Program-made: the position numbers and the translations under genes
The notes under the pieces: model-generated
Told to the model about the DNA's origin: nothing
Seen by the model: only the letters and a program-made list of their open reading frames with translations
Databases searched by the model: none
Shown here: positions 1 through 47,093 of the stretch, piece by piece
Numbering within the stretch: position 1 is the first letter of the stretch
Layout of the letters: the number at the start of each line of letters is the position of its first letter
Source of the DNA: Chloroflexota bacterium
GTDB lineage: Bacteria > Chloroflexota > Dormibacteria > CF-121
Direction: 5' to 3'
NCBI GenBank assembly: GCA_005881425.1
Contig: VBIC01000113.1
Span: 1 to 47,093, forward strand
Length of the DNA stretch: 47,093 nucleotides

Positions 1-1
1 C

Positions 2-778
2 TTCCTGGTCACGACCTTCGTGGTTGGCTGGAGCTGCTGGGCCCCGGTCATGGCGAGCGAGCTCCGCCTGATCACCCTCCCGGCCAGCGTCGTGGCAACG
101 CTGGTGACAGTCGGCCTATTCTCACCCTCCATCGGGGCCTTGACGGTGACCGCAAGGCGCAGGGGCATCGACGGCCTGCGAGACCTCATCGCCCAGGCGC
201 TGCACTGGCGGGTCGGACCCCAGTGGTACGTCCTGGCCCTGCTTCTGCCGGTGAGCGTGCGTCTGATCGGCCTCGCAGTCGGGGTCAGCCCGTCGGCCGC
301 CTTCTCGGACGTCCTGGCCCTGGGCGCCTGGCTCAGCGCTCCACTGGCGCTGCTCACCGTAGGGCTGCTCAGCTCACCGCTGGGCGAGGAGGTGGGCTGG
401 CGAGGTTATCTCCTCCCCAGGCTGCAGCGGCGCGTCGACCCGGCCGCGGCGGCGGTGGCGGTGGGCCTGATCACCTGTGCCTGGCACGCTCCGCTGTTCG
501 CCATGTCCTTCATGCCCCAGAGCCACCTGCCCTACCTGCTCTTCTGCGTCAGGACCCTGGCGGTGGCGGTGATCGCGGCATGGCTCTACAACCGGACCGG
601 GAGCGGCCTGCTGGTGGTCATCCTCTTCCATGCCGCGCAGAACGTGGGGCCCAACTCGGTGACGGTCAGAGCCGAGACCGGCAATCTCGTTCCCTACGTG
701 GTTGCGGCCGCGCTCTACCTGGCGGTGGCGCTCCTGCTCCTCCGTCCGCTTCGACGATCGCTAGCATGGGAGACGTGA
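2..778 (+). CDS. CPBP family intramembrane metalloprotease (5' end outside window)
   Basis: A multi-pass membrane protein of the CPBP (CAAX protease/Abi) family. These are intramembrane metal-dependent peptidases; the substrate cannot be inferred here. The family motifs are visible: an EExxxR motif ([13 protein letters not shown], coded near 387-425), a first metal-binding His in AWHAPLF (near 481-500) and a second in LFHAAQN (near 622-645). The frame is open to the left edge and the first residues ([10 protein letters not shown]) look like a membrane segment, so the true start probably lies before base 1; the GTG at 20 is only an internal candidate. The stop overlaps the beginning of queF. 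Similar motifs recur in the protein at 8222-8881, but the two are not close copies. Confidence 0.85.
762..767 (+). promoter_or_regulatory. candidate -10 box (TAGCAT) for queF
   Basis: TAGCAT fits TANNNT and ends 7 bases before a GTG at 775 that is in frame with queF. It follows the leaderless pattern seen at many genes in this window. It overlaps the conventional ATG at 766, which would put that ATG upstream of the transcript start. Confidence 0.4.
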
Positions 779-1167
779 AGTACGGCGCGCGAATGATCGC
801 CGAATCGACGCTGGAGGCAGTACCGAACCCGAACCCCGAGCGGGACTACGAGATCGACTTCACCTGCCCGGAGTTCACCTGTCTGTGCCCGCGCTCCAAC
901 TTCCCCGACTTCGCGACCATCCGCATCCACTATGTGCCTGATCAGAAGGTGGTGGAGCTGAAATCACTCAAGCTCTACCTCAACAAGTTCCGCGACCAGG
1001 AGCTCTTCCACGAGGCCGCGGTCAACCGGATCCTGGACGACCTGGTCACGCTCCTGCAGCCGCGCACCATGGAAGTCGTCGGGGACTTCAACGTCCGCGG
1101 CAACATCAAGACCGTGATCAGGGCGCGGCACGCTCAGCCGGGGTTTGCGCCGAACGGTTCTCGGTAG
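766..1167 (+). CDS. queF: NADPH-dependent 7-cyano-7-deazaguanine (preQ0) reductase
   Basis: Reduces the nitrile of preQ0 to the amine of preQ1 with NADPH, a late cytosolic step in making the tRNA base queuosine. The product is 133 residues, the short unimodular form of the T-fold family. The catalytic Cys region reads FTCLCPRS followed by PDFATI, matching the family's Cys and Asp positions. The diagnostic QueF motif ELKSLKLY is intact, as is the downstream HEAAVNRI segment. Start choice is uncertain: ATG 766 overlaps the previous gene by 13 bases, while GTG 775 fits the leaderless pattern better. No other queuosine genes are in the window, so preQ0 synthesis must be coded elsewhere or preQ0 imported. 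Confidence 0.92.
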
Positions 1168-1170
1168 ACT
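1165..1170 (+). promoter_or_regulatory. candidate -10 box (TAGACT) for the dehydrogenase operon
   Basis: TAGACT overlaps the queF stop codon and ends 11 bases before the ATG of the E1 alpha gene. The same hexamer sits before the genes at 31827 and 37610. It would give a leader of only about five bases. Confidence 0.4.
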
Positions 1171-1181
1171 TGCCAGGATCC

Positions 1182-2192
1182 ATGAAGACCGAACCACGCG
1201 CGGCGGCCACCGGCAAGGACGGCCTGTCGGAAAGCGAGCTGCTCGGCCTCTACCGCGAGATGCTGCTCATCCGGCGCTTCGAGGAGAAGACCGCGGAGAT
1301 GTATCAGATGGCCAAGATCGGAGGCTTCTGCCACCTCAACATCGGTGAGGAGGCCGCCATCGTGGGTACCATATCCGCGCTCCGGGCCGCGGACTATGTC
1401 TACAGCAACTACCGCGAGCACGGGCATGCCCTGGCCAAGGGGGTCGAGGCGCGGGCCGTGATGGCGGAGCTCTATGGCAAGGAGACCGGCACCTCGAAGG
1501 GTCGCGGCGGGTCGATGCACCTCTTCAGCGCCGAGCACCGTTTCCATGGCGGCTACGCGATCGTGGGTGAAGCCCTGCCCATCGCTGTGGGCACCGGCTA
1601 CGCCATCGTCTACCAGGACAAGCCGGAGGTGGTCATGTCCATCTTCGGAGACGGGGCGACCAACATCGGCGCCTTCCACGAGTCGCTCAACGTGGCCAAG
1701 CTCTGGAAGCTGCCGATCGTCTTCGTCTGCATCAACAACCAGTACGGGATGGGGACGGCGGTCAGTCGCGCCTCGGCGGTGAGCGAGATCTGGAAGAAGG
1801 CCTGCGCCTACGACATGACCGGCGAGCGTGTCGACGGCATGGACGTGCTGGCGGTGCGGGCGGTCACCGACCGGCTGGTGAGCCAGGCGCGGGAGCGGCG
1901 CGAGCCCAGCCTGCTGGAGTGCGTCACCTATCGCTACAAGGGCCACTCCATGTCCGACCCCGATACCTACCGCCAGAAGGAAGAGATCAAGGAATGGCAG
2001 GGCCGGGACGCCATCCTGTCCCTGGGCAATCACCTCAAGCAGCTCAAGCTCGCCGGTGACCAGGACCTGGAACGGATCGACCAGGAGGTGACCGCCGAGG
2101 TCGAGGAGGCGGTCAAATTCGCCGAGGAGAGCCCCGAGCCTGACCCACGCCAGCTCTACCGCTACGTCTACGCCGACGAGGAGGCCGGCTGA
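1182..2192 (+). CDS. pdhA: pyruvate/2-oxoacid dehydrogenase E1 component, alpha subunit
   Basis: Thiamine-diphosphate subunit of the E1 decarboxylase. With the beta subunit it decarboxylates pyruvate (or a related 2-oxoacid) and passes the acyl group to lipoyl-E2. The ThDP motif begins GDGATNIGAFHES and closes at NNQYGM, the classic GDG...NN spacing. RRFEEK near the N-terminus and RYKGHSMSDPDTYR near the C-terminus are typical E1 alpha segments. The 336 residues are full length. ATG 1182 is preferred over the in-frame TTG at 1170. The stop overlaps the E1 beta start as ATGA, so the two are translationally coupled. Acetoin dehydrogenase E1 alpha is similar, so substrate is inferred from the E1-E1-E2 order. 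Confidence 0.92.
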   Translation: MKTEPRAAATGKDGLSESELLGLYREMLLIRRFEEKTAEMYQMAKIGGFCHLNIGEEAAIVGTISALRAADYVYSNYREHGHALAKGVEARAVMAELYGKETGTSKGRGGSMHLFSAEHRFHGGYAIVGEALPIAVGTGYAIVYQDKPEVVMSIFGDGATNIGAFHESLNVAKLWKLPIVFVCINNQYGMGTAVSRASAVSEIWKKACAYDMTGERVDGMDVLAVRAVTDRLVSQARERREPSLLECVTYRYKGHSMSDPDTYRQKEEIKEWQGRDAILSLGNHLKQLKLAGDQDLERIDQEVTAEVEEAVKFAEESPEPDPRQLYRYVYADEEAG

Positions 2193-3172
2193 TGCCAGTC
2201 CTCAACATTAGAGAGGCCCTGAACCAGGCGCTGCGCGAGGAGATGATCCGGGACGAGAAGGTCTTCCTGCTGGGCGAGGACATCGGGCTCTACGACGGCT
2301 CCTTCAAGGTGACCCGTGGGCTCTACAAGGAGTTCGGGGAGCGCCGGGTGCTGGATACGCCGATCGCCGAGGAGATCATCGTCGGGACCGCCATCGGGGC
2401 CGCCATGGCCGGCCTGCGGCCGGTGGCGGAGATGATGACCGTCAACTTCATCCTGGTCGCGATCGACCAGGTGGTCAACGCGGCCGCCCACATCCACTAT
2501 ATGTTCGGCGGCGGCGTGAAGGTGCCGCTGGTCATCCGGGCGCCCGGCGGGGGCGGCCATCAGCTCGGGGCCCAGCACTCGCACAGCCATGAGAACTGGT
2601 TCGCCCACGTCCCCGGCCTGAAGGTGGTCGCTCCCGGCACCCCGGCCGATGCCAAGGGCATGCTGAAGGCCGCGATCCGAGACGACAATCCCGTGATGTT
2701 CATCGAGAACGAGGGCACCTACGGGGTCAAGGGCGATGTGCCCGAGGGCGAGCACCTGGTCCCCCTGGATCGCAACGAGATCAAGCGGGAAGGAGATGAC
2801 CTGACCATCTGCGCCTACTCGCGCATGCTCGTGGTCGCGATGGACGCGGCCAGGGACCTGGAGGCGGACGGCATCAGCGCCGAGGTCGTCGACATGCGGG
2901 CGCTCCGGCCCCTGGACATGGGGCCGGCCCTGGAGTCGGTACGCAAGACCGGACGGGTGATCACGGTCGAGGAGGGATGGCGCTCCTTCGGCGTGGGCGC
3001 CGAGATCGCCTCCCGGATCTACGAGGAGGCCTTCGACGACCTCGATGCGCCGGTGGCGCGGCTGGGCTCCGCCGAGGTCCCAACCCCCTACAACAAGCGG
3101 CTGGAGAAGATCACCTTCCCCGGCAAGGCAGACGTGGTCGTGACGGCTCGGGCTCTGCTGGGCAGGAACTAG
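2192..3172 (+). CDS. pdhB: pyruvate/2-oxoacid dehydrogenase E1 component, beta subunit
   Basis: Partner of the E1 alpha subunit in the heterotetrameric decarboxylase; it completes the ThDP site and carries the C-terminal transketolase domain. The product is 326 residues, normal for the family. Visible signatures are LGEDIGLYDG and RVLDTPIAEE near the N-terminus, the RAPGGGGHQLGAQHSHS loop and VITVEEGWRSFGVGAEI near the C-terminus. It overlaps the E1 alpha stop by one base and is followed after only five bases by the E2 gene, so all three should be one transcript. It ends in TAG, showing that TAG is an ordinary stop codon in this genome. Confidence 0.93.
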   Translation: MPVLNIREALNQALREEMIRDEKVFLLGEDIGLYDGSFKVTRGLYKEFGERRVLDTPIAEEIIVGTAIGAAMAGLRPVAEMMTVNFILVAIDQVVNAAAHIHYMFGGGVKVPLVIRAPGGGGHQLGAQHSHSHENWFAHVPGLKVVAPGTPADAKGMLKAAIRDDNPVMFIENEGTYGVKGDVPEGEHLVPLDRNEIKREGDDLTICAYSRMLVVAMDAARDLEADGISAEVVDMRALRPLDMGPALESVRKTGRVITVEEGWRSFGVGAEIASRIYEEAFDDLDAPVARLGSAEVPTPYNKRLEKITFPGKADVVVTARALLGRN

Positions 3173-3177
3173 CCTCG

Positions 3178-4529
3178 ATGCCCGACGTCCAGATGCCTCG
3201 GCTTTCGGACTCGATGGAGACCGGGAAGATCATCCGCTGGATTCGGCAGGAAGGCGAGGAGGTCAAAAAGGGCGAGCCCCTGGTCGAGATCGAAAGCGAC
3301 AAGGCCAACATCGAGGTCGAGGCCTACGCCTCGGGCCGCCTGAGCAAGATCGTGGTCCCGGAAGGCGAGAGCGCGCCCATCGGCGCGGTGATCGCGCAGA
3401 TCGGGGGCGAGGCCACCCGCAGGGGCGCGGAGCTGGCAAAGGAGGAGCGTGCCCCACAGCCCAGGGCGGCCCAGCCGGAGGAGCACGTAGCCCAGGCCCA
3501 GGCCGCCGCGACCGCCGCGGCCGCCGGCCCCCAGCGCGGCGCCGAAGCGGGTAGCGGGGAGCAATACCCGCAAGGCGGCGTGGACGACCGGACCGAGGCC
3601 GGGGCCGCCGCCCAGGCGGCGCTGCAGAGCCTCCGCCGCAAGGCACCCGCGGACGCCGACGGAGACCGGATCAAGGCCTCCCCGGTGGCGCGCCGCCTGG
3701 CCGAGGAGATGGGCGTAGACCTGCGCCGGGTCGAAGGCACCGGTCCAGGTGGGCGGATCACTCGCGAGGACGTCGAGGCCGCCCGGCCGGCCGGAACAAA
3801 GCCGGCGGAGCGCGAGACCACCGCTCCGGCGCAGGCAGCCCCCGCCTCAGGGGCGGGGCGGACAGCCACCCCCCGTCCCACCGAGCCGGTCGAGGTGGTA
3901 GAGCTCTCCAGGATGCAGGCGACCGTCGCCGTGCGCCTGGCGCAGAGCAAGTTCTCGGCGCCTCATTTCTACGTCACCTCCGAGATCGCCATGGACGACG
4001 CCGTCCGCTTCCGCCGGGAATTCAACGAGTCGGTGCCGCCAGAGGAGGCGATCAGCTTCAACGACCTGATCGTCAAGGCGGTGGGGCCGACGGCAGGATC
4101 GAGCGCAAACGGGAGGTCAATATCGGGATCGCGGTGAACCTGCCCGACGGACTGATCGTGCCGGTCCTCCACGACGCGGACCGCAAGCCGCTCAAGCAGA
4201 TCGGGACCGAGGCCCGGGCCCTGATCGATCGGGCCAAGAGCCGTAAGGCTCGCGCGGAGGACTACCAGGGGAACACCTTCAGCGTCTCCAACATGGGGAT
4301 GTACGACGTCGACCAGTTCACGGCCATCATCAACCCGCCGGACTCCGCGATCCTGGCGGTGGGGTCGATCCTTGACAAGCCGGTGATCCGTGACGGCCAG
4401 GTGGCGGTGGGCAAGCGGATGCGGGTCACGCTCTCCGTGGATCACCGCGTCTTCTACGGGGTCACGGCCGCCCAGTTCCTGCAGGAAGTGAAGCGGCTGC
4501 TCGAGCATCCGGTCGCGCTCGTCCTCTAG
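3178..4529 (+). pseudogene. pdhC: dihydrolipoamide acyltransferase (E2), interrupted by a frameshifting deletion
   Basis: E2 carries the acyl group on a lipoyl lysine and transfers it to CoA. Three domains are visible: an N-terminal lipoyl domain with the modified lysine in ESDKANIE; an Ala/Pro/Glu-rich linker; an E1/E3-binding domain (SPVARRLAEE...GPGGRITREDV); and the catalytic core. At about 4080-4089 the frame breaks: after FNDLIVKAV the next recognisable family segment, DGRIERKREVNIGIAV, lies in a different frame, and roughly a dozen expected residues are missing. A loss of 3k+1 bases explains both facts. The upstream frame stops at 4137; the downstream part runs to 4529. The final motif reads DHRVFYG where HxxxDG is usual. 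This is either a real lesion or an assembly error. Confidence 0.8.
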
Positions 4530-4535
4530 GGAGAC

Positions 4536-5762
4536 TCAACCGGGAGGACGGGTGAGCCGCCAACCCAGGCCTGGCGCCTCGAGCGGACTGGAGCTGACCA
4601 GCGGCACCATGCGGCGCTGGTCGCCGACCTCCACCGTCAGCGTCCCGACCACCGTGCCCGCCGCGAGCGGTGGCTGGAGGGTGCGGACGACGGCCTGGCG
4701 GCGCAGCGTCATGCCATCGGCATAGAGGAACTGGAGCAGGTCGTCGGGCCGGGCTCCGGTCGCCGCTCCCCAGGGCGCCCGGTAGAGGGCGACGGGTTCC
4801 AGCTTGTGGACCACGATCTCGTAGTGCAGGTGAGCCACGACCGAGCGGACCAGGGCCCGGGTGGCGTCGAAGGCGGCGGGCAGCGAGGCCTGTCCCATGA
4901 CCGCTCCGTAGATCTCCACCGGAAAACCCTGGACGCCGGACTGGGCGACGAATACGAAGTTGCCACCGGCTTGATCGGTATGCCCGGTCTTGATCCCGAT
5001 CACCACACCCTCACCGAGGAGCGCGTCGGTGGAGCTGCGGGTGCCCGCGATGGGCAGGGTCACGGCCGGCTGGGCGACGATGCGCGCGAACACCGGGTCC
5101 CGCATCGCCCGCTGGGCGAGGGTGACGAGGTCCACCGGTACGCTGACGCTCGCCGGAGAGAAGCCGCTGGCATCGGCGTAGTGGGTGCTGACCATTCCCA
5201 GCGCGCCGGCGCGCTGGTTCATCCGGGCCACGAAGGCGGCGAGCGACCCCGAGTCCCAGCGCGCCAGGAGGTCGGCGAAATTGCCGGCCGAGGGAATCAG
5301 AAGGCCCTGCAGGAGCTGGTACTCGCTGAGCCGCTCCCCGGCCACCACCGGCAGTGAGGACTCGTCCAGGGCGACATCGTGCTGGTAGTCGGCCACGTCC
5401 GCCGCGGTCAGGGTGACCGTGGGCCCGGGCTGGTCGATCCCGAGCGGGTGGTCCTCCAGGATCAGCAGAGCGACCATGACCTTGGCGGTGCTGGCCATGG
5501 GGATCGGCTGGAGAGGGCCGGAGCTTCCCATCGATCCCAGGCCGGTGACCCGTAGGGTCGCCTCGCCGCGTTGCGGCCAGGGCAAGGCTGGGGCGGCGCC
5601 CAGCTGGGTGGCCGCGGCCGCGGTCACCACCGGAGAGACGAGGGGATAGGCGCGCAGCAGCTGGACGGCGCTTGCGACCAGCCCGGCGATGAGGACGACC
5701 AGGACGGCCCGACCTGCCCAGCGGAGGAGGCCCGGCCGGCGCCCATGAGAGGCCGGGCGCAC
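4536..5762 (-). CDS. D-alanyl-D-alanine carboxypeptidase (penicillin-binding protein, S11-like)
   Basis: Trims the terminal D-Ala from peptidoglycan stem peptides on the outer face of the membrane. All three serine-acyl-enzyme motifs are present in order: SxxK as STAK, SxN as SAGN, and KTG in GIKTGHTD. A single hydrophobic N-terminal segment (AVLVVLIAGLVASAV) is a membrane anchor or uncleaved signal. The C-terminal region resembles the beta-rich domain usual after this catalytic domain. GTG 5762 is chosen because it lies one base after the exonuclease stop and directly before the basic/hydrophobic N-terminus; the frame stays open further but only inside the exonuclease gene. It converges with the E2 gene, seven bases away. 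Confidence 0.87.
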   Translation of the reverse strand: MRPASHGRRPGLLRWAGRAVLVVLIAGLVASAVQLLRAYPLVSPVVTAAAATQLGAAPALPWPQRGEATLRVTGLGSMGSSGPLQPIPMASTAKVMVALLILEDHPLGIDQPGPTVTLTAADVADYQHDVALDESSLPVVAGERLSEYQLLQGLLIPSAGNFADLLARWDSGSLAAFVARMNQRAGALGMVSTHYADASGFSPASVSVPVDLVTLAQRAMRDPVFARIVAQPAVTLPIAGTRSSTDALLGEGVVIGIKTGHTDQAGGNFVFVAQSGVQGFPVEIYGAVMGQASLPAAFDATRALVRSVVAHLHYEIVVHKLEPVALYRAPWGAATGARPDDLLQFLYADGMTLRRQAVVRTLQPPLAAGTVVGTLTVEVGDQRRMVPLVSSSPLEAPGLGWRLTRPPG

Positions 5763-5763
5763 G

Positions 5764-6627
5764 CTAGGCGCGCCCGCGCAGCGCCTGGAGAAGGCGGCCG
5801 GTCGAGCCGGCGATCCCGTAGCGCTCCTCGAGCCGGGCCAGCGCCGCCGGATCGCCGGCCTCCCGAGGACGCCGGGCGTGCGGCATGGGTACGGCGGCGG
5901 TGGCGACGGGCATCGCGACCCGCCGCGCCCGCTCCACGTAGCGAGCGGCCTCGGGGCCGAGCCGGCCACTCTGGAGCAGGGCGTCCAGGTCGCCGTAGCG
6001 CCGGATCAGCTGGGCCGCCGTCTTCTCACCAACTCCCGGGACGCCGGGGAGCCCGTCGGAGGGATCGCCGCGCAGAACGGCGAAGTCGCCGTAACGCCGG
6101 CCCGGGATGCCGTAGCGGCGCTCCACCTCAGCCTCGTCCACCACCGCCAGCCGGCCGATGCCCTGCTGCGTGTAGAGCACGCGGACGTCCGGATCCCGCA
6201 CCAGGGCGAAGAGGTCGCGATCGCCGGTCACGATCTCCACCGTCCCCTGCAGCTTGGGCAGCAGAGAGGCGATCACGTCCTCGGCCTCATAGCCGGCGGC
6301 GCCGATGGCCTGGACTCCGATGACCTCCAGTACGGCCAGGATGATCGGCTCCTGGGGCTCCAGCTCGGCCGGCATCGCTCCCCGGACAAGGCGATGGGTC
6401 TTGTAGCTGGCGATCACCTCGACCCGAAAGGCCGGGCGCCAGTCCCTGTCGGTCGCCACCACCAGGGCCCGCGGATTCCGGTCCGTCACCAACCGGGCCA
6501 GCATGTCGAGGAAGCCGCGGACGGCGTTGACCGGCTCGCCCCGGGGCGACCGGACGGTGGTCGGGACCCCGAAGAAAGCACGGAACATGACGCTGGAACC
6601 GTCCACCAGAAGCCAATCGCATGCCAT
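5764..6627 (-). CDS. 5'-3' exonuclease (FEN/PolI N-terminal type)
   Basis: A stand-alone 5'-3' exonuclease/flap endonuclease of 287 residues, the same fold as the N-terminal domain of DNA polymerase I. It likely removes RNA primers or 5' flaps. Acidic metal ligands appear in order: VDGSSVMFRAFF, ATDRDWR, AEDVIASL and TGDRDLFAL, followed by the helix-hairpin-helix segment GDPSDGLPGVPGVGEKTA. ATG 6627 is chosen because the protein then begins MACDWLLVDG as family members do. A TACCAT hexamer ends eight bases upstream and no Shine-Dalgarno is present. The carboxypeptidase follows after one base, so the two share a transcript, although their functions look unrelated. Confidence 0.88.
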   Translation of the reverse strand: MACDWLLVDGSSVMFRAFFGVPTTVRSPRGEPVNAVRGFLDMLARLVTDRNPRALVVATDRDWRPAFRVEVIASYKTHRLVRGAMPAELEPQEPIILAVLEVIGVQAIGAAGYEAEDVIASLLPKLQGTVEIVTGDRDLFALVRDPDVRVLYTQQGIGRLAVVDEAEVERRYGIPGRRYGDFAVLRGDPSDGLPGVPGVGEKTAAQLIRRYGDLDALLQSGRLGPEAARYVERARRVAMPVATAAVPMPHARRPREAGDPAALARLEERYGIAGSTGRLLQALRGRA

Positions 6628-6635
6628 CGCGAGGG

Positions 6636-6641
6636 ATGGTA
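6636..6641 (-). promoter_or_regulatory. candidate -10 box (TACCAT) for the exonuclease gene
   Basis: On the minus strand this reads TACCAT, with eight bases between it and ATG 6627. It is one of the leaderless-type arrangements in the window. Confidence 0.4.
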
Positions 6642-6710
6642 GCCCAGCGCGGCGCCGGGCGACGACCGACGGTCGGACGGCGTCCACCCCGCCAAGGTGA
6701 CCCGCTGTAG

Positions 6711-6780
6711 TAGTCTGTTTCACGGCCAGTAACGCCACGCACAGCCCTTTCTCTCGTCACTGCAAGTCCTGCACTGGCCG
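6711..6780 (+). promoter_or_regulatory. candidate -10 (TAGTCT) and structured 5' leader of the CHAP gene
   Basis: TAGTCT at 6711-6716 fits TANNNT and would start transcription near 6723. From exactly there, CGGCCAGT (6723-6730) is perfectly complementary to ACTGGCCG (6773-6780), enclosing 42 bases. The Shine-Dalgarno GGAGG (about 6812-6816) and ATG 6826 follow. The leader of about 100 bases is unusually long for this window. I could not match it to a known riboswitch. Confidence 0.35.
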
Positions 6781-6825
6781 CAGCACCTGACGACGAGCGG
6801 TTCACCTGGGGAAGGAGGCTGAACC

Positions 6826-7449
6826 ATGAATCGGCGTGGCGTCATCGCGCGAAGCTGGGTCTTCAACCTGGCGATCATGCTGGCCGCGGGATTCGCGGCC
6901 ATGGCTCCCAGCCAGGGAACACAGGGAGTGACAGGAGTGGCGGCCGGGCCGGCCCCGGCCAGGGGCAAGGCGGGCGCGATCGAGCCGATGCTCACGCGGC
7001 CGCCCCACGAGATCGATCCGACGCCGGCCCCGACGCCGGCGGCACCCGCGGCGCCCACGTCCAGACCCAGCGCCGCCCCGGCCCCGGCCGCGGCGAGCCC
7101 GGCCCGGCCCCGGGTCGGGGGCGGCGGACGGTTCGCCTACGGCTATTGCACCTGGTGGGTGGCGTCCCGCCGTCCCATCCCCTGGCTCGGCAACGCCTGG
7201 GAATGGTGGCCGAACGCCCGCGCCTTCGGCATGGCCGAAGGATCCGCACCGCGCCAGGGCGCGATCATGGTCATGGGCATCAGCCGCTCGTCTCCCCAGG
7301 GCCACGTGGCCTACGTCGAGTCGGTTGGCGCCGATGGCTCCTTCACGGTGTCGGAGATGAACTGGTGGGGCGTGCCTGCGGGCGGCTGGGGCCGCGTCGA
7401 CTACCGCCGGGTGACCAGCATGGCGGGGATCATCGGCTTCATCTACTGA
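6826..7449 (+). CDS. secreted CHAP-domain peptidoglycan hydrolase
   Basis: A 207-residue exported protein with an N-terminal membrane/signal segment (VFNLAIMLAAGFAAM), a long Pro/Ala-rich linker and a C-terminal CHAP domain, a cysteine amidase/endopeptidase that cuts peptide bonds in peptidoglycan. The catalytic Cys is in YGYCTWWVA, the His in GHVAYVES, and the polar third residue probably in SEMNWW. The same layout and motifs recur in the protein at 36531-37490, which adds LysM domains, so these are paralogues; this one has no LysM and may be tethered or target the wall through its linker. A strong GGAGG lies upstream of ATG 6826, unlike most neighbours. Confidence 0.88.
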   Translation: MNRRGVIARSWVFNLAIMLAAGFAAMAPSQGTQGVTGVAAGPAPARGKAGAIEPMLTRPPHEIDPTPAPTPAAPAAPTSRPSAAPAPAAASPARPRVGGGGRFAYGYCTWWVASRRPIPWLGNAWEWWPNARAFGMAEGSAPRQGAIMVMGISRSSPQGHVAYVESVGADGSFTVSEMNWWGVPAGGWGRVDYRRVTSMAGIIGFIY

Positions 7450-7454
7450 AGGCG

Positions 7455-7460
7455 TAAGCT
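7455..7460 (+). promoter_or_regulatory. candidate -10 box (TAAGCT) for the DUF1360 gene
   Basis: TAAGCT ends seven bases before ATG 7468. No convincing Shine-Dalgarno lies between. It is consistent with leaderless expression. Confidence 0.35.
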
Positions 7461-7467
7461 CCAGGTG

Positions 7468-7905
7468 ATGCTGCCGCGGACCCTGCTTCGATTCGCCTTC
7501 CTGTCCGCAATCTGTCACCAGATCACCTACACGCTCGTCGAGGGCTCGGTCTTCGAGGACGCTCGCCGGCGGGCGGCGGAGCTCAATCCTCGAGTGGGCG
7601 AGCTGGTGCGCTGTCATCTGTGCCTGGGCACCTGGGTCGGCGTCACCCTGGCTGCCGCCTACCAGCCGCAGCTGCTGGGCGAGGTCCGGCCGCAGAGGCC
7701 CTCCCTCCCCCGCCGGGCGCTCGACCTGCTGGGAGACGCCTTCCTGCTGGCGCTGGGCGGCCGGGTATGGAACGAAGGCCTCGGGCTGCTGCGCAACGAG
7801 GTGCAGGCCAAGCGGAACGCGGTCGAAGCAACCGAGGAGCCGACGGAGCCGCGGAACGTCTTTGAACCGGGACGGAGCGCCTATCCGGGAATCTCGGTGC
7901 GCTGA
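7468..7905 (+). CDS. DUF1360 family protein
   Basis: A protein of about 145 residues with a hydrophobic N-terminal half and the CHLCLGTWVG motif characteristic of DUF1360, a small membrane-associated family with no firmly known function. The acidic, low-complexity C-terminus is probably disordered. ATG 7468 is preferred to the GTG three bases earlier because it sits seven bases after a TAAGCT box. It is followed immediately by the Dabb gene, so 7468-8881 (DUF1360, Dabb, CPBP) may be one transcript. Confidence 0.7.
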   Translation: MLPRTLLRFAFLSAICHQITYTLVEGSVFEDARRRAAELNPRVGELVRCHLCLGTWVGVTLAAAYQPQLLGEVRPQRPSLPRRALDLLGDAFLLALGGRVWNEGLGLLRNEVQAKRNAVEATEEPTEPRNVFEPGRSAYPGISVR

Positions 7906-7907
7906 CG

Positions 7908-8213
7908 ATGGTGCGCCACGTCGCGCTCTTTCGCTGGAAAGACGGGACGACGGCTGCCGACGTGTCGCGGGTCGAGGAGGGTCTGCGCCCCCTTCCTTCG
8001 CAGATTCCCTGCATCCGCGCCTATCGGTTCGGGCGTGACCTGGGCATCCAGGAGGGGAATGCCGACTTCGCGGTGGTGGCGGACTTCGAGGACGAGGACG
8101 GCCTCCGCACCTACGCCGAACACCCGATCCACGTTGCGGTCGTCAGCGAGCGCATCCGGCCGCTGGTGCGCAGCCGGGAAGCGATCCAGTACGTGATCGA
8201 GGACAGCGACTAG
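7908..8213 (+). CDS. Dabb (dimeric alpha-beta barrel) domain protein
   Basis: A 101-residue protein matching the stress-responsive A/B barrel (Dabb) family: it opens with VRHVALFRWKDG and contains the AVVADFEDEDGLRTYAEHPIH segment that forms the second half of the fold. Dabb proteins dimerise into a barrel; functions range from stress response to small-molecule cyclases, and nothing here identifies the ligand. Start ATG 7908 is two bases after the DUF1360 stop, indicating translational coupling. Confidence 0.85.
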   Translation: MVRHVALFRWKDGTTAADVSRVEEGLRPLPSQIPCIRAYRFGRDLGIQEGNADFAVVADFEDEDGLRTYAEHPIHVAVVSERIRPLVRSREAIQYVIEDSD

Positions 8214-8221
8214 CCAGGAAC

Positions 8222-8881
8222 GTGGCTTCGGGCAGCGTCTACCGGACGACGGTCGCCGACAGCTGGCGCTGGATGTGGTGGGACATCCCGGCCCGTCTTC
8301 TGCCGCTGGCGCTCATCCCGGTCGCCTTCCTCTCCGCGAGCCGGACTCCGGCACAGGCGCTCGGCCTGGTCGAGGGCCATCTCATCCGCGACCTGGCCCT
8401 CGCCCTCCCCCTCGGATTCCTGGGGTTCGCGGTGGCGGCCGCCTTCGGCGACTACCTGTCGCGGCGCGCCGGGCGATGGTTCGTCCCCAACCGCACCGAC
8501 CTGCTCCTGCAGACCGCTTACTACGTGCTGCCCAACGCCGCGATCGAGGAATGGTTCTTCCGCGGCTTCCTCCAGGGCACATTGGTCCGCTGGTGGCACG
8601 CGCCCTGGCTCGGGCTGGCGGCGGCCACCCTGGTCTTCGGCGCCTATCACGTGCTGGGCCGATGGGGATGGCGCCCGGTCCTGGGCGCGACCGTCGCCGG
8701 AGCCGCCCTGGGAACCATCTATCTGTGGCAGCCGCAGCCGCCCTCCCTGCTCCTGCCTGTGATCGTCCACGCCTGCATCACCGCGGGCTTCCTGAGCGTC
8801 GGTCCCTATGTGCTCTTCGCCTGGCGGCGCGCCCGGGGCCGGATTCGGCCGCAGGTTGAGCTGCCGGGCGCCGTTTCTTGA
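8222..8881 (+). CDS. CPBP family intramembrane metalloprotease
   Basis: A 219-residue multi-pass membrane protein with the CPBP motifs: EEWFFRG (EExxxR), the first His in FGAYHVL and the second in VIVHACI. These line up as an intramembrane metalloprotease active site, although some family members are not proteases. GTG 8222 is used because it lies eight bases after the preceding stop and gives a normal N-terminus. It is the second CPBP protein in the window (see 2-778), but overall sequence and topology differ, so it is not a recent duplicate. Confidence 0.83.
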   Translation: MASGSVYRTTVADSWRWMWWDIPARLLPLALIPVAFLSASRTPAQALGLVEGHLIRDLALALPLGFLGFAVAAAFGDYLSRRAGRWFVPNRTDLLLQTAYYVLPNAAIEEWFFRGFLQGTLVRWWHAPWLGLAAATLVFGAYHVLGRWGWRPVLGATVAGAALGTIYLWQPQPPSLLLPVIVHACITAGFLSVGPYVLFAWRRARGRIRPQVELPGAVS

Positions 8882-8939
8882 GCATCGCCAGAATTGGCCC
8901 GCCGTGGCTTCGACGGGCGCGTGAGAGAATGAACCGAAC

Positions 8940-11231
8940 ATGGTAGAAGCGCCCGTGCCGCCGGCGCCTCCGGCGGCGCCGCTCGAGCCACCCCGGCCGC
9001 CGAGCTCGAGCGAGGCAGTTGCCCAGGGCTTCAGTGCCCTGACTCCGATCCTGGCCGTGATCTGGATCCTGTCGGGACTCTCGGTCTTCACCGTCCTGCT
9101 GGTCAAGGGATTCAGCCTGCTGACGTGCGTCGGCCTGGCACTGGCCTCGATGCTCTACATTCGCGGTCTCTTCATCGTGTTCCGCCGCTGGCTGATCAGC
9201 CGGGAGGTGGTGCGCGAGCAGGCCCGGTTGGACGCCCGCATCCTGGACATCAGCCGCACCGGAAGCTGGCGCCGCGTCCTCTGGCTGACGGTAATCACCG
9301 TGGCCTACTTCGGCTCGGCCTTCATCTTCCTACAGCTCGATCCGGCCACCGCGGCCCATGCCATCCCCGACCTGATCGGCTCGGCCGCGCCCATCGTCGT
9401 CTACATCCTTTTTCTATTCCTGGCTCAGTTCTTGCTCTTCTTCGGGCCTTTCCTCCTCTACGCCCGGATCGGGCTGGGCGCCACCGACCCCGGGGACGCC
9501 TCGTGGCAGGTCAAGCTCTCCGACGTCCGGGGCCAGCAGGCCGCGGTCGAGGAGATGAAGAAGATCCTCCGGCTGATCGAGCAGGGCAACAAATACGTCC
9601 AGGCCGGCGGGCTGCGCGAGCGGGGGATCCTGATGGTGGGACCGCCCGGCACCGGCAAGACCATGCTGGCCAAGGCGATCGCCTCCAGCCTCCAGCTGCC
9701 GATCATCACGACCTCGGGCGCCTCCTTCGCCGGCATGTTCCTGGGCATGGACATCCTCAAGGTCCTGATGCTGAGCCGGATGGCCAAGAAGCGGGCCAAG
9801 AAGTGGGGCGGCTGCGCCGTCTTCATCGACGAGTTCGACGCCCTGGGCTCGCGCCGGTCGGGCATGGGAGGCGGCGGGATGATGGGCGGCATGTTCATGG
9901 GGGGCGGCATGATGGCGCTCAACATGCTGCTGGTCGTCATGGACGGCCTGGACAACCCAGGCATGATGCGCCGCTTCTTCCGAAAGCTGGTCAACGGCTT
10001 CCTGGACTTGCTCTTCTTCATCCCGGTCAAGGTGCGGCTGGGCAAGCGCATGATCTCACTGCGGATCGCGCCGCTGAAGCCGCCCCGCTACAACATCTTC
10101 TTCATGGGCGCGACCAACCGGCCGCAGGTGCTGGACGAGGCCGTCACGCGTCCGGGGCGGTTCGGCCGCCAGATCATCTTCAAGATGCCTGATCTCGAGG
10201 ACCGCAAGGACATCGCCGACCTCTACTTCACCCGGGTCCGCCACGACAAGCGACTGGACGATCCGGAGGTGCGCGAGGAGTTCGCCCGCATCACCAAGGG
10301 CTACTCGCCCGCGATGATCCAGCAGGCGCTGTCGGTGGCGCTGATGTACGCCTTCGAGCACGGACGTGAAGGCTTCGTCTGGGACGACCTGCGCGAGGCC
10401 ATGGCCAACATCGAGGCCGGCCTGGCCGAGCCCGTCCAGTACACGGAGAAGGAGACGCTGGCCGTGGCCCGCCATGAGGTTGGGCACGCGGTTGCCAACC
10501 GCTTCTTCATCCCGGACATGAAATCGGTCCGTCTCAGCATCCGCAAGCGCGGCGGCGCGCTCGGCCACCACCAGGCGGTGGAGTCGACGGACAGCTTCGT
10601 CCGCTTCCGGACCCGGATGGCCGGCGAGGTGCGCTGGGGCCTGGGCAGCATCGCGGTGGAGCGCGTCTTCTACGGGGAGAACACCAGCGGCGTCTCCGGG
10701 GACCTGGCCAATGCCACCCGCGACGCGGCCCTGATGGTCGGCGTTTACGGCATGGGCCCCGACATGCGCAACGACGAGGACAGCCTGAGGGCGCAGATGA
10801 TCGGCCACCGCCTCATCTCCCAGGCCAGCTACCAGTCCGGAGCGCTGGGCGAGACCGACGTGGTGGGCCAGGTCCTGCGGGATCGCGAGAAGGCGCGCGA
10901 CGTGGCCCAGATCCTGGGCAGTGCCTATGTCGACTGCTGGCGCCTGATGCTGAAGAACAAGGAAGCCATCGACCGTATCGCCCGGGTGCTGGTGGAGCGC
11001 AAGGAGCTGGTCGGCCGCGAGATCGACGAGCTGCTGGACGCGGTGACCCTGGTGGGGCCCGAGGCTGCCGATGCCTGGCCTGACTTCCTCTTCTCCGTCG
11101 ACGGCGGCCAGCACCTGTGCCCGCGCTGTCACCGGCTGCTCCCGGAAGGCGCCCGCTACTGCCTCAACTGCGGCGAATCGATCGCCTCACCCTTCAACCC
11201 GGCGCAGACGCAGACCGTCGTCAAGAGCTGA
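8940..11231 (+). CDS. FtsH-like membrane AAA+ metalloprotease with a core insertion and C-terminal zinc ribbon
   Basis: A 763-residue FtsH relative. A Pro-rich N-terminus is followed by about four membrane segments (roughly residues 35-80, 112-132, 148-175). The AAA+ module has Walker A GPPGTGKT (about 235-241), a pore-loop-like SFAGMFLG, Walker B VFIDEFDALG and the Arg-finger region TRPGRFGR. The protease has the zinc motif HEVGH (about 512-516) and the third ligand Asp in SGVSGDLANAT (about 588). Two departures from FtsH are clear: a Met/Gly-rich stretch plus about 45 extra residues (about 340-385, hydrophobic then basic) between Walker B and sensor 1, and a C-terminal four-Cys zinc ribbon (CPRC...CLNC). 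It probably degrades membrane proteins; substrates are unknown. Confidence 0.87.
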   Translation: MVEAPVPPAPPAAPLEPPRPPSSSEAVAQGFSALTPILAVIWILSGLSVFTVLLVKGFSLLTCVGLALASMLYIRGLFIVFRRWLISREVVREQARLDARILDISRTGSWRRVLWLTVITVAYFGSAFIFLQLDPATAAHAIPDLIGSAAPIVVYILFLFLAQFLLFFGPFLLYARIGLGATDPGDASWQVKLSDVRGQQAAVEEMKKILRLIEQGNKYVQAGGLRERGILMVGPPGTGKTMLAKAIASSLQLPIITTSGASFAGMFLGMDILKVLMLSRMAKKRAKKWGGCAVFIDEFDALGSRRSGMGGGGMMGGMFMGGGMMALNMLLVVMDGLDNPGMMRRFFRKLVNGFLDLLFFIPVKVRLGKRMISLRIAPLKPPRYNIFFMGATNRPQVLDEAVTRPGRFGRQIIFKMPDLEDRKDIADLYFTRVRHDKRLDDPEVREEFARITKGYSPAMIQQALSVALMYAFEHGREGFVWDDLREAMANIEAGLAEPVQYTEKETLAVARHEVGHAVANRFFIPDMKSVRLSIRKRGGALGHHQAVESTDSFVRFRTRMAGEVRWGLGSIAVERVFYGENTSGVSGDLANATRDAALMVGVYGMGPDMRNDEDSLRAQMIGHRLISQASYQSGALGETDVVGQVLRDREKARDVAQILGSAYVDCWRLMLKNKEAIDRIARVLVERKELVGREIDELLDAVTLVGPEAADAWPDFLFSVDGGQHLCPRCHRLLPEGARYCLNCGESIASPFNPAQTQTVVKS

Positions 11232-11261
11232 CGCCGGCGCCGGATCGAGTGGGGGCGTCAG
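11228..11261. terminator. candidate bidirectional terminator between convergent genes
   Basis: CTGACGCC (11228-11235) pairs with GGCGTCAG (11254-11261), so the hairpin contains the stop codons of both converging genes. There is no clear T-tract, so termination efficiency is uncertain. Confidence 0.35.
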
Positions 11262-12280
11262 CCTTCGGCCTGGCCCAGCCACTCCCGCTGCTTGTAGCCC
11301 CAGTGATGTCGGGCGTAGATCTTGCGCATCGTCCCCGAGCGGCTGCGGGTGACGAGCGACTCGGTCTCGGCCCAGTTCATGTGGTAGCCGACCCCCTTCA
11401 GGACCTCGCCCTCGGTGACCCCGGTGGCGGCGAAGAAGACGTCGTCGCTGCGGACCAGGTCATCGATGGTCAGGATGACGTCGAACTTGGCCCCCTGGGA
11501 CTCGGCCCTCTCCTTCTCCTCCGGGTTGCGCGAGAAGAGCTTGCACTGGATCTCACCCCCCAGGCACTTGAGCGCGCAGGCGGCGAGAACCGCCTCGGTG
11601 GCGCCGCCGATCCCCATCAGGACGTCCAGGCCCGAGCCTTCGATGGCGGTCATCAGGGCGCCGGCCACGTCCCCGTCGGAGATCAGCTTGATGCGCGCGC
11701 CGGCCTCGCGCACCTCCTTGATCAGGTCCTCGTGCCGGGGACGGTCGAGGATGACCACGGTCAGGCCGGTGACCCGGACCCGCTTGGCCCGCGCGATGTG
11801 CTGCAGGTTGGCGGCCACCGGCTCCTCGATGTTGATAGCGCCCGCGGCCTCGGGCCCGACCGCGATCTTGTGCATGTAGGCGACGTGCTTGGCGTCGTAG
11901 AGCGCTCCCCAGCCGCCCGCCATCGCCACCACCGAGATGGCGTTGGGTAGGCCTTTGGAGAGCAGGGTGGTGCCGTCGATCGGATCGACGGCGACCTCCA
12001 CCTGCGGCTGGGCGCCGGTGCCTATCCTCTCCCCGATGTAGAGCATGGGAGCCTCGTCCTTCTCCCCCTCTCCGATGACGACCACACCGTCCATCTCGAT
12101 CCGGTTCAGGGCTCGGCGCATGGCGTCGACCGCGGCCGCATCAGCGGCATTCTTGTCACCCCGGCCCATCCAGCGGGCGCTGGCCAGGGCGCCGGACTCG
12201 GTGACGCGAACCAGCTCCAGCGCCAGGTTGCGGCTGACCTCAGTCTGGATCGACTCGGTGCTCTCGACCACGTTCGCCAT
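11258..12280 (-). CDS. glpX: class II fructose-1,6-bisphosphatase
   Basis: Hydrolyses fructose 1,6-bisphosphate to fructose 6-phosphate, the committed step of gluconeogenesis. It is a cytosolic, metal-dependent enzyme. The 340-residue length is normal for GlpX. Family motifs are intact: MGRGDKNAADAAAVDAMR, the metal-site GEGEKDEAPML and the DPIDGTTLL signature, then ISDGDVAGAL and GIGGATEAVLAA. A good Shine-Dalgarno (AGGAGG) precedes ATG 12280. It is divergent from the acyltransferase gene and convergent with the FtsH-like gene. Confidence 0.95.
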   Translation of the reverse strand: MANVVESTESIQTEVSRNLALELVRVTESGALASARWMGRGDKNAADAAAVDAMRRALNRIEMDGVVVIGEGEKDEAPMLYIGERIGTGAQPQVEVAVDPIDGTTLLSKGLPNAISVVAMAGGWGALYDAKHVAYMHKIAVGPEAAGAINIEEPVAANLQHIARAKRVRVTGLTVVILDRPRHEDLIKEVREAGARIKLISDGDVAGALMTAIEGSGLDVLMGIGGATEAVLAACALKCLGGEIQCKLFSRNPEEKERAESQGAKFDVILTIDDLVRSDDVFFAATGVTEGEVLKGVGYHMNWAETESLVTRSRSGTMRKIYARHHWGYKQREWLGQAEG

Positions 12281-12376
12281 CAGCTCACCCCTCCTGCTGG
12301 TGTGGCCGGAACTCCGCAGGTGCGATACTCTGGCATTCGACCTGAATTTACTTTACCGGCTCGAGGTGGGTGAAAG

Positions 12377-13120
12377 CTGAGCGAACCGGCCGGCGTCCCG
12401 ACCAGCGCGCCCGGCTGGACCCGCGCCGGTCCGATTCGCGGCACGCGCTTTTTGGTCCAGGCGGGCTTCGTTTTCCCGGTCTTCAACCTCCTCTTCAGCA
12501 TGGAGATGCGGCAGCGCGAGCGGCTGAAGCCGCTGCGCGGGGCCGCGGTCTTCGTTTCCAACCACAGCAGCGCGCTCGACGCGGTGGCCATGATCAGGGC
12601 CATGCCCGGGCGCTTTCGCAACCGCTGCTACGTGGTCGCGGCAGCTGACTCAATCTTCAAGCGCAAATGGGAAGCCCTGATCGCCGAGATGACGGTGAAC
12701 GCCTATCCCATTCCGCGCGGGGGCGGCGCCCGGCCCGCGCTGGAGCAGCTGAAGCATCACATCCGCCACGGCTGGTCGGTCGTCATCTTCCCCGAGGGGA
12801 CGCTCTCGCGCACCGGCCGGATCGGCACCTTTCGCAAAGGCGCCGCCATCCTGGCCATGGACGCCGGCGTCCCCATCGTCCCCGCCTACGTCGAGGGGAC
12901 CTTCGAGCTGCTGCCCCGTTTTCGCCACCTCCCCCGTCCGGCGCAGGGCGCGCTCACCTGGGGCGATCCGCTCCATCCGCGTCAGGGCGAGGATTACGAC
13001 GCCTTCATCGCCCGGGTCGAGATGGCGGTGCGGACGCTGGCGGGGCCGAAAGGAATGGAACGGGACGAGCCCTCCGCCACCGGCTCGGCCTCGGCCGAGG
13101 GCTCGAACTACTGGTATTGA
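12377..13120 (+). CDS. 1-acyl-sn-glycerol-3-phosphate acyltransferase (PlsC-like), probable CTG start
   Basis: Transfers an acyl chain to lysophosphatidic acid in phospholipid synthesis. The acyltransferase block I motif NHSSALD (HX4D) and block III motif FPEGTLSR are present, with hydrophobic GVPIVPAYVEG later. The first conventional start, TTG 12452, would cut into the hydrophobic N-terminal helix (TRFLVQAGFVFPVF). CTG 12377 is in frame, preceded by GAGGTGG with about seven bases of spacing, and restores a normal N-terminus (247 residues). There is no in-frame ATG, GTG or TTG between the two. A 15-residue reading frame and then a HAD phosphatase gene follow. Confidence 0.85.
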   Translation: MSEPAGVPTSAPGWTRAGPIRGTRFLVQAGFVFPVFNLLFSMEMRQRERLKPLRGAAVFVSNHSSALDAVAMIRAMPGRFRNRCYVVAAADSIFKRKWEALIAEMTVNAYPIPRGGGARPALEQLKHHIRHGWSVVIFPEGTLSRTGRIGTFRKGAAILAMDAGVPIVPAYVEGTFELLPRFRHLPRPAQGALTWGDPLHPRQGEDYDAFIARVEMAVRTLAGPKGMERDEPSATGSASAEGSNYWY

Positions 13121-13125
13121 GCAAC

Positions 13126-13173
13126 ATGCAGCTTAGAGTGAACGGGAACTTCGTGTTCGAGCGCCTCCACTGA
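13126..13173 (+). CDS. possible 15-residue leader peptide
   Basis: ATG 13126 opens a 15-codon frame (MQLRVNGNFVFERLH) that ends in TGA at 13171-13173. The TGA overlaps the CTG at 13170 that best explains the start of the HAD gene. It may couple translation of the phosphatase to the acyltransferase. It could also be chance, since it has no clear ribosome-binding site. Confidence 0.25.
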   Translation: MQLRVNGNFVFERLH

Positions 13174-13844
13174 CGCCGGTCCTGCTCTTCGACCTGGACG
13201 GGACGCTGGTGGACAGCGTCTACCAGCACGTGCTCGCCTGGCGGGAGGTGCTGGAGACGATGTCGATCCAGCTCTCCGTCTGGAAGATCCACCGGCGGAT
13301 CGGGATGAGCGGCGGGCTCTTCGTCAACGCGCTCCTTCGTGAGACCGGCTCGCGTCTCGACCCCCAGGCGATCGAGCGCCTGCGCCAGCTGCACGTCGAA
13401 GCCTACTTGCGCCGGTTCGATCAGGTGCGGCCCCTGCCCGGCGCTTCTGAGCTGCTGGCCCGGCTGACCGCGGCAGCCGTTCCCTGGGCCATCGCCACCA
13501 GCGGCAGCCTGCGGACGGCGCGGCCGGCGGTCGACCTGCTCGGCGTCCCGCCCTCGGCCGTCCTGGTCACCCGCGAGGACGTCGCCCGCGCCAAACCGGA
13601 CCCCGATCTATTCCTTGCGGCCGCTACGCGCCTTCGCATATCTATCACCGACGCCTTCGTGGTCGGTGACAGCGTCTGGGACCTCCTGGCCGCCCAGCGG
13701 GCGCGGGCCCTGGGGGTGGGAGTTCTGTCGGGCGGCTACGGGCGGGAAGAGCTGCAGCAGGCCGGCGCCTACCGCGTCTACGACGACCCGGCCGACCTGC
13801 TGCGACATCTCGACGAGGTCGGCGTGCGCGAGCCTTCATCCTGA
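13170..13844 (+). CDS. HAD-superfamily phosphatase (phosphoglycolate phosphatase/beta-PGM-like), probable CTG start
   Basis: A cytosolic HAD hydrolase with a C1 cap. Motif I is DLDGTLVDS, motif II is ATSGS, motif III is KPDPDLF, and motif IV is VVGDSVWDLLAA. The catalytic Asp pair lies upstream of the first standard start (GTG 13209), so a start there would delete the active site. Reading back in frame there is no ATG, GTG or TTG before the stop at 13134; CTG 13170, overlapping the TGA of the short leader frame, gives a sensible N-terminus. Substrate cannot be assigned; phosphoglycolate or a sugar phosphate is likely for this subfamily. Confidence 0.85.
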   Translation: MTPVLLFDLDGTLVDSVYQHVLAWREVLETMSIQLSVWKIHRRIGMSGGLFVNALLRETGSRLDPQAIERLRQLHVEAYLRRFDQVRPLPGASELLARLTAAAVPWAIATSGSLRTARPAVDLLGVPPSAVLVTREDVARAKPDPDLFLAAATRLRISITDAFVVGDSVWDLLAAQRARALGVGVLSGGYGREELQQAGAYRVYDDPADLLRHLDEVGVREPSS

Positions 13845-15019
13845 TCCGCCCTCGCCTGCTGCTGGCGGCTGTGCTCGTGGGCATACCTGCGTGCGGTCCC
13901 GCGGCGACCACCTCGCCGAGCGCGACGGCAAGCGCGCTGCCCACGTCATCGGCTACCGCGACCCCGAGCTGCTCGGAGCGGGTCTTTCAACAGATGACGC
14001 CCGGGCAGCGGGTCGGCCAGCTGATCCTCCTCGGACTGGCCAACGACCGCCTGGGACCCGACGAGCTCCGGGCCATCGCGCAGGAGCACGTTGGGTCGGT
14101 ATGGTTCGTCGAGCGCAGCGACGGGGGGGTTAGCGCCATCAGGGCCGTGACCGACGCCGTCCAGGCGCAGGCCACCATGCAGGCCACGGGCGGCGTGGGC
14201 TTCTTGGTAGCCGCCAACCAGGAGGGCGGGATCACCCAGGCGCTGCACGGTCCCGGCTTTACGGAAATGCCGAGCGCCGCGGTCCAGGGGACGATGCCCG
14301 CTTCCACGCTCGAGAACGAGGCGGCGACGTGGGGCGGACAGCTGCGCCTGGCCGGTGTCAACCTCGACTTCGCGCCGGTCATGGACACCGTCCCGCCGGG
14401 CGGTGACGCCGGCAACCAGCCGATCGGCGTCCTGCACCGCGCCTTCGGCCACGACCCGGCGACGGTCTCAGAGCACGGCGTCGCCTTCCTGCGCGGCCTG
14501 CAGCGGGCTTCGGTGCTGACGACCATCAAGCACTTCCCGGGGCTGGGGCGAGTCCAGGGCAACACCGACTTCACCGCGTCCGTCGTGGACCGCGTGACCA
14601 CGCCGGCGGATCCCTTTCTGCAGCCGTTCGGCCGCGGAATCGCGGCCGGCGCGGACCTGGTGATGGTCGCGCTCGCCACCTACACCCAGATCGACCCCGA
14701 CCATCTGGCCGCCTTCTCTCCGCGGGTGATGCAGATGCTGCGGGCGGATGAGGGATTCAGCGGCGTGATCGTTTCGGACGACCTGGGAGCGACGGCCGCG
14801 GTGGCCGGGATCGAGCCCGGCGCCCGAGCGATCACGTTTCTGAGCGCAGGTGGAGATCTGATCATTTCCAAGACGGCCCAGGCCACGGCCGCCATGGTCC
14901 AGGCCATCCTGACCCGCGTCCAGGACGACGCGACCTTGCGGGTCCGGATGGAGGACGCGGTCCGCCGGGTGCTCGCTCTCAAGCAGCGGGCGGGCCTGCT
15001 GCCCTGCGCGGCAGCCTAG
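13841..15019 (+). CDS. glycoside hydrolase family 3 lipoprotein (beta-N-acetylhexosaminidase-like), probable CTG start
   Basis: A GH3 enzyme resembling NagZ/beta-hexosaminidases that remove N-acetylglucosamine from wall fragments. Motifs: NQEGGITQ near the N-terminal part, FAPVMD, KHFPGLG, and the nucleophile region VSDDLGATAA. It is predicted to be a lipoprotein: reading from CTG 13841 gives a basic n-region (RPR), a hydrophobic stretch and a lipobox (IPAC), then a Ser/Thr/Ala-rich tether. The conventional GTG 13871 would remove the charged n-region. CTG 13841 overlaps the stop of the HAD gene as CTGA. Cell-surface location distinguishes it from cytosolic NagZ. It converges with the membrane glycosyltransferase, overlapping by four bases. 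Confidence 0.87.
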   Translation: MIRPRLLLAAVLVGIPACGPAATTSPSATASALPTSSATATPSCSERVFQQMTPGQRVGQLILLGLANDRLGPDELRAIAQEHVGSVWFVERSDGGVSAIRAVTDAVQAQATMQATGGVGFLVAANQEGGITQALHGPGFTEMPSAAVQGTMPASTLENEAATWGGQLRLAGVNLDFAPVMDTVPPGGDAGNQPIGVLHRAFGHDPATVSEHGVAFLRGLQRASVLTTIKHFPGLGRVQGNTDFTASVVDRVTTPADPFLQPFGRGIAAGADLVMVALATYTQIDPDHLAAFSPRVMQMLRADEGFSGVIVSDDLGATAAVAGIEPGARAITFLSAGGDLIISKTAQATAAMVQAILTRVQDDATLRVRMEDAVRRVLALKQRAGLLPCAAA

Positions 15020-16524
15020 GGTGAGGCGGCGACGAAGAGTGGATAGGGCTTCGCCTCGACCTCGCGGTACCCGTCGGTCGCGAGGATGGCACGCCAATCA
15101 CCAGTTGGAGCATCGGCCAGGACGACCACCCGCGCCTTCTTCGAATCGAGAGCGTCCCGAAGCTCGGCGATGCCACCCGGGACCAGCCGGAAGGCCGAGT
15201 TGAGCGCGACGTAGCGCACGGCCGGCTCGCGTCCCGAAAGGAAATAGATCCAGGAGCGGTCGCCCAGGACCAGGAGCCGCCCGCGCGGAAGAGACGGCGT
15301 GCCGTCGATGACTCGGGCCTCGGCCATCTCCTGGCGCATCGGTCCGGGAAAGCCGCGCAGCGAGCCGTCAAACCCGCCGCTGAGCCAGCGCCCGTAATAG
15401 GCGGGAAGGTCGGCGTAAGAGAAGGAATGGGCGTATAGATTCGCCGGCCGGCCTCTGGAGAGGAAGGCAGCCTCCTCGGCAGGCAGGATCAGCACGGCCT
15501 CGGCGGCGAGGACCAGCGCGAGGAGGGCGCCCAGGCTGGCCGGCCAGGCCAGCGGTGAGCCTGCCCGCGGCCACCGGGCGAAGCGATAGGCCAGCGCGGT
15601 GAGGCCGATGGCAAGGGCGGGGACGGCTTCCAGCACGTAGTGGGTCAGGCCGCGCGGCGTGACCGAGGCGCCGGCGACGGCGGCCGGAAGCCAGATGGCG
15701 AGCAGCCGCCATGGCGTCCCCGCCACATGCCGGTACCAGACCGCGGCGATGAGGCCGAGCAGGGCCACCCGGGCCGCGAGCGGAAGCAGGCTGCCCCCGT
15801 TCGCCCAGAGCAGGTACGCACGGTTGTCGGGAAGGACAAGGCTCAGGTAGGAGTCCCAGGATCCCTGCAGCGCCAGGACCAGTGCCGCGGCAGCCAGCAC
15901 GGCGCACCCGGCCGCCGCCGCCGCCACCAGCCGGGACCAGCGCGCGGGCGTAAGGACCAGGAGAAGGAGCACGGCCAGGGCATCGAAGGCGTAGCTCGGC
16001 CGGGTGAGGAGGGCCGCCGCGAGCAGCGCCCCGGAGCCGATCGCCGACCCCCGGCCCCGGGCGCCAGCCAGCGCCAGCGCGCCCAGGAAGAAGGGCAGCG
16101 CGGCCAGCTCCACGTTGAGCCGGTCTCCGTCGAGGGTCGGCAGGGAGAGTCCGACGGCGCAGACCAGGGCCGCCGGGATGGCCAGACGCTGGTCCAGCCT
16201 GCGCGCGATCAGATAGGTCAGCAGCACCGACACCATCACCGCCAGGAGGAGCGCGCCCTGGACCGCCACGTGGCTGGCCGTTCCACCCGCCGCCAGCAAT
16301 CCGCGGTAGATCCAGTAGATGCCGGGCGGGCTGTTGTCGAAGGCGTCCCCGTAGAGGCGACGGCCGTTCCCGAGCAGCCAGGCTACGGTGGTGAAGGTTC
16401 CCTCGTCCGAATACCAGCGCGGCTCGGACAGGGTCGGAAGCCTGAGCGCGACCACCGCCGGCGCCAGCAACCAGAGCCCGGTTCGCTGGAGCGGCAGACG
16501 CTGCCGGCGGCTTTCGTCGGCCAC
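15016..16524 (-). CDS. GT-C type membrane glycosyltransferase (PMT/ArnT-like)
   Basis: A 502-residue integral membrane protein with about ten hydrophobic segments and a soluble C-terminal domain. Just after the first membrane segment it has an acidic motif (YSDEGTFT) in the position of the catalytic DE/DD motif of GT-C enzymes, followed by NSPPGIYWIYR, which resembles the PP(G/L)Y segment of the glycosyltransferase 39/87 families. Such proteins use polyprenyl-phosphate sugars to glycosylate lipids or proteins outside the membrane. Acceptor and sugar are unknown. GTG 16524 follows a TAACCT hexamer by seven bases. Confidence 0.72.
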   Translation of the reverse strand: MADESRRQRLPLQRTGLWLLAPAVVALRLPTLSEPRWYSDEGTFTTVAWLLGNGRRLYGDAFDNSPPGIYWIYRGLLAAGGTASHVAVQGALLLAVMVSVLLTYLIARRLDQRLAIPAALVCAVGLSLPTLDGDRLNVELAALPFFLGALALAGARGRGSAIGSGALLAAALLTRPSYAFDALAVLLLLVLTPARWSRLVAAAAAGCAVLAAAALVLALQGSWDSYLSLVLPDNRAYLLWANGGSLLPLAARVALLGLIAAVWYRHVAGTPWRLLAIWLPAAVAGASVTPRGLTHYVLEAVPALAIGLTALAYRFARWPRAGSPLAWPASLGALLALVLAAEAVLILPAEEAAFLSRGRPANLYAHSFSYADLPAYYGRWLSGGFDGSLRGFPGPMRQEMAEARVIDGTPSLPRGRLLVLGDRSWIYFLSGREPAVRYVALNSAFRLVPGGIAELRDALDSKKARVVVLADAPTGDWRAILATDGYREVEAKPYPLFVAASP

Positions 16525-16531
16525 GGGTCTC

Positions 16532-16537
16532 AGGTTA
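16532..16537 (-). promoter_or_regulatory. candidate -10 box (TAACCT) for the GT-C gene
   Basis: On the minus strand TAACCT is separated by seven bases from GTG 16524, with no Shine-Dalgarno. It is a leaderless-type arrangement. Confidence 0.4.
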
Positions 16538-16554
16538 GGATGCCTGGCTGCCGG

Positions 16555-16896
16555 TCAGCCCGGGTCGCGGCGCCGCCTGACCCGACCTCGCTGGCGCCGG
16601 ACCCTGACGTCGAAGCGCGTGATCCAGACGATCAGCAGGCCGACGACGAAGAGCACGGTGCCTGGCGCCGCGTCGGATAAGCGGCCCTGGACGCCGATGA
16701 CGTGTCCCACCCAGCTGGTGGACCCGGTCACGCCATGGAAGAAGAGGAGGATTCCGCCGACCACGCAGATGAGACCCAGCGTAAGGCCGGCCAGCGAGTA
16801 GGCGAGCTGGAGGCGTGCCAGGCGGCTCAGGATGCTTCGCTCTCCGGAGCCGACCGGCACCTCGATCAGCGCGAGCAGAAGCTGAAGCCACCTCAT
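16555..16896 (-). CDS. small membrane protein of unknown function
   Basis: 113 residues with two clear hydrophobic segments (LAYSLAGLTLGLICVVGGILLFF and VLFVVGLLIVWI) separated by a Gly/Ser-containing loop, and a strongly basic C-terminus (RVRRQRGRVRRRR) that is probably cytoplasmic. I do not recognise a family. It lies between the zinc-ribbon gene and the GT-C gene on the same strand, so the three may be co-transcribed; no function follows from that. Confidence 0.6.
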   Translation of the reverse strand: MRWLQLLLALIEVPVGSGERSILSRLARLQLAYSLAGLTLGLICVVGGILLFFHGVTGSTSWVGHVIGVQGRLSDAAPGTVLFVVGLLIVWITRFDVRVRRQRGRVRRRRDPG

Positions 16897-16920
16897 CTTC
16901 GCTTGTAAGGCCGGGAACGT

Positions 16921-17166
16921 TCAGTGGACGAGGGCCCGGCGCCGCCGCCCCTGCCGCTCGATCGCCATGGGTACCATCCCGGCTTCCTGGGCGCCCTGGA
17001 GCACAGGCCCGAGGGCCACCGGCTGCCGGCCGGCCGGGAAGTCGATGCCTATCACCGTCATCCCGTTCCCACAGGAACGGCAGGCCGTGACTGCCACCTC
17101 ATGCGACGGGTTCCATCGGCTCTGCCCGTAGGCGCCGCAGCGCCGGCAGACCAGGTCGAAGATCAC
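16921..17166 (-). CDS. small zinc-ribbon protein
   Basis: An 81-residue protein opening MIFDLVCRRCGAYGQ, with a second cysteine pair CRSCGNGM about 20 residues later. The CxxC-CxxC spacing suits one structural zinc, similar in outline to FmdB/regulatory zinc ribbons, though I cannot assign it. The tail is basic (ERQGRRRRALVH) and could bind nucleic acid. A GGAGGTGGGG sequence about eight bases upstream of ATG 17166 supports the start. Confidence 0.62.
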   Translation of the reverse strand: MIFDLVCRRCGAYGQSRWNPSHEVAVTACRSCGNGMTVIGIDFPAGRQPVALGPVLQGAQEAGMVPMAIERQGRRRRALVH

Positions 17167-17273
17167 CTACCCCACCTCCGCAAGGTCTTTCGTAATGAAA
17201 CGCTAGCAGGCGGCGATGATCGGACAATGACCGTCCGCCCACGATCCGGTCGCGGGCCCGTTCCGCACGTGGT

Positions 17274-18428
17274 TCAGGCGGCCCGGCGGCGGTGGCGGCG
17301 TTCGCGGACCTCCGGCGCCGGCTGGGGCGCGCGTTTCAGGAGGACGAGCAGGTCGCGTTCCTCCTCCGGCAGGTCAGCGGTCAGCTCAGCCTTCGCCGCG
17401 TCTATCACTTTGCCCTCCCCGTTGCCCCGTGGGCGCAGGTTCCCGCTGGTGTAGGCGGCGAGGACCGCAGGATGGACATAGCACTTCTTGCAGACAGCCG
17501 GTGTGTTCCCCAGCGCATCGGCGACCCTGGCTATCGTGCGGACGATCTCCTTCTTGCCATTCTGGCCCTCGGTGCAAGGCTCACACTCGCGCAGGAAGCG
17601 GACGGCCAGGATGGTACCGGCCCAGGTCCGGAAATCCTTGGCGCTGAAGTCCTCGCCGGTGATCTCTCTAAGGTAGGCGTTGACGTCATCCGATTCGATG
17701 CGCCGCGGCTCCCCGTCCTCGTCCAGGTACTGAAACAGCTCCTGGCCGGGGAGATCCTGGCAGCGCTTGATGATGCGGGCCAGGCGGCGGTCGGAGAGGC
17801 TGACCGAATGAGCCCGTCCACTCTTGCCTCGGAACTGGAAGCGGATGGCCGAGCCGTCGACGTCCGCGTGCCTGCGGCGCAGGGTTGTGAGACCGAAGGA
17901 ACCGTTCTCCTTCCGGTATTCCTCGTTGCCGATCCGGATACGCGTCTGCTGGAGGAGGCGGACGACCGCGGCCAGGACCTTCGCCCGGGGGATGCCCGGC
18001 CGGCCCAGGTCCTTCTCGGTGCGGGCGCGGATGCGCGGCAGGGCCTCACCGAACTCCAGCAGGCGATCGAACTTCGCGGCGTCACGCACCGTCCGCCAGC
18101 GGGGGTGGTAGCGGTACTGCTTGCGACCCCGCGCGTCCCGGCCGGTGGCCTGGAGATGACCCATCGCATCGGTGCAGATCCAGACGTCGGTCCAGGCGGG
18201 AGGAATGACCAGGCTGCGGATGCGGCGGAGCACGTTCTCGGCCTCGACCGCGGCCCCGTCGGGCGCGACGTACCTGAACCCCTCGCCCGCACGCTGCCGC
18301 CGGATCCCGGGCAGCGCGTCACCCACGTAGTGGAGCTGGGCGGCGCGGGCGGAGACAAGGGGGTCGTCGAGATCGACCGGGTCGGCGACCGGCGTCGATC
18401 CGGACGCCTGCGGCACCGGGACATCCAT
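17274..18428 (-). CDS. DNA topoisomerase IB (poxvirus-like bacterial type)
   Basis: Relaxes supercoils by nicking one strand through a 3'-phosphotyrosine intermediate. The product is 384 residues, typical of the compact bacterial/poxviral enzyme. The N-terminal domain includes FRYVAPDG, IPPAWTDVWIC and the downstream TGRDARGRKQYRYHP segment; the catalytic domain has RIGNEEY, the KSG segment, FSAKDFRTWAGT and the nucleophile in KKCYVHP (Tyr about 317). The C-terminus is basic. Upstream lies a palindromic element (18481-18497) that could regulate it. Confidence 0.93.
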   Translation of the reverse strand: MDVPVPQASGSTPVADPVDLDDPLVSARAAQLHYVGDALPGIRRQRAGEGFRYVAPDGAAVEAENVLRRIRSLVIPPAWTDVWICTDAMGHLQATGRDARGRKQYRYHPRWRTVRDAAKFDRLLEFGEALPRIRARTEKDLGRPGIPRAKVLAAVVRLLQQTRIRIGNEEYRKENGSFGLTTLRRRHADVDGSAIRFQFRGKSGRAHSVSLSDRRLARIIKRCQDLPGQELFQYLDEDGEPRRIESDDVNAYLREITGEDFSAKDFRTWAGTILAVRFLRECEPCTEGQNGKKEIVRTIARVADALGNTPAVCKKCYVHPAVLAAYTSGNLRPRGNGEGKVIDAAKAELTADLPEEERDLLVLLKRAPQPAPEVRERRHRRRAA

Positions 18429-18476
18429 GTCAGATCACAACCCGCTTCTCGGTTTCCATCTTGCGTACCACGTTTT

Positions 18477-18497
18477 ATGATACTGACGATATCAGTA
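18477..18497. promoter_or_regulatory. palindromic operator candidate and -10 box upstream of topoisomerase IB
   Basis: TACTGA-CGATA-TCAGTA at 18481-18497 is a perfect six-base-arm palindrome. On the minus strand TATCAT (18482-18477) fits a -10 box for the topoisomerase gene. The pair lies in the 154-base gap between topoisomerase IB and the divergent 52-aa gene, so a dimeric regulator bound here could control either. AT content is locally high. Confidence 0.4.
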
Positions 18498-18558
18498 ACA
18501 TAGCAGCTCGGCTTCCCCCGCAGTGGGGCAGCGTCTTTTTTTCTTCGGCTGGGGCGCA

Positions 18559-18564
18559 TAGAAT
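18559..18564 (+). promoter_or_regulatory. candidate -10 box (TAGAAT) for the 52-aa gene
   Basis: TAGAAT lies 18 bases upstream of ATG 18583, with a strong GAGGAGGAGG ribosome-binding site between. No good -35 is visible; a run of T precedes it. Confidence 0.4.
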
Positions 18565-18582
18565 CACGGCGAGGAGGAGGGC

Positions 18583-18741
18583 ATGGACGACAGCGATTTC
18601 CTGAAGCTCCTGACCCACATCCACGACGAGATGCTGGAGGTGGTCAAGGAGCATCACCCGGCCCACGAGCAGTTCGCCGCCTGGCTGCTGGGTCAGATCG
18701 AGGGCCGGCTGCGGATGCGGATCGGGACGGTCAAGACCTGA
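18583..18741 (+). CDS. 52-residue protein of unknown function
   Basis: A short gene with one of the best ribosome-binding sites in the window (GAGGAGGAGG ending just before ATG 18583). The product starts MDDSDFLKLLTHIHDEM and is predicted mostly helical with heptad-like hydrophobics; it ends RLRMRIGTVKT. No family is recognised. Its TGA stop (18739-18741) overlaps a CTG that is the best start for the M20 peptidase, so the two are probably translationally coupled. Confidence 0.55.
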   Translation: MDDSDFLKLLTHIHDEMLEVVKEHHPAHEQFAAWLLGQIEGRLRMRIGTVKT

Positions 18742-20039
18742 CCGGCGGCCGGCCGGCGGCGGCGACGGCCGCGCAAGCGCTTGCAGCCCTGGACACGGCC
18801 GCCTGCCTGCGACTGGCCCAGGAGCTGGTCCGGATCCCCTCCGTCACCGGAGAGGAGCAGGCGGTGCAGGACCGGGTGGCCGCCGCCATGAGCGAGGCCG
18901 GCCTGGAGGTCGACCGCTTCGAGGCTGACCTGCCGCGGCTGCGCGCCCATCCCCGGTTTCCGGGAGCCGAGGTCGAGCGTGACAAGGCCTTGCTGGTGGC
19001 AGGAGTGCTGGGAACACGTGGGGACAGGGCCTTGATCCTTAACGGCCACGTGGACGTCGTGCCGCCGGGCGATCGCCAGCGCTGGCGGGCATCGCCATGG
19101 TCGGGCCACGTGGAGGCGGGACGCCTCTATGGCCGCGGCGCCTGCGACATGAAGGCCGGGGTGGCGGTGATGCTCACCGCCGCCGCCGCCCTCTCTCGCA
19201 GCGGCATCCCGCTGCGGGGCCGTCTGATCCTGCAGAGCGTGGTCTCCGAGGAGGACGGCGGGCTCGGAACCTTCGCCATGATCGACCGAGGGTTTCGGGC
19301 CGACGCCGCCATCATCCTGGAGCCGACCCGGCTTCGACCGATCGCCGCCCAGGCCGGCGCTCTGACTTTCCGGCTGCGGATCCTGGGGCGGGCCGCCCAC
19401 GCCTCGGTACGCTACGAAGGCGTCAGCGCGCTGGAGAAGTTCGCACTGGTCGAGGCCCGATTGCGCCAGCTGGAGCGGGATCTCAACGCCGAGGTCCATC
19501 CCGCCTTCCGTGAGTACGCGGTCCCCTACGCCCTGAGCATCGGCAAGGTGCGAGCCGGCGCCTGGGCGGCCACCGTCCCCGAGCTGCTCGAGGCCGAAGG
19601 ACGGGTCGGAGTTCCGATCGGGATGGCCTCGAGCGCCGTCCGCCGCCGCCTGGAGGCAGCCCTTGCCGACGCTGCCCGGCAGGACGCCTGGATGACCGAG
19701 CATCCACCTCAGGTCGAGTGGACCGGCGGCCAGTTCGACGCCGCCGAAGCCGATCTCGACCACCCCGCCTTCAAGGCCCTGCGCCAGGCGCACGGCCAGG
19801 AGCTGGGCGTCGATCCCCGGCCGCTGGGCGCACCCTACGGCTCGGACATGCGCCTCTTCGTGCACGAGGCGGAGATGCCCGCCATCCTCTACGGTCCCGG
19901 CGACATCCGCCAGGCGCACGCCACCGACGAGTGGGTCGCGGTGGACGAGGTGGTGCGGGCGGCCCGGGTCGTCACCCTGGCGGCCGCGACCTACCTGGGG
20001 GCCGATCAGCTGCCGTCGAGCGCCGGCTGCGGCGCCTGA
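18738..20039 (+). CDS. M20 family metallopeptidase (ArgE/DapE/acetylornithine deacetylase-like), probable CTG start
   Basis: A cytosolic di-zinc amidohydrolase of the M20/ArgE-DapE family. Zinc and catalytic residues appear in NGHVDVVPPGD, GRGACDMKAG, SEEDGG, the Glu in IILEPTRL and a C-terminal His in IRQAHATDEW; GAPYGSDMRLF precedes the last. The family N-terminus (LAQELVRIPSVTGEE) lies upstream of the first standard start (GTG 18864), and the 42 codons before that GTG contain no ATG, GTG or TTG. CTG 18738, overlapping the previous stop as CTGA, recovers it and gives 433 residues. Substrate is not assignable. Confidence 0.87.
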   Translation: MTGGRPAAATAAQALAALDTAACLRLAQELVRIPSVTGEEQAVQDRVAAAMSEAGLEVDRFEADLPRLRAHPRFPGAEVERDKALLVAGVLGTRGDRALILNGHVDVVPPGDRQRWRASPWSGHVEAGRLYGRGACDMKAGVAVMLTAAAALSRSGIPLRGRLILQSVVSEEDGGLGTFAMIDRGFRADAAIILEPTRLRPIAAQAGALTFRLRILGRAAHASVRYEGVSALEKFALVEARLRQLERDLNAEVHPAFREYAVPYALSIGKVRAGAWAATVPELLEAEGRVGVPIGMASSAVRRRLEAALADAARQDAWMTEHPPQVEWTGGQFDAAEADLDHPAFKALRQAHGQELGVDPRPLGAPYGSDMRLFVHEAEMPAILYGPGDIRQAHATDEWVAVDEVVRAARVVTLAAATYLGADQLPSSAGCGA

Positions 20040-20125
20040 AAAGTTCCCCTGCCGGCGCCGTTACACGGACTGAAATGTTCCGGGGGACCCGCCTCTCGCC
20101 GACACTCGCGGTTCCCAGCGAGAGC

Positions 20126-20503
20126 ATGTCGGCCATCCGGCGCCTGGCACTTGGCCTGGGCCTCGCCTACCTGGCGGTCACGCTGGCCGGAATCGCCCCT
20201 CTCATCGGCGGCACCCTGGGCACCCAGCCCTCCTGGGTGCTCGGAGTGGCCCCGGTCAACCTCTCGAGCAACGTCCTGCACGCGGCCGTCGCCCTCTACG
20301 GAGTTCTGGCCAGCGGACGCAAAGGCGCCAGCCGCGCCTACGCCAGGGTTATGGGACTCTTCCTGGTGGGGATCGGCATCCTGGGCCTGGTCCAGGACTA
20401 CCCCTTCGGCCTGATCCCCCTGGGCGGGGCGAACTTCGTGGTCCACCTCCTCAGCGGCGGGATCGCCCTCTATTACGGCTTCGCTCCCGACGACGACTTC
20501 TAG
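20126..20503 (+). CDS. DUF4383 membrane protein
   Basis: A protein of about 125 residues with four hydrophobic segments, matching the DUF4383 family by VNLSSNVLHAAVALYGV, VMGLFLVGIGILGLV and the C-terminal FVVHLLSGGIALYYGF. Its function is not known. ATG 20126 is preferred because it begins just before the first membrane segment and follows GCGAGAG; an alternative ATG at 20075 would add 17 residues. Confidence 0.72.
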   Translation: MSAIRRLALGLGLAYLAVTLAGIAPLIGGTLGTQPSWVLGVAPVNLSSNVLHAAVALYGVLASGRKGASRAYARVMGLFLVGIGILGLVQDYPFGLIPLGGANFVVHLLSGGIALYYGFAPDDDF

Positions 20504-20603
20504 TCAACCTGGCGCAGGACCGGTGCGACCTCGCGACACCCTTGTCACCGGCGGGGAGCCCCAGGCTTCGACCGATCCCGGATCAAACTTCGTTTGTTGA
20601 GGT

Positions 20604-20882
20604 ATGGGCCGTGACAGGTTGGCTCGCGAAGACGACCCGCTTCGGTCGCGGGGACGCGGTCGCAGCCGGGGCCAGTCGATGGTGGAGTACGCCATCATCC
20701 TGGTGCTGGTGGCGGTGCTCTGCATCGGGGTGCTGACCACCATGGGCAACCAGGTCAGCCTCACCTTCGAGGACATCCAGGCCTATCTGGACAACCCTGG
20801 CGACGCGGGCGGGACCGCGCCCTACACCTGTCCCGACAGCACCTTAGCGGTGCTGCACGGCCACAAGTACCACTGCCACTGA
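20604..20882 (+). CDS. Flp/Fap-type (type IVb) pilin subunit
   Basis: A 92-residue prepilin. A basic leader (RSRGRGRSRG) is followed by the processing site and the hydrophobic N-terminal helix QSMVEYAIILVLVAVL, with the conserved Glu five residues after the likely Gly cleavage site. The rest is short, with two Cys in the tail (YTCPDS...KYHCH) that might form a disulfide or bind metal through the His residues. No tad/flp assembly genes lie nearby, so the pilus machinery must be encoded elsewhere. Confidence 0.82.
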   Translation: MGRDRLAREDDPLRSRGRGRSRGQSMVEYAIILVLVAVLCIGVLTTMGNQVSLTFEDIQAYLDNPGDAGGTAPYTCPDSTLAVLHGHKYHCH

Positions 20883-21770
20883 TCAGGCGACGGCTCGACC
20901 GCGGACCGCGCCGGCGCGGCTGACGAAGTGGCCGGTGAGCCAGAGCTCGAGGCCGAGCATGGCCAGAGAGACCGCCAGCAGGGCCGGGGCCCGCAGGAAG
21001 ATTCCAAGCAGGGCGCCGGCGATCAGGGCGTAGGCGTGCAGCGCCAGGCGGGGCAGCAGAGGCAGGCTGAAGGCGGGCGGGATGGCTCGCCTGCCGCGCA
21101 GCAGCGACGGGCCCGCCAGGGCGAGGAAGAGAGCGAGGCTGGCGAGGAAGACTGGATAACCACCGCCGGGGCCGAAGAAGACGATTCTCTCGAGCGCGAT
21201 GAAGGGCACCAGCCCGGCCAGCAGCGTGGCGTAGGCTGGAAGCGGAACGATCAGCTGCAGCCAGCCCAGCCGGGGCCGGGTTCGAGCCCAGCGGCGGATG
21301 AGCCGGGTCCAGGCCGAGAAGCCGAGGGCCACGAACAGCCAGGCGTAGTAGTTGCCGGCCGGCACTCCGAAGAATCCCTGATCGAGCCGGATCTGCCAAT
21401 GCCACAGCCCCTGGCGGATGGCGATGGTGTCGAACGACAGGTCGAGCAGTATGGCCAGCAGCGCGTCGCTGAAGGGAGCGAGGCGGGCGGGCACTCCAGC
21501 CGCGTCCGAGATCGCCATGCAGGAGCGGATGATCATCGCCCAGGCGAGCGCGATGGCGATGGGAACCAGCCCGATCTTGAGGAAGAAGGCCTGGTTGTAG
21601 GCGTAGGAGCCGAAGATCATGATGTCGCCCTGTTCGAGCAGGAGGCCGAAGGGCACCGCGCTCAGCAGCTCGAGTACGGGACCGCGGCCCTTCCGGCCCG
21701 CGTCCCATAGCGACACCAGGAAGAGCGCGACCATGGCCAGCTCGATGACGGCGTAGGGCAGCCGCTGCAC
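20883..21770 (-). CDS. CruF-like carotenoid biosynthesis membrane protein (DUF422)
   Basis: A 295-residue protein with about eight membrane segments. The segment DLSFDTIAIRQGLWHW followed by GFFGVPAGNYYAW matches the DUF422/CruF signature (DP..v..G.W.W...yyGIP..N..gW), seen in carotenoid 1',2'-hydratases. No other carotenoid gene is present, so the substrate is uncertain and a related lipid is possible. GTG 21770 lies six bases after a TAGCAT hexamer, a leaderless arrangement. It ends directly against the pilin stop on the other strand. Confidence 0.65.
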   Translation of the reverse strand: MQRLPYAVIELAMVALFLVSLWDAGRKGRGPVLELLSAVPFGLLLEQGDIMIFGSYAYNQAFFLKIGLVPIAIALAWAMIIRSCMAISDAAGVPARLAPFSDALLAILLDLSFDTIAIRQGLWHWQIRLDQGFFGVPAGNYYAWLFVALGFSAWTRLIRRWARTRPRLGWLQLIVPLPAYATLLAGLVPFIALERIVFFGPGGGYPVFLASLALFLALAGPSLLRGRRAIPPAFSLPLLPRLALHAYALIAGALLGIFLRAPALLAVSLAMLGLELWLTGHFVSRAGAVRGRAVA

Positions 21771-21776
21771 GCCGCC

Positions 21777-21782
21777 ATGCTA
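21777..21782 (-). promoter_or_regulatory. candidate -10 box (TAGCAT) for the CruF-like gene
   Basis: On the minus strand TAGCAT is followed after six bases by GTG 21770, with no Shine-Dalgarno. Confidence 0.4.
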
Positions 21783-21828
21783 GCGGCAAAGGATCCGGAC
21801 GCCGGCTCGCAGCGGCCGCGGACTTCGA

Positions 21829-23160
21829 CTAAGCGGGAACCGAAGCCGTGGCGCCGACCTCGGCCAGGCTCTGCTCGAGCAGGTCCAGGCCGCGATCGAG
21901 CTCGTCCTCGCCCAGGGTCAGGGGGAAGAGCAGGCGGATCACGTTGTCATAGAGCCCGGCCTTGAGCAGGAGCAGTCCGCGCTCGTGGGCCGCGTGCAGG
22001 ACCTGCGCCGTCAGGGCGGCCGCCGGCTCGCGGGTGGCGCGGTCGAGCACCAGCTCCACGGCCAGCATGGCGCCGAGCCCGCGCACCTCGCCCATGAAGG
22101 GAAACCTGTCCTGGAAGGCGCGCAGGCGTTCGAGCGCGCGCGCGCCCAGCCGCTGAGCTCGCTCGGGGAGGCGTTCCTCGAGCATCACCTCGATCACCGC
22201 CAGCGCGGCGGCGCAGGCGACCGGGTTGCCGCCGAAGGTTCCGCCCAGGCCGCCGGGCGCGGTCGCGTCCATCAATTCCGCCCGCCCCACCACCGCCGCC
22301 ATGGGCAGGCCGCCTCCGAGTGACTTGGCCATGGTGATCAGGTCGGGCTCGATGCCCCAGTGCTCGCTGGCGAAGAGGCGGCCGGTGCGCCCGAAGCCGC
22401 TCTGCACCTCGTCCACGATCAGCGGCACCTGCGCCGTCACGCACAGATCCCGCAGCCGGGGCAGGAAATCGGGCGGCGGGACCACGAAACCTCCTTCGCC
22501 CTGGACCGGCTCGACCAGGATGCCGGCCACCCGTTCGGCCGGGACCGTGGTGCGAAACAGCTCGGCGACCGCCTCCACGCAGGCGCCGCCAAGACTCTCG
22601 GCCGCCATCCCGCTGGGCCGCTGGTACTCGTAGGGATAAGGCGCAAGGTAGACCTCAGGGGCGTAGGGGCCAAAGTTCTGCCGGTAAGGGTTCACCTTGC
22701 CGGTCAGCGACATGGTCATCAGGGTGCGGCCGTGGAACGAGTTGTGGAAGCTGATGATGGCCGGCCTGCCGGTGGCCTGGCGCACGATCTTGACCGCGTT
22801 CTCGATCGCCTCCGCCCCGCTGTTGACCAGCAGCGCCTTCTTTTCGAAGCTCCCCGGTGTGATCTCGCACAACCGCCGGGCCAGGCGCACGTAGCCCTCC
22901 GGCATCATCACCGGCGCGCCGGAATGGACCAGCCGCCTGGCCTGCTCGATGATGGCCTCGACCACCCGCGGGTGCGCGTGGCCCACATTCATGACGCTGA
23001 TACCGGTGGCGAAGTCCAGGTAGGTCCGCCCCTCCACATCGGTCACCATGGCGCCCTGGGCGGAGGCCGCGAATCCCTGGATGGCGGAGACCATCCCGCG
23101 GGGCACGAATCGATCACGATCCGCCTGAAGTCCCGCCGACCGTACCCTCCCCTCCGCCAT
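21829..23160 (-). CDS. gabT: 4-aminobutyrate aminotransferase (class III, PLP)
   Basis: Transfers the amino group of GABA to 2-oxoglutarate, giving succinic semialdehyde and glutamate. The 443-residue class III aminotransferase has VNSGAEAIENAVKIVR, SFHNSFHGRT, the VDEVQSGFGRTG segment with the PLP Asp, and the Schiff-base Lys in TMAKSLGGGLPM. It is divergent, 59 bases apart, from the aminoaldehyde dehydrogenase, and near a polyamine transporter and amine oxidase, which favours GABA over other omega-amino substrates. A moderate ribosome-binding site (GGTGGAG) precedes ATG 23160. Confidence 0.9.
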   Translation of the reverse strand: MAEGRVRSAGLQADRDRFVPRGMVSAIQGFAASAQGAMVTDVEGRTYLDFATGISVMNVGHAHPRVVEAIIEQARRLVHSGAPVMMPEGYVRLARRLCEITPGSFEKKALLVNSGAEAIENAVKIVRQATGRPAIISFHNSFHGRTLMTMSLTGKVNPYRQNFGPYAPEVYLAPYPYEYQRPSGMAAESLGGACVEAVAELFRTTVPAERVAGILVEPVQGEGGFVVPPPDFLPRLRDLCVTAQVPLIVDEVQSGFGRTGRLFASEHWGIEPDLITMAKSLGGGLPMAAVVGRAELMDATAPGGLGGTFGGNPVACAAALAVIEVMLEERLPERAQRLGARALERLRAFQDRFPFMGEVRGLGAMLAVELVLDRATREPAAALTAQVLHAAHERGLLLLKAGLYDNVIRLLFPLTLGEDELDRGLDLLEQSLAEVGATASVPA

Positions 23161-23187
23161 GGCTCCACCAGTGTGTCAAAAACCGCA

Positions 23188-23193
23188 TACCAT
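23188..23193 (+). promoter_or_regulatory. candidate -10 box (TACCAT) for the aldehyde dehydrogenase
   Basis: TACCAT lies in the 59-base gap between gabT and the dehydrogenase. It would give a leader of about 18 bases carrying AAGGAGGG before ATG 23220. No good -35 is visible. Confidence 0.35.
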
Positions 23194-23219
23194 GATGGGG
23201 GCAAGGAGGGATTGAGCTG

Positions 23220-24653
23220 ATGGCAACCACCGTGCAGCGTCAGCGGATGTTCGTGGGCGGCGACTGGTACGAAGGGAGCGGCGAGGGGGCTCAACCGGTC
23301 GTCAACCCCGCCACCGGCGAGGTCATCGCCGAGGTCCCAAAGGGCACCCAGGCCGACGTCGACCACGCGGTCGCGATTGCCAGGAAGGCGCAGCCGGAAT
23401 GGGCGGAGACGACGCCCCGGGAGCGGAGCGAGATGCTGCTCAAGCTGGCCGACGCGCTGCTCGCCCACCCCGACGAGCTCGCCGACATAGAGTCGCGCAA
23501 CGTGGGCAAGCCGCGGGCCCTCTTCCTCTCCGAGGAGCTGCCGGTCTGCGCCGATAACCTCAGGTTCTTCGCCGGCGCCGCCCGTCTGCTCGAAGGGCGG
23601 GCCGCCGGTGAGTACATGCGCGGCTTCACCAGCATGATCCGGCGCGAGCCGGTGGGTGTGGTGGCATCGATCGCTCCCTGGAACTACCCGCTGATGATGG
23701 CGGTCTGGAAGATAGGCCCGGCACTGGCGGCGGGCAACACAGTGATCCTCAAGCCGTCCGAGTGGACGCCACTGTCGGCGCTGGAGATGGCGCGGCTGGC
23801 CGCCGACATCTTCCCGCCGGGCGTGCTCAACGTGATCACCGGGGACGGCGAGCCGGTGGGCGCGGGCCTGGTGCGCCACCCCGGCGTGGCCATGGTCTCG
23901 TTGACGGGCGACGTCGCCACCGGCAAGGAGGTGGCGAAGGCGGCCTCACAAACGCTGAAGCGGGTCCACCTGGAGCTGGGCGGCAAGGCGCCGGTGCTGG
24001 TCTTCGACGACGCCGACCTGGAGGCGGTCAACGCCGGCATCCGGGTGGGCGCCTTCTTCAACTCGGGCCAGGACTGCACCGCGGCGACCCGGATCCTGGC
24101 CGGACCGCGGATCTACGACGACCTGATGAGCGAGCTCGCGGCAACGGTCAAGGACGTCAAGGTCGGCGATCCGTCGCAGGACGTCGAGATGGGGCCGGTG
24201 GTGGCGAGGGAACAGCTGGAGCGGATCACCGGATTCGTCGATCGGGCCAGGGCATCGGGAGCCGCCGTCGTCGCGGGGACGGGCGGCAACGGGCGCGGCT
24301 TCTTCTATCCGCCGAGCCTAGTCTCGGAGGTGAAGCAGGATTCAGAGATCGTGCAGCGCGAGGTGTTCGGCCCGGTGGTCACGGTGCAGCGCTTCAAGGA
24401 CGACGAGGAGGCGATCGCCTGGGCCAACGGCGTCGACTACGGGCTGGCGGCGTCGGTCTGGACCAGTGACGTCAAGCGGGCCCTGAACGCGGCCCGCCGA
24501 CTTCAGTTCGGGACGGTCTGGATCAACACCCACATCCCGCTGGTCAGCGAGATGCCGCACGGCGGCTACAAGCAGTCAGGCTACGGCAAGGACCTGTCGA
24601 TCTACGCCGTGGAGGACTACACCCAGATCAAGCACGTGATGGCCGCGTTGTAG
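23220..24653 (+). CDS. aldehyde dehydrogenase, probably 4-aminobutyraldehyde dehydrogenase
   Basis: Oxidises an aminoaldehyde to the acid with NAD+. It is a 477-residue cytosolic ALDH with APWNYPL and the NAD-binding KPSEWTP, the general-base Glu in LELGGKAP and the catalytic Cys in NSGQDCTAATR. The C-terminus (HGGYKQSGYGKDLSIYAVEDYTQIKHVM) is very close to the PatD/YdcW aminobutyraldehyde dehydrogenases. Together with the divergent gabT it would convert 4-aminobutanal to GABA and then succinic semialdehyde. A strong AAGGAGGG precedes ATG 23220. Betaine-aldehyde dehydrogenase activity is a possible alternative. Confidence 0.88.
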   Translation: MATTVQRQRMFVGGDWYEGSGEGAQPVVNPATGEVIAEVPKGTQADVDHAVAIARKAQPEWAETTPRERSEMLLKLADALLAHPDELADIESRNVGKPRALFLSEELPVCADNLRFFAGAARLLEGRAAGEYMRGFTSMIRREPVGVVASIAPWNYPLMMAVWKIGPALAAGNTVILKPSEWTPLSALEMARLAADIFPPGVLNVITGDGEPVGAGLVRHPGVAMVSLTGDVATGKEVAKAASQTLKRVHLELGGKAPVLVFDDADLEAVNAGIRVGAFFNSGQDCTAATRILAGPRIYDDLMSELAATVKDVKVGDPSQDVEMGPVVAREQLERITGFVDRARASGAAVVAGTGGNGRGFFYPPSLVSEVKQDSEIVQREVFGPVVTVQRFKDDEEAIAWANGVDYGLAASVWTSDVKRALNAARRLQFGTVWINTHIPLVSEMPHGGYKQSGYGKDLSIYAVEDYTQIKHVMAAL

Positions 24654-24693
24654 CCACGTCGGGGGTGGGAAGCTTCGCCCGCCTGCGCGCGGG

Positions 24694-25902
24694 CTAGGTG
24701 GACGAGAGGACGCCGAGGAAGCGGCCGCTGATGGCGAGGTCTTTGACCTGCGTGGGCGCTGAGACGGAGAGCAGGCCGAGGGTGGTGGGCTGGAATCCGG
24801 CTGGGCATCCGACGCACGTCGGCTGCAGCGATCCCTGGGCGCCGATGACTGTCTGGTCGTCGAGCCAGCCCTGCGGGTCGAAGGTCGAGCCCAGACCGAT
24901 GCGGGTCCCGTCGCGGCTGCGGATCACGCTCGAGTCGTAGCTGAGCGCCTTCTGGATCCGGAAGGCTACGCGGGAGGCGTCCGGCGACAGGGCCACCACT
25001 CCGTAGTCGTACTCATCCTTGGGGTCGAGCGCCTTGAGGGTCCAGACCACGTGGCCTGCCGAGTCGCGCACGGCCGGCTGCTTCGACGTGTAGCAGACAA
25101 GGTGTCCGTCCCGCGTCTCTCCGAAAAGCGGCTGGCAGTCCGACCCGCCGATGGAGACGCCGGACGGCCGGCCGTGCAGGTCGAGGTGGACCGCGGCGCC
25201 GCCCCACGTCGTGCCGTCGATGTAGCCGATGTAAGCCAGCTGAGTGTCCGGGACCGCGACCGGCCCGGCCGCGTCCCAGCCGCCCAGGGACATCACGTGC
25301 TGCGGGTCGGTCCGGTCCGAGAGGGTGGTAGTGGAACCTCCGGCGGCGGCCAGGTCGAGCTCCTAGTGACTGCGCCCGGCGTCGTGCACCGGGCAGCCCT
25401 TCGAAGGATCCCATGACGCGGAGAGCGGCGGATAGACCATGATCGCCGCCATCAGCCTCTTCCCGTCGGGACTGACCGCCAGCCACATCAGCTGCTGGCT
25501 GGTCCGGATGGGAAAGCGAGCGACCTCCCGAATCGCGCCGGTCGCGCCGAGCCGGCGCACGACCCCGGTGTCGTCCATGTAGTAGACGGCGCCCGCGGCC
25601 ACCTGGACCGGATTGGTGACGTAACCGCCCTCGCAGCCGACGACCGCCGCCTTGGGCGGGTTGAAGGTCGTGCGCGCCCGCACCCGTCCGTCCAGCCCGA
25701 CGATGGCGAGCCGGCCCTGACAGCCGGAGCCGCAGGCCTGATCGGTCCCCTCGGAAACGGCAAAGAGGACCGTCGCCGCCGAGCTGGAGGCTGCCGGGGA
25801 GCCGGCGCCGTGGCTGGCGCTCGGGCTCGCCTGTCCGCCGGTCGCCGCGCCCTGGCCGCACCCGGCAAGGAGGACCAGCGCCAGGACGAGCGATCGCTTC
25901 AT
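24694..25902 (-). pseudogene. propeller-like lipoprotein gene interrupted by an in-frame TAG
   Basis: An exported lipoprotein: ATG 25902 begins MKRSLVLALVLLAGCGQG, with a clear lipobox, then a Ser/Ala/Gly tether. The body has repeated short beta-strand patterns (LAIVGLDGRVRA, LAVSPDGKRLMA, VALSPDASRVAF) like TolB/WD-type propellers. At 25365-25363 an in-frame TAG interrupts it; the frame continues unbroken on both sides with the same character, and 23 codons later a second open stretch starts (25296). No frameshift is needed. Neighbouring genes use TAG as a normal stop, so recoding is unlikely. It is either a recent nonsense mutation or a base error. It lies beside the polyamine genes, but no functional link is seen. 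Confidence 0.7.
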
Positions 25903-25933
25903 GCCCTGAGAAACACCATCGGTAAGCGCAAGG

Positions 25934-26821
25934 TTACGCAGATACGGCGGCGGCCTCGGCTTCGCCCGGCGGAGCCTCCCAGTACTCCTCCCCACGGCTG
26001 ATCAGGCCGCCGCCTTCGCGGGTCAGCCGCTGCGCGAAGTAGACCGGGATGAAGCTGGCCAGCACCACCACCATCGCCACCACGTTGACCACCGGCCGCT
26101 GGTTGGGCAGGCGGAGGTTGTTGAAGATCCACTTGGGCAGCGTGATCTCGGCGCCGGCGGTGAAGTTCGTGACCACGATCTCGTCGAAGGAGAGGGCGAA
26201 GGCGAGCAGACCGCCAGCCATGAGCGCGGTCGCGATGTTGGGCAGGATCACATAGCGGAAGGTCTGGAGGCCGTCCGCCCCCAGGTCCTGTGAGGCCTCC
26301 ACCAGCGAGGCCGAGGTGCGGCGCAGGCGCGCGATCACGTTGTTGTAGACGACGACGACGCAGAAGGTGGCGTGCCCTACGATGATGGTCAGCAGGCTGA
26401 AGGAGATCCCGAAGAGCTGGCCGCCGATGTTGATCGCCGAGTTCAGGGCCATACCGGTGACGATCCCGGGCAGCGCCAGCGGCAGCACCAGGAAGAAGGA
26501 GACCGCCTCCCGCCCGAAGAAGCGGAAGCGGTGGACGGCGAAGGCGGCGAGGCTGCCCAGCACCAGGGCGATCGTCGTCGCCCCCACTCCCGCCTTGATC
26601 GAAGTCACGAAGGCGGTCCGCACCTCGCTGTTGTTCCAGGTCGCGTAAAACCAGCGAGTCGAGAGACCGGTCAGCGGCCAGGACTGCGAGCGCAGGGGAT
26701 TGAAGACGTAGATGAAGATGACGAAGAGGGGAACGTAGAGGAAGAGGAGCACCAGCCCACTGACGATCCGCATGGCGACCCGGACGGAGCGCGGCTCGAT
26801 GGTTCGCGAGGTCCGGCTCAC
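25934..26821 (-). CDS. potC: polyamine ABC transporter permease (PotC-like)
   Basis: The second inner-membrane permease of a spermidine/putrescine ABC importer, 295 residues with about six membrane segments. The EAA loop that contacts the ATPase reads EASQDLGADGLQTFRYVILP. The segment SFDEIVVTNFTAG near the C-terminus is typical of PotC/YdcV. It overlaps the potB stop by four bases (ATGA), so translation is coupled. The order on the minus strand is potA, potD, potB, potC. Confidence 0.88.
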   Translation of the reverse strand: MSRTSRTIEPRSVRVAMRIVSGLVLLFLYVPLFVIFIYVFNPLRSQSWPLTGLSTRWFYATWNNSEVRTAFVTSIKAGVGATTIALVLGSLAAFAVHRFRFFGREAVSFFLVLPLALPGIVTGMALNSAINIGGQLFGISFSLLTIIVGHATFCVVVVYNNVIARLRRTSASLVEASQDLGADGLQTFRYVILPNIATALMAGGLLAFALSFDEIVVTNFTAGAEITLPKWIFNNLRLPNQRPVVNVVAMVVVLASFIPVYFAQRLTREGGGLISRGEEYWEAPPGEAEAAAVSA

Positions 26822-27666
26822 AGCGCCTCGAAGGCCTTCATCTGCCGGGCGATCAGCAGGTAGGCAGCCATGATCAAGGCGGGGACGATGGCATAGGCGG
26901 CGGCGAAGGGGACGTTGTTGGCCACACCCACGCTCTGGTAGATGACGTTTCCGATGAACTCGGTGTCGCCGACCAGGTCAGGCGCGATGTAGTCGCCCAG
27001 GGTCAGGGAGAACGCGAAGATAGAGCCGGCCACGATGCCGGGCCAGACGATGGGCAGGATGACTCGGCTCAAAGTCGTGCCCCAGCGCGCCCCCAGGTCG
27101 GTCGAGGCCTCGATCAGCGAGTCGGGAATTCGCTCCACCGCTGCGTACATGGGAAGCAGCACGTAGGGCAGCCAGAGGTAGCAGAACACGATCCAGAGGC
27201 TCCACTTGGAGAAGCCCAGGTTGGTCGTCCCGAGGTGGAGCTGGTGCAAGCTCCAGTTGAGGAGGCCGTCGCCCGAAAGGATCGTCCGCCAGGCGTAGAC
27301 ACGGACCAGGTAGCTGGACCACAGGGGCAGCACCATCGAGAGCAGTAGGAAGGTGCGCACCCGGGGGCTGGCGATCCGGGCAGCGTAGTAGGCGATCGGG
27401 AAGGCGAGCACGACGTCGGTCAGGGTCACGGCCAGCGCTATGCCCACGGTGCGAATCGCGATCTGGCGGTAGACGCCCTCGGCCAGCAGGGCCCGGAAGT
27501 TCTGCAGTCCCCAGTCCTGCACGATGGCCGCGGTCAGCGGGTCCTGGCGCCAGAAGGCGGTGAGGAAGAGAAAGGCGAGCGCGCCCAGGTAGATGACGAG
27601 CATCCAGAGCAGCGGCGGCGAGAGGATCAGAAGCAACCTCAGGCCAGGCAGGCGATACAGAAGCAC
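26818..27666 (-). CDS. potB: polyamine ABC transporter permease (PotB-like)
   Basis: The first permease of the importer, with six predicted membrane segments. The EAA loop reads EASTDLGARWGTTLSRVILP and the following SLTLGDYIAPDLVG is characteristic of PotB/YdcU. The start is uncertain: GTG 27666 gives VLLYRLPGLRLLLILS directly before the first membrane segment, while a GTG at 27753 would add 29 residues but overlap the potD gene by 40 bases. Neither has a strong ribosome-binding site. It is coupled to potC by an ATGA overlap. Confidence 0.85.
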   Translation of the reverse strand: MLLYRLPGLRLLLILSPPLLWMLVIYLGALAFLFLTAFWRQDPLTAAIVQDWGLQNFRALLAEGVYRQIAIRTVGIALAVTLTDVVLAFPIAYYAARIASPRVRTFLLLSMVLPLWSSYLVRVYAWRTILSGDGLLNWSLHQLHLGTTNLGFSKWSLWIVFCYLWLPYVLLPMYAAVERIPDSLIEASTDLGARWGTTLSRVILPIVWPGIVAGSIFAFSLTLGDYIAPDLVGDTEFIGNVIYQSVGVANNVPFAAAYAIVPALIMAAYLLIARQMKAFEAL

Positions 27667-27713
27667 GCCGGCACGGCGGCTCAGCGATCGGCCGGGAGCG
27701 GACGCGGCTGTCT

Positions 27714-28904
27714 CTATTTGGTGCCGCGGACCTCCTGCCACTTCTGCGACCACTCCGAGTAGTCGGTGCAGGTCGTGCCCCGGCTGTCGCCGCAGGCGGC
27801 CAGCGGCGTCTTCCAGAGCGCGATCTTCTTGAGGAAGGCGTCGTCCCCGCAGTGATAGTCGGAATCGGCGGTGGCGCCCAGGTGCTGGCGCAACAGGTCA
27901 CAGGCCTTGCCGTTGCTCGGCGTCGCGCCGTAGAACTCCGCGACCTGGTCCTGGACGTCGGGGCGCTCCGTCCACTGCATCCACCTGTACATGCAGTTCG
28001 GATGCTGGGAGTGAGACGACATCATCCAGGTGTCAGCCCAGCCGGTGGCGCCTTCCGAGGGGACGAGCGCGGCGATCGGCTTGTTCTCGCTCTTGAGAAA
28101 CGATACCTGGTAGGGCCAGGCAGTCCCGATCACCATGTCACCACTGCTGAACGGATCGGTCTCGTCAGTCGTCGCCGACCAGTACTTCTTGATCAGCGGC
28201 GCCTGCTGCTTGAGCAGGCTGATGGACGCCATCAGCTGAGTCTCGGTCAGCTCGTAGACGTCGGTTATGTGCAGGCTGGGCTGATGGGTCTTGAGATAGA
28301 GGGCGGCGTCGGCGATGAAGATCGGACTGTCGTAGGCGGCCACCTTGCCTTTGTAAGGCGAGTTGGGATCCCAGGTCGGGGCCCAGCTCGTGGGCGCCGG
28401 CTTGACGACCTGCGTGTTGTACATGAGTACGTTGGGGCCGTACATGTAAGGGACGCCGTAGTGATGTCCGTTGATGGTGTTGTGCTTGGGCGACTGGAGG
28501 GTCGGGATGACGTTCTTGAAGTCGGAGATCAGGCTGACGTTGACCTCGGCGACGTCCCCGTGGGCGATCAGCCTGTTGGTGGCGTCGCCGGAGGCGGATA
28601 CGCCGTCCCAGACCGTGCCCCCACCCTGGCGCATCAACGTCACCATCTCGTCGGAGGTGTCGGCGAACTTGACGTTGATGTTGCATCCCGTCTGCTTCTG
28701 GAAGGGCGTGACCCAGTCCACCTTGGGGTCCGTCTTGCCGCTCTCGACGTAGCCGGTCCAGGCGATCAGGTTGAGGGCGCCTTCGCCGGCGCCGACCGAC
28801 TGGAGCACGTTGGACGGCGGCGGCGCTCCTGATTGCGTCCCACCGCAGGCCGCAATCAAGAAGGCGATGCTGATCATGGGCACCGTGCGATAGGCGAGTT
28901 TCAT
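27714..28904 (-). CDS. potD: polyamine-binding lipoprotein of the ABC transporter (PotD/YdcS-like)
   Basis: The extracytoplasmic solute-binding protein that delivers spermidine or putrescine to the permeases. The 396-residue protein starts with a signal peptide and lipobox ([10 protein letters not shown]), then the PotD/YdcS opening [13 protein letters not shown], with [19 protein letters not shown] and the inter-lobe segments [16 protein letters not shown] and [11 protein letters not shown]. Its length is greater than classical PotD and closer to YdcS. Several Cys pairs in the C-terminal third could form disulfides. AGGAGG lies upstream of ATG 28904, which overlaps the potA stop (ATGA). Confidence 0.87.
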
Positions 28905-30028
28905 CGATCGACCTCCTCTTCGGTTCCTTTGGGCTCCGCCGGTTCGGCCAGCAGCCGGTTGTGCTCTTTGTTCCAGATCAGGCGGATGGCCGTGCCACGG
29001 GTCTTGAGCACCTGCATCGACGACATGGCGAGATTCTGCTGCAGGACCACGAGCTCGCCGCCGCCGTCCAGGTCCACGATGTAGCGGGTGAAGGCTCCGA
29101 CGTAGACGACCTCACGCACCGTGCCGGTGGCGGTCCACTCGTCGGCCCCGGTGATCTCCTCCAGGCGAGCCAGCCGGATCTTCTCCGGACGGACCGTGAA
29201 GGCCGCGGCCTGCCCGGTCACCGCCCGGGCGGCGTCGCCGGCGAGCACGTTGGAGGCGCCCACGAAGCCGGCCACGAAGGAGGTCGCCGGCCGCTCGTAG
29301 ACCTCGGCGGGTGAGCCCACCTGCTCCACCCGGCCCTGATTGAGGACAGCCAGACGGTCGCTCATGGTGAGCGCCTCCTCCTGGTCGTGGGTCACGTAGA
29401 TGAACGTCATCCCCATCCGCTCCTGGATGCTCTTGAGCTCGATCTGCATCTGCTGCCGCAGCTTGAGGTCGAGGGCTCCGAGCGGCTCGTCCAGGAGCAA
29501 GACTCGAGGCTGGTTGACCAGCGCCCGGGCCAGGGCAACCCGCTGCCGCTGGCCACCCGACAGCTCGCCCGGCTTGCGCCGCTCCAGGCGCTCCAGGCGC
29601 ATCATCCGGAGCGCCTCCCGCACCCTACGCCGCCGCTCCTGCACCCGAATCCGCTTGACCTTGAGCCCGTACTCCACGTTGGCGGCCACGGTCATGTGGG
29701 GGAAGAGCGCGTAGTCCTGGAATACGGTGTTCACGTCGCGCTCGTAAGCGGGCAGGCGGGAAACGTCCTGGCCGAGGAGAAGTATCCTGCCGGCGGTCGG
29801 CTCCTCGAAGCCGGCGATCATGCGCAGGCAGGTGGTCTTACCGCAACCGGAGGGCCCGAGGAGGGAGAAGAACTCGCCCTGGAGGATCTCCAGGTCCACC
29901 CCGGCCACGGCGACCACCTCGCCGAACACCTTACGCACACCGCGTAGGTGAACCGCCGGCACCGCTGGGGCCGGCTGCCGCCGGGGCGGGAGCGTATTCA
30001 CCGGACGGTCGAGGGCTGGTTGCGACAC
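28901..30028 (-). CDS. potA: polyamine ABC transporter ATP-binding protein (PotA-like)
   Basis: The ATPase of the importer. 375 residues: Walker [11 protein letters not shown]-loop [12 protein letters not shown], signature [15 protein letters not shown], Walker [13 protein letters not shown], and the switch His in [11 protein letters not shown]-terminal TOBE-like regulatory domain ([15 protein letters not shown]) follows, as in PotA/MalK types. It is the first gene of the operon potA-potD-potB-potC. GTG 30028 is used; a GGGGAGGA sequence lies slightly far upstream. A very good sigma-70 promoter sits at 30110-30082. Confidence 0.92.
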
Positions 30029-30081
30029 GACGGCTTGTGTTGTCCTCCCCTCCGGGCTCGAAATCCCCGGCGACTCCGAGC

Positions 30082-30110
30082 AAACTAACCAACTCCCTCC
30101 ACTTTGTCAA
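30082..30110 (-). promoter_or_regulatory. sigma-70 promoter for the potA operon
   Basis: On the minus strand TTGACA (30110-30105) and TAGTTT (30087-30082) are separated by exactly 17 bases. A transcript start near 30075 would give a leader of about 47 bases with a GGGGAGGA ribosome-binding site before GTG 30028. Confidence 0.65.
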
Positions 30111-30121
30111 TTCGCGCGTGC

Positions 30122-30150
30122 TTGCGCCCGGCCTGCCGGTCGTGTACGTT
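30122..30150 (+). promoter_or_regulatory. candidate promoter for the amine oxidase
   Basis: TTGCGC (30122-30127) and TACGTT (30145-30150) are separated by 17 bases, reading away from potA. The GAGGAGGGG ribosome-binding site and ATG 30203 follow. The divergent pair suggests shared control of uptake and oxidation. Confidence 0.45.
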
Positions 30151-30202
30151 ACCGATCGCAGTCCTCGATCCGCCGATTCCCAACCAGAGGAGGGGAACTC
30201 TG

Positions 30203-31792
30203 ATGGCACGGACCCCGTTGCTGCGAGCGATCCAGCGTCTTTACCAGGACTTCGGAGGAGCGGCGGGCTCGATGGACCCGGCGTGACTTCGTCAAGGCTG
30301 GCGGCGCGGCCCTGGGAGCCGTGGCGTTGGGCGGCACCGTCCCGGCCCTGGCCGGCAAGGCCTTCGCCGGCCAGCCCCGGATCGCCATCGTCGGCGGCGG
30401 GATCGCGGGCCTGAACGCGGCGCTGACCCTGTCCGACGCCGGCTACACCTCGACCGTCTACGAGGCCTCCAGCCGGGTGGGCGGCCGGATGCACTCGGAC
30501 ACCACCTCCTGGGCCAACGGCCAGGTCTCGGAGCACTGCGGCGAGCTGATCGACAGCGGCCACAAGGTGATCCAGCAGCTGGCCAAGAGGTTCGGCTTCG
30601 GCTTGACCGACCTGCTCTCCGCCCAGCCCAACCAGTCCACCGACACCTTCTACTTCCTGGGCGGCTATTACCCCAACGCCCAGGCCAACTCCGACTTCAA
30701 GCCGGTCTACAACCAGGTCCACTCCGACGCCAGCGCGGCCGGATACCCGACCCTCTACAACAGCGCCAGCTCGACCAGATGAGCCTCTACGACTACATCG
30801 AGACCTACGTGGCCGGCGGCCACGCCTCCCCCATGGGACGGCTGCTCGACGTCGCCTACAACACCGAGTACGGGAACGAGACGACGGTGCAGAGCTCTCT
30901 CAACCTGATCTACCTGCTCGCATACCAGCCCCAGCCGGGCCAGTTCCGGATATTCGGGGCGTCCGACGAGCGCTATCACGTCACGGGCGGCAACGAGCAG
31001 GTGCCCCGGGCGATGGCCGCCTATCTCCAGGCCAACGGCAGCAGCGTCAACCTCGATACCAGCCTCACCGGGATCGTCCTCAACCGGGACGGCAGCTACA
31101 CGCTGAGCTTCTCGAGCGGGAACCAGAAATCGTCCGCGGTGGCGGACCGTGTGGTCCTGGCCCTCCCCTTCTCGGTGCTGCGCACCATCCTCTCCAGCGG
31201 GTCGAGCTACACCAGGGCCGGCTTCGACGGCCTGAAGCAGACCGCCATCCAGCAGCTCGGCTACGGGACCAACAGCAAGCTGCACATGCAGTTCAGCGGG
31301 CGGCTGTGGAACCAGACCGGTCCCTGGGGCATCTCGACCGGTTACTCGTTCTCCGACCTCGCCTACCAGAACAGCTGGGACGTCAGCCGGGGGCAGGGCG
31401 GCTCGACCGGGATCCTGGTCAACTACACGGGCGGCAACCAGGGGGCCTCGCTCAGCAACCCCTCGATGCTGGCGACCTACACCCAGAACGCGCTCCAGGA
31501 CCTGGAGAAGGTCTTTCCCGGCATCTCGGCGACCTTCAACGGGATCTCGACCCTCGACTACCCGCTCGGCAACCCCTACCTGCTCGGCTCCTATTCCTAC
31601 TGGAAGGTCGGACAGTACACGCAGTTCAGCGGCTTCGAGAGGGCGCGCCAGCCTTACCCCAACGGCAGGTGTCACTTCGCCGGGGAGCACTGTTCGATCA
31701 ACTTCCAGGGCTACATGGAGGGCGGCGCGCAGGAGGGCGCCCGGGCGGCCAACGAGATCCTGGACGATTACAAGGCCGGCATCTTCCCTTAG
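30203..31792 (+). pseudogene. Tat-exported flavin amine oxidase, interrupted by two frameshifts
   Basis: A flavin monoamine/polyamine oxidase, expected to oxidise an amine to aldehyde, ammonia and hydrogen peroxide. ATG 30203, with GAGGAGGGG upstream, starts MARTPLLRAIQRLYQDF, then the frame closes at TGA after 27 codons. One frame over, the Tat signal TRRDFVKAGGAALG and the FAD motif IAIVGGGIAGLNAAL continue, with no start codon of its own between 30204 and the GTG at 30321; the break lies around 30245-30275. A second break is at about 30770: YPTLYNSA stops at 30782 while LDQMSLYDYIE continues in another frame, with a few expected residues missing. The rest is a normal C-terminus ending with FAGEHCS...GYMEGG. 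This is a pseudogene or an assembly error. Confidence 0.78.
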
Positions 31793-31814
31793 ACCGCGAG
31801 CCGATCGCCGTCTG

Positions 31815-31820
31815 TAGACT
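31815..31820 (+). promoter_or_regulatory. candidate -10 box (TAGACT) for the DUF2277 gene
   Basis: TAGACT ends six bases before ATG 31827, with no Shine-Dalgarno. The identical hexamer and spacing occur at 37598-37603. Confidence 0.5.
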
Positions 31821-31826
31821 CGGCGC

Positions 31827-32081
31827 ATGTGCCGAAGCATCAAGACCCTGCGCCGCAGCGACTCCCCGGCGACCGAGCAGGAGGTCCATGACGCCGCCCT
31901 GCAGTTCGTGCGCAAGATCAGCGGCTACAGGGCGCCTTCCCAGGCCAACGCGGTCCCCTTCGAGGCCGCGGTCGGCGAGATCAAGGCCAGCTCCCGTCGC
32001 CTGCTGCTGGCCCTGAATTCGAGTTCCGGCGGACGGACCCGTAGGGCAGGCCCGGTACACTCGAAGCGTGACCGGCGGTGA
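31827..32081 (+). CDS. DUF2277 family protein
   Basis: An 84-residue protein beginning MCRSIKTLRRSDSPATEQEV and continuing ALQFVRKISGYRAPSQAN, the diagnostic core of DUF2277, a small conserved family without known function. The last 20 residues are basic and poorly conserved-looking. ATG 31827 is the presumed transcript start. The 3' end overlaps the start of the DsbA-like gene by 14 bases. Confidence 0.85.
   Translation: MCRSIKTLRRSDSPATEQEVHDAALQFVRKISGYRAPSQANAVPFEAAVGEIKASSRRLLLALNSSSGGRTRRAGPVHSKRDRR
32056..32061 (+). promoter_or_regulatory. candidate -10 box (TACACT) for the DsbA-like gene
   Basis: TACACT inside the end of the DUF2277 gene lies six bases before GTG 32068, suggesting an independent leaderless transcript. 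Confidence 0.4.
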
Positions 32082-32679
32082 GCTGACCGTCTACATCGAT
32101 TTCCTCTGCCCCTGGGCCTATCGCGGCGCCATGTGGCTCGACGAGGTGGCGCGCGGAGGCCGGATCCAGCCCGCCTACCGCTTCTTCTCGCTGATGGAGA
32201 ACCATCGAACGCGGGAGGGCGGGCCGGCAATCCCGGTCTGGGAACAGGAGTCGCCGGTCCCAGGGCTTCAGGCGTTCCGCGCGGCGATCGCGGCGCGCAG
32301 CCAGGGGCCGGAGGCTGGCGACCGCTTCCGGCGCGAGCTGCAGCTGGCCCGTCACCGCGACGCGCTCAAGGCGGACGATGCGGCCACACACGAGCTGGCC
32401 GCGCAAAGGGCCGGGCTCGACCTGGCGCGCTTTGAGCGCGACAGGCTATCAGCCGGCTTCTCGTTGCTGGCGGCCGATCATGCGCAGGCCGTGGCCGCAG
32501 GCATCTTCGGCGTGCCCACGCTGGTCTGGCCCGAGGGCCGCAGCTACTACCTGAAGATCAACGACCTGATCCCCTCCGAGCGCGCGATTCCCCTCTACGA
32601 CGCGATCGAGCTGGTCCATCGCTTCGGCGAGGTGGTGGAGATCAAGACCCCCGAGAGTGAGGGCACCCTGGCGGCATAG
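32068..32679 (+). CDS. DsbA-family thioredoxin-fold oxidoreductase (FrnE-like)
   Basis: A 203-residue protein of the DsbA/FrnE/2-hydroxychromene-carboxylate isomerase superfamily. After the first strand (LTVYIDFLCPWAYR) it has a single active-site Cys in CPWA rather than CxxC, so disulfide exchange is doubtful and a glutathione-transferase/isomerase-like role is possible. The cis-Pro loop FGVPTLVWP is present near the C-terminus. There is no signal peptide, so it is cytosolic. GTG 32068 follows a TACACT box by six bases. Confidence 0.78.
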   Translation: MTGGELTVYIDFLCPWAYRGAMWLDEVARGGRIQPAYRFFSLMENHRTREGGPAIPVWEQESPVPGLQAFRAAIAARSQGPEAGDRFRRELQLARHRDALKADDAATHELAAQRAGLDLARFERDRLSAGFSLLAADHAQAVAAGIFGVPTLVWPEGRSYYLKINDLIPSERAIPLYDAIELVHRFGEVVEIKTPESEGTLAA

Positions 32680-32702
32680 CCGCCGCAGCAAACCTATAGG
32701 CC

Positions 32703-33146
32703 TCAGCGGCGGCTGGGGGCGGGCGGTTCCTCGGGCAGGAGCCAGGGCAGGGCTTCGGCCATGGGGCGGACGAGCGCCGCGTAGTGCGCGTGGTCGATCC
32801 GGTCGCGGGCGACGATCCCGAGCGCTGCCCCGAGCATGGCCCGCTCGGCCTTGTGGCCGGTCTCGCCGTGCTCTACCTTCCAGGCTTCTAGCGAGGACCG
32901 GCCCTCGGTCAGGTCGAGGACCGTCCGCCGGACCCGCTCCCAGTCCGGCCCACGGGACTGGGATTCGATCGACTTCAGGGCCAGCTTCTCCGCTTCGCGA
33001 AAGCGCTCCAGGGTGGCCGGGTCCTCATGCCGGTCCCAGCCCCAGGCAACTCGCTCGATGCCCACCGGCGAGAGAGTCCGGGCGTCGCCGAGCAGGCGGT
33101 CGATCCCCCGTTCGGTCGCCGGGTAGCCGTAGCCGTCGCGATCCAC
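32703..33146 (-). CDS. hypothetical protein, 147 residues
   Basis: I do not recognise this protein. It is soluble, charged and predicted largely helical, with no Cys and no signal. Notable segments are VAWGWDRHEDPATLERF and GHKAERAMLGAALG. The start GTG 33146 is supported by a TAGGAT box exactly six bases upstream and by the absence of a Shine-Dalgarno. It lies 21 bases downstream of the LuxR-type regulator on the same strand but has its own candidate promoter. Confidence 0.55.
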   Translation of the reverse strand: MDRDGYGYPATERGIDRLLGDARTLSPVGIERVAWGWDRHEDPATLERFREAEKLALKSIESQSRGPDWERVRRTVLDLTEGRSSLEAWKVEHGETGHKAERAMLGAALGIVARDRIDHAHYAALVRPMAEALPWLLPEEPPAPSRR

Positions 33147-33152
33147 TCGAAC

Positions 33153-33158
33153 ATCCTA
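33153..33158 (-). promoter_or_regulatory. candidate -10 box (TAGGAT) for the 147-aa gene
   Basis: On the minus strand TAGGAT is followed after six bases by GTG 33146, a leaderless arrangement. Confidence 0.4.
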
Positions 33159-33167
33159 CCTGCGCCG

Positions 33168-33806
33168 CTAGACCAGGATCCAGCCGCGGCGGATGGCGCG
33201 GGCCACGGCCTCTGCCCGGGACCTGGCGTCGAGCTTGCCGAGCACGGCGCCGGCGTGGAACTTGACGGTGTGCTCCGAGATCGCGAGCCGGAGCGCGATC
33301 TGCCGGTTGGTCAGGCCGCGGGCCATCGCCTGGAGCACCTCCAGCTCCCGCGGGGTGAGCGTCTGAGCCAGGCCGGCCGCGCGCGCCGGCACCGGCTCCT
33401 CGGCGGGCAGAAGGGATGCGATCTCGCCTCTCGGCACGACCACCAGCCGCTGGGCGCAGGCAGCAAGGGCGGCGGCCAGCGTCCGGCGGTCGACCTCCGC
33501 GGGAAGGAGCGCAGCGGCCCCCAGGGCGAGCGCCTGCACGGTCGACCCCGGACCTCCGCCCAGGGCTACTATCGGGAGCCCGGCCTCCCCCTCGGCGAGC
33601 TGCGCGATCGCCTCCAGGTCTTCGCCCTCGCCGGCCCCCAGGTCGAGGAGGACGACGTCGGCCAGCAGCTGGGAGGCCAGCTCGCCCGCCTCGCCGATCC
33701 CGCAGCTTGCGACCGGGGCGACCCCAGACACCCCCCCAAGGAGCGCCTCCATCCCCGCACGCGCGAGGGGGCTGGAGGAGACGACCAGGACGCGGACGTC
33801 AGGCAT
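33168..33806 (-). CDS. NarL/LuxR-type regulator with a degenerate receiver domain
   Basis: 212 residues: an N-terminal receiver-like domain and a C-terminal LuxR HTH (LTPRELEVLQAMARGLTNRQIALRLAISEHTVKFH). The receiver keeps an Asp at the phospho-site position (VVLLDLG, about residue 55), but the N-terminal acidic pair is replaced by Ser (VVSSSPLARAG), and the conserved Lys after the fourth strand appears as Pro (ALLPAEVD). It may therefore act without phosphorylation. The gene overlaps the glycosylase stop by eight bases. No sensor kinase is adjacent. Confidence 0.82.
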   Translation of the reverse strand: MPDVRVLVVSSSPLARAGMEALLGGVSGVAPVASCGIGEAGELASQLLADVVLLDLGAGEGEDLEAIAQLAEGEAGLPIVALGGGPGSTVQALALGAAALLPAEVDRRTLAAALAACAQRLVVVPRGEIASLLPAEEPVPARAAGLAQTLTPRELEVLQAMARGLTNRQIALRLAISEHTVKFHAGAVLGKLDARSRAEAVARAIRRGWILV

Positions 33807-34755
33807 GGTCCACGAGCGCGGGCATCTCGCCCACCCAGTCGCGGGTCAGGACCATCCAGAAGGCGAGCCCGGCGTAACGACCGTAGCGCGCGAAGCGGCG
33901 CTGTATGGCACGGTCGCTGACCGCGCCCCTGCCGCGGAGCCGAGCGTAGGTCGGACGGGTCCAGGAGTCCAGGATCAACGTCGAGGTTCTACCCAACAGC
34001 AGCCCGATATGCGCAGCCGCATAGGGACCGATGCCCGGGAGGGAGCGCAGGCGTAGGGCGACTTCGTCGTCGGAGAAGGCGGCGGAGCGGGCGTCTCCGA
34101 GGGACTCCAGGTCCAGGCTTCCCTCCGCCACCGCCGCGGCGATCCGCTTCAGGGACGCCGTCCGGTAGCCCGCTCTGGCCACGCTCCGGTAGAAACCCTC
34201 GGGTGCGGCGGCCATGGCCTGCGGTGTGGGGAAGGCCCGGCCCTGAGGGCCATGCGGCGGCGCGCCTTCAGCCCGAGCGCCCAGGTGCTCCACCAGGGCG
34301 CTCACCATCCGGACCGTGCCCGACCAGGAGCAGTTGGTCGTACAGACGGTCTTGATCACGTCCTCGAAGACACTCGCGCCCCGGATCATGCGGCCGGCGC
34401 CGGCACAGACCCAGGACAGCTCCGGGTCCTTGCGCGCCAGCCGGTAGAAGGGCGACAGGTCGACCTCGAGGCTGAGCATCCGGCGGAGCCTTTGCAGCAG
34501 ATCCCGGCCGTCTGAGGCCCGCAGCCGCGAGCCCGCCACCTGAACTGTGCTGAAGCCGCGACGCCCTGCCTGCACGCGGACTGTCCGGGCGCCCTTGTCC
34601 AGCGGCAGCGTCACCTCCAGGGTCCAGGCCTGGGTGTCGATGCGCATCGGCGGCAGGGAGGCCACGCCGTGGCAGGTCAGGAGCCGGCGCAGGTCCACCG
34701 GCTCGCCGGCCGGGCCAGCGAGCTCGATCTCCCTGATGGGCACCCATGGAGCCAC
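33799..34755 (-). CDS. HhH-GPD DNA glycosylase (AlkA/OGG-like)
   Basis: A base-excision repair glycosylase of 318 residues. The N-terminal beta domain resembles AlkA/OGG. The core has VFEDVIKTVCTTNCSWSGTVRM, where the family's substrate-binding helix lies, and the HhH-Pro/Asp signature LPGIGPYAAAHIGLLLG followed by the catalytic Asp in LILDSW. No Fe-S cluster Cys set follows. GTG 34755, preceded by AGGACAGGGG, is chosen; the frame stays open far upstream but only within the M23 gene. Which damaged base it removes is not clear. Confidence 0.8.
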   Translation of the reverse strand: MAPWVPIREIELAGPAGEPVDLRRLLTCHGVASLPPMRIDTQAWTLEVTLPLDKGARTVRVQAGRRGFSTVQVAGSRLRASDGRDLLQRLRRMLSLEVDLSPFYRLARKDPELSWVCAGAGRMIRGASVFEDVIKTVCTTNCSWSGTVRMVSALVEHLGARAEGAPPHGPQGRAFPTPQAMAAAPEGFYRSVARAGYRTASLKRIAAAVAEGSLDLESLGDARSAAFSDDEVALRLRSLPGIGPYAAAHIGLLLGRTSTLILDSWTRPTYARLRGRGAVSDRAIQRRFARYGRYAGLAFWMVLTRDWVGEMPALVDHA

Positions 34756-34793
34756 GCCCCTGTCCTGGGGATCAGGTCGCGGCGGGGCGGCGC

Positions 34794-36251
34794 TCAGTGC
34801 GCGGCGCTGGCGGCGTCCGACACCGGCTGGCCCTGGCTTCGGGCAGGGAGCAGCTGCAGGGGATCGACCGGCGCGCTGTCGATGCGGACCTCGAAATGGG
34901 TGTGCGGACCGGTCGAGTTCCCGGTCGACCCGACCAGGCCTATCAGCTGGCCGCGGCTGACGGCGTCGCCGGGTTTGACCACGGAGGAGAGGAGATGACC
35001 GTAGAGCGTTTGCAGTCCGTCCGCATGCTGGATCAGCACGTAGTTGCCGTAGCCGACCAGGTTGCCCCTGGCGTCGGTCATGGCCTGGGCCTGGAGCACG
35101 ACTCCGTCGGCGGCGGCGAAGACCGGCGTCCCCAATGGAACCGCCAGGTCGACGCCGGTGTGGAAATGGGCGTAGCCGGCGTAGGCGGCCTCGAAGACGA
35201 ACGCGGTCGGACCGAAGCCCTGGGAGATGCTGGCGTTCGGAATCGGCCACAGCAGTCCGGATTGCATCAGCGCCGGATCCTCCGGCGCCAGGTTGGCGAC
35301 CGCAAGGAAGGTCGCCTGGGCCCCGACTGCCTGCTCGATCTGCGCCAGCACCGCGTCAGCCTTGAGCTGGACCAGGCGCGCCCGCTCGGCCGCCACCGCC
35401 GGGGAATCCGACTGCGCGGCGTCGAGCGCGCCGAGCGCCCCGTCGATGGTCTCCTGGAGCTGACCCTGCAGGTCCTGTTCGACCTTGAGCTGCTGGCTCA
35501 GGGCGAGATTGGTTCGGCTCAGGCGATCTACGGTGCCGGCCTGCTGGCGGCGTCCCCGCTCGAGCAGAGTCTGGGCGTGCTGCAGGGCGGTCGCGTCGGC
35601 CTGTACCCGCCGGATCGCGGTCTGCTCGCCGTCCACCACCACGCTGCTGTAGCCCATCACACGCAGGAGTCCTCCGAAGCCGCCGGATTCGAGCAGGGCG
35701 ACCAGGAAGTTCTGCTGGCGCTTGTAGATCCGGCGGACGACGCCGTTCAGCGCCACCTCGTCCGCCTGGAGACGGAAGACGGCATCCTTGCGCTGGGTCT
35801 GGACGTCGCTCAACCGCTGGTCCAGCCCCAGGAGCTGGCGGCGGCCGTCGAGCAGCTGCTGGCCGAGGGTGACCAGATTCAGCTGCGCCTGGTTGATCGA
35901 CCGCTGGAGCATCAGGGCGTGGGCCTCGGAGGCCGTGAGCGCCGCGATCAGCTCGCCCTGGGCCTGGGTATTCCGCAGGGCCGGGGCGCTGGGCGAAGCG
36001 GAAGGGCTGGGCGCGGCAGAGGCTGCTGTCGCGGGCGACGCGGACGGGCTGGCCGAAGCCTGGGGACTGGCAGCCGCCAGCGGGCTGGCGTTGTCCGGCG
36101 GCGCCATCGTGGGGGCTGTGTCGGCAAGGGCAGCCATCGGCTGCAGGAGGAGGCCGCCCAGGGCGAGGGCGGCGACGGCGCCGGCCAGCAGCCGGTGGCG
36201 CGGCTGAATACGACACGCATCCGCGAGCGCGATCTTTACACCCCTTCCCAA
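34794..36251 (-). CDS. M23 family metallopeptidase with N-terminal coiled coil (EnvC/NlpD-like)
   Basis: A 485-residue exported wall hydrolase or amidase activator. Signal peptide (LLAGAVAALALGGLLLQPMAALA), a Ser/Pro/Ala-rich linker, a long coiled-coil region (about residues 95-310) and a C-terminal LytM/M23 domain. The zinc ligands appear to be complete: HTGVD, and the HTH in TGPHTHFEV, with GHLLSSVVKPGD before them, so catalytic activity is likely, unlike degenerate EnvC. TTG 36251 is the only standard start before the signal peptide; the sequence upstream has TAACCT (36275-36270) as a possible -10 box. It diverges from the LysM-CHAP gene. Confidence 0.87.
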   Translation of the reverse strand: MGRGVKIALADACRIQPRHRLLAGAVAALALGGLLLQPMAALADTAPTMAPPDNASPLAAASPQASASPSASPATAASAAPSPSASPSAPALRNTQAQGELIAALTASEAHALMLQRSINQAQLNLVTLGQQLLDGRRQLLGLDQRLSDVQTQRKDAVFRLQADEVALNGVVRRIYKRQQNFLVALLESGGFGGLLRVMGYSSVVVDGEQTAIRRVQADATALQHAQTLLERGRRQQAGTVDRLSRTNLALSQQLKVEQDLQGQLQETIDGALGALDAAQSDSPAVAAERARLVQLKADAVLAQIEQAVGAQATFLAVANLAPEDPALMQSGLLWPIPNASISQGFGPTAFVFEAAYAGYAHFHTGVDLAVPLGTPVFAAADGVVLQAQAMTDARGNLVGYGNYVLIQHADGLQTLYGHLLSSVVKPGDAVSRGQLIGLVGSTGNSTGPHTHFEVRIDSAPVDPLQLLPARSQGQPVSDAASAAH

Positions 36252-36487
36252 GTCTTTACAACCTTTTCCAGGTTACCCTGCCGGCCGCGCCGGCCGTCTC
36301 GCCTCCCAGGTCGCGCGCTCAGCCGCTTACGAACTCACGCCTGGCCCCGCCTCCTCCCCAGGCGGCGGATTTCCAGCAGTGTCTCGCATTTTTACATTTT
36401 TGTCACTACCGGCCCGCTGCACGGTTTCCGCACCAGATGTGCAGAATGAAGAGCCCGTCCCGATAGCTGCTCGTGGACCGGCTGTGC
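36252..36487. other. 240-base divergent intergenic region
   Basis: This gap separates the M23 gene from the LysM-CHAP gene. It holds a GC-rich palindrome (GCCGGC-CGC-GCCGGC, near 36280-36296), a T-rich stretch (near 36385-36400) and small hairpins such as GCAC-CAGAT-GTGC (about 36429-36441). I looked for a c-di-AMP riboswitch, common before wall hydrolases, and could not match it. Confidence 0.3.
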
Positions 36488-36493
36488 TACCAT
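36488..36493 (+). promoter_or_regulatory. candidate extended -10 (TGCTACCAT) for the LysM-CHAP gene
   Basis: TGC immediately before TACCAT gives an extended -10. It would start transcription near 36500, downstream of the ATG at 36492. The AAGGGGG ribosome-binding site and CTG 36531 remain in the transcript. Confidence 0.4.
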
Positions 36494-36557
36494 GCGTCAA
36501 AACCACCTCGGCCACCAAGGGGGAAAGCTTCTGGCTAAGAGCCGGTTTTTGACGCAT
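36491..36557. repeat. inverted repeat around the LysM-CHAP start region
   Basis: CATGCGTCAAAACC (36491-36504) is the reverse complement of GGTTTTTGACGCATG (36543-36557) except for one bulged base, enclosing the ribosome-binding site and candidate starts. It could be an operator pair or, if transcribed from upstream, a hairpin hiding the start. Confidence 0.6.
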
Positions 36558-37490
36558 GCGATCGTGCTCATCGTCGCTGCAAGCGTCCCGCTCTTCACCG
36601 CATTCAATCGGATCCATACCGACACCGCGTACGGTGCCGGCGATCCCGGGCCCTCTGTAGCAGTCGTTCACCCCTCCAGCGCGGTGAGCGACGTGGTCAT
36701 GAACCAGGCCGGGTACATCGTCAAGATGGATGCCTCCACGGCCGACGTGGCGCCGCGGCGGGACATCCTCCGCTACACCATGAAGCCGGGGGATACGGTC
36801 CAGAACCTGGCCGCCCAGTTCGGCCTGACGGTGGAAACCCTGCGCTGGGCCAACAACCTGGTCGACATCACCGCCGTCCGGTCGGGAAGCACCGTGCTGA
36901 TCCCGCCGGTAAACGGCGTCCTGGTCACGGTCAAGCCCGGGATGCAGCTGCAGGCGCTGGCCATCCAGTACCACATCGATCCCCAGGCGATCATCGACTT
37001 TAACTTCCTGCGGGATCCGAGCAAGCTGGCGTCGGGCTCGATGCTGATGCTCCCCGACGGCCAGGGTCCGAGCCTCGACGTCCCGACGACCACGCGGACC
37101 GTCCAGTGGCACCGCTTCGGCAGCACCCAGATCTCGCAGACGGTTACCTATTACGGGTCGGTCAGCGGGGCCAGCGGCAAGTTCCCCTATGGGTATTGCA
37201 CCTGGTGGGTGGCGCACAAGCGTTTCGTCCCCTGGACCGGTGACGCCTGGCAATGGTGGTACAACGCGCGGCTCTACGGCTTCGCCGAAGGGCAGGTGCC
37301 GCAGGTGGGGGCGATCATGGTCCAGGGCATCAGCTGGTCATCGCCGGTGGGACATGTGGCCTACGTCGAGTCGGTGAACGCCGACGGCTCCTTCACGGTG
37401 TCCGAGATGAACTACGGACGCTGGGGCGTGGTCGATTACCGGACCATCAAGTCGACCGTCGGCCAGGACATCCTGGGCTTTATTTACTAG
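36531..37490 (+). CDS. secreted LysM-CHAP peptidoglycan hydrolase, probable CTG start
   Basis: A wall-binding hydrolase. The signal segment (RFLTHAIVLIVAASVPLFTAF) is followed by two LysM domains (YTMKPGDTVQNLAAQFGLTV and the adjoining repeat beginning VTVKPGMQLQALAIQYHI), then a C-terminal CHAP domain with catalytic Cys in YGYCTWWVA and His in GHVAYVES. The CHAP part is strongly similar to that of the protein at 6826-7449. ATG 36492 is in frame, but it lies in a candidate -10 box and lacks a ribosome-binding site; CTG 36531, seven bases after AAGGGGG, gives LAKSRFLTH as n-region. TTG 36549 is a third option. Confidence 0.85.
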   Translation: MAKSRFLTHAIVLIVAASVPLFTAFNRIHTDTAYGAGDPGPSVAVVHPSSAVSDVVMNQAGYIVKMDASTADVAPRRDILRYTMKPGDTVQNLAAQFGLTVETLRWANNLVDITAVRSGSTVLIPPVNGVLVTVKPGMQLQALAIQYHIDPQAIIDFNFLRDPSKLASGSMLMLPDGQGPSLDVPTTTRTVQWHRFGSTQISQTVTYYGSVSGASGKFPYGYCTWWVAHKRFVPWTGDAWQWWYNARLYGFAEGQVPQVGAIMVQGISWSSPVGHVAYVESVNADGSFTVSEMNYGRWGVVDYRTIKSTVGQDILGFIY

Positions 37491-37493
37491 CCC

Positions 37494-37598
37494 AGAGGCG
37501 AGCGGGCCGCTCTCCGCACCAACTGCGCGCGGGCCCACGACGTATCACGTTACGTGGCTCCCGTGCTCGGTGATGCTGCGCGCGGCCCGCTCGCCTCT
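37494..37598. repeat. 17-base perfect inverted repeat with nested palindromes
   Basis: AGAGGCGAGCGGGCCGC (37494-37510) is exactly complementary to 37582-37598, separated by 71 bases. Inside are CACGT-T-ACGTG (37546-37556) and a ten-base direct repeat CTGCGCGCGG (37523 and 37576). It begins four bases after the LysM-CHAP stop and its right arm ends at the first base of the TAGACT box of the next gene. It may serve as terminator or mRNA stabiliser, or be an extragenic palindromic element. Confidence 0.7.
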
Positions 37599-37603
37599 AG
37601 ACT
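37598..37603 (+). promoter_or_regulatory. candidate -10 box (TAGACT) for the M20 dipeptidase
   Basis: TAGACT ends six bases before ATG 37610. The arrangement is identical to that of the DUF2277 gene and has no Shine-Dalgarno. Confidence 0.5.
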
Positions 37604-37609
37604 GGTCTG

Positions 37610-38989
37610 ATGTCGCCGGAGGAATATCTGGAGCAGACCCGGGAGCAGGGACTGCGGGAGCTGGAGGAGTTCCTGCGCATACCCAGCATCTCGAGCCAAC
37701 CCGAGCGGACAGACGACGTGCGCCGGGCTGCCGAGCACCTCAGGCAGCGCTACCAGGCGATCGGCCTGGAGCATACCGCGATCATCCCCACCGCCGGGCA
37801 TCCGGTCGTCTATGCCGACTGGCTGCGGGCTCCAGGGAAGCCCACCGTCCTGGTCTACGGCCATTACGACGTCCAACCGGTCGACCCGCTGGACCGATGG
37901 ACCTCGCCGCCCTTCGAACCGGTCCGCCAGGACGGCCAGCTGCTGGCCCGGGGCAGCTCTGACGACAAGGGACAGATCGCAGTCCACTGGCAGGCTATCG
38001 ACGCCCTGCTGCGCACGCGCGACGCCCTTCCCCTCAACCTGAAGGTAATCGCCGAGGGCGAGGAGGAGATCGGCAGCCCCAACTTCGCCGAGTTCGCCCA
38101 CGCCGAGCGCCAACGCCTGCGAGCTGACTTCGTGGTCGTAAGTGACACGTCGATGGTTCGCAAGGGCCTGCCGGCGATCACCTACGGGCTGCGTGGCCTG
38201 GTCTACTTCGAGCTGCGGGTGGAGGCCTCCAGCTCCGACCTGCACTCCGGCTCCTACGGAGGGATCGCCCCCAACCCGATCCAGGCCCTGGCCGAGATCG
38301 TCACCCGGCTCAAAGACCCGTCCGGGCGGGTCCTGGTCCCCGGCTTCTACGACCGCGTGCGCCCGCTGACCGACGAGGAGCGCGCGGAGTTCGCCCGCGT
38401 ACCCGTCGACGAGAAGGAGCTGGTTGCGAGCTACGGCTTCGAGGGCCTGGCCGGCGAGCCCGGCTTCACGCCCCGCGAGCGCCAGTGGGGGCGCCCGACC
38501 CTGGATTTCAACGGAGTCTGGGGAGGGTACCAGGGAGCTGGAGCGAAGACCATCATCCCGGGGTCGGCCAACGCCAAGCTGAGCTGCCGGCTGGTTCCCG
38601 ACCAGGACCCGGCGGAGGTGGCGGAGGCGATCGCCCGCCACCTGGAGGCGGTCCGGCCAAGCACCGTACGGACCAGCCTGACCCAGATCGCCGGCTGCAG
38701 CGAGCCCTTTCTCACCCCGCTGGAGCACCCTCTCAACCAGGCAGCCCGCAGGGCCTTGCGGCGCGTCTACGGCAGCGAGCCCGCTTTCGTGCGCTCCGGA
38801 GGTTCGATCGGCGCCGTCCTCCCCCTGCACCGGGAGCTCGGAGCCCCCTGCCTGCTGGTCGGATTCGTGCTCCCCGACTCGCGGGCGCACGCGCCGAACG
38901 AGCGCCTGGACCTGGACTGCTTCCACCTGGGCCGTCGGGCGGCAGCCTCCCTCTGGGAGGAGATCGCGGCTATCACGCCATCCTCCTGA
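37610..38989 (+). CDS. M20 family dipeptidase (CNDP/PepV-like)
   Basis: A 459-residue cytosolic di-zinc dipeptidase. Metal and catalytic residues: His and Asp in YGHYDVQPVD, the bridging Asp in GSSDDKGQ, the catalytic Glu pair in AEGEEEIGS, Asp in VVSDTSM and the last His in AHAPNE. A dimerisation domain with HSGSYGG lies between. It groups with carnosinase-like dipeptidases rather than with ArgE/DapE, and is not a copy of the M20 protein at 18738-20039. ATG 37610 sits at the expected transcript start of the TAGACT promoter. Confidence 0.9.
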   Translation: MSPEEYLEQTREQGLRELEEFLRIPSISSQPERTDDVRRAAEHLRQRYQAIGLEHTAIIPTAGHPVVYADWLRAPGKPTVLVYGHYDVQPVDPLDRWTSPPFEPVRQDGQLLARGSSDDKGQIAVHWQAIDALLRTRDALPLNLKVIAEGEEEIGSPNFAEFAHAERQRLRADFVVVSDTSMVRKGLPAITYGLRGLVYFELRVEASSSDLHSGSYGGIAPNPIQALAEIVTRLKDPSGRVLVPGFYDRVRPLTDEERAEFARVPVDEKELVASYGFEGLAGEPGFTPRERQWGRPTLDFNGVWGGYQGAGAKTIIPGSANAKLSCRLVPDQDPAEVAEAIARHLEAVRPSTVRTSLTQIAGCSEPFLTPLEHPLNQAARRALRRVYGSEPAFVRSGGSIGAVLPLHRELGAPCLLVGFVLPDSRAHAPNERLDLDCFHLGRRAAASLWEEIAAITPSS

Positions 38990-39019
38990 GACGGGCTCGA
39001 TTTTCTGAGAACGTCACGA

Positions 39020-39025
39020 TAAAGT
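39020..39025 (+). promoter_or_regulatory. candidate -10 box (TAAAGT) for the sensor kinase
   Basis: TAAAGT ends eight bases before GTG 39034. No Shine-Dalgarno with proper spacing is seen. Confidence 0.4.
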
Positions 39026-39033
39026 AGCGGGGA

Positions 39034-40881
39034 GTGGCCATCGCCATCCGGCTCCTCGGCTACCTGGTCAGCGCCGGCTTCTTCGCTCTCGGCCTGCTGG
39101 CGCTGCGGGATTGGCTGCGCCACCGTTCCCGCCGCCGCGGCCTGCTGGCGCTGGCCATCGGCCTGATCGCCCTGACCAGCCTGGTGAGCCAGCTCGACAC
39201 CCTGACCGCCAGCCGGTTCACAGGTGTCCTCTCCCTCCTCACCATCGTGCTCTTCATGGCCTCCGCCAACGCGCTGCTCCTCTTCAGGGGAACCTTCCTC
39301 CACCTGAGCCCTGTGGCCGTCGGGATCGCCGCCTCCGCCTCGGCGGCGGTGGTGGTGCTGTTCGAGATGGTCGACCTGTCCGGGGCCGGCGCACATCCAA
39401 CCGCTCCCCAGAGCCTGGCGGTCGCCGCGCTGGTAGTGGTGTGGTGCACTATCGTCGGCGAGCCGATCGTCCGCTTCTGGCTCGCCTCCAACGGGCGCCC
39501 GGCGGTACAGAAGGCCAGGCTTCGGGTGCTCTCCGGCGGTTACGCCGGGATCGCCTTCATCCTCCTCGTCGCCGGGCTTGCGGGCCAGGCCTATCAGAGC
39601 CAGGCGGTGCAGTTATCGACCCAGCTGCTGGCCTTGCTCACCGTTCCGCTGCTCTACGCGAGCTTCTCGCCCCCGCGCTGGCTGCGCCGGCAGTGGCGTG
39701 AGGAGGAGGAGGAGTTGCTGCGCAAGAGCAACCGCGACCTGCTCCTCTTCAACGCCGACCGGGGAACACTGGCCGTCCGTTCGCTGGACGCGGCCATGCG
39801 GCTGGTGGGCGCGGATGCCGGCGCCATCGTCGACGCCGGCCAGGTGCTCGCCGTCCATGGCATCGACGAGGCGACCGCCCGCAGCCTGGCCGATCGGGCG
39901 TCGTCCGCCGGCGGCGAGCACCTGGTCCCCCTCCCCAGCCGGCCCAGCCAGAACGCGATCGTCGTCCCGCTCGGCCTGGAAAGACAGCGAGGCGCGGTGG
40001 TGCTGATCAGCGGAGCCTTCATGCCCCTGTTCGGCTCGGACGAGGTGCTCCGCTTCCAGCAGTTCAGCGTCAACCTGGGGCTGGCTCTGGACCGAGTCCG
40101 GGTGGTGGAGCGGATGGCGGAGGTCGAGCGGACCAAGTCGCAGTTCCTGAACCTGGCCTCGCACGAGCTGCGAACGCCGCTCTCAGTGATCCGCGGCTAC
40201 CTATCCATCCTCGAGAGCGGCTCCCTGGGGACGCTGAACGCCGCCGGGCGCCGGGCCCTGTCGATCCTCTCCGGGAAGGCGATGGAGATGAACCTCCTGA
40301 TCGAACAGATGCTGGAGGCGGCCCGCCTGGAAGAGGGCCGGCTCGGCTTGCGCATCGAGCGAGTAGACGTGTGCGCCGCCGCCTCGGACGCGCTGGATCT
40401 GGTGCGGCCGCTGGCCGACGAGAGGCACCCGCTGGACCTGGAGGCGCCCGGCGTGGAGGTCCCGGTGATGGCCGACCGGGACCGGCTGGCGACCATCCTC
40501 ACCAACCTGCTCGACAACGCCATCAAGTACTCCCCCAACGGAGGGCCGGTGCGCTGCCTGGTCCGGCGGCAGGACCAGACGGGCGTGATCGTGGTGCAGG
40601 ACGAGGGGATCGGCATTGCCGCCTCCGACCAGCCGATCCTGTTCACCCGCTTCGGCCGCGTCCCCGGCGACGACACGCGGCAGATAAAGGGGACGGGCCT
40701 CGGCCTCTACCTCTCCCGGGAGCTGGCCCGTCAGATGGGCGGCGACATCCAGCTGGTCTCGGAGAAGGAGATGGGAAGCGCCTTCACCGTCTCCCTGCCG
40801 CTGGCGGTCGGAGCCCCGGCGGCCGAGCCCAAGGCCCAGCGCGGCCTACGGGTCCTGGAGTCGACCGGCACCGGCCAGTAG
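39034..40881 (+). CDS. membrane sensor histidine kinase (7TM-like, GAF-like, HisKA, HATPase)
   Basis: 615 residues. About seven hydrophobic segments fill residues 1-220, followed by a GAF-like region (about 235-360), a HisKA dimerisation domain with the phospho-acceptor His in ASHELRTPLS (about 376) and an ATPase domain with N-box NLLDNAIKYSPNG, G1 DEGIGI and G2 GTGLGLYLS. It autophosphorylates in response to an unknown signal. No response regulator is adjacent on the same strand; the closest is the convergent OmpR-type gene at 41036-41737, which may or may not be its partner. Confidence 0.9.
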   Translation: MAIAIRLLGYLVSAGFFALGLLALRDWLRHRSRRRGLLALAIGLIALTSLVSQLDTLTASRFTGVLSLLTIVLFMASANALLLFRGTFLHLSPVAVGIAASASAAVVVLFEMVDLSGAGAHPTAPQSLAVAALVVVWCTIVGEPIVRFWLASNGRPAVQKARLRVLSGGYAGIAFILLVAGLAGQAYQSQAVQLSTQLLALLTVPLLYASFSPPRWLRRQWREEEEELLRKSNRDLLLFNADRGTLAVRSLDAAMRLVGADAGAIVDAGQVLAVHGIDEATARSLADRASSAGGEHLVPLPSRPSQNAIVVPLGLERQRGAVVLISGAFMPLFGSDEVLRFQQFSVNLGLALDRVRVVERMAEVERTKSQFLNLASHELRTPLSVIRGYLSILESGSLGTLNAAGRRALSILSGKAMEMNLLIEQMLEAARLEEGRLGLRIERVDVCAAASDALDLVRPLADERHPLDLEAPGVEVPVMADRDRLATILTNLLDNAIKYSPNGGPVRCLVRRQDQTGVIVVQDEGIGIAASDQPILFTRFGRVPGDDTRQIKGTGLGLYLSRELARQMGGDIQLVSEKEMGSAFTVSLPLAVGAPAAEPKAQRGLRVLESTGTGQ

Positions 40882-40950
40882 AAGGAGCGAGACGCCGCGC
40901 CAGCGGTGGCGAGCCAGGGCGCGTGGTGAGCAGGCCGCGCCAGGCACTCC

Positions 40951-40988
40951 GGCCGCACCGGAATTTAGCGGCCGGGCCGCGTGCGGCC
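40951..40988. terminator. hairpin between convergent kinase and regulator genes
   Basis: GGCCGCAC (40951-40958) pairs with GTGCGGCC (40981-40988). It lies in the 154-base gap between two convergent genes and could end both transcripts, but no T-tract follows in either direction. Confidence 0.3.
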
Positions 40989-41035
40989 GTCCGCGAGCCG
41001 CAAATGCGCCCGGTAAATCGAAGCGTCCCAGCCGG

Positions 41036-41737
41036 CTACTCTGCGACGAAGCGGTAGCCGATCCCTGGGACGCTGTGGATGTAGTGGGGCTTCTCCGAGT
41101 CACGCTCGATCTTCTTGCGCAGCCGGTAGACGTGGGCGTCGACGGTGCGGGTCTCGATCTCGACCTCATATCCCCAGACCTTGCGCAGGAGCTCCCCCCG
41201 GCTGACCACCTGGCCGGCCTGCGAGGCCAGCAGGGAGAGCAGGTTGAACTCGGTCAGCGTCAGAGCGACCTCCCTACCCTCGCGCCAGACCTGGCGGCTG
41301 TTCATGTCGATGATCAGGCCCGGGAACTCGAAGCGCGTCTTGGGCTGCTGCTGGGTGACGGCCTGCTCGCTGCGACGTAGATGGGCGCCGACCCGGGCCA
41401 GCAGCTCGCGAACCTCGAATGGTTTGGTGATGTAGTCGTCCGCCCCAACCTCCAGCCCCACCACGACGTCGATGGTGTCGTTCTTGGCGGTGAGCATGAT
41501 CACCGGCACCTGGGCGCCGTCCGCGCGCAGCTGGCGGCAGACGTCCATGCCGCTCACGCCGGGCAGGTTCAGGTCGAGGATGACCAGATCCGGTTCGGAC
41601 TTCTCCAGCATCTCCATCCCCTTCTCGCCGGTATCGGCCTCGAGCAGGTTCAGGTTCTGACCGACGCATGCCATCCGCACGACTTCGCGCGTCGGCGCGT
41701 CGTCCTCGATCATCAGGATCGTCTTCGGGAATGACAT
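41036..41737 (-). CDS. OmpR/PhoB family response regulator
   Basis: A 233-residue two-domain regulator. The receiver has the acidic pair EDD near the N-terminus, phospho-acceptor Asp in VILDLNLPG (about residue 55), Thr in MLTAK and Lys in TKPF. The C-terminal winged helix includes LTLTEFNLLSLLASQAG and the recognition part RTVDAHVYRLRKKIE, ending GIGYRFVAE. It is the second gene of an operon with the hybrid kinase (nine bases apart), which is probably its partner. GGAGAAGGAG overlaps the kinase stop and lies about 13 bases from ATG 41737. Confidence 0.93.
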   Translation of the reverse strand: MSFPKTILMIEDDAPTREVVRMACVGQNLNLLEADTGEKGMEMLEKSEPDLVILDLNLPGVSGMDVCRQLRADGAQVPVIMLTAKNDTIDVVVGLEVGADDYITKPFEVRELLARVGAHLRRSEQAVTQQQPKTRFEFPGLIIDMNSRQVWREGREVALTLTEFNLLSLLASQAGQVVSRGELLRKVWGYEVEIETRTVDAHVYRLRKKIERDSEKPHYIHSVPGIGYRFVAE

Positions 41738-41746
41738 GGTGGTCGG

Positions 41747-43390
41747 TTACTCCTTCTCCAGAAAGTTCGTCACTTGAAGCATGAATTTCTTGAGCTCGAT
41801 CGGCTTCGCGATGTACCCGCTGCACCCGGCGGCCAGGGCCTGCTCTTCGCTGCCTTTCAGGGCGTTCGCCGTCAGGGCGACCACCTTGATGTGGGCCGTG
41901 GCCGGGTCCGCCTTGAGCTGGCGGGTGACCGCTAATCCATCAACGCCGGGAAGCTGCATATCCATCAGTATCAGGTCGGGACGCAGGTGCCGGGCCTTCT
42001 CCAGCCCCTCCTGGCCGCTGGCGGCGGTGTCGACCACCAGGCCGTTGCCCTCCAGGACCATCCGGGCCAGGTCCAGGTTGGAGGGATTGTCTTCCACCAC
42101 CAGGACCCGGTTGCCCTTGCTGGGACCGGGCTTGAGCGGGAGCACCGCGGAGAAGGTCGTCCCCTGGCCCTGAGCGCTCTCGAAATCGATCGAACCGCCG
42201 TGGAGCTCCAGGAGCCGCTTGGTCAAGGCCAGGCCCAGGCCGGTTCCGGGGTACTCCCGGTTGCTGGCGCTCTGGACCTGGTAGAAGGCCCCGAAGATCT
42301 TGTGCTGCAGCTCCTTGGCGATGCCGATGCCGCTGTCCTGGACCTGGATGCGGAGGCTGTCCTCGCCCAGCCGGCCGGCGCGCAGCTGCACCCGCCCGCC
42401 CTGGCTGGTGAACTTGATCGCGTTGGAGAGCAGGTTGTAGAGGACCTGCTTGACCTTGTTCTTGTCCGCGACCAGTGCTAGGTCGGCCGGCTCCACAGCG
42501 CTCGTGATCTCGATGTCCTTCTTCATGGCCAGGGCGTGGACCACATTGAGCACCTCGCGGAACGCGGATTCCAGCGCGAACTCCTCGTAGACCAGGTCCA
42601 TCCGCCCTGCCTCGATCTTGGTCAGGTCGAGGACGTCGTTGATCAGGGACAGGAGGTGCCGGCCGCTGGTGTAGATGTTGTCCAGGCAGTCCCTGCGCTG
42701 CTTGTCGGTGATCTTGCCTGCCAGGTCGTCCCGGAGCAGCTCGCTGAAGCCGAGGATGGCGTTGAGGGGGGTGCGCAGCTCGTGCGACATGTTAGCCAGG
42801 AACTCCGACTTCAGCCGGGAGACCTCGGCGATCTGGGCGTTGGCCGCCTCCAGCTCGTCCAGGTGCGCCTCGAGCTGCTCATAGAGGCGGCCGTTGTCGA
42901 TGGCGATGGCCGCCTGGTTCGTGATCACCTTCAGGATGGCGGCATCCAGCTCGGTGAAGGGGTCGACCCGCTGGCGCGAGAGGGTCATCGCGCCCACCAG
43001 CCGCTGCGGCGTCGCCAGGGGCTGGACGATCAATGAGCGCGGCGGCCGGCTCTGGTCGAGCATCTTGAAACGCGGGTCCTGGGTCGCGTCCAGGACGTTG
43101 AGCGTGGTCTGCTGCTGGACCGCGAAGCCGAGGATGCCCTCGCCTACGGTGAAGCGGGCGATATGGGGAACCTCGTCCCGGTGGGGGTAGGTGGCGATGG
43201 CGGTCAGCTCCCGGCCGTCCTGGTTCAGGAGGAAGACGGTGGCCGCGTCGAAGGCGACCATCTGGGAGGTGGCGCGCAGCATCGCCTCGATGTTGTCGTT
43301 GAGCGAGAGCGAGCCGGTAAAAAGGCCACCGAGCCGGTTCAGCAGCTCGATCTCGGGGTCGGCTGACACGTGGGCGACATTATATGACAT
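41747..43390 (-). CDS. soluble hybrid sensor kinase (GAF-HisKA-HATPase-REC)
   Basis: 547 residues without membrane segments. A GAF domain (about 20-170) senses a cytosolic signal; a short coiled coil leads to HisKA with His in MSHELRTPLNA (about 203), then an ATPase domain (NLLSNAIKF, DSGIGI, GTGLGLALT) and a C-terminal receiver (VLVVEDNPSN, phospho-Asp in LILMDMQLPG, Lys in AKPIE). The built-in receiver suggests a phosphorelay or self-control before the OmpR-type regulator downstream. A perfect TATAAT lies over codons 3-5, ten bases before an in-frame GTG at 43369, so translation may start there rather than at ATG 43390. Confidence 0.9.
   Translation of the reverse strand: MSYNVAHVSADPEIELLNRLGGLFTGSLSLNDNIEAMLRATSQMVAFDAATVFLLNQDGRELTAIATYPHRDEVPHIARFTVGEGILGFAVQQQTTLNVLDATQDPRFKMLDQSRPPRSLIVQPLATPQRLVGAMTLSRQRVDPFTELDAAILKVITNQAAIAIDNGRLYEQLEAHLDELEAANAQIAEVSRLKSEFLANMSHELRTPLNAILGFSELLRDDLAGKITDKQRRDCLDNIYTSGRHLLSLINDVLDLTKIEAGRMDLVYEEFALESAFREVLNVVHALAMKKDIEITSAVEPADLALVADKNKVKQVLYNLLSNAIKFTSQGGRVQLRAGRLGEDSLRIQVQDSGIGIAKELQHKIFGAFYQVQSASNREYPGTGLGLALTKRLLELHGGSIDFESAQGQGTTFSAVLPLKPGPSKGNRVLVVEDNPSNLDLARMVLEGNGLVVDTAASGQEGLEKARHLRPDLILMDMQLPGVDGLAVTRQLKADPATAHIKVVALTANALKGSEEQALAAGCSGYIAKPIELKKFMLQVTNFLEKE
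43379..43384 (-). promoter_or_regulatory. consensus -10 box (TATAAT) inside the kinase 5' end
   Basis: On the minus strand TATAAT lies nine bases before GTG 43369. TTGCGA lies 19 bases upstream as a poor -35. If used, the mRNA begins after ATG 43390. Confidence 0.45.
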
Positions 43391-43524
43391 GAGTTTTGAC
43401 GGCTCGCAACTCGGCGATTGCCCTTTTCGCTATCGTAACGTCACGCTCCGTCACTTCCTTTCTCGGCCGTAATGTTGCGGACGGATGCCTGCGGGCAGCC
43501 GGCCACGGGCCCGGCGGCGCCCGG

Positions 43525-43530
43525 TAGATT
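43525..43530 (+). promoter_or_regulatory. candidate -10 box (TAGATT) for the MDR oxidoreductase
   Basis: TAGATT ends seven bases before ATG 43538, another leaderless-type arrangement. Confidence 0.45.
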
Positions 43531-43537
43531 AGGACGG

Positions 43538-44569
43538 ATGAAGGCGGTCCGATTCCACCAGCACGGCGGGCCCGAGGTCCTCCGCTGTGAGGAGGTCCCG
43601 ACCCCCGAGCCGGGCCGCGGCGAGGTGCTGGTCGCGCTCCGGGCGGCCGCCCTCAACCACCTGGACCTCTTCGTCCGGGCCGGGATCCCGGGCGTCCGCC
43701 TGCCCCACGTGGGAGGTGCGGACGGCGCCGGGGTGGTGGTGGCCCAGGGAGAGGGCGCGACCCGCTTCCCGCCGGGCACCCGGGTCTTCTTCGACCCCGG
43801 GCTGAGCGACGGCACCTGCCGCTTCTGCGCCCGCGGCGAGCACAGCCTGTGCGAGCGGTTCGAGATCCTGGGCGAGCACCGCGACGGCACCTTCGCCCAG
43901 GCGGTGGTGGTGCCGGAACTGAACTGCCGGCCCATCCCGCAGCGGCTGGGCTTCATCCAGGCGGCCGCCTTTCCGCTGGTCTTTCTGACCGCCTGGCGGA
44001 TGCTGGTGACCAGGGCCCGTGTGCAGCCGGGCGAGACGGTGCTGATCCTGGGCATCGGCGGAGCCGTCTCCCTGGCGGCGCTGCAGATCGCCCGCCTCCT
44101 CGCGGCGCGCACGTTCGTCACCTCCAGCAGCGACGCCAAGCTGGAGCGGGCCCGCGCGATGGGGGCCGAGGTATTGATCAACCACGCCCGGCAGGACTTC
44201 TCGCGCGAGGCATGGAGCCTGACCGAGAAGCGGGGCGTGGACGTGGTGGTGGAGAACGTGGGGGCGGCCACCTGGGCCGGCAGCGTCCGGGCTCTGGCCA
44301 GAGGGGGGCGGCTGGTCACCTGTGGGGCGACGAGCGGTCCCAAGCCGGAGGAGGACATCCGGCGCATCTTCAGCAAGCAGATAACGATCTACGGCTCGTC
44401 GATGGGAACGCGCGGGGACTGGGAGCAGGTGACGGCCCTCCTGGAGCAGGGACGGCTGGAGCCGGTGGTGGACCGGACCTATCCCCTGGAGGAGGCGGCG
44501 GCGGCCCAGGAGCGTATGGCCAGGGGCGAGCAGTTCGGCAAGATCGTGCTCGAGGTGCCGCCGCTCTGA
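43538..44569 (+). CDS. MDR-family zinc-type alcohol dehydrogenase/quinone oxidoreductase
   Basis: A 343-residue medium-chain dehydrogenase/reductase. The N-terminus MKAVRFHQHGGPEVL and NHLDLFVRAGIPG are typical. A structural-zinc-like loop CRFCARGEHSLC keeps three of the usual four Cys, the first being replaced (SDGTC). The nucleotide-binding motif is degenerate (GIGGAVSLAALQIARLLAA), and SSSDAKLERARAMGA follows the second strand, suggesting NADP(H). It probably reduces or oxidises a small carbonyl or alcohol; substrate unknown. ATG 43538 is preferred over an upstream ATG at 43472 because of the TAGATT box and the family N-terminus. The stop overlaps the CTG start of the next gene. Confidence 0.85.
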   Translation: MKAVRFHQHGGPEVLRCEEVPTPEPGRGEVLVALRAAALNHLDLFVRAGIPGVRLPHVGGADGAGVVVAQGEGATRFPPGTRVFFDPGLSDGTCRFCARGEHSLCERFEILGEHRDGTFAQAVVVPELNCRPIPQRLGFIQAAAFPLVFLTAWRMLVTRARVQPGETVLILGIGGAVSLAALQIARLLAARTFVTSSSDAKLERARAMGAEVLINHARQDFSREAWSLTEKRGVDVVVENVGAATWAGSVRALARGGRLVTCGATSGPKPEEDIRRIFSKQITIYGSSMGTRGDWEQVTALLEQGRLEPVVDRTYPLEEAAAAQERMARGEQFGKIVLEVPPL

Positions 44570-45705
44570 AGCACTGCCCCCGCTCGAGCCGGGCGTGGAG
44601 CACGGTGGCCCTGGCCGCCCTCCTGCTTGGCGCCTGCTCGCCGGGACCGACCGCCTCCGTGTCCGCACACCCCTCACCCTCGAAGTCACGGTCCGCCTCC
44701 CCCTCGTCCGGCCCGACGCCCCACCCTTCGCCGCCCAACCTGCCGGTCGCCGCCGGGATCCGCGTGCCATCCGGCTTCCAGGCCTACGTCTACGCCGGCG
44801 GTCTTCCCACCATCACCGCCATGGCCTTCGGACCCGATGGACGCCTGTACCTGACCGAGGCCGGCGGCACCCTGGCCGTCGTGCCTGCGCCAGGCCAGGC
44901 AGCGACCGCGATCGCCGGCAGACTGCCCACCCCGCTGGGCCTGGTCTGGCGCGGAAACGACCTCTTCGTCTCGGTACGCGGCGGCGTGCGCGCCTTTCAC
45001 CGCGCGGGCCAGGGACTGAGCGGCGGCGAGGCGGTGGTGACGGGCCTACCGACCGGGCGCCACCAGAACGACAACCTGCTCCTGCTGCCCAACGGCGACT
45101 TCCTGCTCGGCCTCGGCTCGACCTGCGACGTCTGCTCCGAAGGCGACAGCCGCAGCGCCAGCGTCCTCAGGTTCCACGGAGACTGGAGCTACGCGGGAGT
45201 GGTGGTGCGCGGCGCACGCAACCCCTACGGCCTGGCCTGGCGCCAGAGCGACCAGCATGCCTACGTCACCATCAACGGCCAGGACAACCTCGGCGCCCAG
45301 CCGGCGGACCACATGATCGCGGTCTCCGGCGGGTCCGACGCGGGATGGCCGCGGTGCTGGCCCTCCTTCCCCGAAGGCGCCCTCCACGGCAGCTGCGCCG
45401 GCGTGACTCCGCCGCTCGCGGTCTTCACGCCCCACACCTCCGCTGACGGCATCGTCTTCTACGAGGGCACCGAATTCCCCGCCCAGTATCAGGACAACGC
45501 CTTCGTGGCGGAGTGGGGAACCAACGGCGGCGGCTCGCCGGGAAGGCGAGTGGTCAGGGTAACCCTCGACGGCGGGGTGGCGGTCGGCGCCGATTTCGCC
45601 ACCGGGTTCGACCATCCCCTGGCGCTGGAGGTCGCCCAGAACGGGGGCCTGCTGGTCGGCGACTATGGGAGTGGACGGATCGTCGAGATCTTCAGCCTCG
45701 GCTGA
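44566..45705 (+). CDS. PQQ-type sugar/sorbosone dehydrogenase-like lipoprotein, probable CTG start
   Basis: An exported six-bladed propeller of the glucose/sorbosone dehydrogenase family. A lipobox (LLLGAC) is followed by a Ser/Pro tether, then IRVPSGFQAYVYAGGL, RGARNPYGLAWRQ, NLGAQPADHM and SDAGWPRCWPSF, which match the sorbosone-dehydrogenase fold. CTG 44566 overlaps the preceding TGA (CTGA) and provides a basic n-region (LKHCPRSSRAW) before the hydrophobic core; the next standard start, a GTG about 13 codons later, lacks any basic residue. PQQ use and substrate are inferred from family only. Confidence 0.8.
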   Translation: MKHCPRSSRAWSTVALAALLLGACSPGPTASVSAHPSPSKSRSASPSSGPTPHPSPPNLPVAAGIRVPSGFQAYVYAGGLPTITAMAFGPDGRLYLTEAGGTLAVVPAPGQAATAIAGRLPTPLGLVWRGNDLFVSVRGGVRAFHRAGQGLSGGEAVVTGLPTGRHQNDNLLLLPNGDFLLGLGSTCDVCSEGDSRSASVLRFHGDWSYAGVVVRGARNPYGLAWRQSDQHAYVTINGQDNLGAQPADHMIAVSGGSDAGWPRCWPSFPEGALHGSCAGVTPPLAVFTPHTSADGIVFYEGTEFPAQYQDNAFVAEWGTNGGGSPGRRVVRVTLDGGVAVGADFATGFDHPLALEVAQNGGLLVGDYGSGRIVEIFSLG

Positions 45706-45893
45706 GCCGCACAGGTCTAGAAAAACCCGACTGAGTCGCATCTGGCCTGGAAAGACCCGACCCGGCCCGGCGTCATGCCGGTATCAGCATCTTCTCGACG
45801 CTGCGCAGGCTGGGCGACTGGCTGGACCAGCCGGGACGGGAGGCCGACCCGCTCCTGAGCCAGAACCGGCCCGGCCGGAGCTGGTTCGGCGCG

Positions 45894-46502
45894 GTGCAGC
45901 CGGGAACCGCGGCTCCGGTAATCGACAGCGCCGGAGTAGAGGGCAAGATCGCCGGGATCGCGGCGATCCGGGTCCACGACCCGGTATTCAGTGAAGAGGT
46001 GTTCCTGGCCCAGGTCGAGCGCATCTTCTTCGCTGTGCTCGAGGCCTGGACAGCACTCAAGCCCGGGCTGAGCCAGGGAGTCATGGCTCCCGTGATCTGG
46101 GAGGAGCAGCGTTCTCAGATCCAGTCGTATCGCGCCGGCGGAAGACGCAACCCGCTCGACGGCCTCAGCCTGACCAGCGCCAACGTAGCCGGGGCATCGA
46201 GCGACGGTAAGGTGGACACGCTGACGGTGCGGATCAACGCGGCATCCTCCGATTACGACGTCGACTCCGCCGGACAGGTGGTCCGGGGCTCGAGGACGGT
46301 GGCAGACTGGACCGAAGACTGGATCTTCCAGCGCCCTGCCACGCTCACCACGGCGCCCGTGGGAACGATCGTCTCCCAGGAGTGTCCCAGCTGCGGGGCC
46401 CGGGTCACAGTCGACATCACCACCATCTGTCCCTTCTGCGGCGCGGCGGTGATCAGCGGCCGCTTCGGCTGGCTCCTGGCGCGGATCGACCGCGTGCTCT
46501 GA
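45894..46502 (+). CDS. Tim44-like domain protein with C-terminal zinc ribbon
   Basis: About 200 residues. The region DPVFSEEVFLAQVERIFFAVLEAW to DWTEDWIFQRPA matches the Tim44-like fold found in bacterial transport-related and membrane-associated proteins. The C-terminus carries a four-Cys zinc ribbon (CPSCG...CPFCG). The frame stays open upstream to 45735 with plausible N-terminal sequence (SIFSTLRRLGDWLDQ) starting around an ATC at 45783, but no ATG, GTG or TTG occurs there; CTG 45747 is in frame. GTG 45894 is therefore a minimum start. A strong hairpin terminator follows. Role unknown. Confidence 0.72.
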   Translation: MQPGTAAPVIDSAGVEGKIAGIAAIRVHDPVFSEEVFLAQVERIFFAVLEAWTALKPGLSQGVMAPVIWEEQRSQIQSYRAGGRRNPLDGLSLTSANVAGASSDGKVDTLTVRINAASSDYDVDSAGQVVRGSRTVADWTEDWIFQRPATLTTAPVGTIVSQECPSCGARVTVDITTICPFCGAAVISGRFGWLLARIDRVL

Positions 46503-46529
46503 TCCGGGCTGGGTCAAGCGCCGAAAAAC

Positions 46530-46563
46530 GGAAAACCGACCATCGCTCAGTGGTCGGTTTTCC
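46530..46563. terminator. intrinsic bidirectional terminator
   Basis: GGAAAACCGACCA (46530-46542) pairs perfectly with TGGTCGGTTTTCC (46551-46563) around an eight-base loop. The arm's A/T-rich ends supply T-runs in both directions. It follows the Tim44-like gene. Confidence 0.8.
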
Positions 46564-46647
46564 TGCCCCGTCTGGGGCCGCCCGCCGGCAGGCGGGCACA
46601 GCCATTGTCTCATTCCGGGCCCTCAGGCGTCCTTTCGTATTCCAGTC

Positions 46648-46678
46648 TTGACAGGAACGGTATCAGACAACCTATAAT
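46648..46678 (+). promoter_or_regulatory. strong sigma-70 promoter without a downstream gene
   Basis: TTGACA (46648-46653) and TATAAT (46673-46678) both match consensus perfectly, with a 19-base spacer. It reads rightwards into 110 bases without a credible coding frame and then antisense to radC. Confidence 0.6.
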
Positions 46679-46684
46679 GGCGTC

Positions 46685-46788
46685 GGTCTGATCGCTGCGG
46701 TCGCCCTGCCGGCCGGAAGGCGGCCTCGCCGACAGCCCAGGATGGGCCCTCGCGCCGGGGTCAATCGTTTCCCCCCGGCCGCGAGGCC
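46685..46788 (+). ncRNA. possible small RNA or structured region
   Basis: The segment after the consensus promoter has GTCGG/CCGAC pairing around GCC-rich repeats, then a strong hairpin: CCTCGCGCCGGGG (46748-46760) with CCCCGGCCGCGAGG (46773-46786), one base bulged. The hairpin is also directly downstream of the radC stop on the other strand and may be its terminator. I know of no matching RNA family. Confidence 0.25.
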
Positions 46789-47093
46789 TCACCAGCCGCC
46801 GCTCGAGCGCAGGCTGTGAAAGCGATGGGCGCTGATGACCAGGTGGTCGAGCACCTCGATCCCGAGCAGGCGGCCGGCTTCGCCCAGGTGGCGGGTCACC
46901 GCCAGGTCCTCGGGGCTTGGAGTCGGGTCCCCCGAAGGGTGGCTGTGCGCCAGCACGACCGCCGCGGCATTGTGCCGCAGGGCCGGCTCGAAGACGTCGC
47001 GCGGCTGCAGGGCGGCGACGTTGAGGCCGCCGAGCGCGACCGTCTCACAGCCGAGCGGCTGGTTGCGGGTGTTCAAGAGGAGGACGCAGAACC
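46789..47093 (-). CDS. radC: RadC family (JAB1/MPN-like) protein, 5' end outside window
   Basis: The C-terminal part of a RadC/UPF0758 protein. The metalloprotease-like JAMM motif is intact: AHSHPSGDPTPSPED. The preceding LNVAALQPRDVFEPALRHNAAAVVLAH is typical. The frame stays open to the window edge with family-like residues (FCVLLLNTRNQPLG), so the gene continues beyond base 47093 and the TTG at 47076 is internal. Despite its name, RadC has no established role in DNA repair. Confidence 0.9.
   Translation of the reverse strand, partial: FCVLLLNTRNQPLGCETVALGGLNVAALQPRDVFEPALRHNAAAVVLAHSHPSGDPTPSPEDLAVTRHLGEAGRLLGIEVLDHLVISAHRFHSLRSSGGW

Follow-up and report, generated by a model that had tools for sequence, protein, structure and literature searches.

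Three kinds of described RNA come closest to the locus analysed here: trans-acting intergenic small RNAs with an intrinsic terminator, cis-antisense RNAs, and the radC RNA motif (RF01754), which is located upstream of radC. The locus lies at the right-hand end of the window, that is, the whole 47,093-nt stretch of Chloroflexota DNA under analysis (contig VBIC01000113.1). The radC RNA motif is listed for Proteobacteria in an excerpt of PMC2864571. The present locus likewise holds a structured RNA element close to radC, but the element lies downstream of radC and in Chloroflexota; RF01754 has no match in the window, where the 5′ side of radC lies beyond the end, nor in relatives' loci that hold some of the radC 5′ side (L060 at least). 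With trans-acting intergenic small RNAs the element shares a promoter-like box, compact hairpins, a U-tract terminator, the lack of a notable coding frame and a narrow range, but the stem and loop of its terminator are invariant in sequence across genera and it has no Rfam match. As for cis-antisense RNAs, a plus-strand promoter does point into radC from the radC 3′ side, but this promoter is a predicted one and is missing or degenerate in five of 17 copies of the locus (L005, L007, L010, L015 and L060).

An Rfam check gave nothing in support of a known family: no hit in the window attains the gathering score of its family, the matches of a low-threshold search of 46480-46860 all fall far below the cut-offs, and four related loci yielded tRNA alone. 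The window itself contains no detectable tRNA or tmRNA. A full-text literature search found no small RNA described for this Chloroflexota group.

The genome of the window is a 2.92-Mb assembly (89.89% complete), and the window has a GC content of 69%. The C-terminal part of radC occupies 46789-47091 on the minus strand (Pfam RadC, E 6.1e-35) and is cut at the window end. Convergent with it runs a plus-strand gene with a Tim44-like domain at 45894-46502 (Pfam Tim44, E 1.3e-16), whose frame of 255 aa is open further upstream, leaving its start uncertain; by eye, the domain is followed by a zinc-ribbon-like CxxC...CxxC tail. The relatives that carry the locus are, by their names in the genome-contig scan records, Chloroflexi MAGs from related uncultured soil Chloroflexota. 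One contig (L060, JAVEEO010000305.1) is labelled Pseudonocardiales yet bears the Chloroflexota arrangement of radC and element, and is probably mis-binned. Genome G006 has two near-identical copies close to contig ends in one assembly (L012 on C148 and L019 on C85), which probably represent variants between strains or a duplicate created in assembly.

The likely explanation of this locus, in our view, is a minus-strand small RNA gene that occupies the space between radC and the convergent gene. The proposed gene (46523-46598) is defined by fold, alignment and covariance model R1, and would give an RNA of about 76-80 nt with three consecutive hairpins and a U-tract. It would be read from an extended -10 promoter, TGAGACAAT, at 46612-46604, with a start near 46598, a 5′ end placed from the position of the -10 box. 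All 16 aligned copies fit TGN-SASAAT here, and the invariant columns of alignment A1 (T15, G16, A19, A21, A22 and T23) correspond to TG and to positions 2, 4, 5 and 6 of the -10 hexamer; to judge from the alignment, they are the determinants of an extended -10. By eye, no clear -35 was seen for the small RNA.

Downstream of the box, the predicted transcript would fold into hairpin 1 (46579-46598, of the GCCCGCC-TGCC-GGCGGGC type), hairpin 2 (46565-46578, GCCCC-AGAC-GGGGC) and a terminator hairpin with a 13-bp stem and the 8-nt loop CTGAGCGA (46530-46563). It would end at the intrinsic terminator, 46563-46523, found by the terminator scan with 13 pairs and the tail GTTTTTC; the U-tract, CGTTTTTC, occupies 46523-46529, and its first C is part of the stem end. 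The same order is kept on the minus strand of all 16 copies, namely TGN-SASAAT, hairpin 1, hairpin 2, CAG and GGAAAACCGACCA-CTGAGCGA-TGGTCGGTTTTC, followed by C or T, G and at least four T. The fold has an energy of -49.5 kcal/mol, whereas shuffles average -29.2 (z -5.5), and none of 200 shuffles equals it. A coding role was rejected because the ATG before hairpin 1 hits a stop after three codons in L002 and L004, as read by eye. The earlier note had regarded 46530-46563 as a terminator isolating a plus-strand unit to its right. The terminator does exist; with its T-run on the minus strand, however, it ends leftward transcription and does not demonstrate such isolation. It rather appears to be the 3′ end of the separate minus-strand small RNA gene.

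The conservation of this element far exceeds that of the adjacent gene. Over 120 sequence pairs, the 39-nt core has a mean identity of 99.7%, versus a mean of 51% (minimum 35%) at fourfold-degenerate sites of radC, and the last part of radC has an overall identity of 82% in the same pairs. This comparison used 16 sequences, including L060 and dropping L012 as a near-duplicate of L019, which itself contributes merely 108 nt of radC. In the small RNA alignment (16 copies from 15 genomes), the loop and 12 of the 13 terminator pairs are the same in every copy, and these pairs are therefore uninformative on structure. Two-sided changes are confined to hairpin 1, where they affect two of seven pairs in one copy each, a result reached by 28 of 500 shuffles, while the covariation score is matched by seven of 500. 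Since covariation is weak, the case for an RNA is built on fold, conservation, the promoter-like box and a T-run present on one side only. The strongly conserved RNA-like element is this minus-strand neighbour of the plus-strand promoter.

In the genomes searched, the element is confined to one family and occurs together with radC. A DNA search with 46500-46830 in 61 genomes matched 18, of which 15 belong to the family of the window; apart from the window itself, these family matches cover around 46518-46624, i.e. the terminator and the bases to its right, and not the plus-strand promoter, and three further matches, in G007, G036 and G052, are weak and fall in other parts of the query. Model R1 was run on 110 genomes of the class with strict filters that can lose weak matches; 16 genomes have a match with E of at most 0.01, including 15 of the 18 family genomes at E 5e-19 or better. 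The sole match among the 92 genomes outside the family (G093, 27.9 bits, E 0.0013) differs in sequence and was taken as chance. An exact scan of GTDB contigs with a 22-base pattern returned 15 stretches, all of this group by context.

Among the same 110 genomes, radC was detected in the very 15 family genomes that carry the element and in 30 others, so both were found in 15 of 18 family genomes and neither in the remaining three. G002, which is 94% complete, has neither; it keeps the Tim44-like gene, whose 3′ neighbour is another one there. Neither was found in G007 and G012 (82% and 79% complete), where the absence may reflect assembly gaps. There is one locus per genome except for the two of G006. 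The reading outside the family covered 15 radC loci of another family, f2, out of the 30 radC-bearing genomes; none of the 14 with a usable 3′ flank has the element, 13 share another sequence right after radC and one has a third kind.

Most likely, the candidate small RNA is lineage-specific and acts in trans through its invariant hairpin. The terminator hairpin, together with the invariant bases that precede it, would be the probable working part, with a protein or, by pairing with the loop region CUGAGCGA, RNAs as partners. No exact second complement of this 12-nt region occurs in the window's own genome; seven places have one mismatch, so the search points to no target.

Facing away from the small RNA gene, with the two promoters back to back, is the plus-strand promoter TTGACA-N19-TATAAT (TTGACA at 46648-46653 and TATAAT at 46673-46678). 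The earlier note had called both hexamers perfect and rare, and rightly so: this is the sole exact TTGACA-N16-20-TATAAT in the genome (the reversed-pattern control gives none), whereas a first-order Markov model of the window, covering both strands and spacers of 15-20 nt, predicts 0.00018 perfect pairs per window and 0.011 per genome. The spacing of the window promoter is slightly off, at 19 nt versus 17-18 nt in 11 relatives, and a stock promoter scanner restricted to spacers of 16-18 nt did not report it. A promoter score of at least 9/12 is reached in 10 of 17 copies of the locus, all with spacers of 17-18 nt except the window.

Within the promoter lies a motif, TTGACA-N7-TATCA (46648-46665), that contains an operator-like imperfect dyad, TGACA-N7-TATCA. 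It is recognisable in 12 of 17 copies (seven exact, five differing at one or two positions). Across 18 family genomes it gives 19 matches, against one for the reversed pattern: seven at the radC locus, five before a 100-aa frame, three before a glutaredoxin-like frame and four elsewhere, one of the last falling inside a coding frame as judged by eye. In five genomes the 100-aa frame is followed by a response regulator of the OmpR type; the glutaredoxin-like frame was found in three (names assigned by eye). The copies at the two-component regulator locus and the glutaredoxin-like frame are L120, L113, L114, L115, L117, L111, L122 and L124. At these other family loci the motif sits in promoter orientation, and it may represent a shared operator or promoter type. 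Because the motif recurs both at this locus in relatives and elsewhere in the family, the plus-strand promoter is probably real and functional, and perhaps regulated via its spacer.

One reading of the product of this promoter, about evenly balanced in our estimate and compatible with the minus-strand small RNA gene, is a cis-antisense RNA with its start near 46685 that would run over the 3′ end of radC and tune radC expression. The uniqueness of the exact pair, the recurrence of the motif and of good promoter scores among the copies, and the presence of the same motif in promoter orientation before readable genes all speak for it. Against it stand the five copies with no or a degenerate promoter, the 19-nt spacer of the window, a -10 that is less conserved than the TATCA of the spacer, and the lack of both a conserved product and a plus-strand terminator. 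The antisense transcript into radC suggested by the earlier note thus stays plausible, the motif recurring in relatives and family, and the promoter with its operator-like spacer would probably make such an RNA in some family members.

The other product that had been proposed, a discrete small RNA downstream of the plus-strand promoter, is not borne out. The stretch beyond the promoter is variable, holds nothing that is conserved in all copies and has no plus-strand terminator. In four relatives (L002, L003, L006 and L011) the -10 and the radC stop codon are a mere 6-17 nt apart, as counted on the sequences. The two downstream pairings noticed before are present, but 46686-46830 folds about like shuffled sequence (z -1.36; 20 of 200 shuffles fold at least equally well), nothing out of the ordinary for DNA so rich in GC. 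A pattern search found, in the stretch from the promoter to radC, a hairpin with a conserved TCGTTTC loop in plus-strand letters, GAAACGA on the minus strand, in seven of 17 copies (46748-46787 in the window, and L004, L008, L009, L012, L014 and L019). The window stem differs from that of the relatives while the loop is kept. As a genome-wide repeat it was rejected, since 18 genomes have one match off the radC locus (G003 C40), and that one is unlike the hairpin.

It is possible, though we think it rather doubtful, that TTGACA-N7-TATCA serves not as a plus-strand promoter but as the place where a regulator of the minus-strand small RNA binds, some 70 bp ahead of the RNA start. With the RNA core as anchor, the distance from TTGACA-N6-NTATCA is 141-144 nt in 11 copies while the radC side varies, and in 11 sequences (L012 dropped) TATC is invariant whereas the -10 positions have 36-73% conservation and the flanks average 47-56%. 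In the window, however, the motif stands at 117 nt, four copies hold the RNA without the motif and one with a degenerate motif, and the promoter orientation of the motif at other loci also disagrees with such a role.

Unlikely, in turn, is that the minus-strand element is just the intrinsic terminator or a 3′UTR piece of radC and no independent gene. The element does lie just downstream of radC and on the same strand in all 16 copies read, and the two are present or missing together, but terminators have no need of an invariant stem and loop, and this one is preceded by two more hairpins and by an extended -10 whose determinants are invariant. That the stem never varies is not what one expects of a simple terminator and would fit a DNA site too, which counts against the small RNA reading; yet it is quite improbable that the core acts as DNA, as the site of a recombinase or terminator protein, for although it forms an invariant, perfect 13-8-13 inverted repeat (13-bp arms, 8-bp spacer) at one locus per genome, a geometry that we take to be like loxP or FRT, the conservation extends to the promoter box, hairpin 1 and the one-sided T-run, viral contigs yielded nothing for the 22-base core, a dif-like pattern (a weak test) has no match in the window's own genome, and no GC-skew turn, hence no sign of a replication terminus, was found at the site on the one contig inspected (C34 of G003, 147 kb).

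The minus-strand small RNA gene stands as a new, family-restricted candidate of a known general kind, unusually strongly conserved. At its broadest, and only tentatively, the locus may represent a two-RNA control unit for radC, in which new family-confined small RNAs linked to radC, with the terminator hairpin as their invariant working domain, face an operator-controlled divergent antisense promoter. It also cautions that a conserved terminator should not be taken as mere punctuation. To our knowledge, the cellular role of RadC is still unsettled, and a candidate RNA that is found only with radC and is more conserved than radC would therefore offer a concrete handle on that role.
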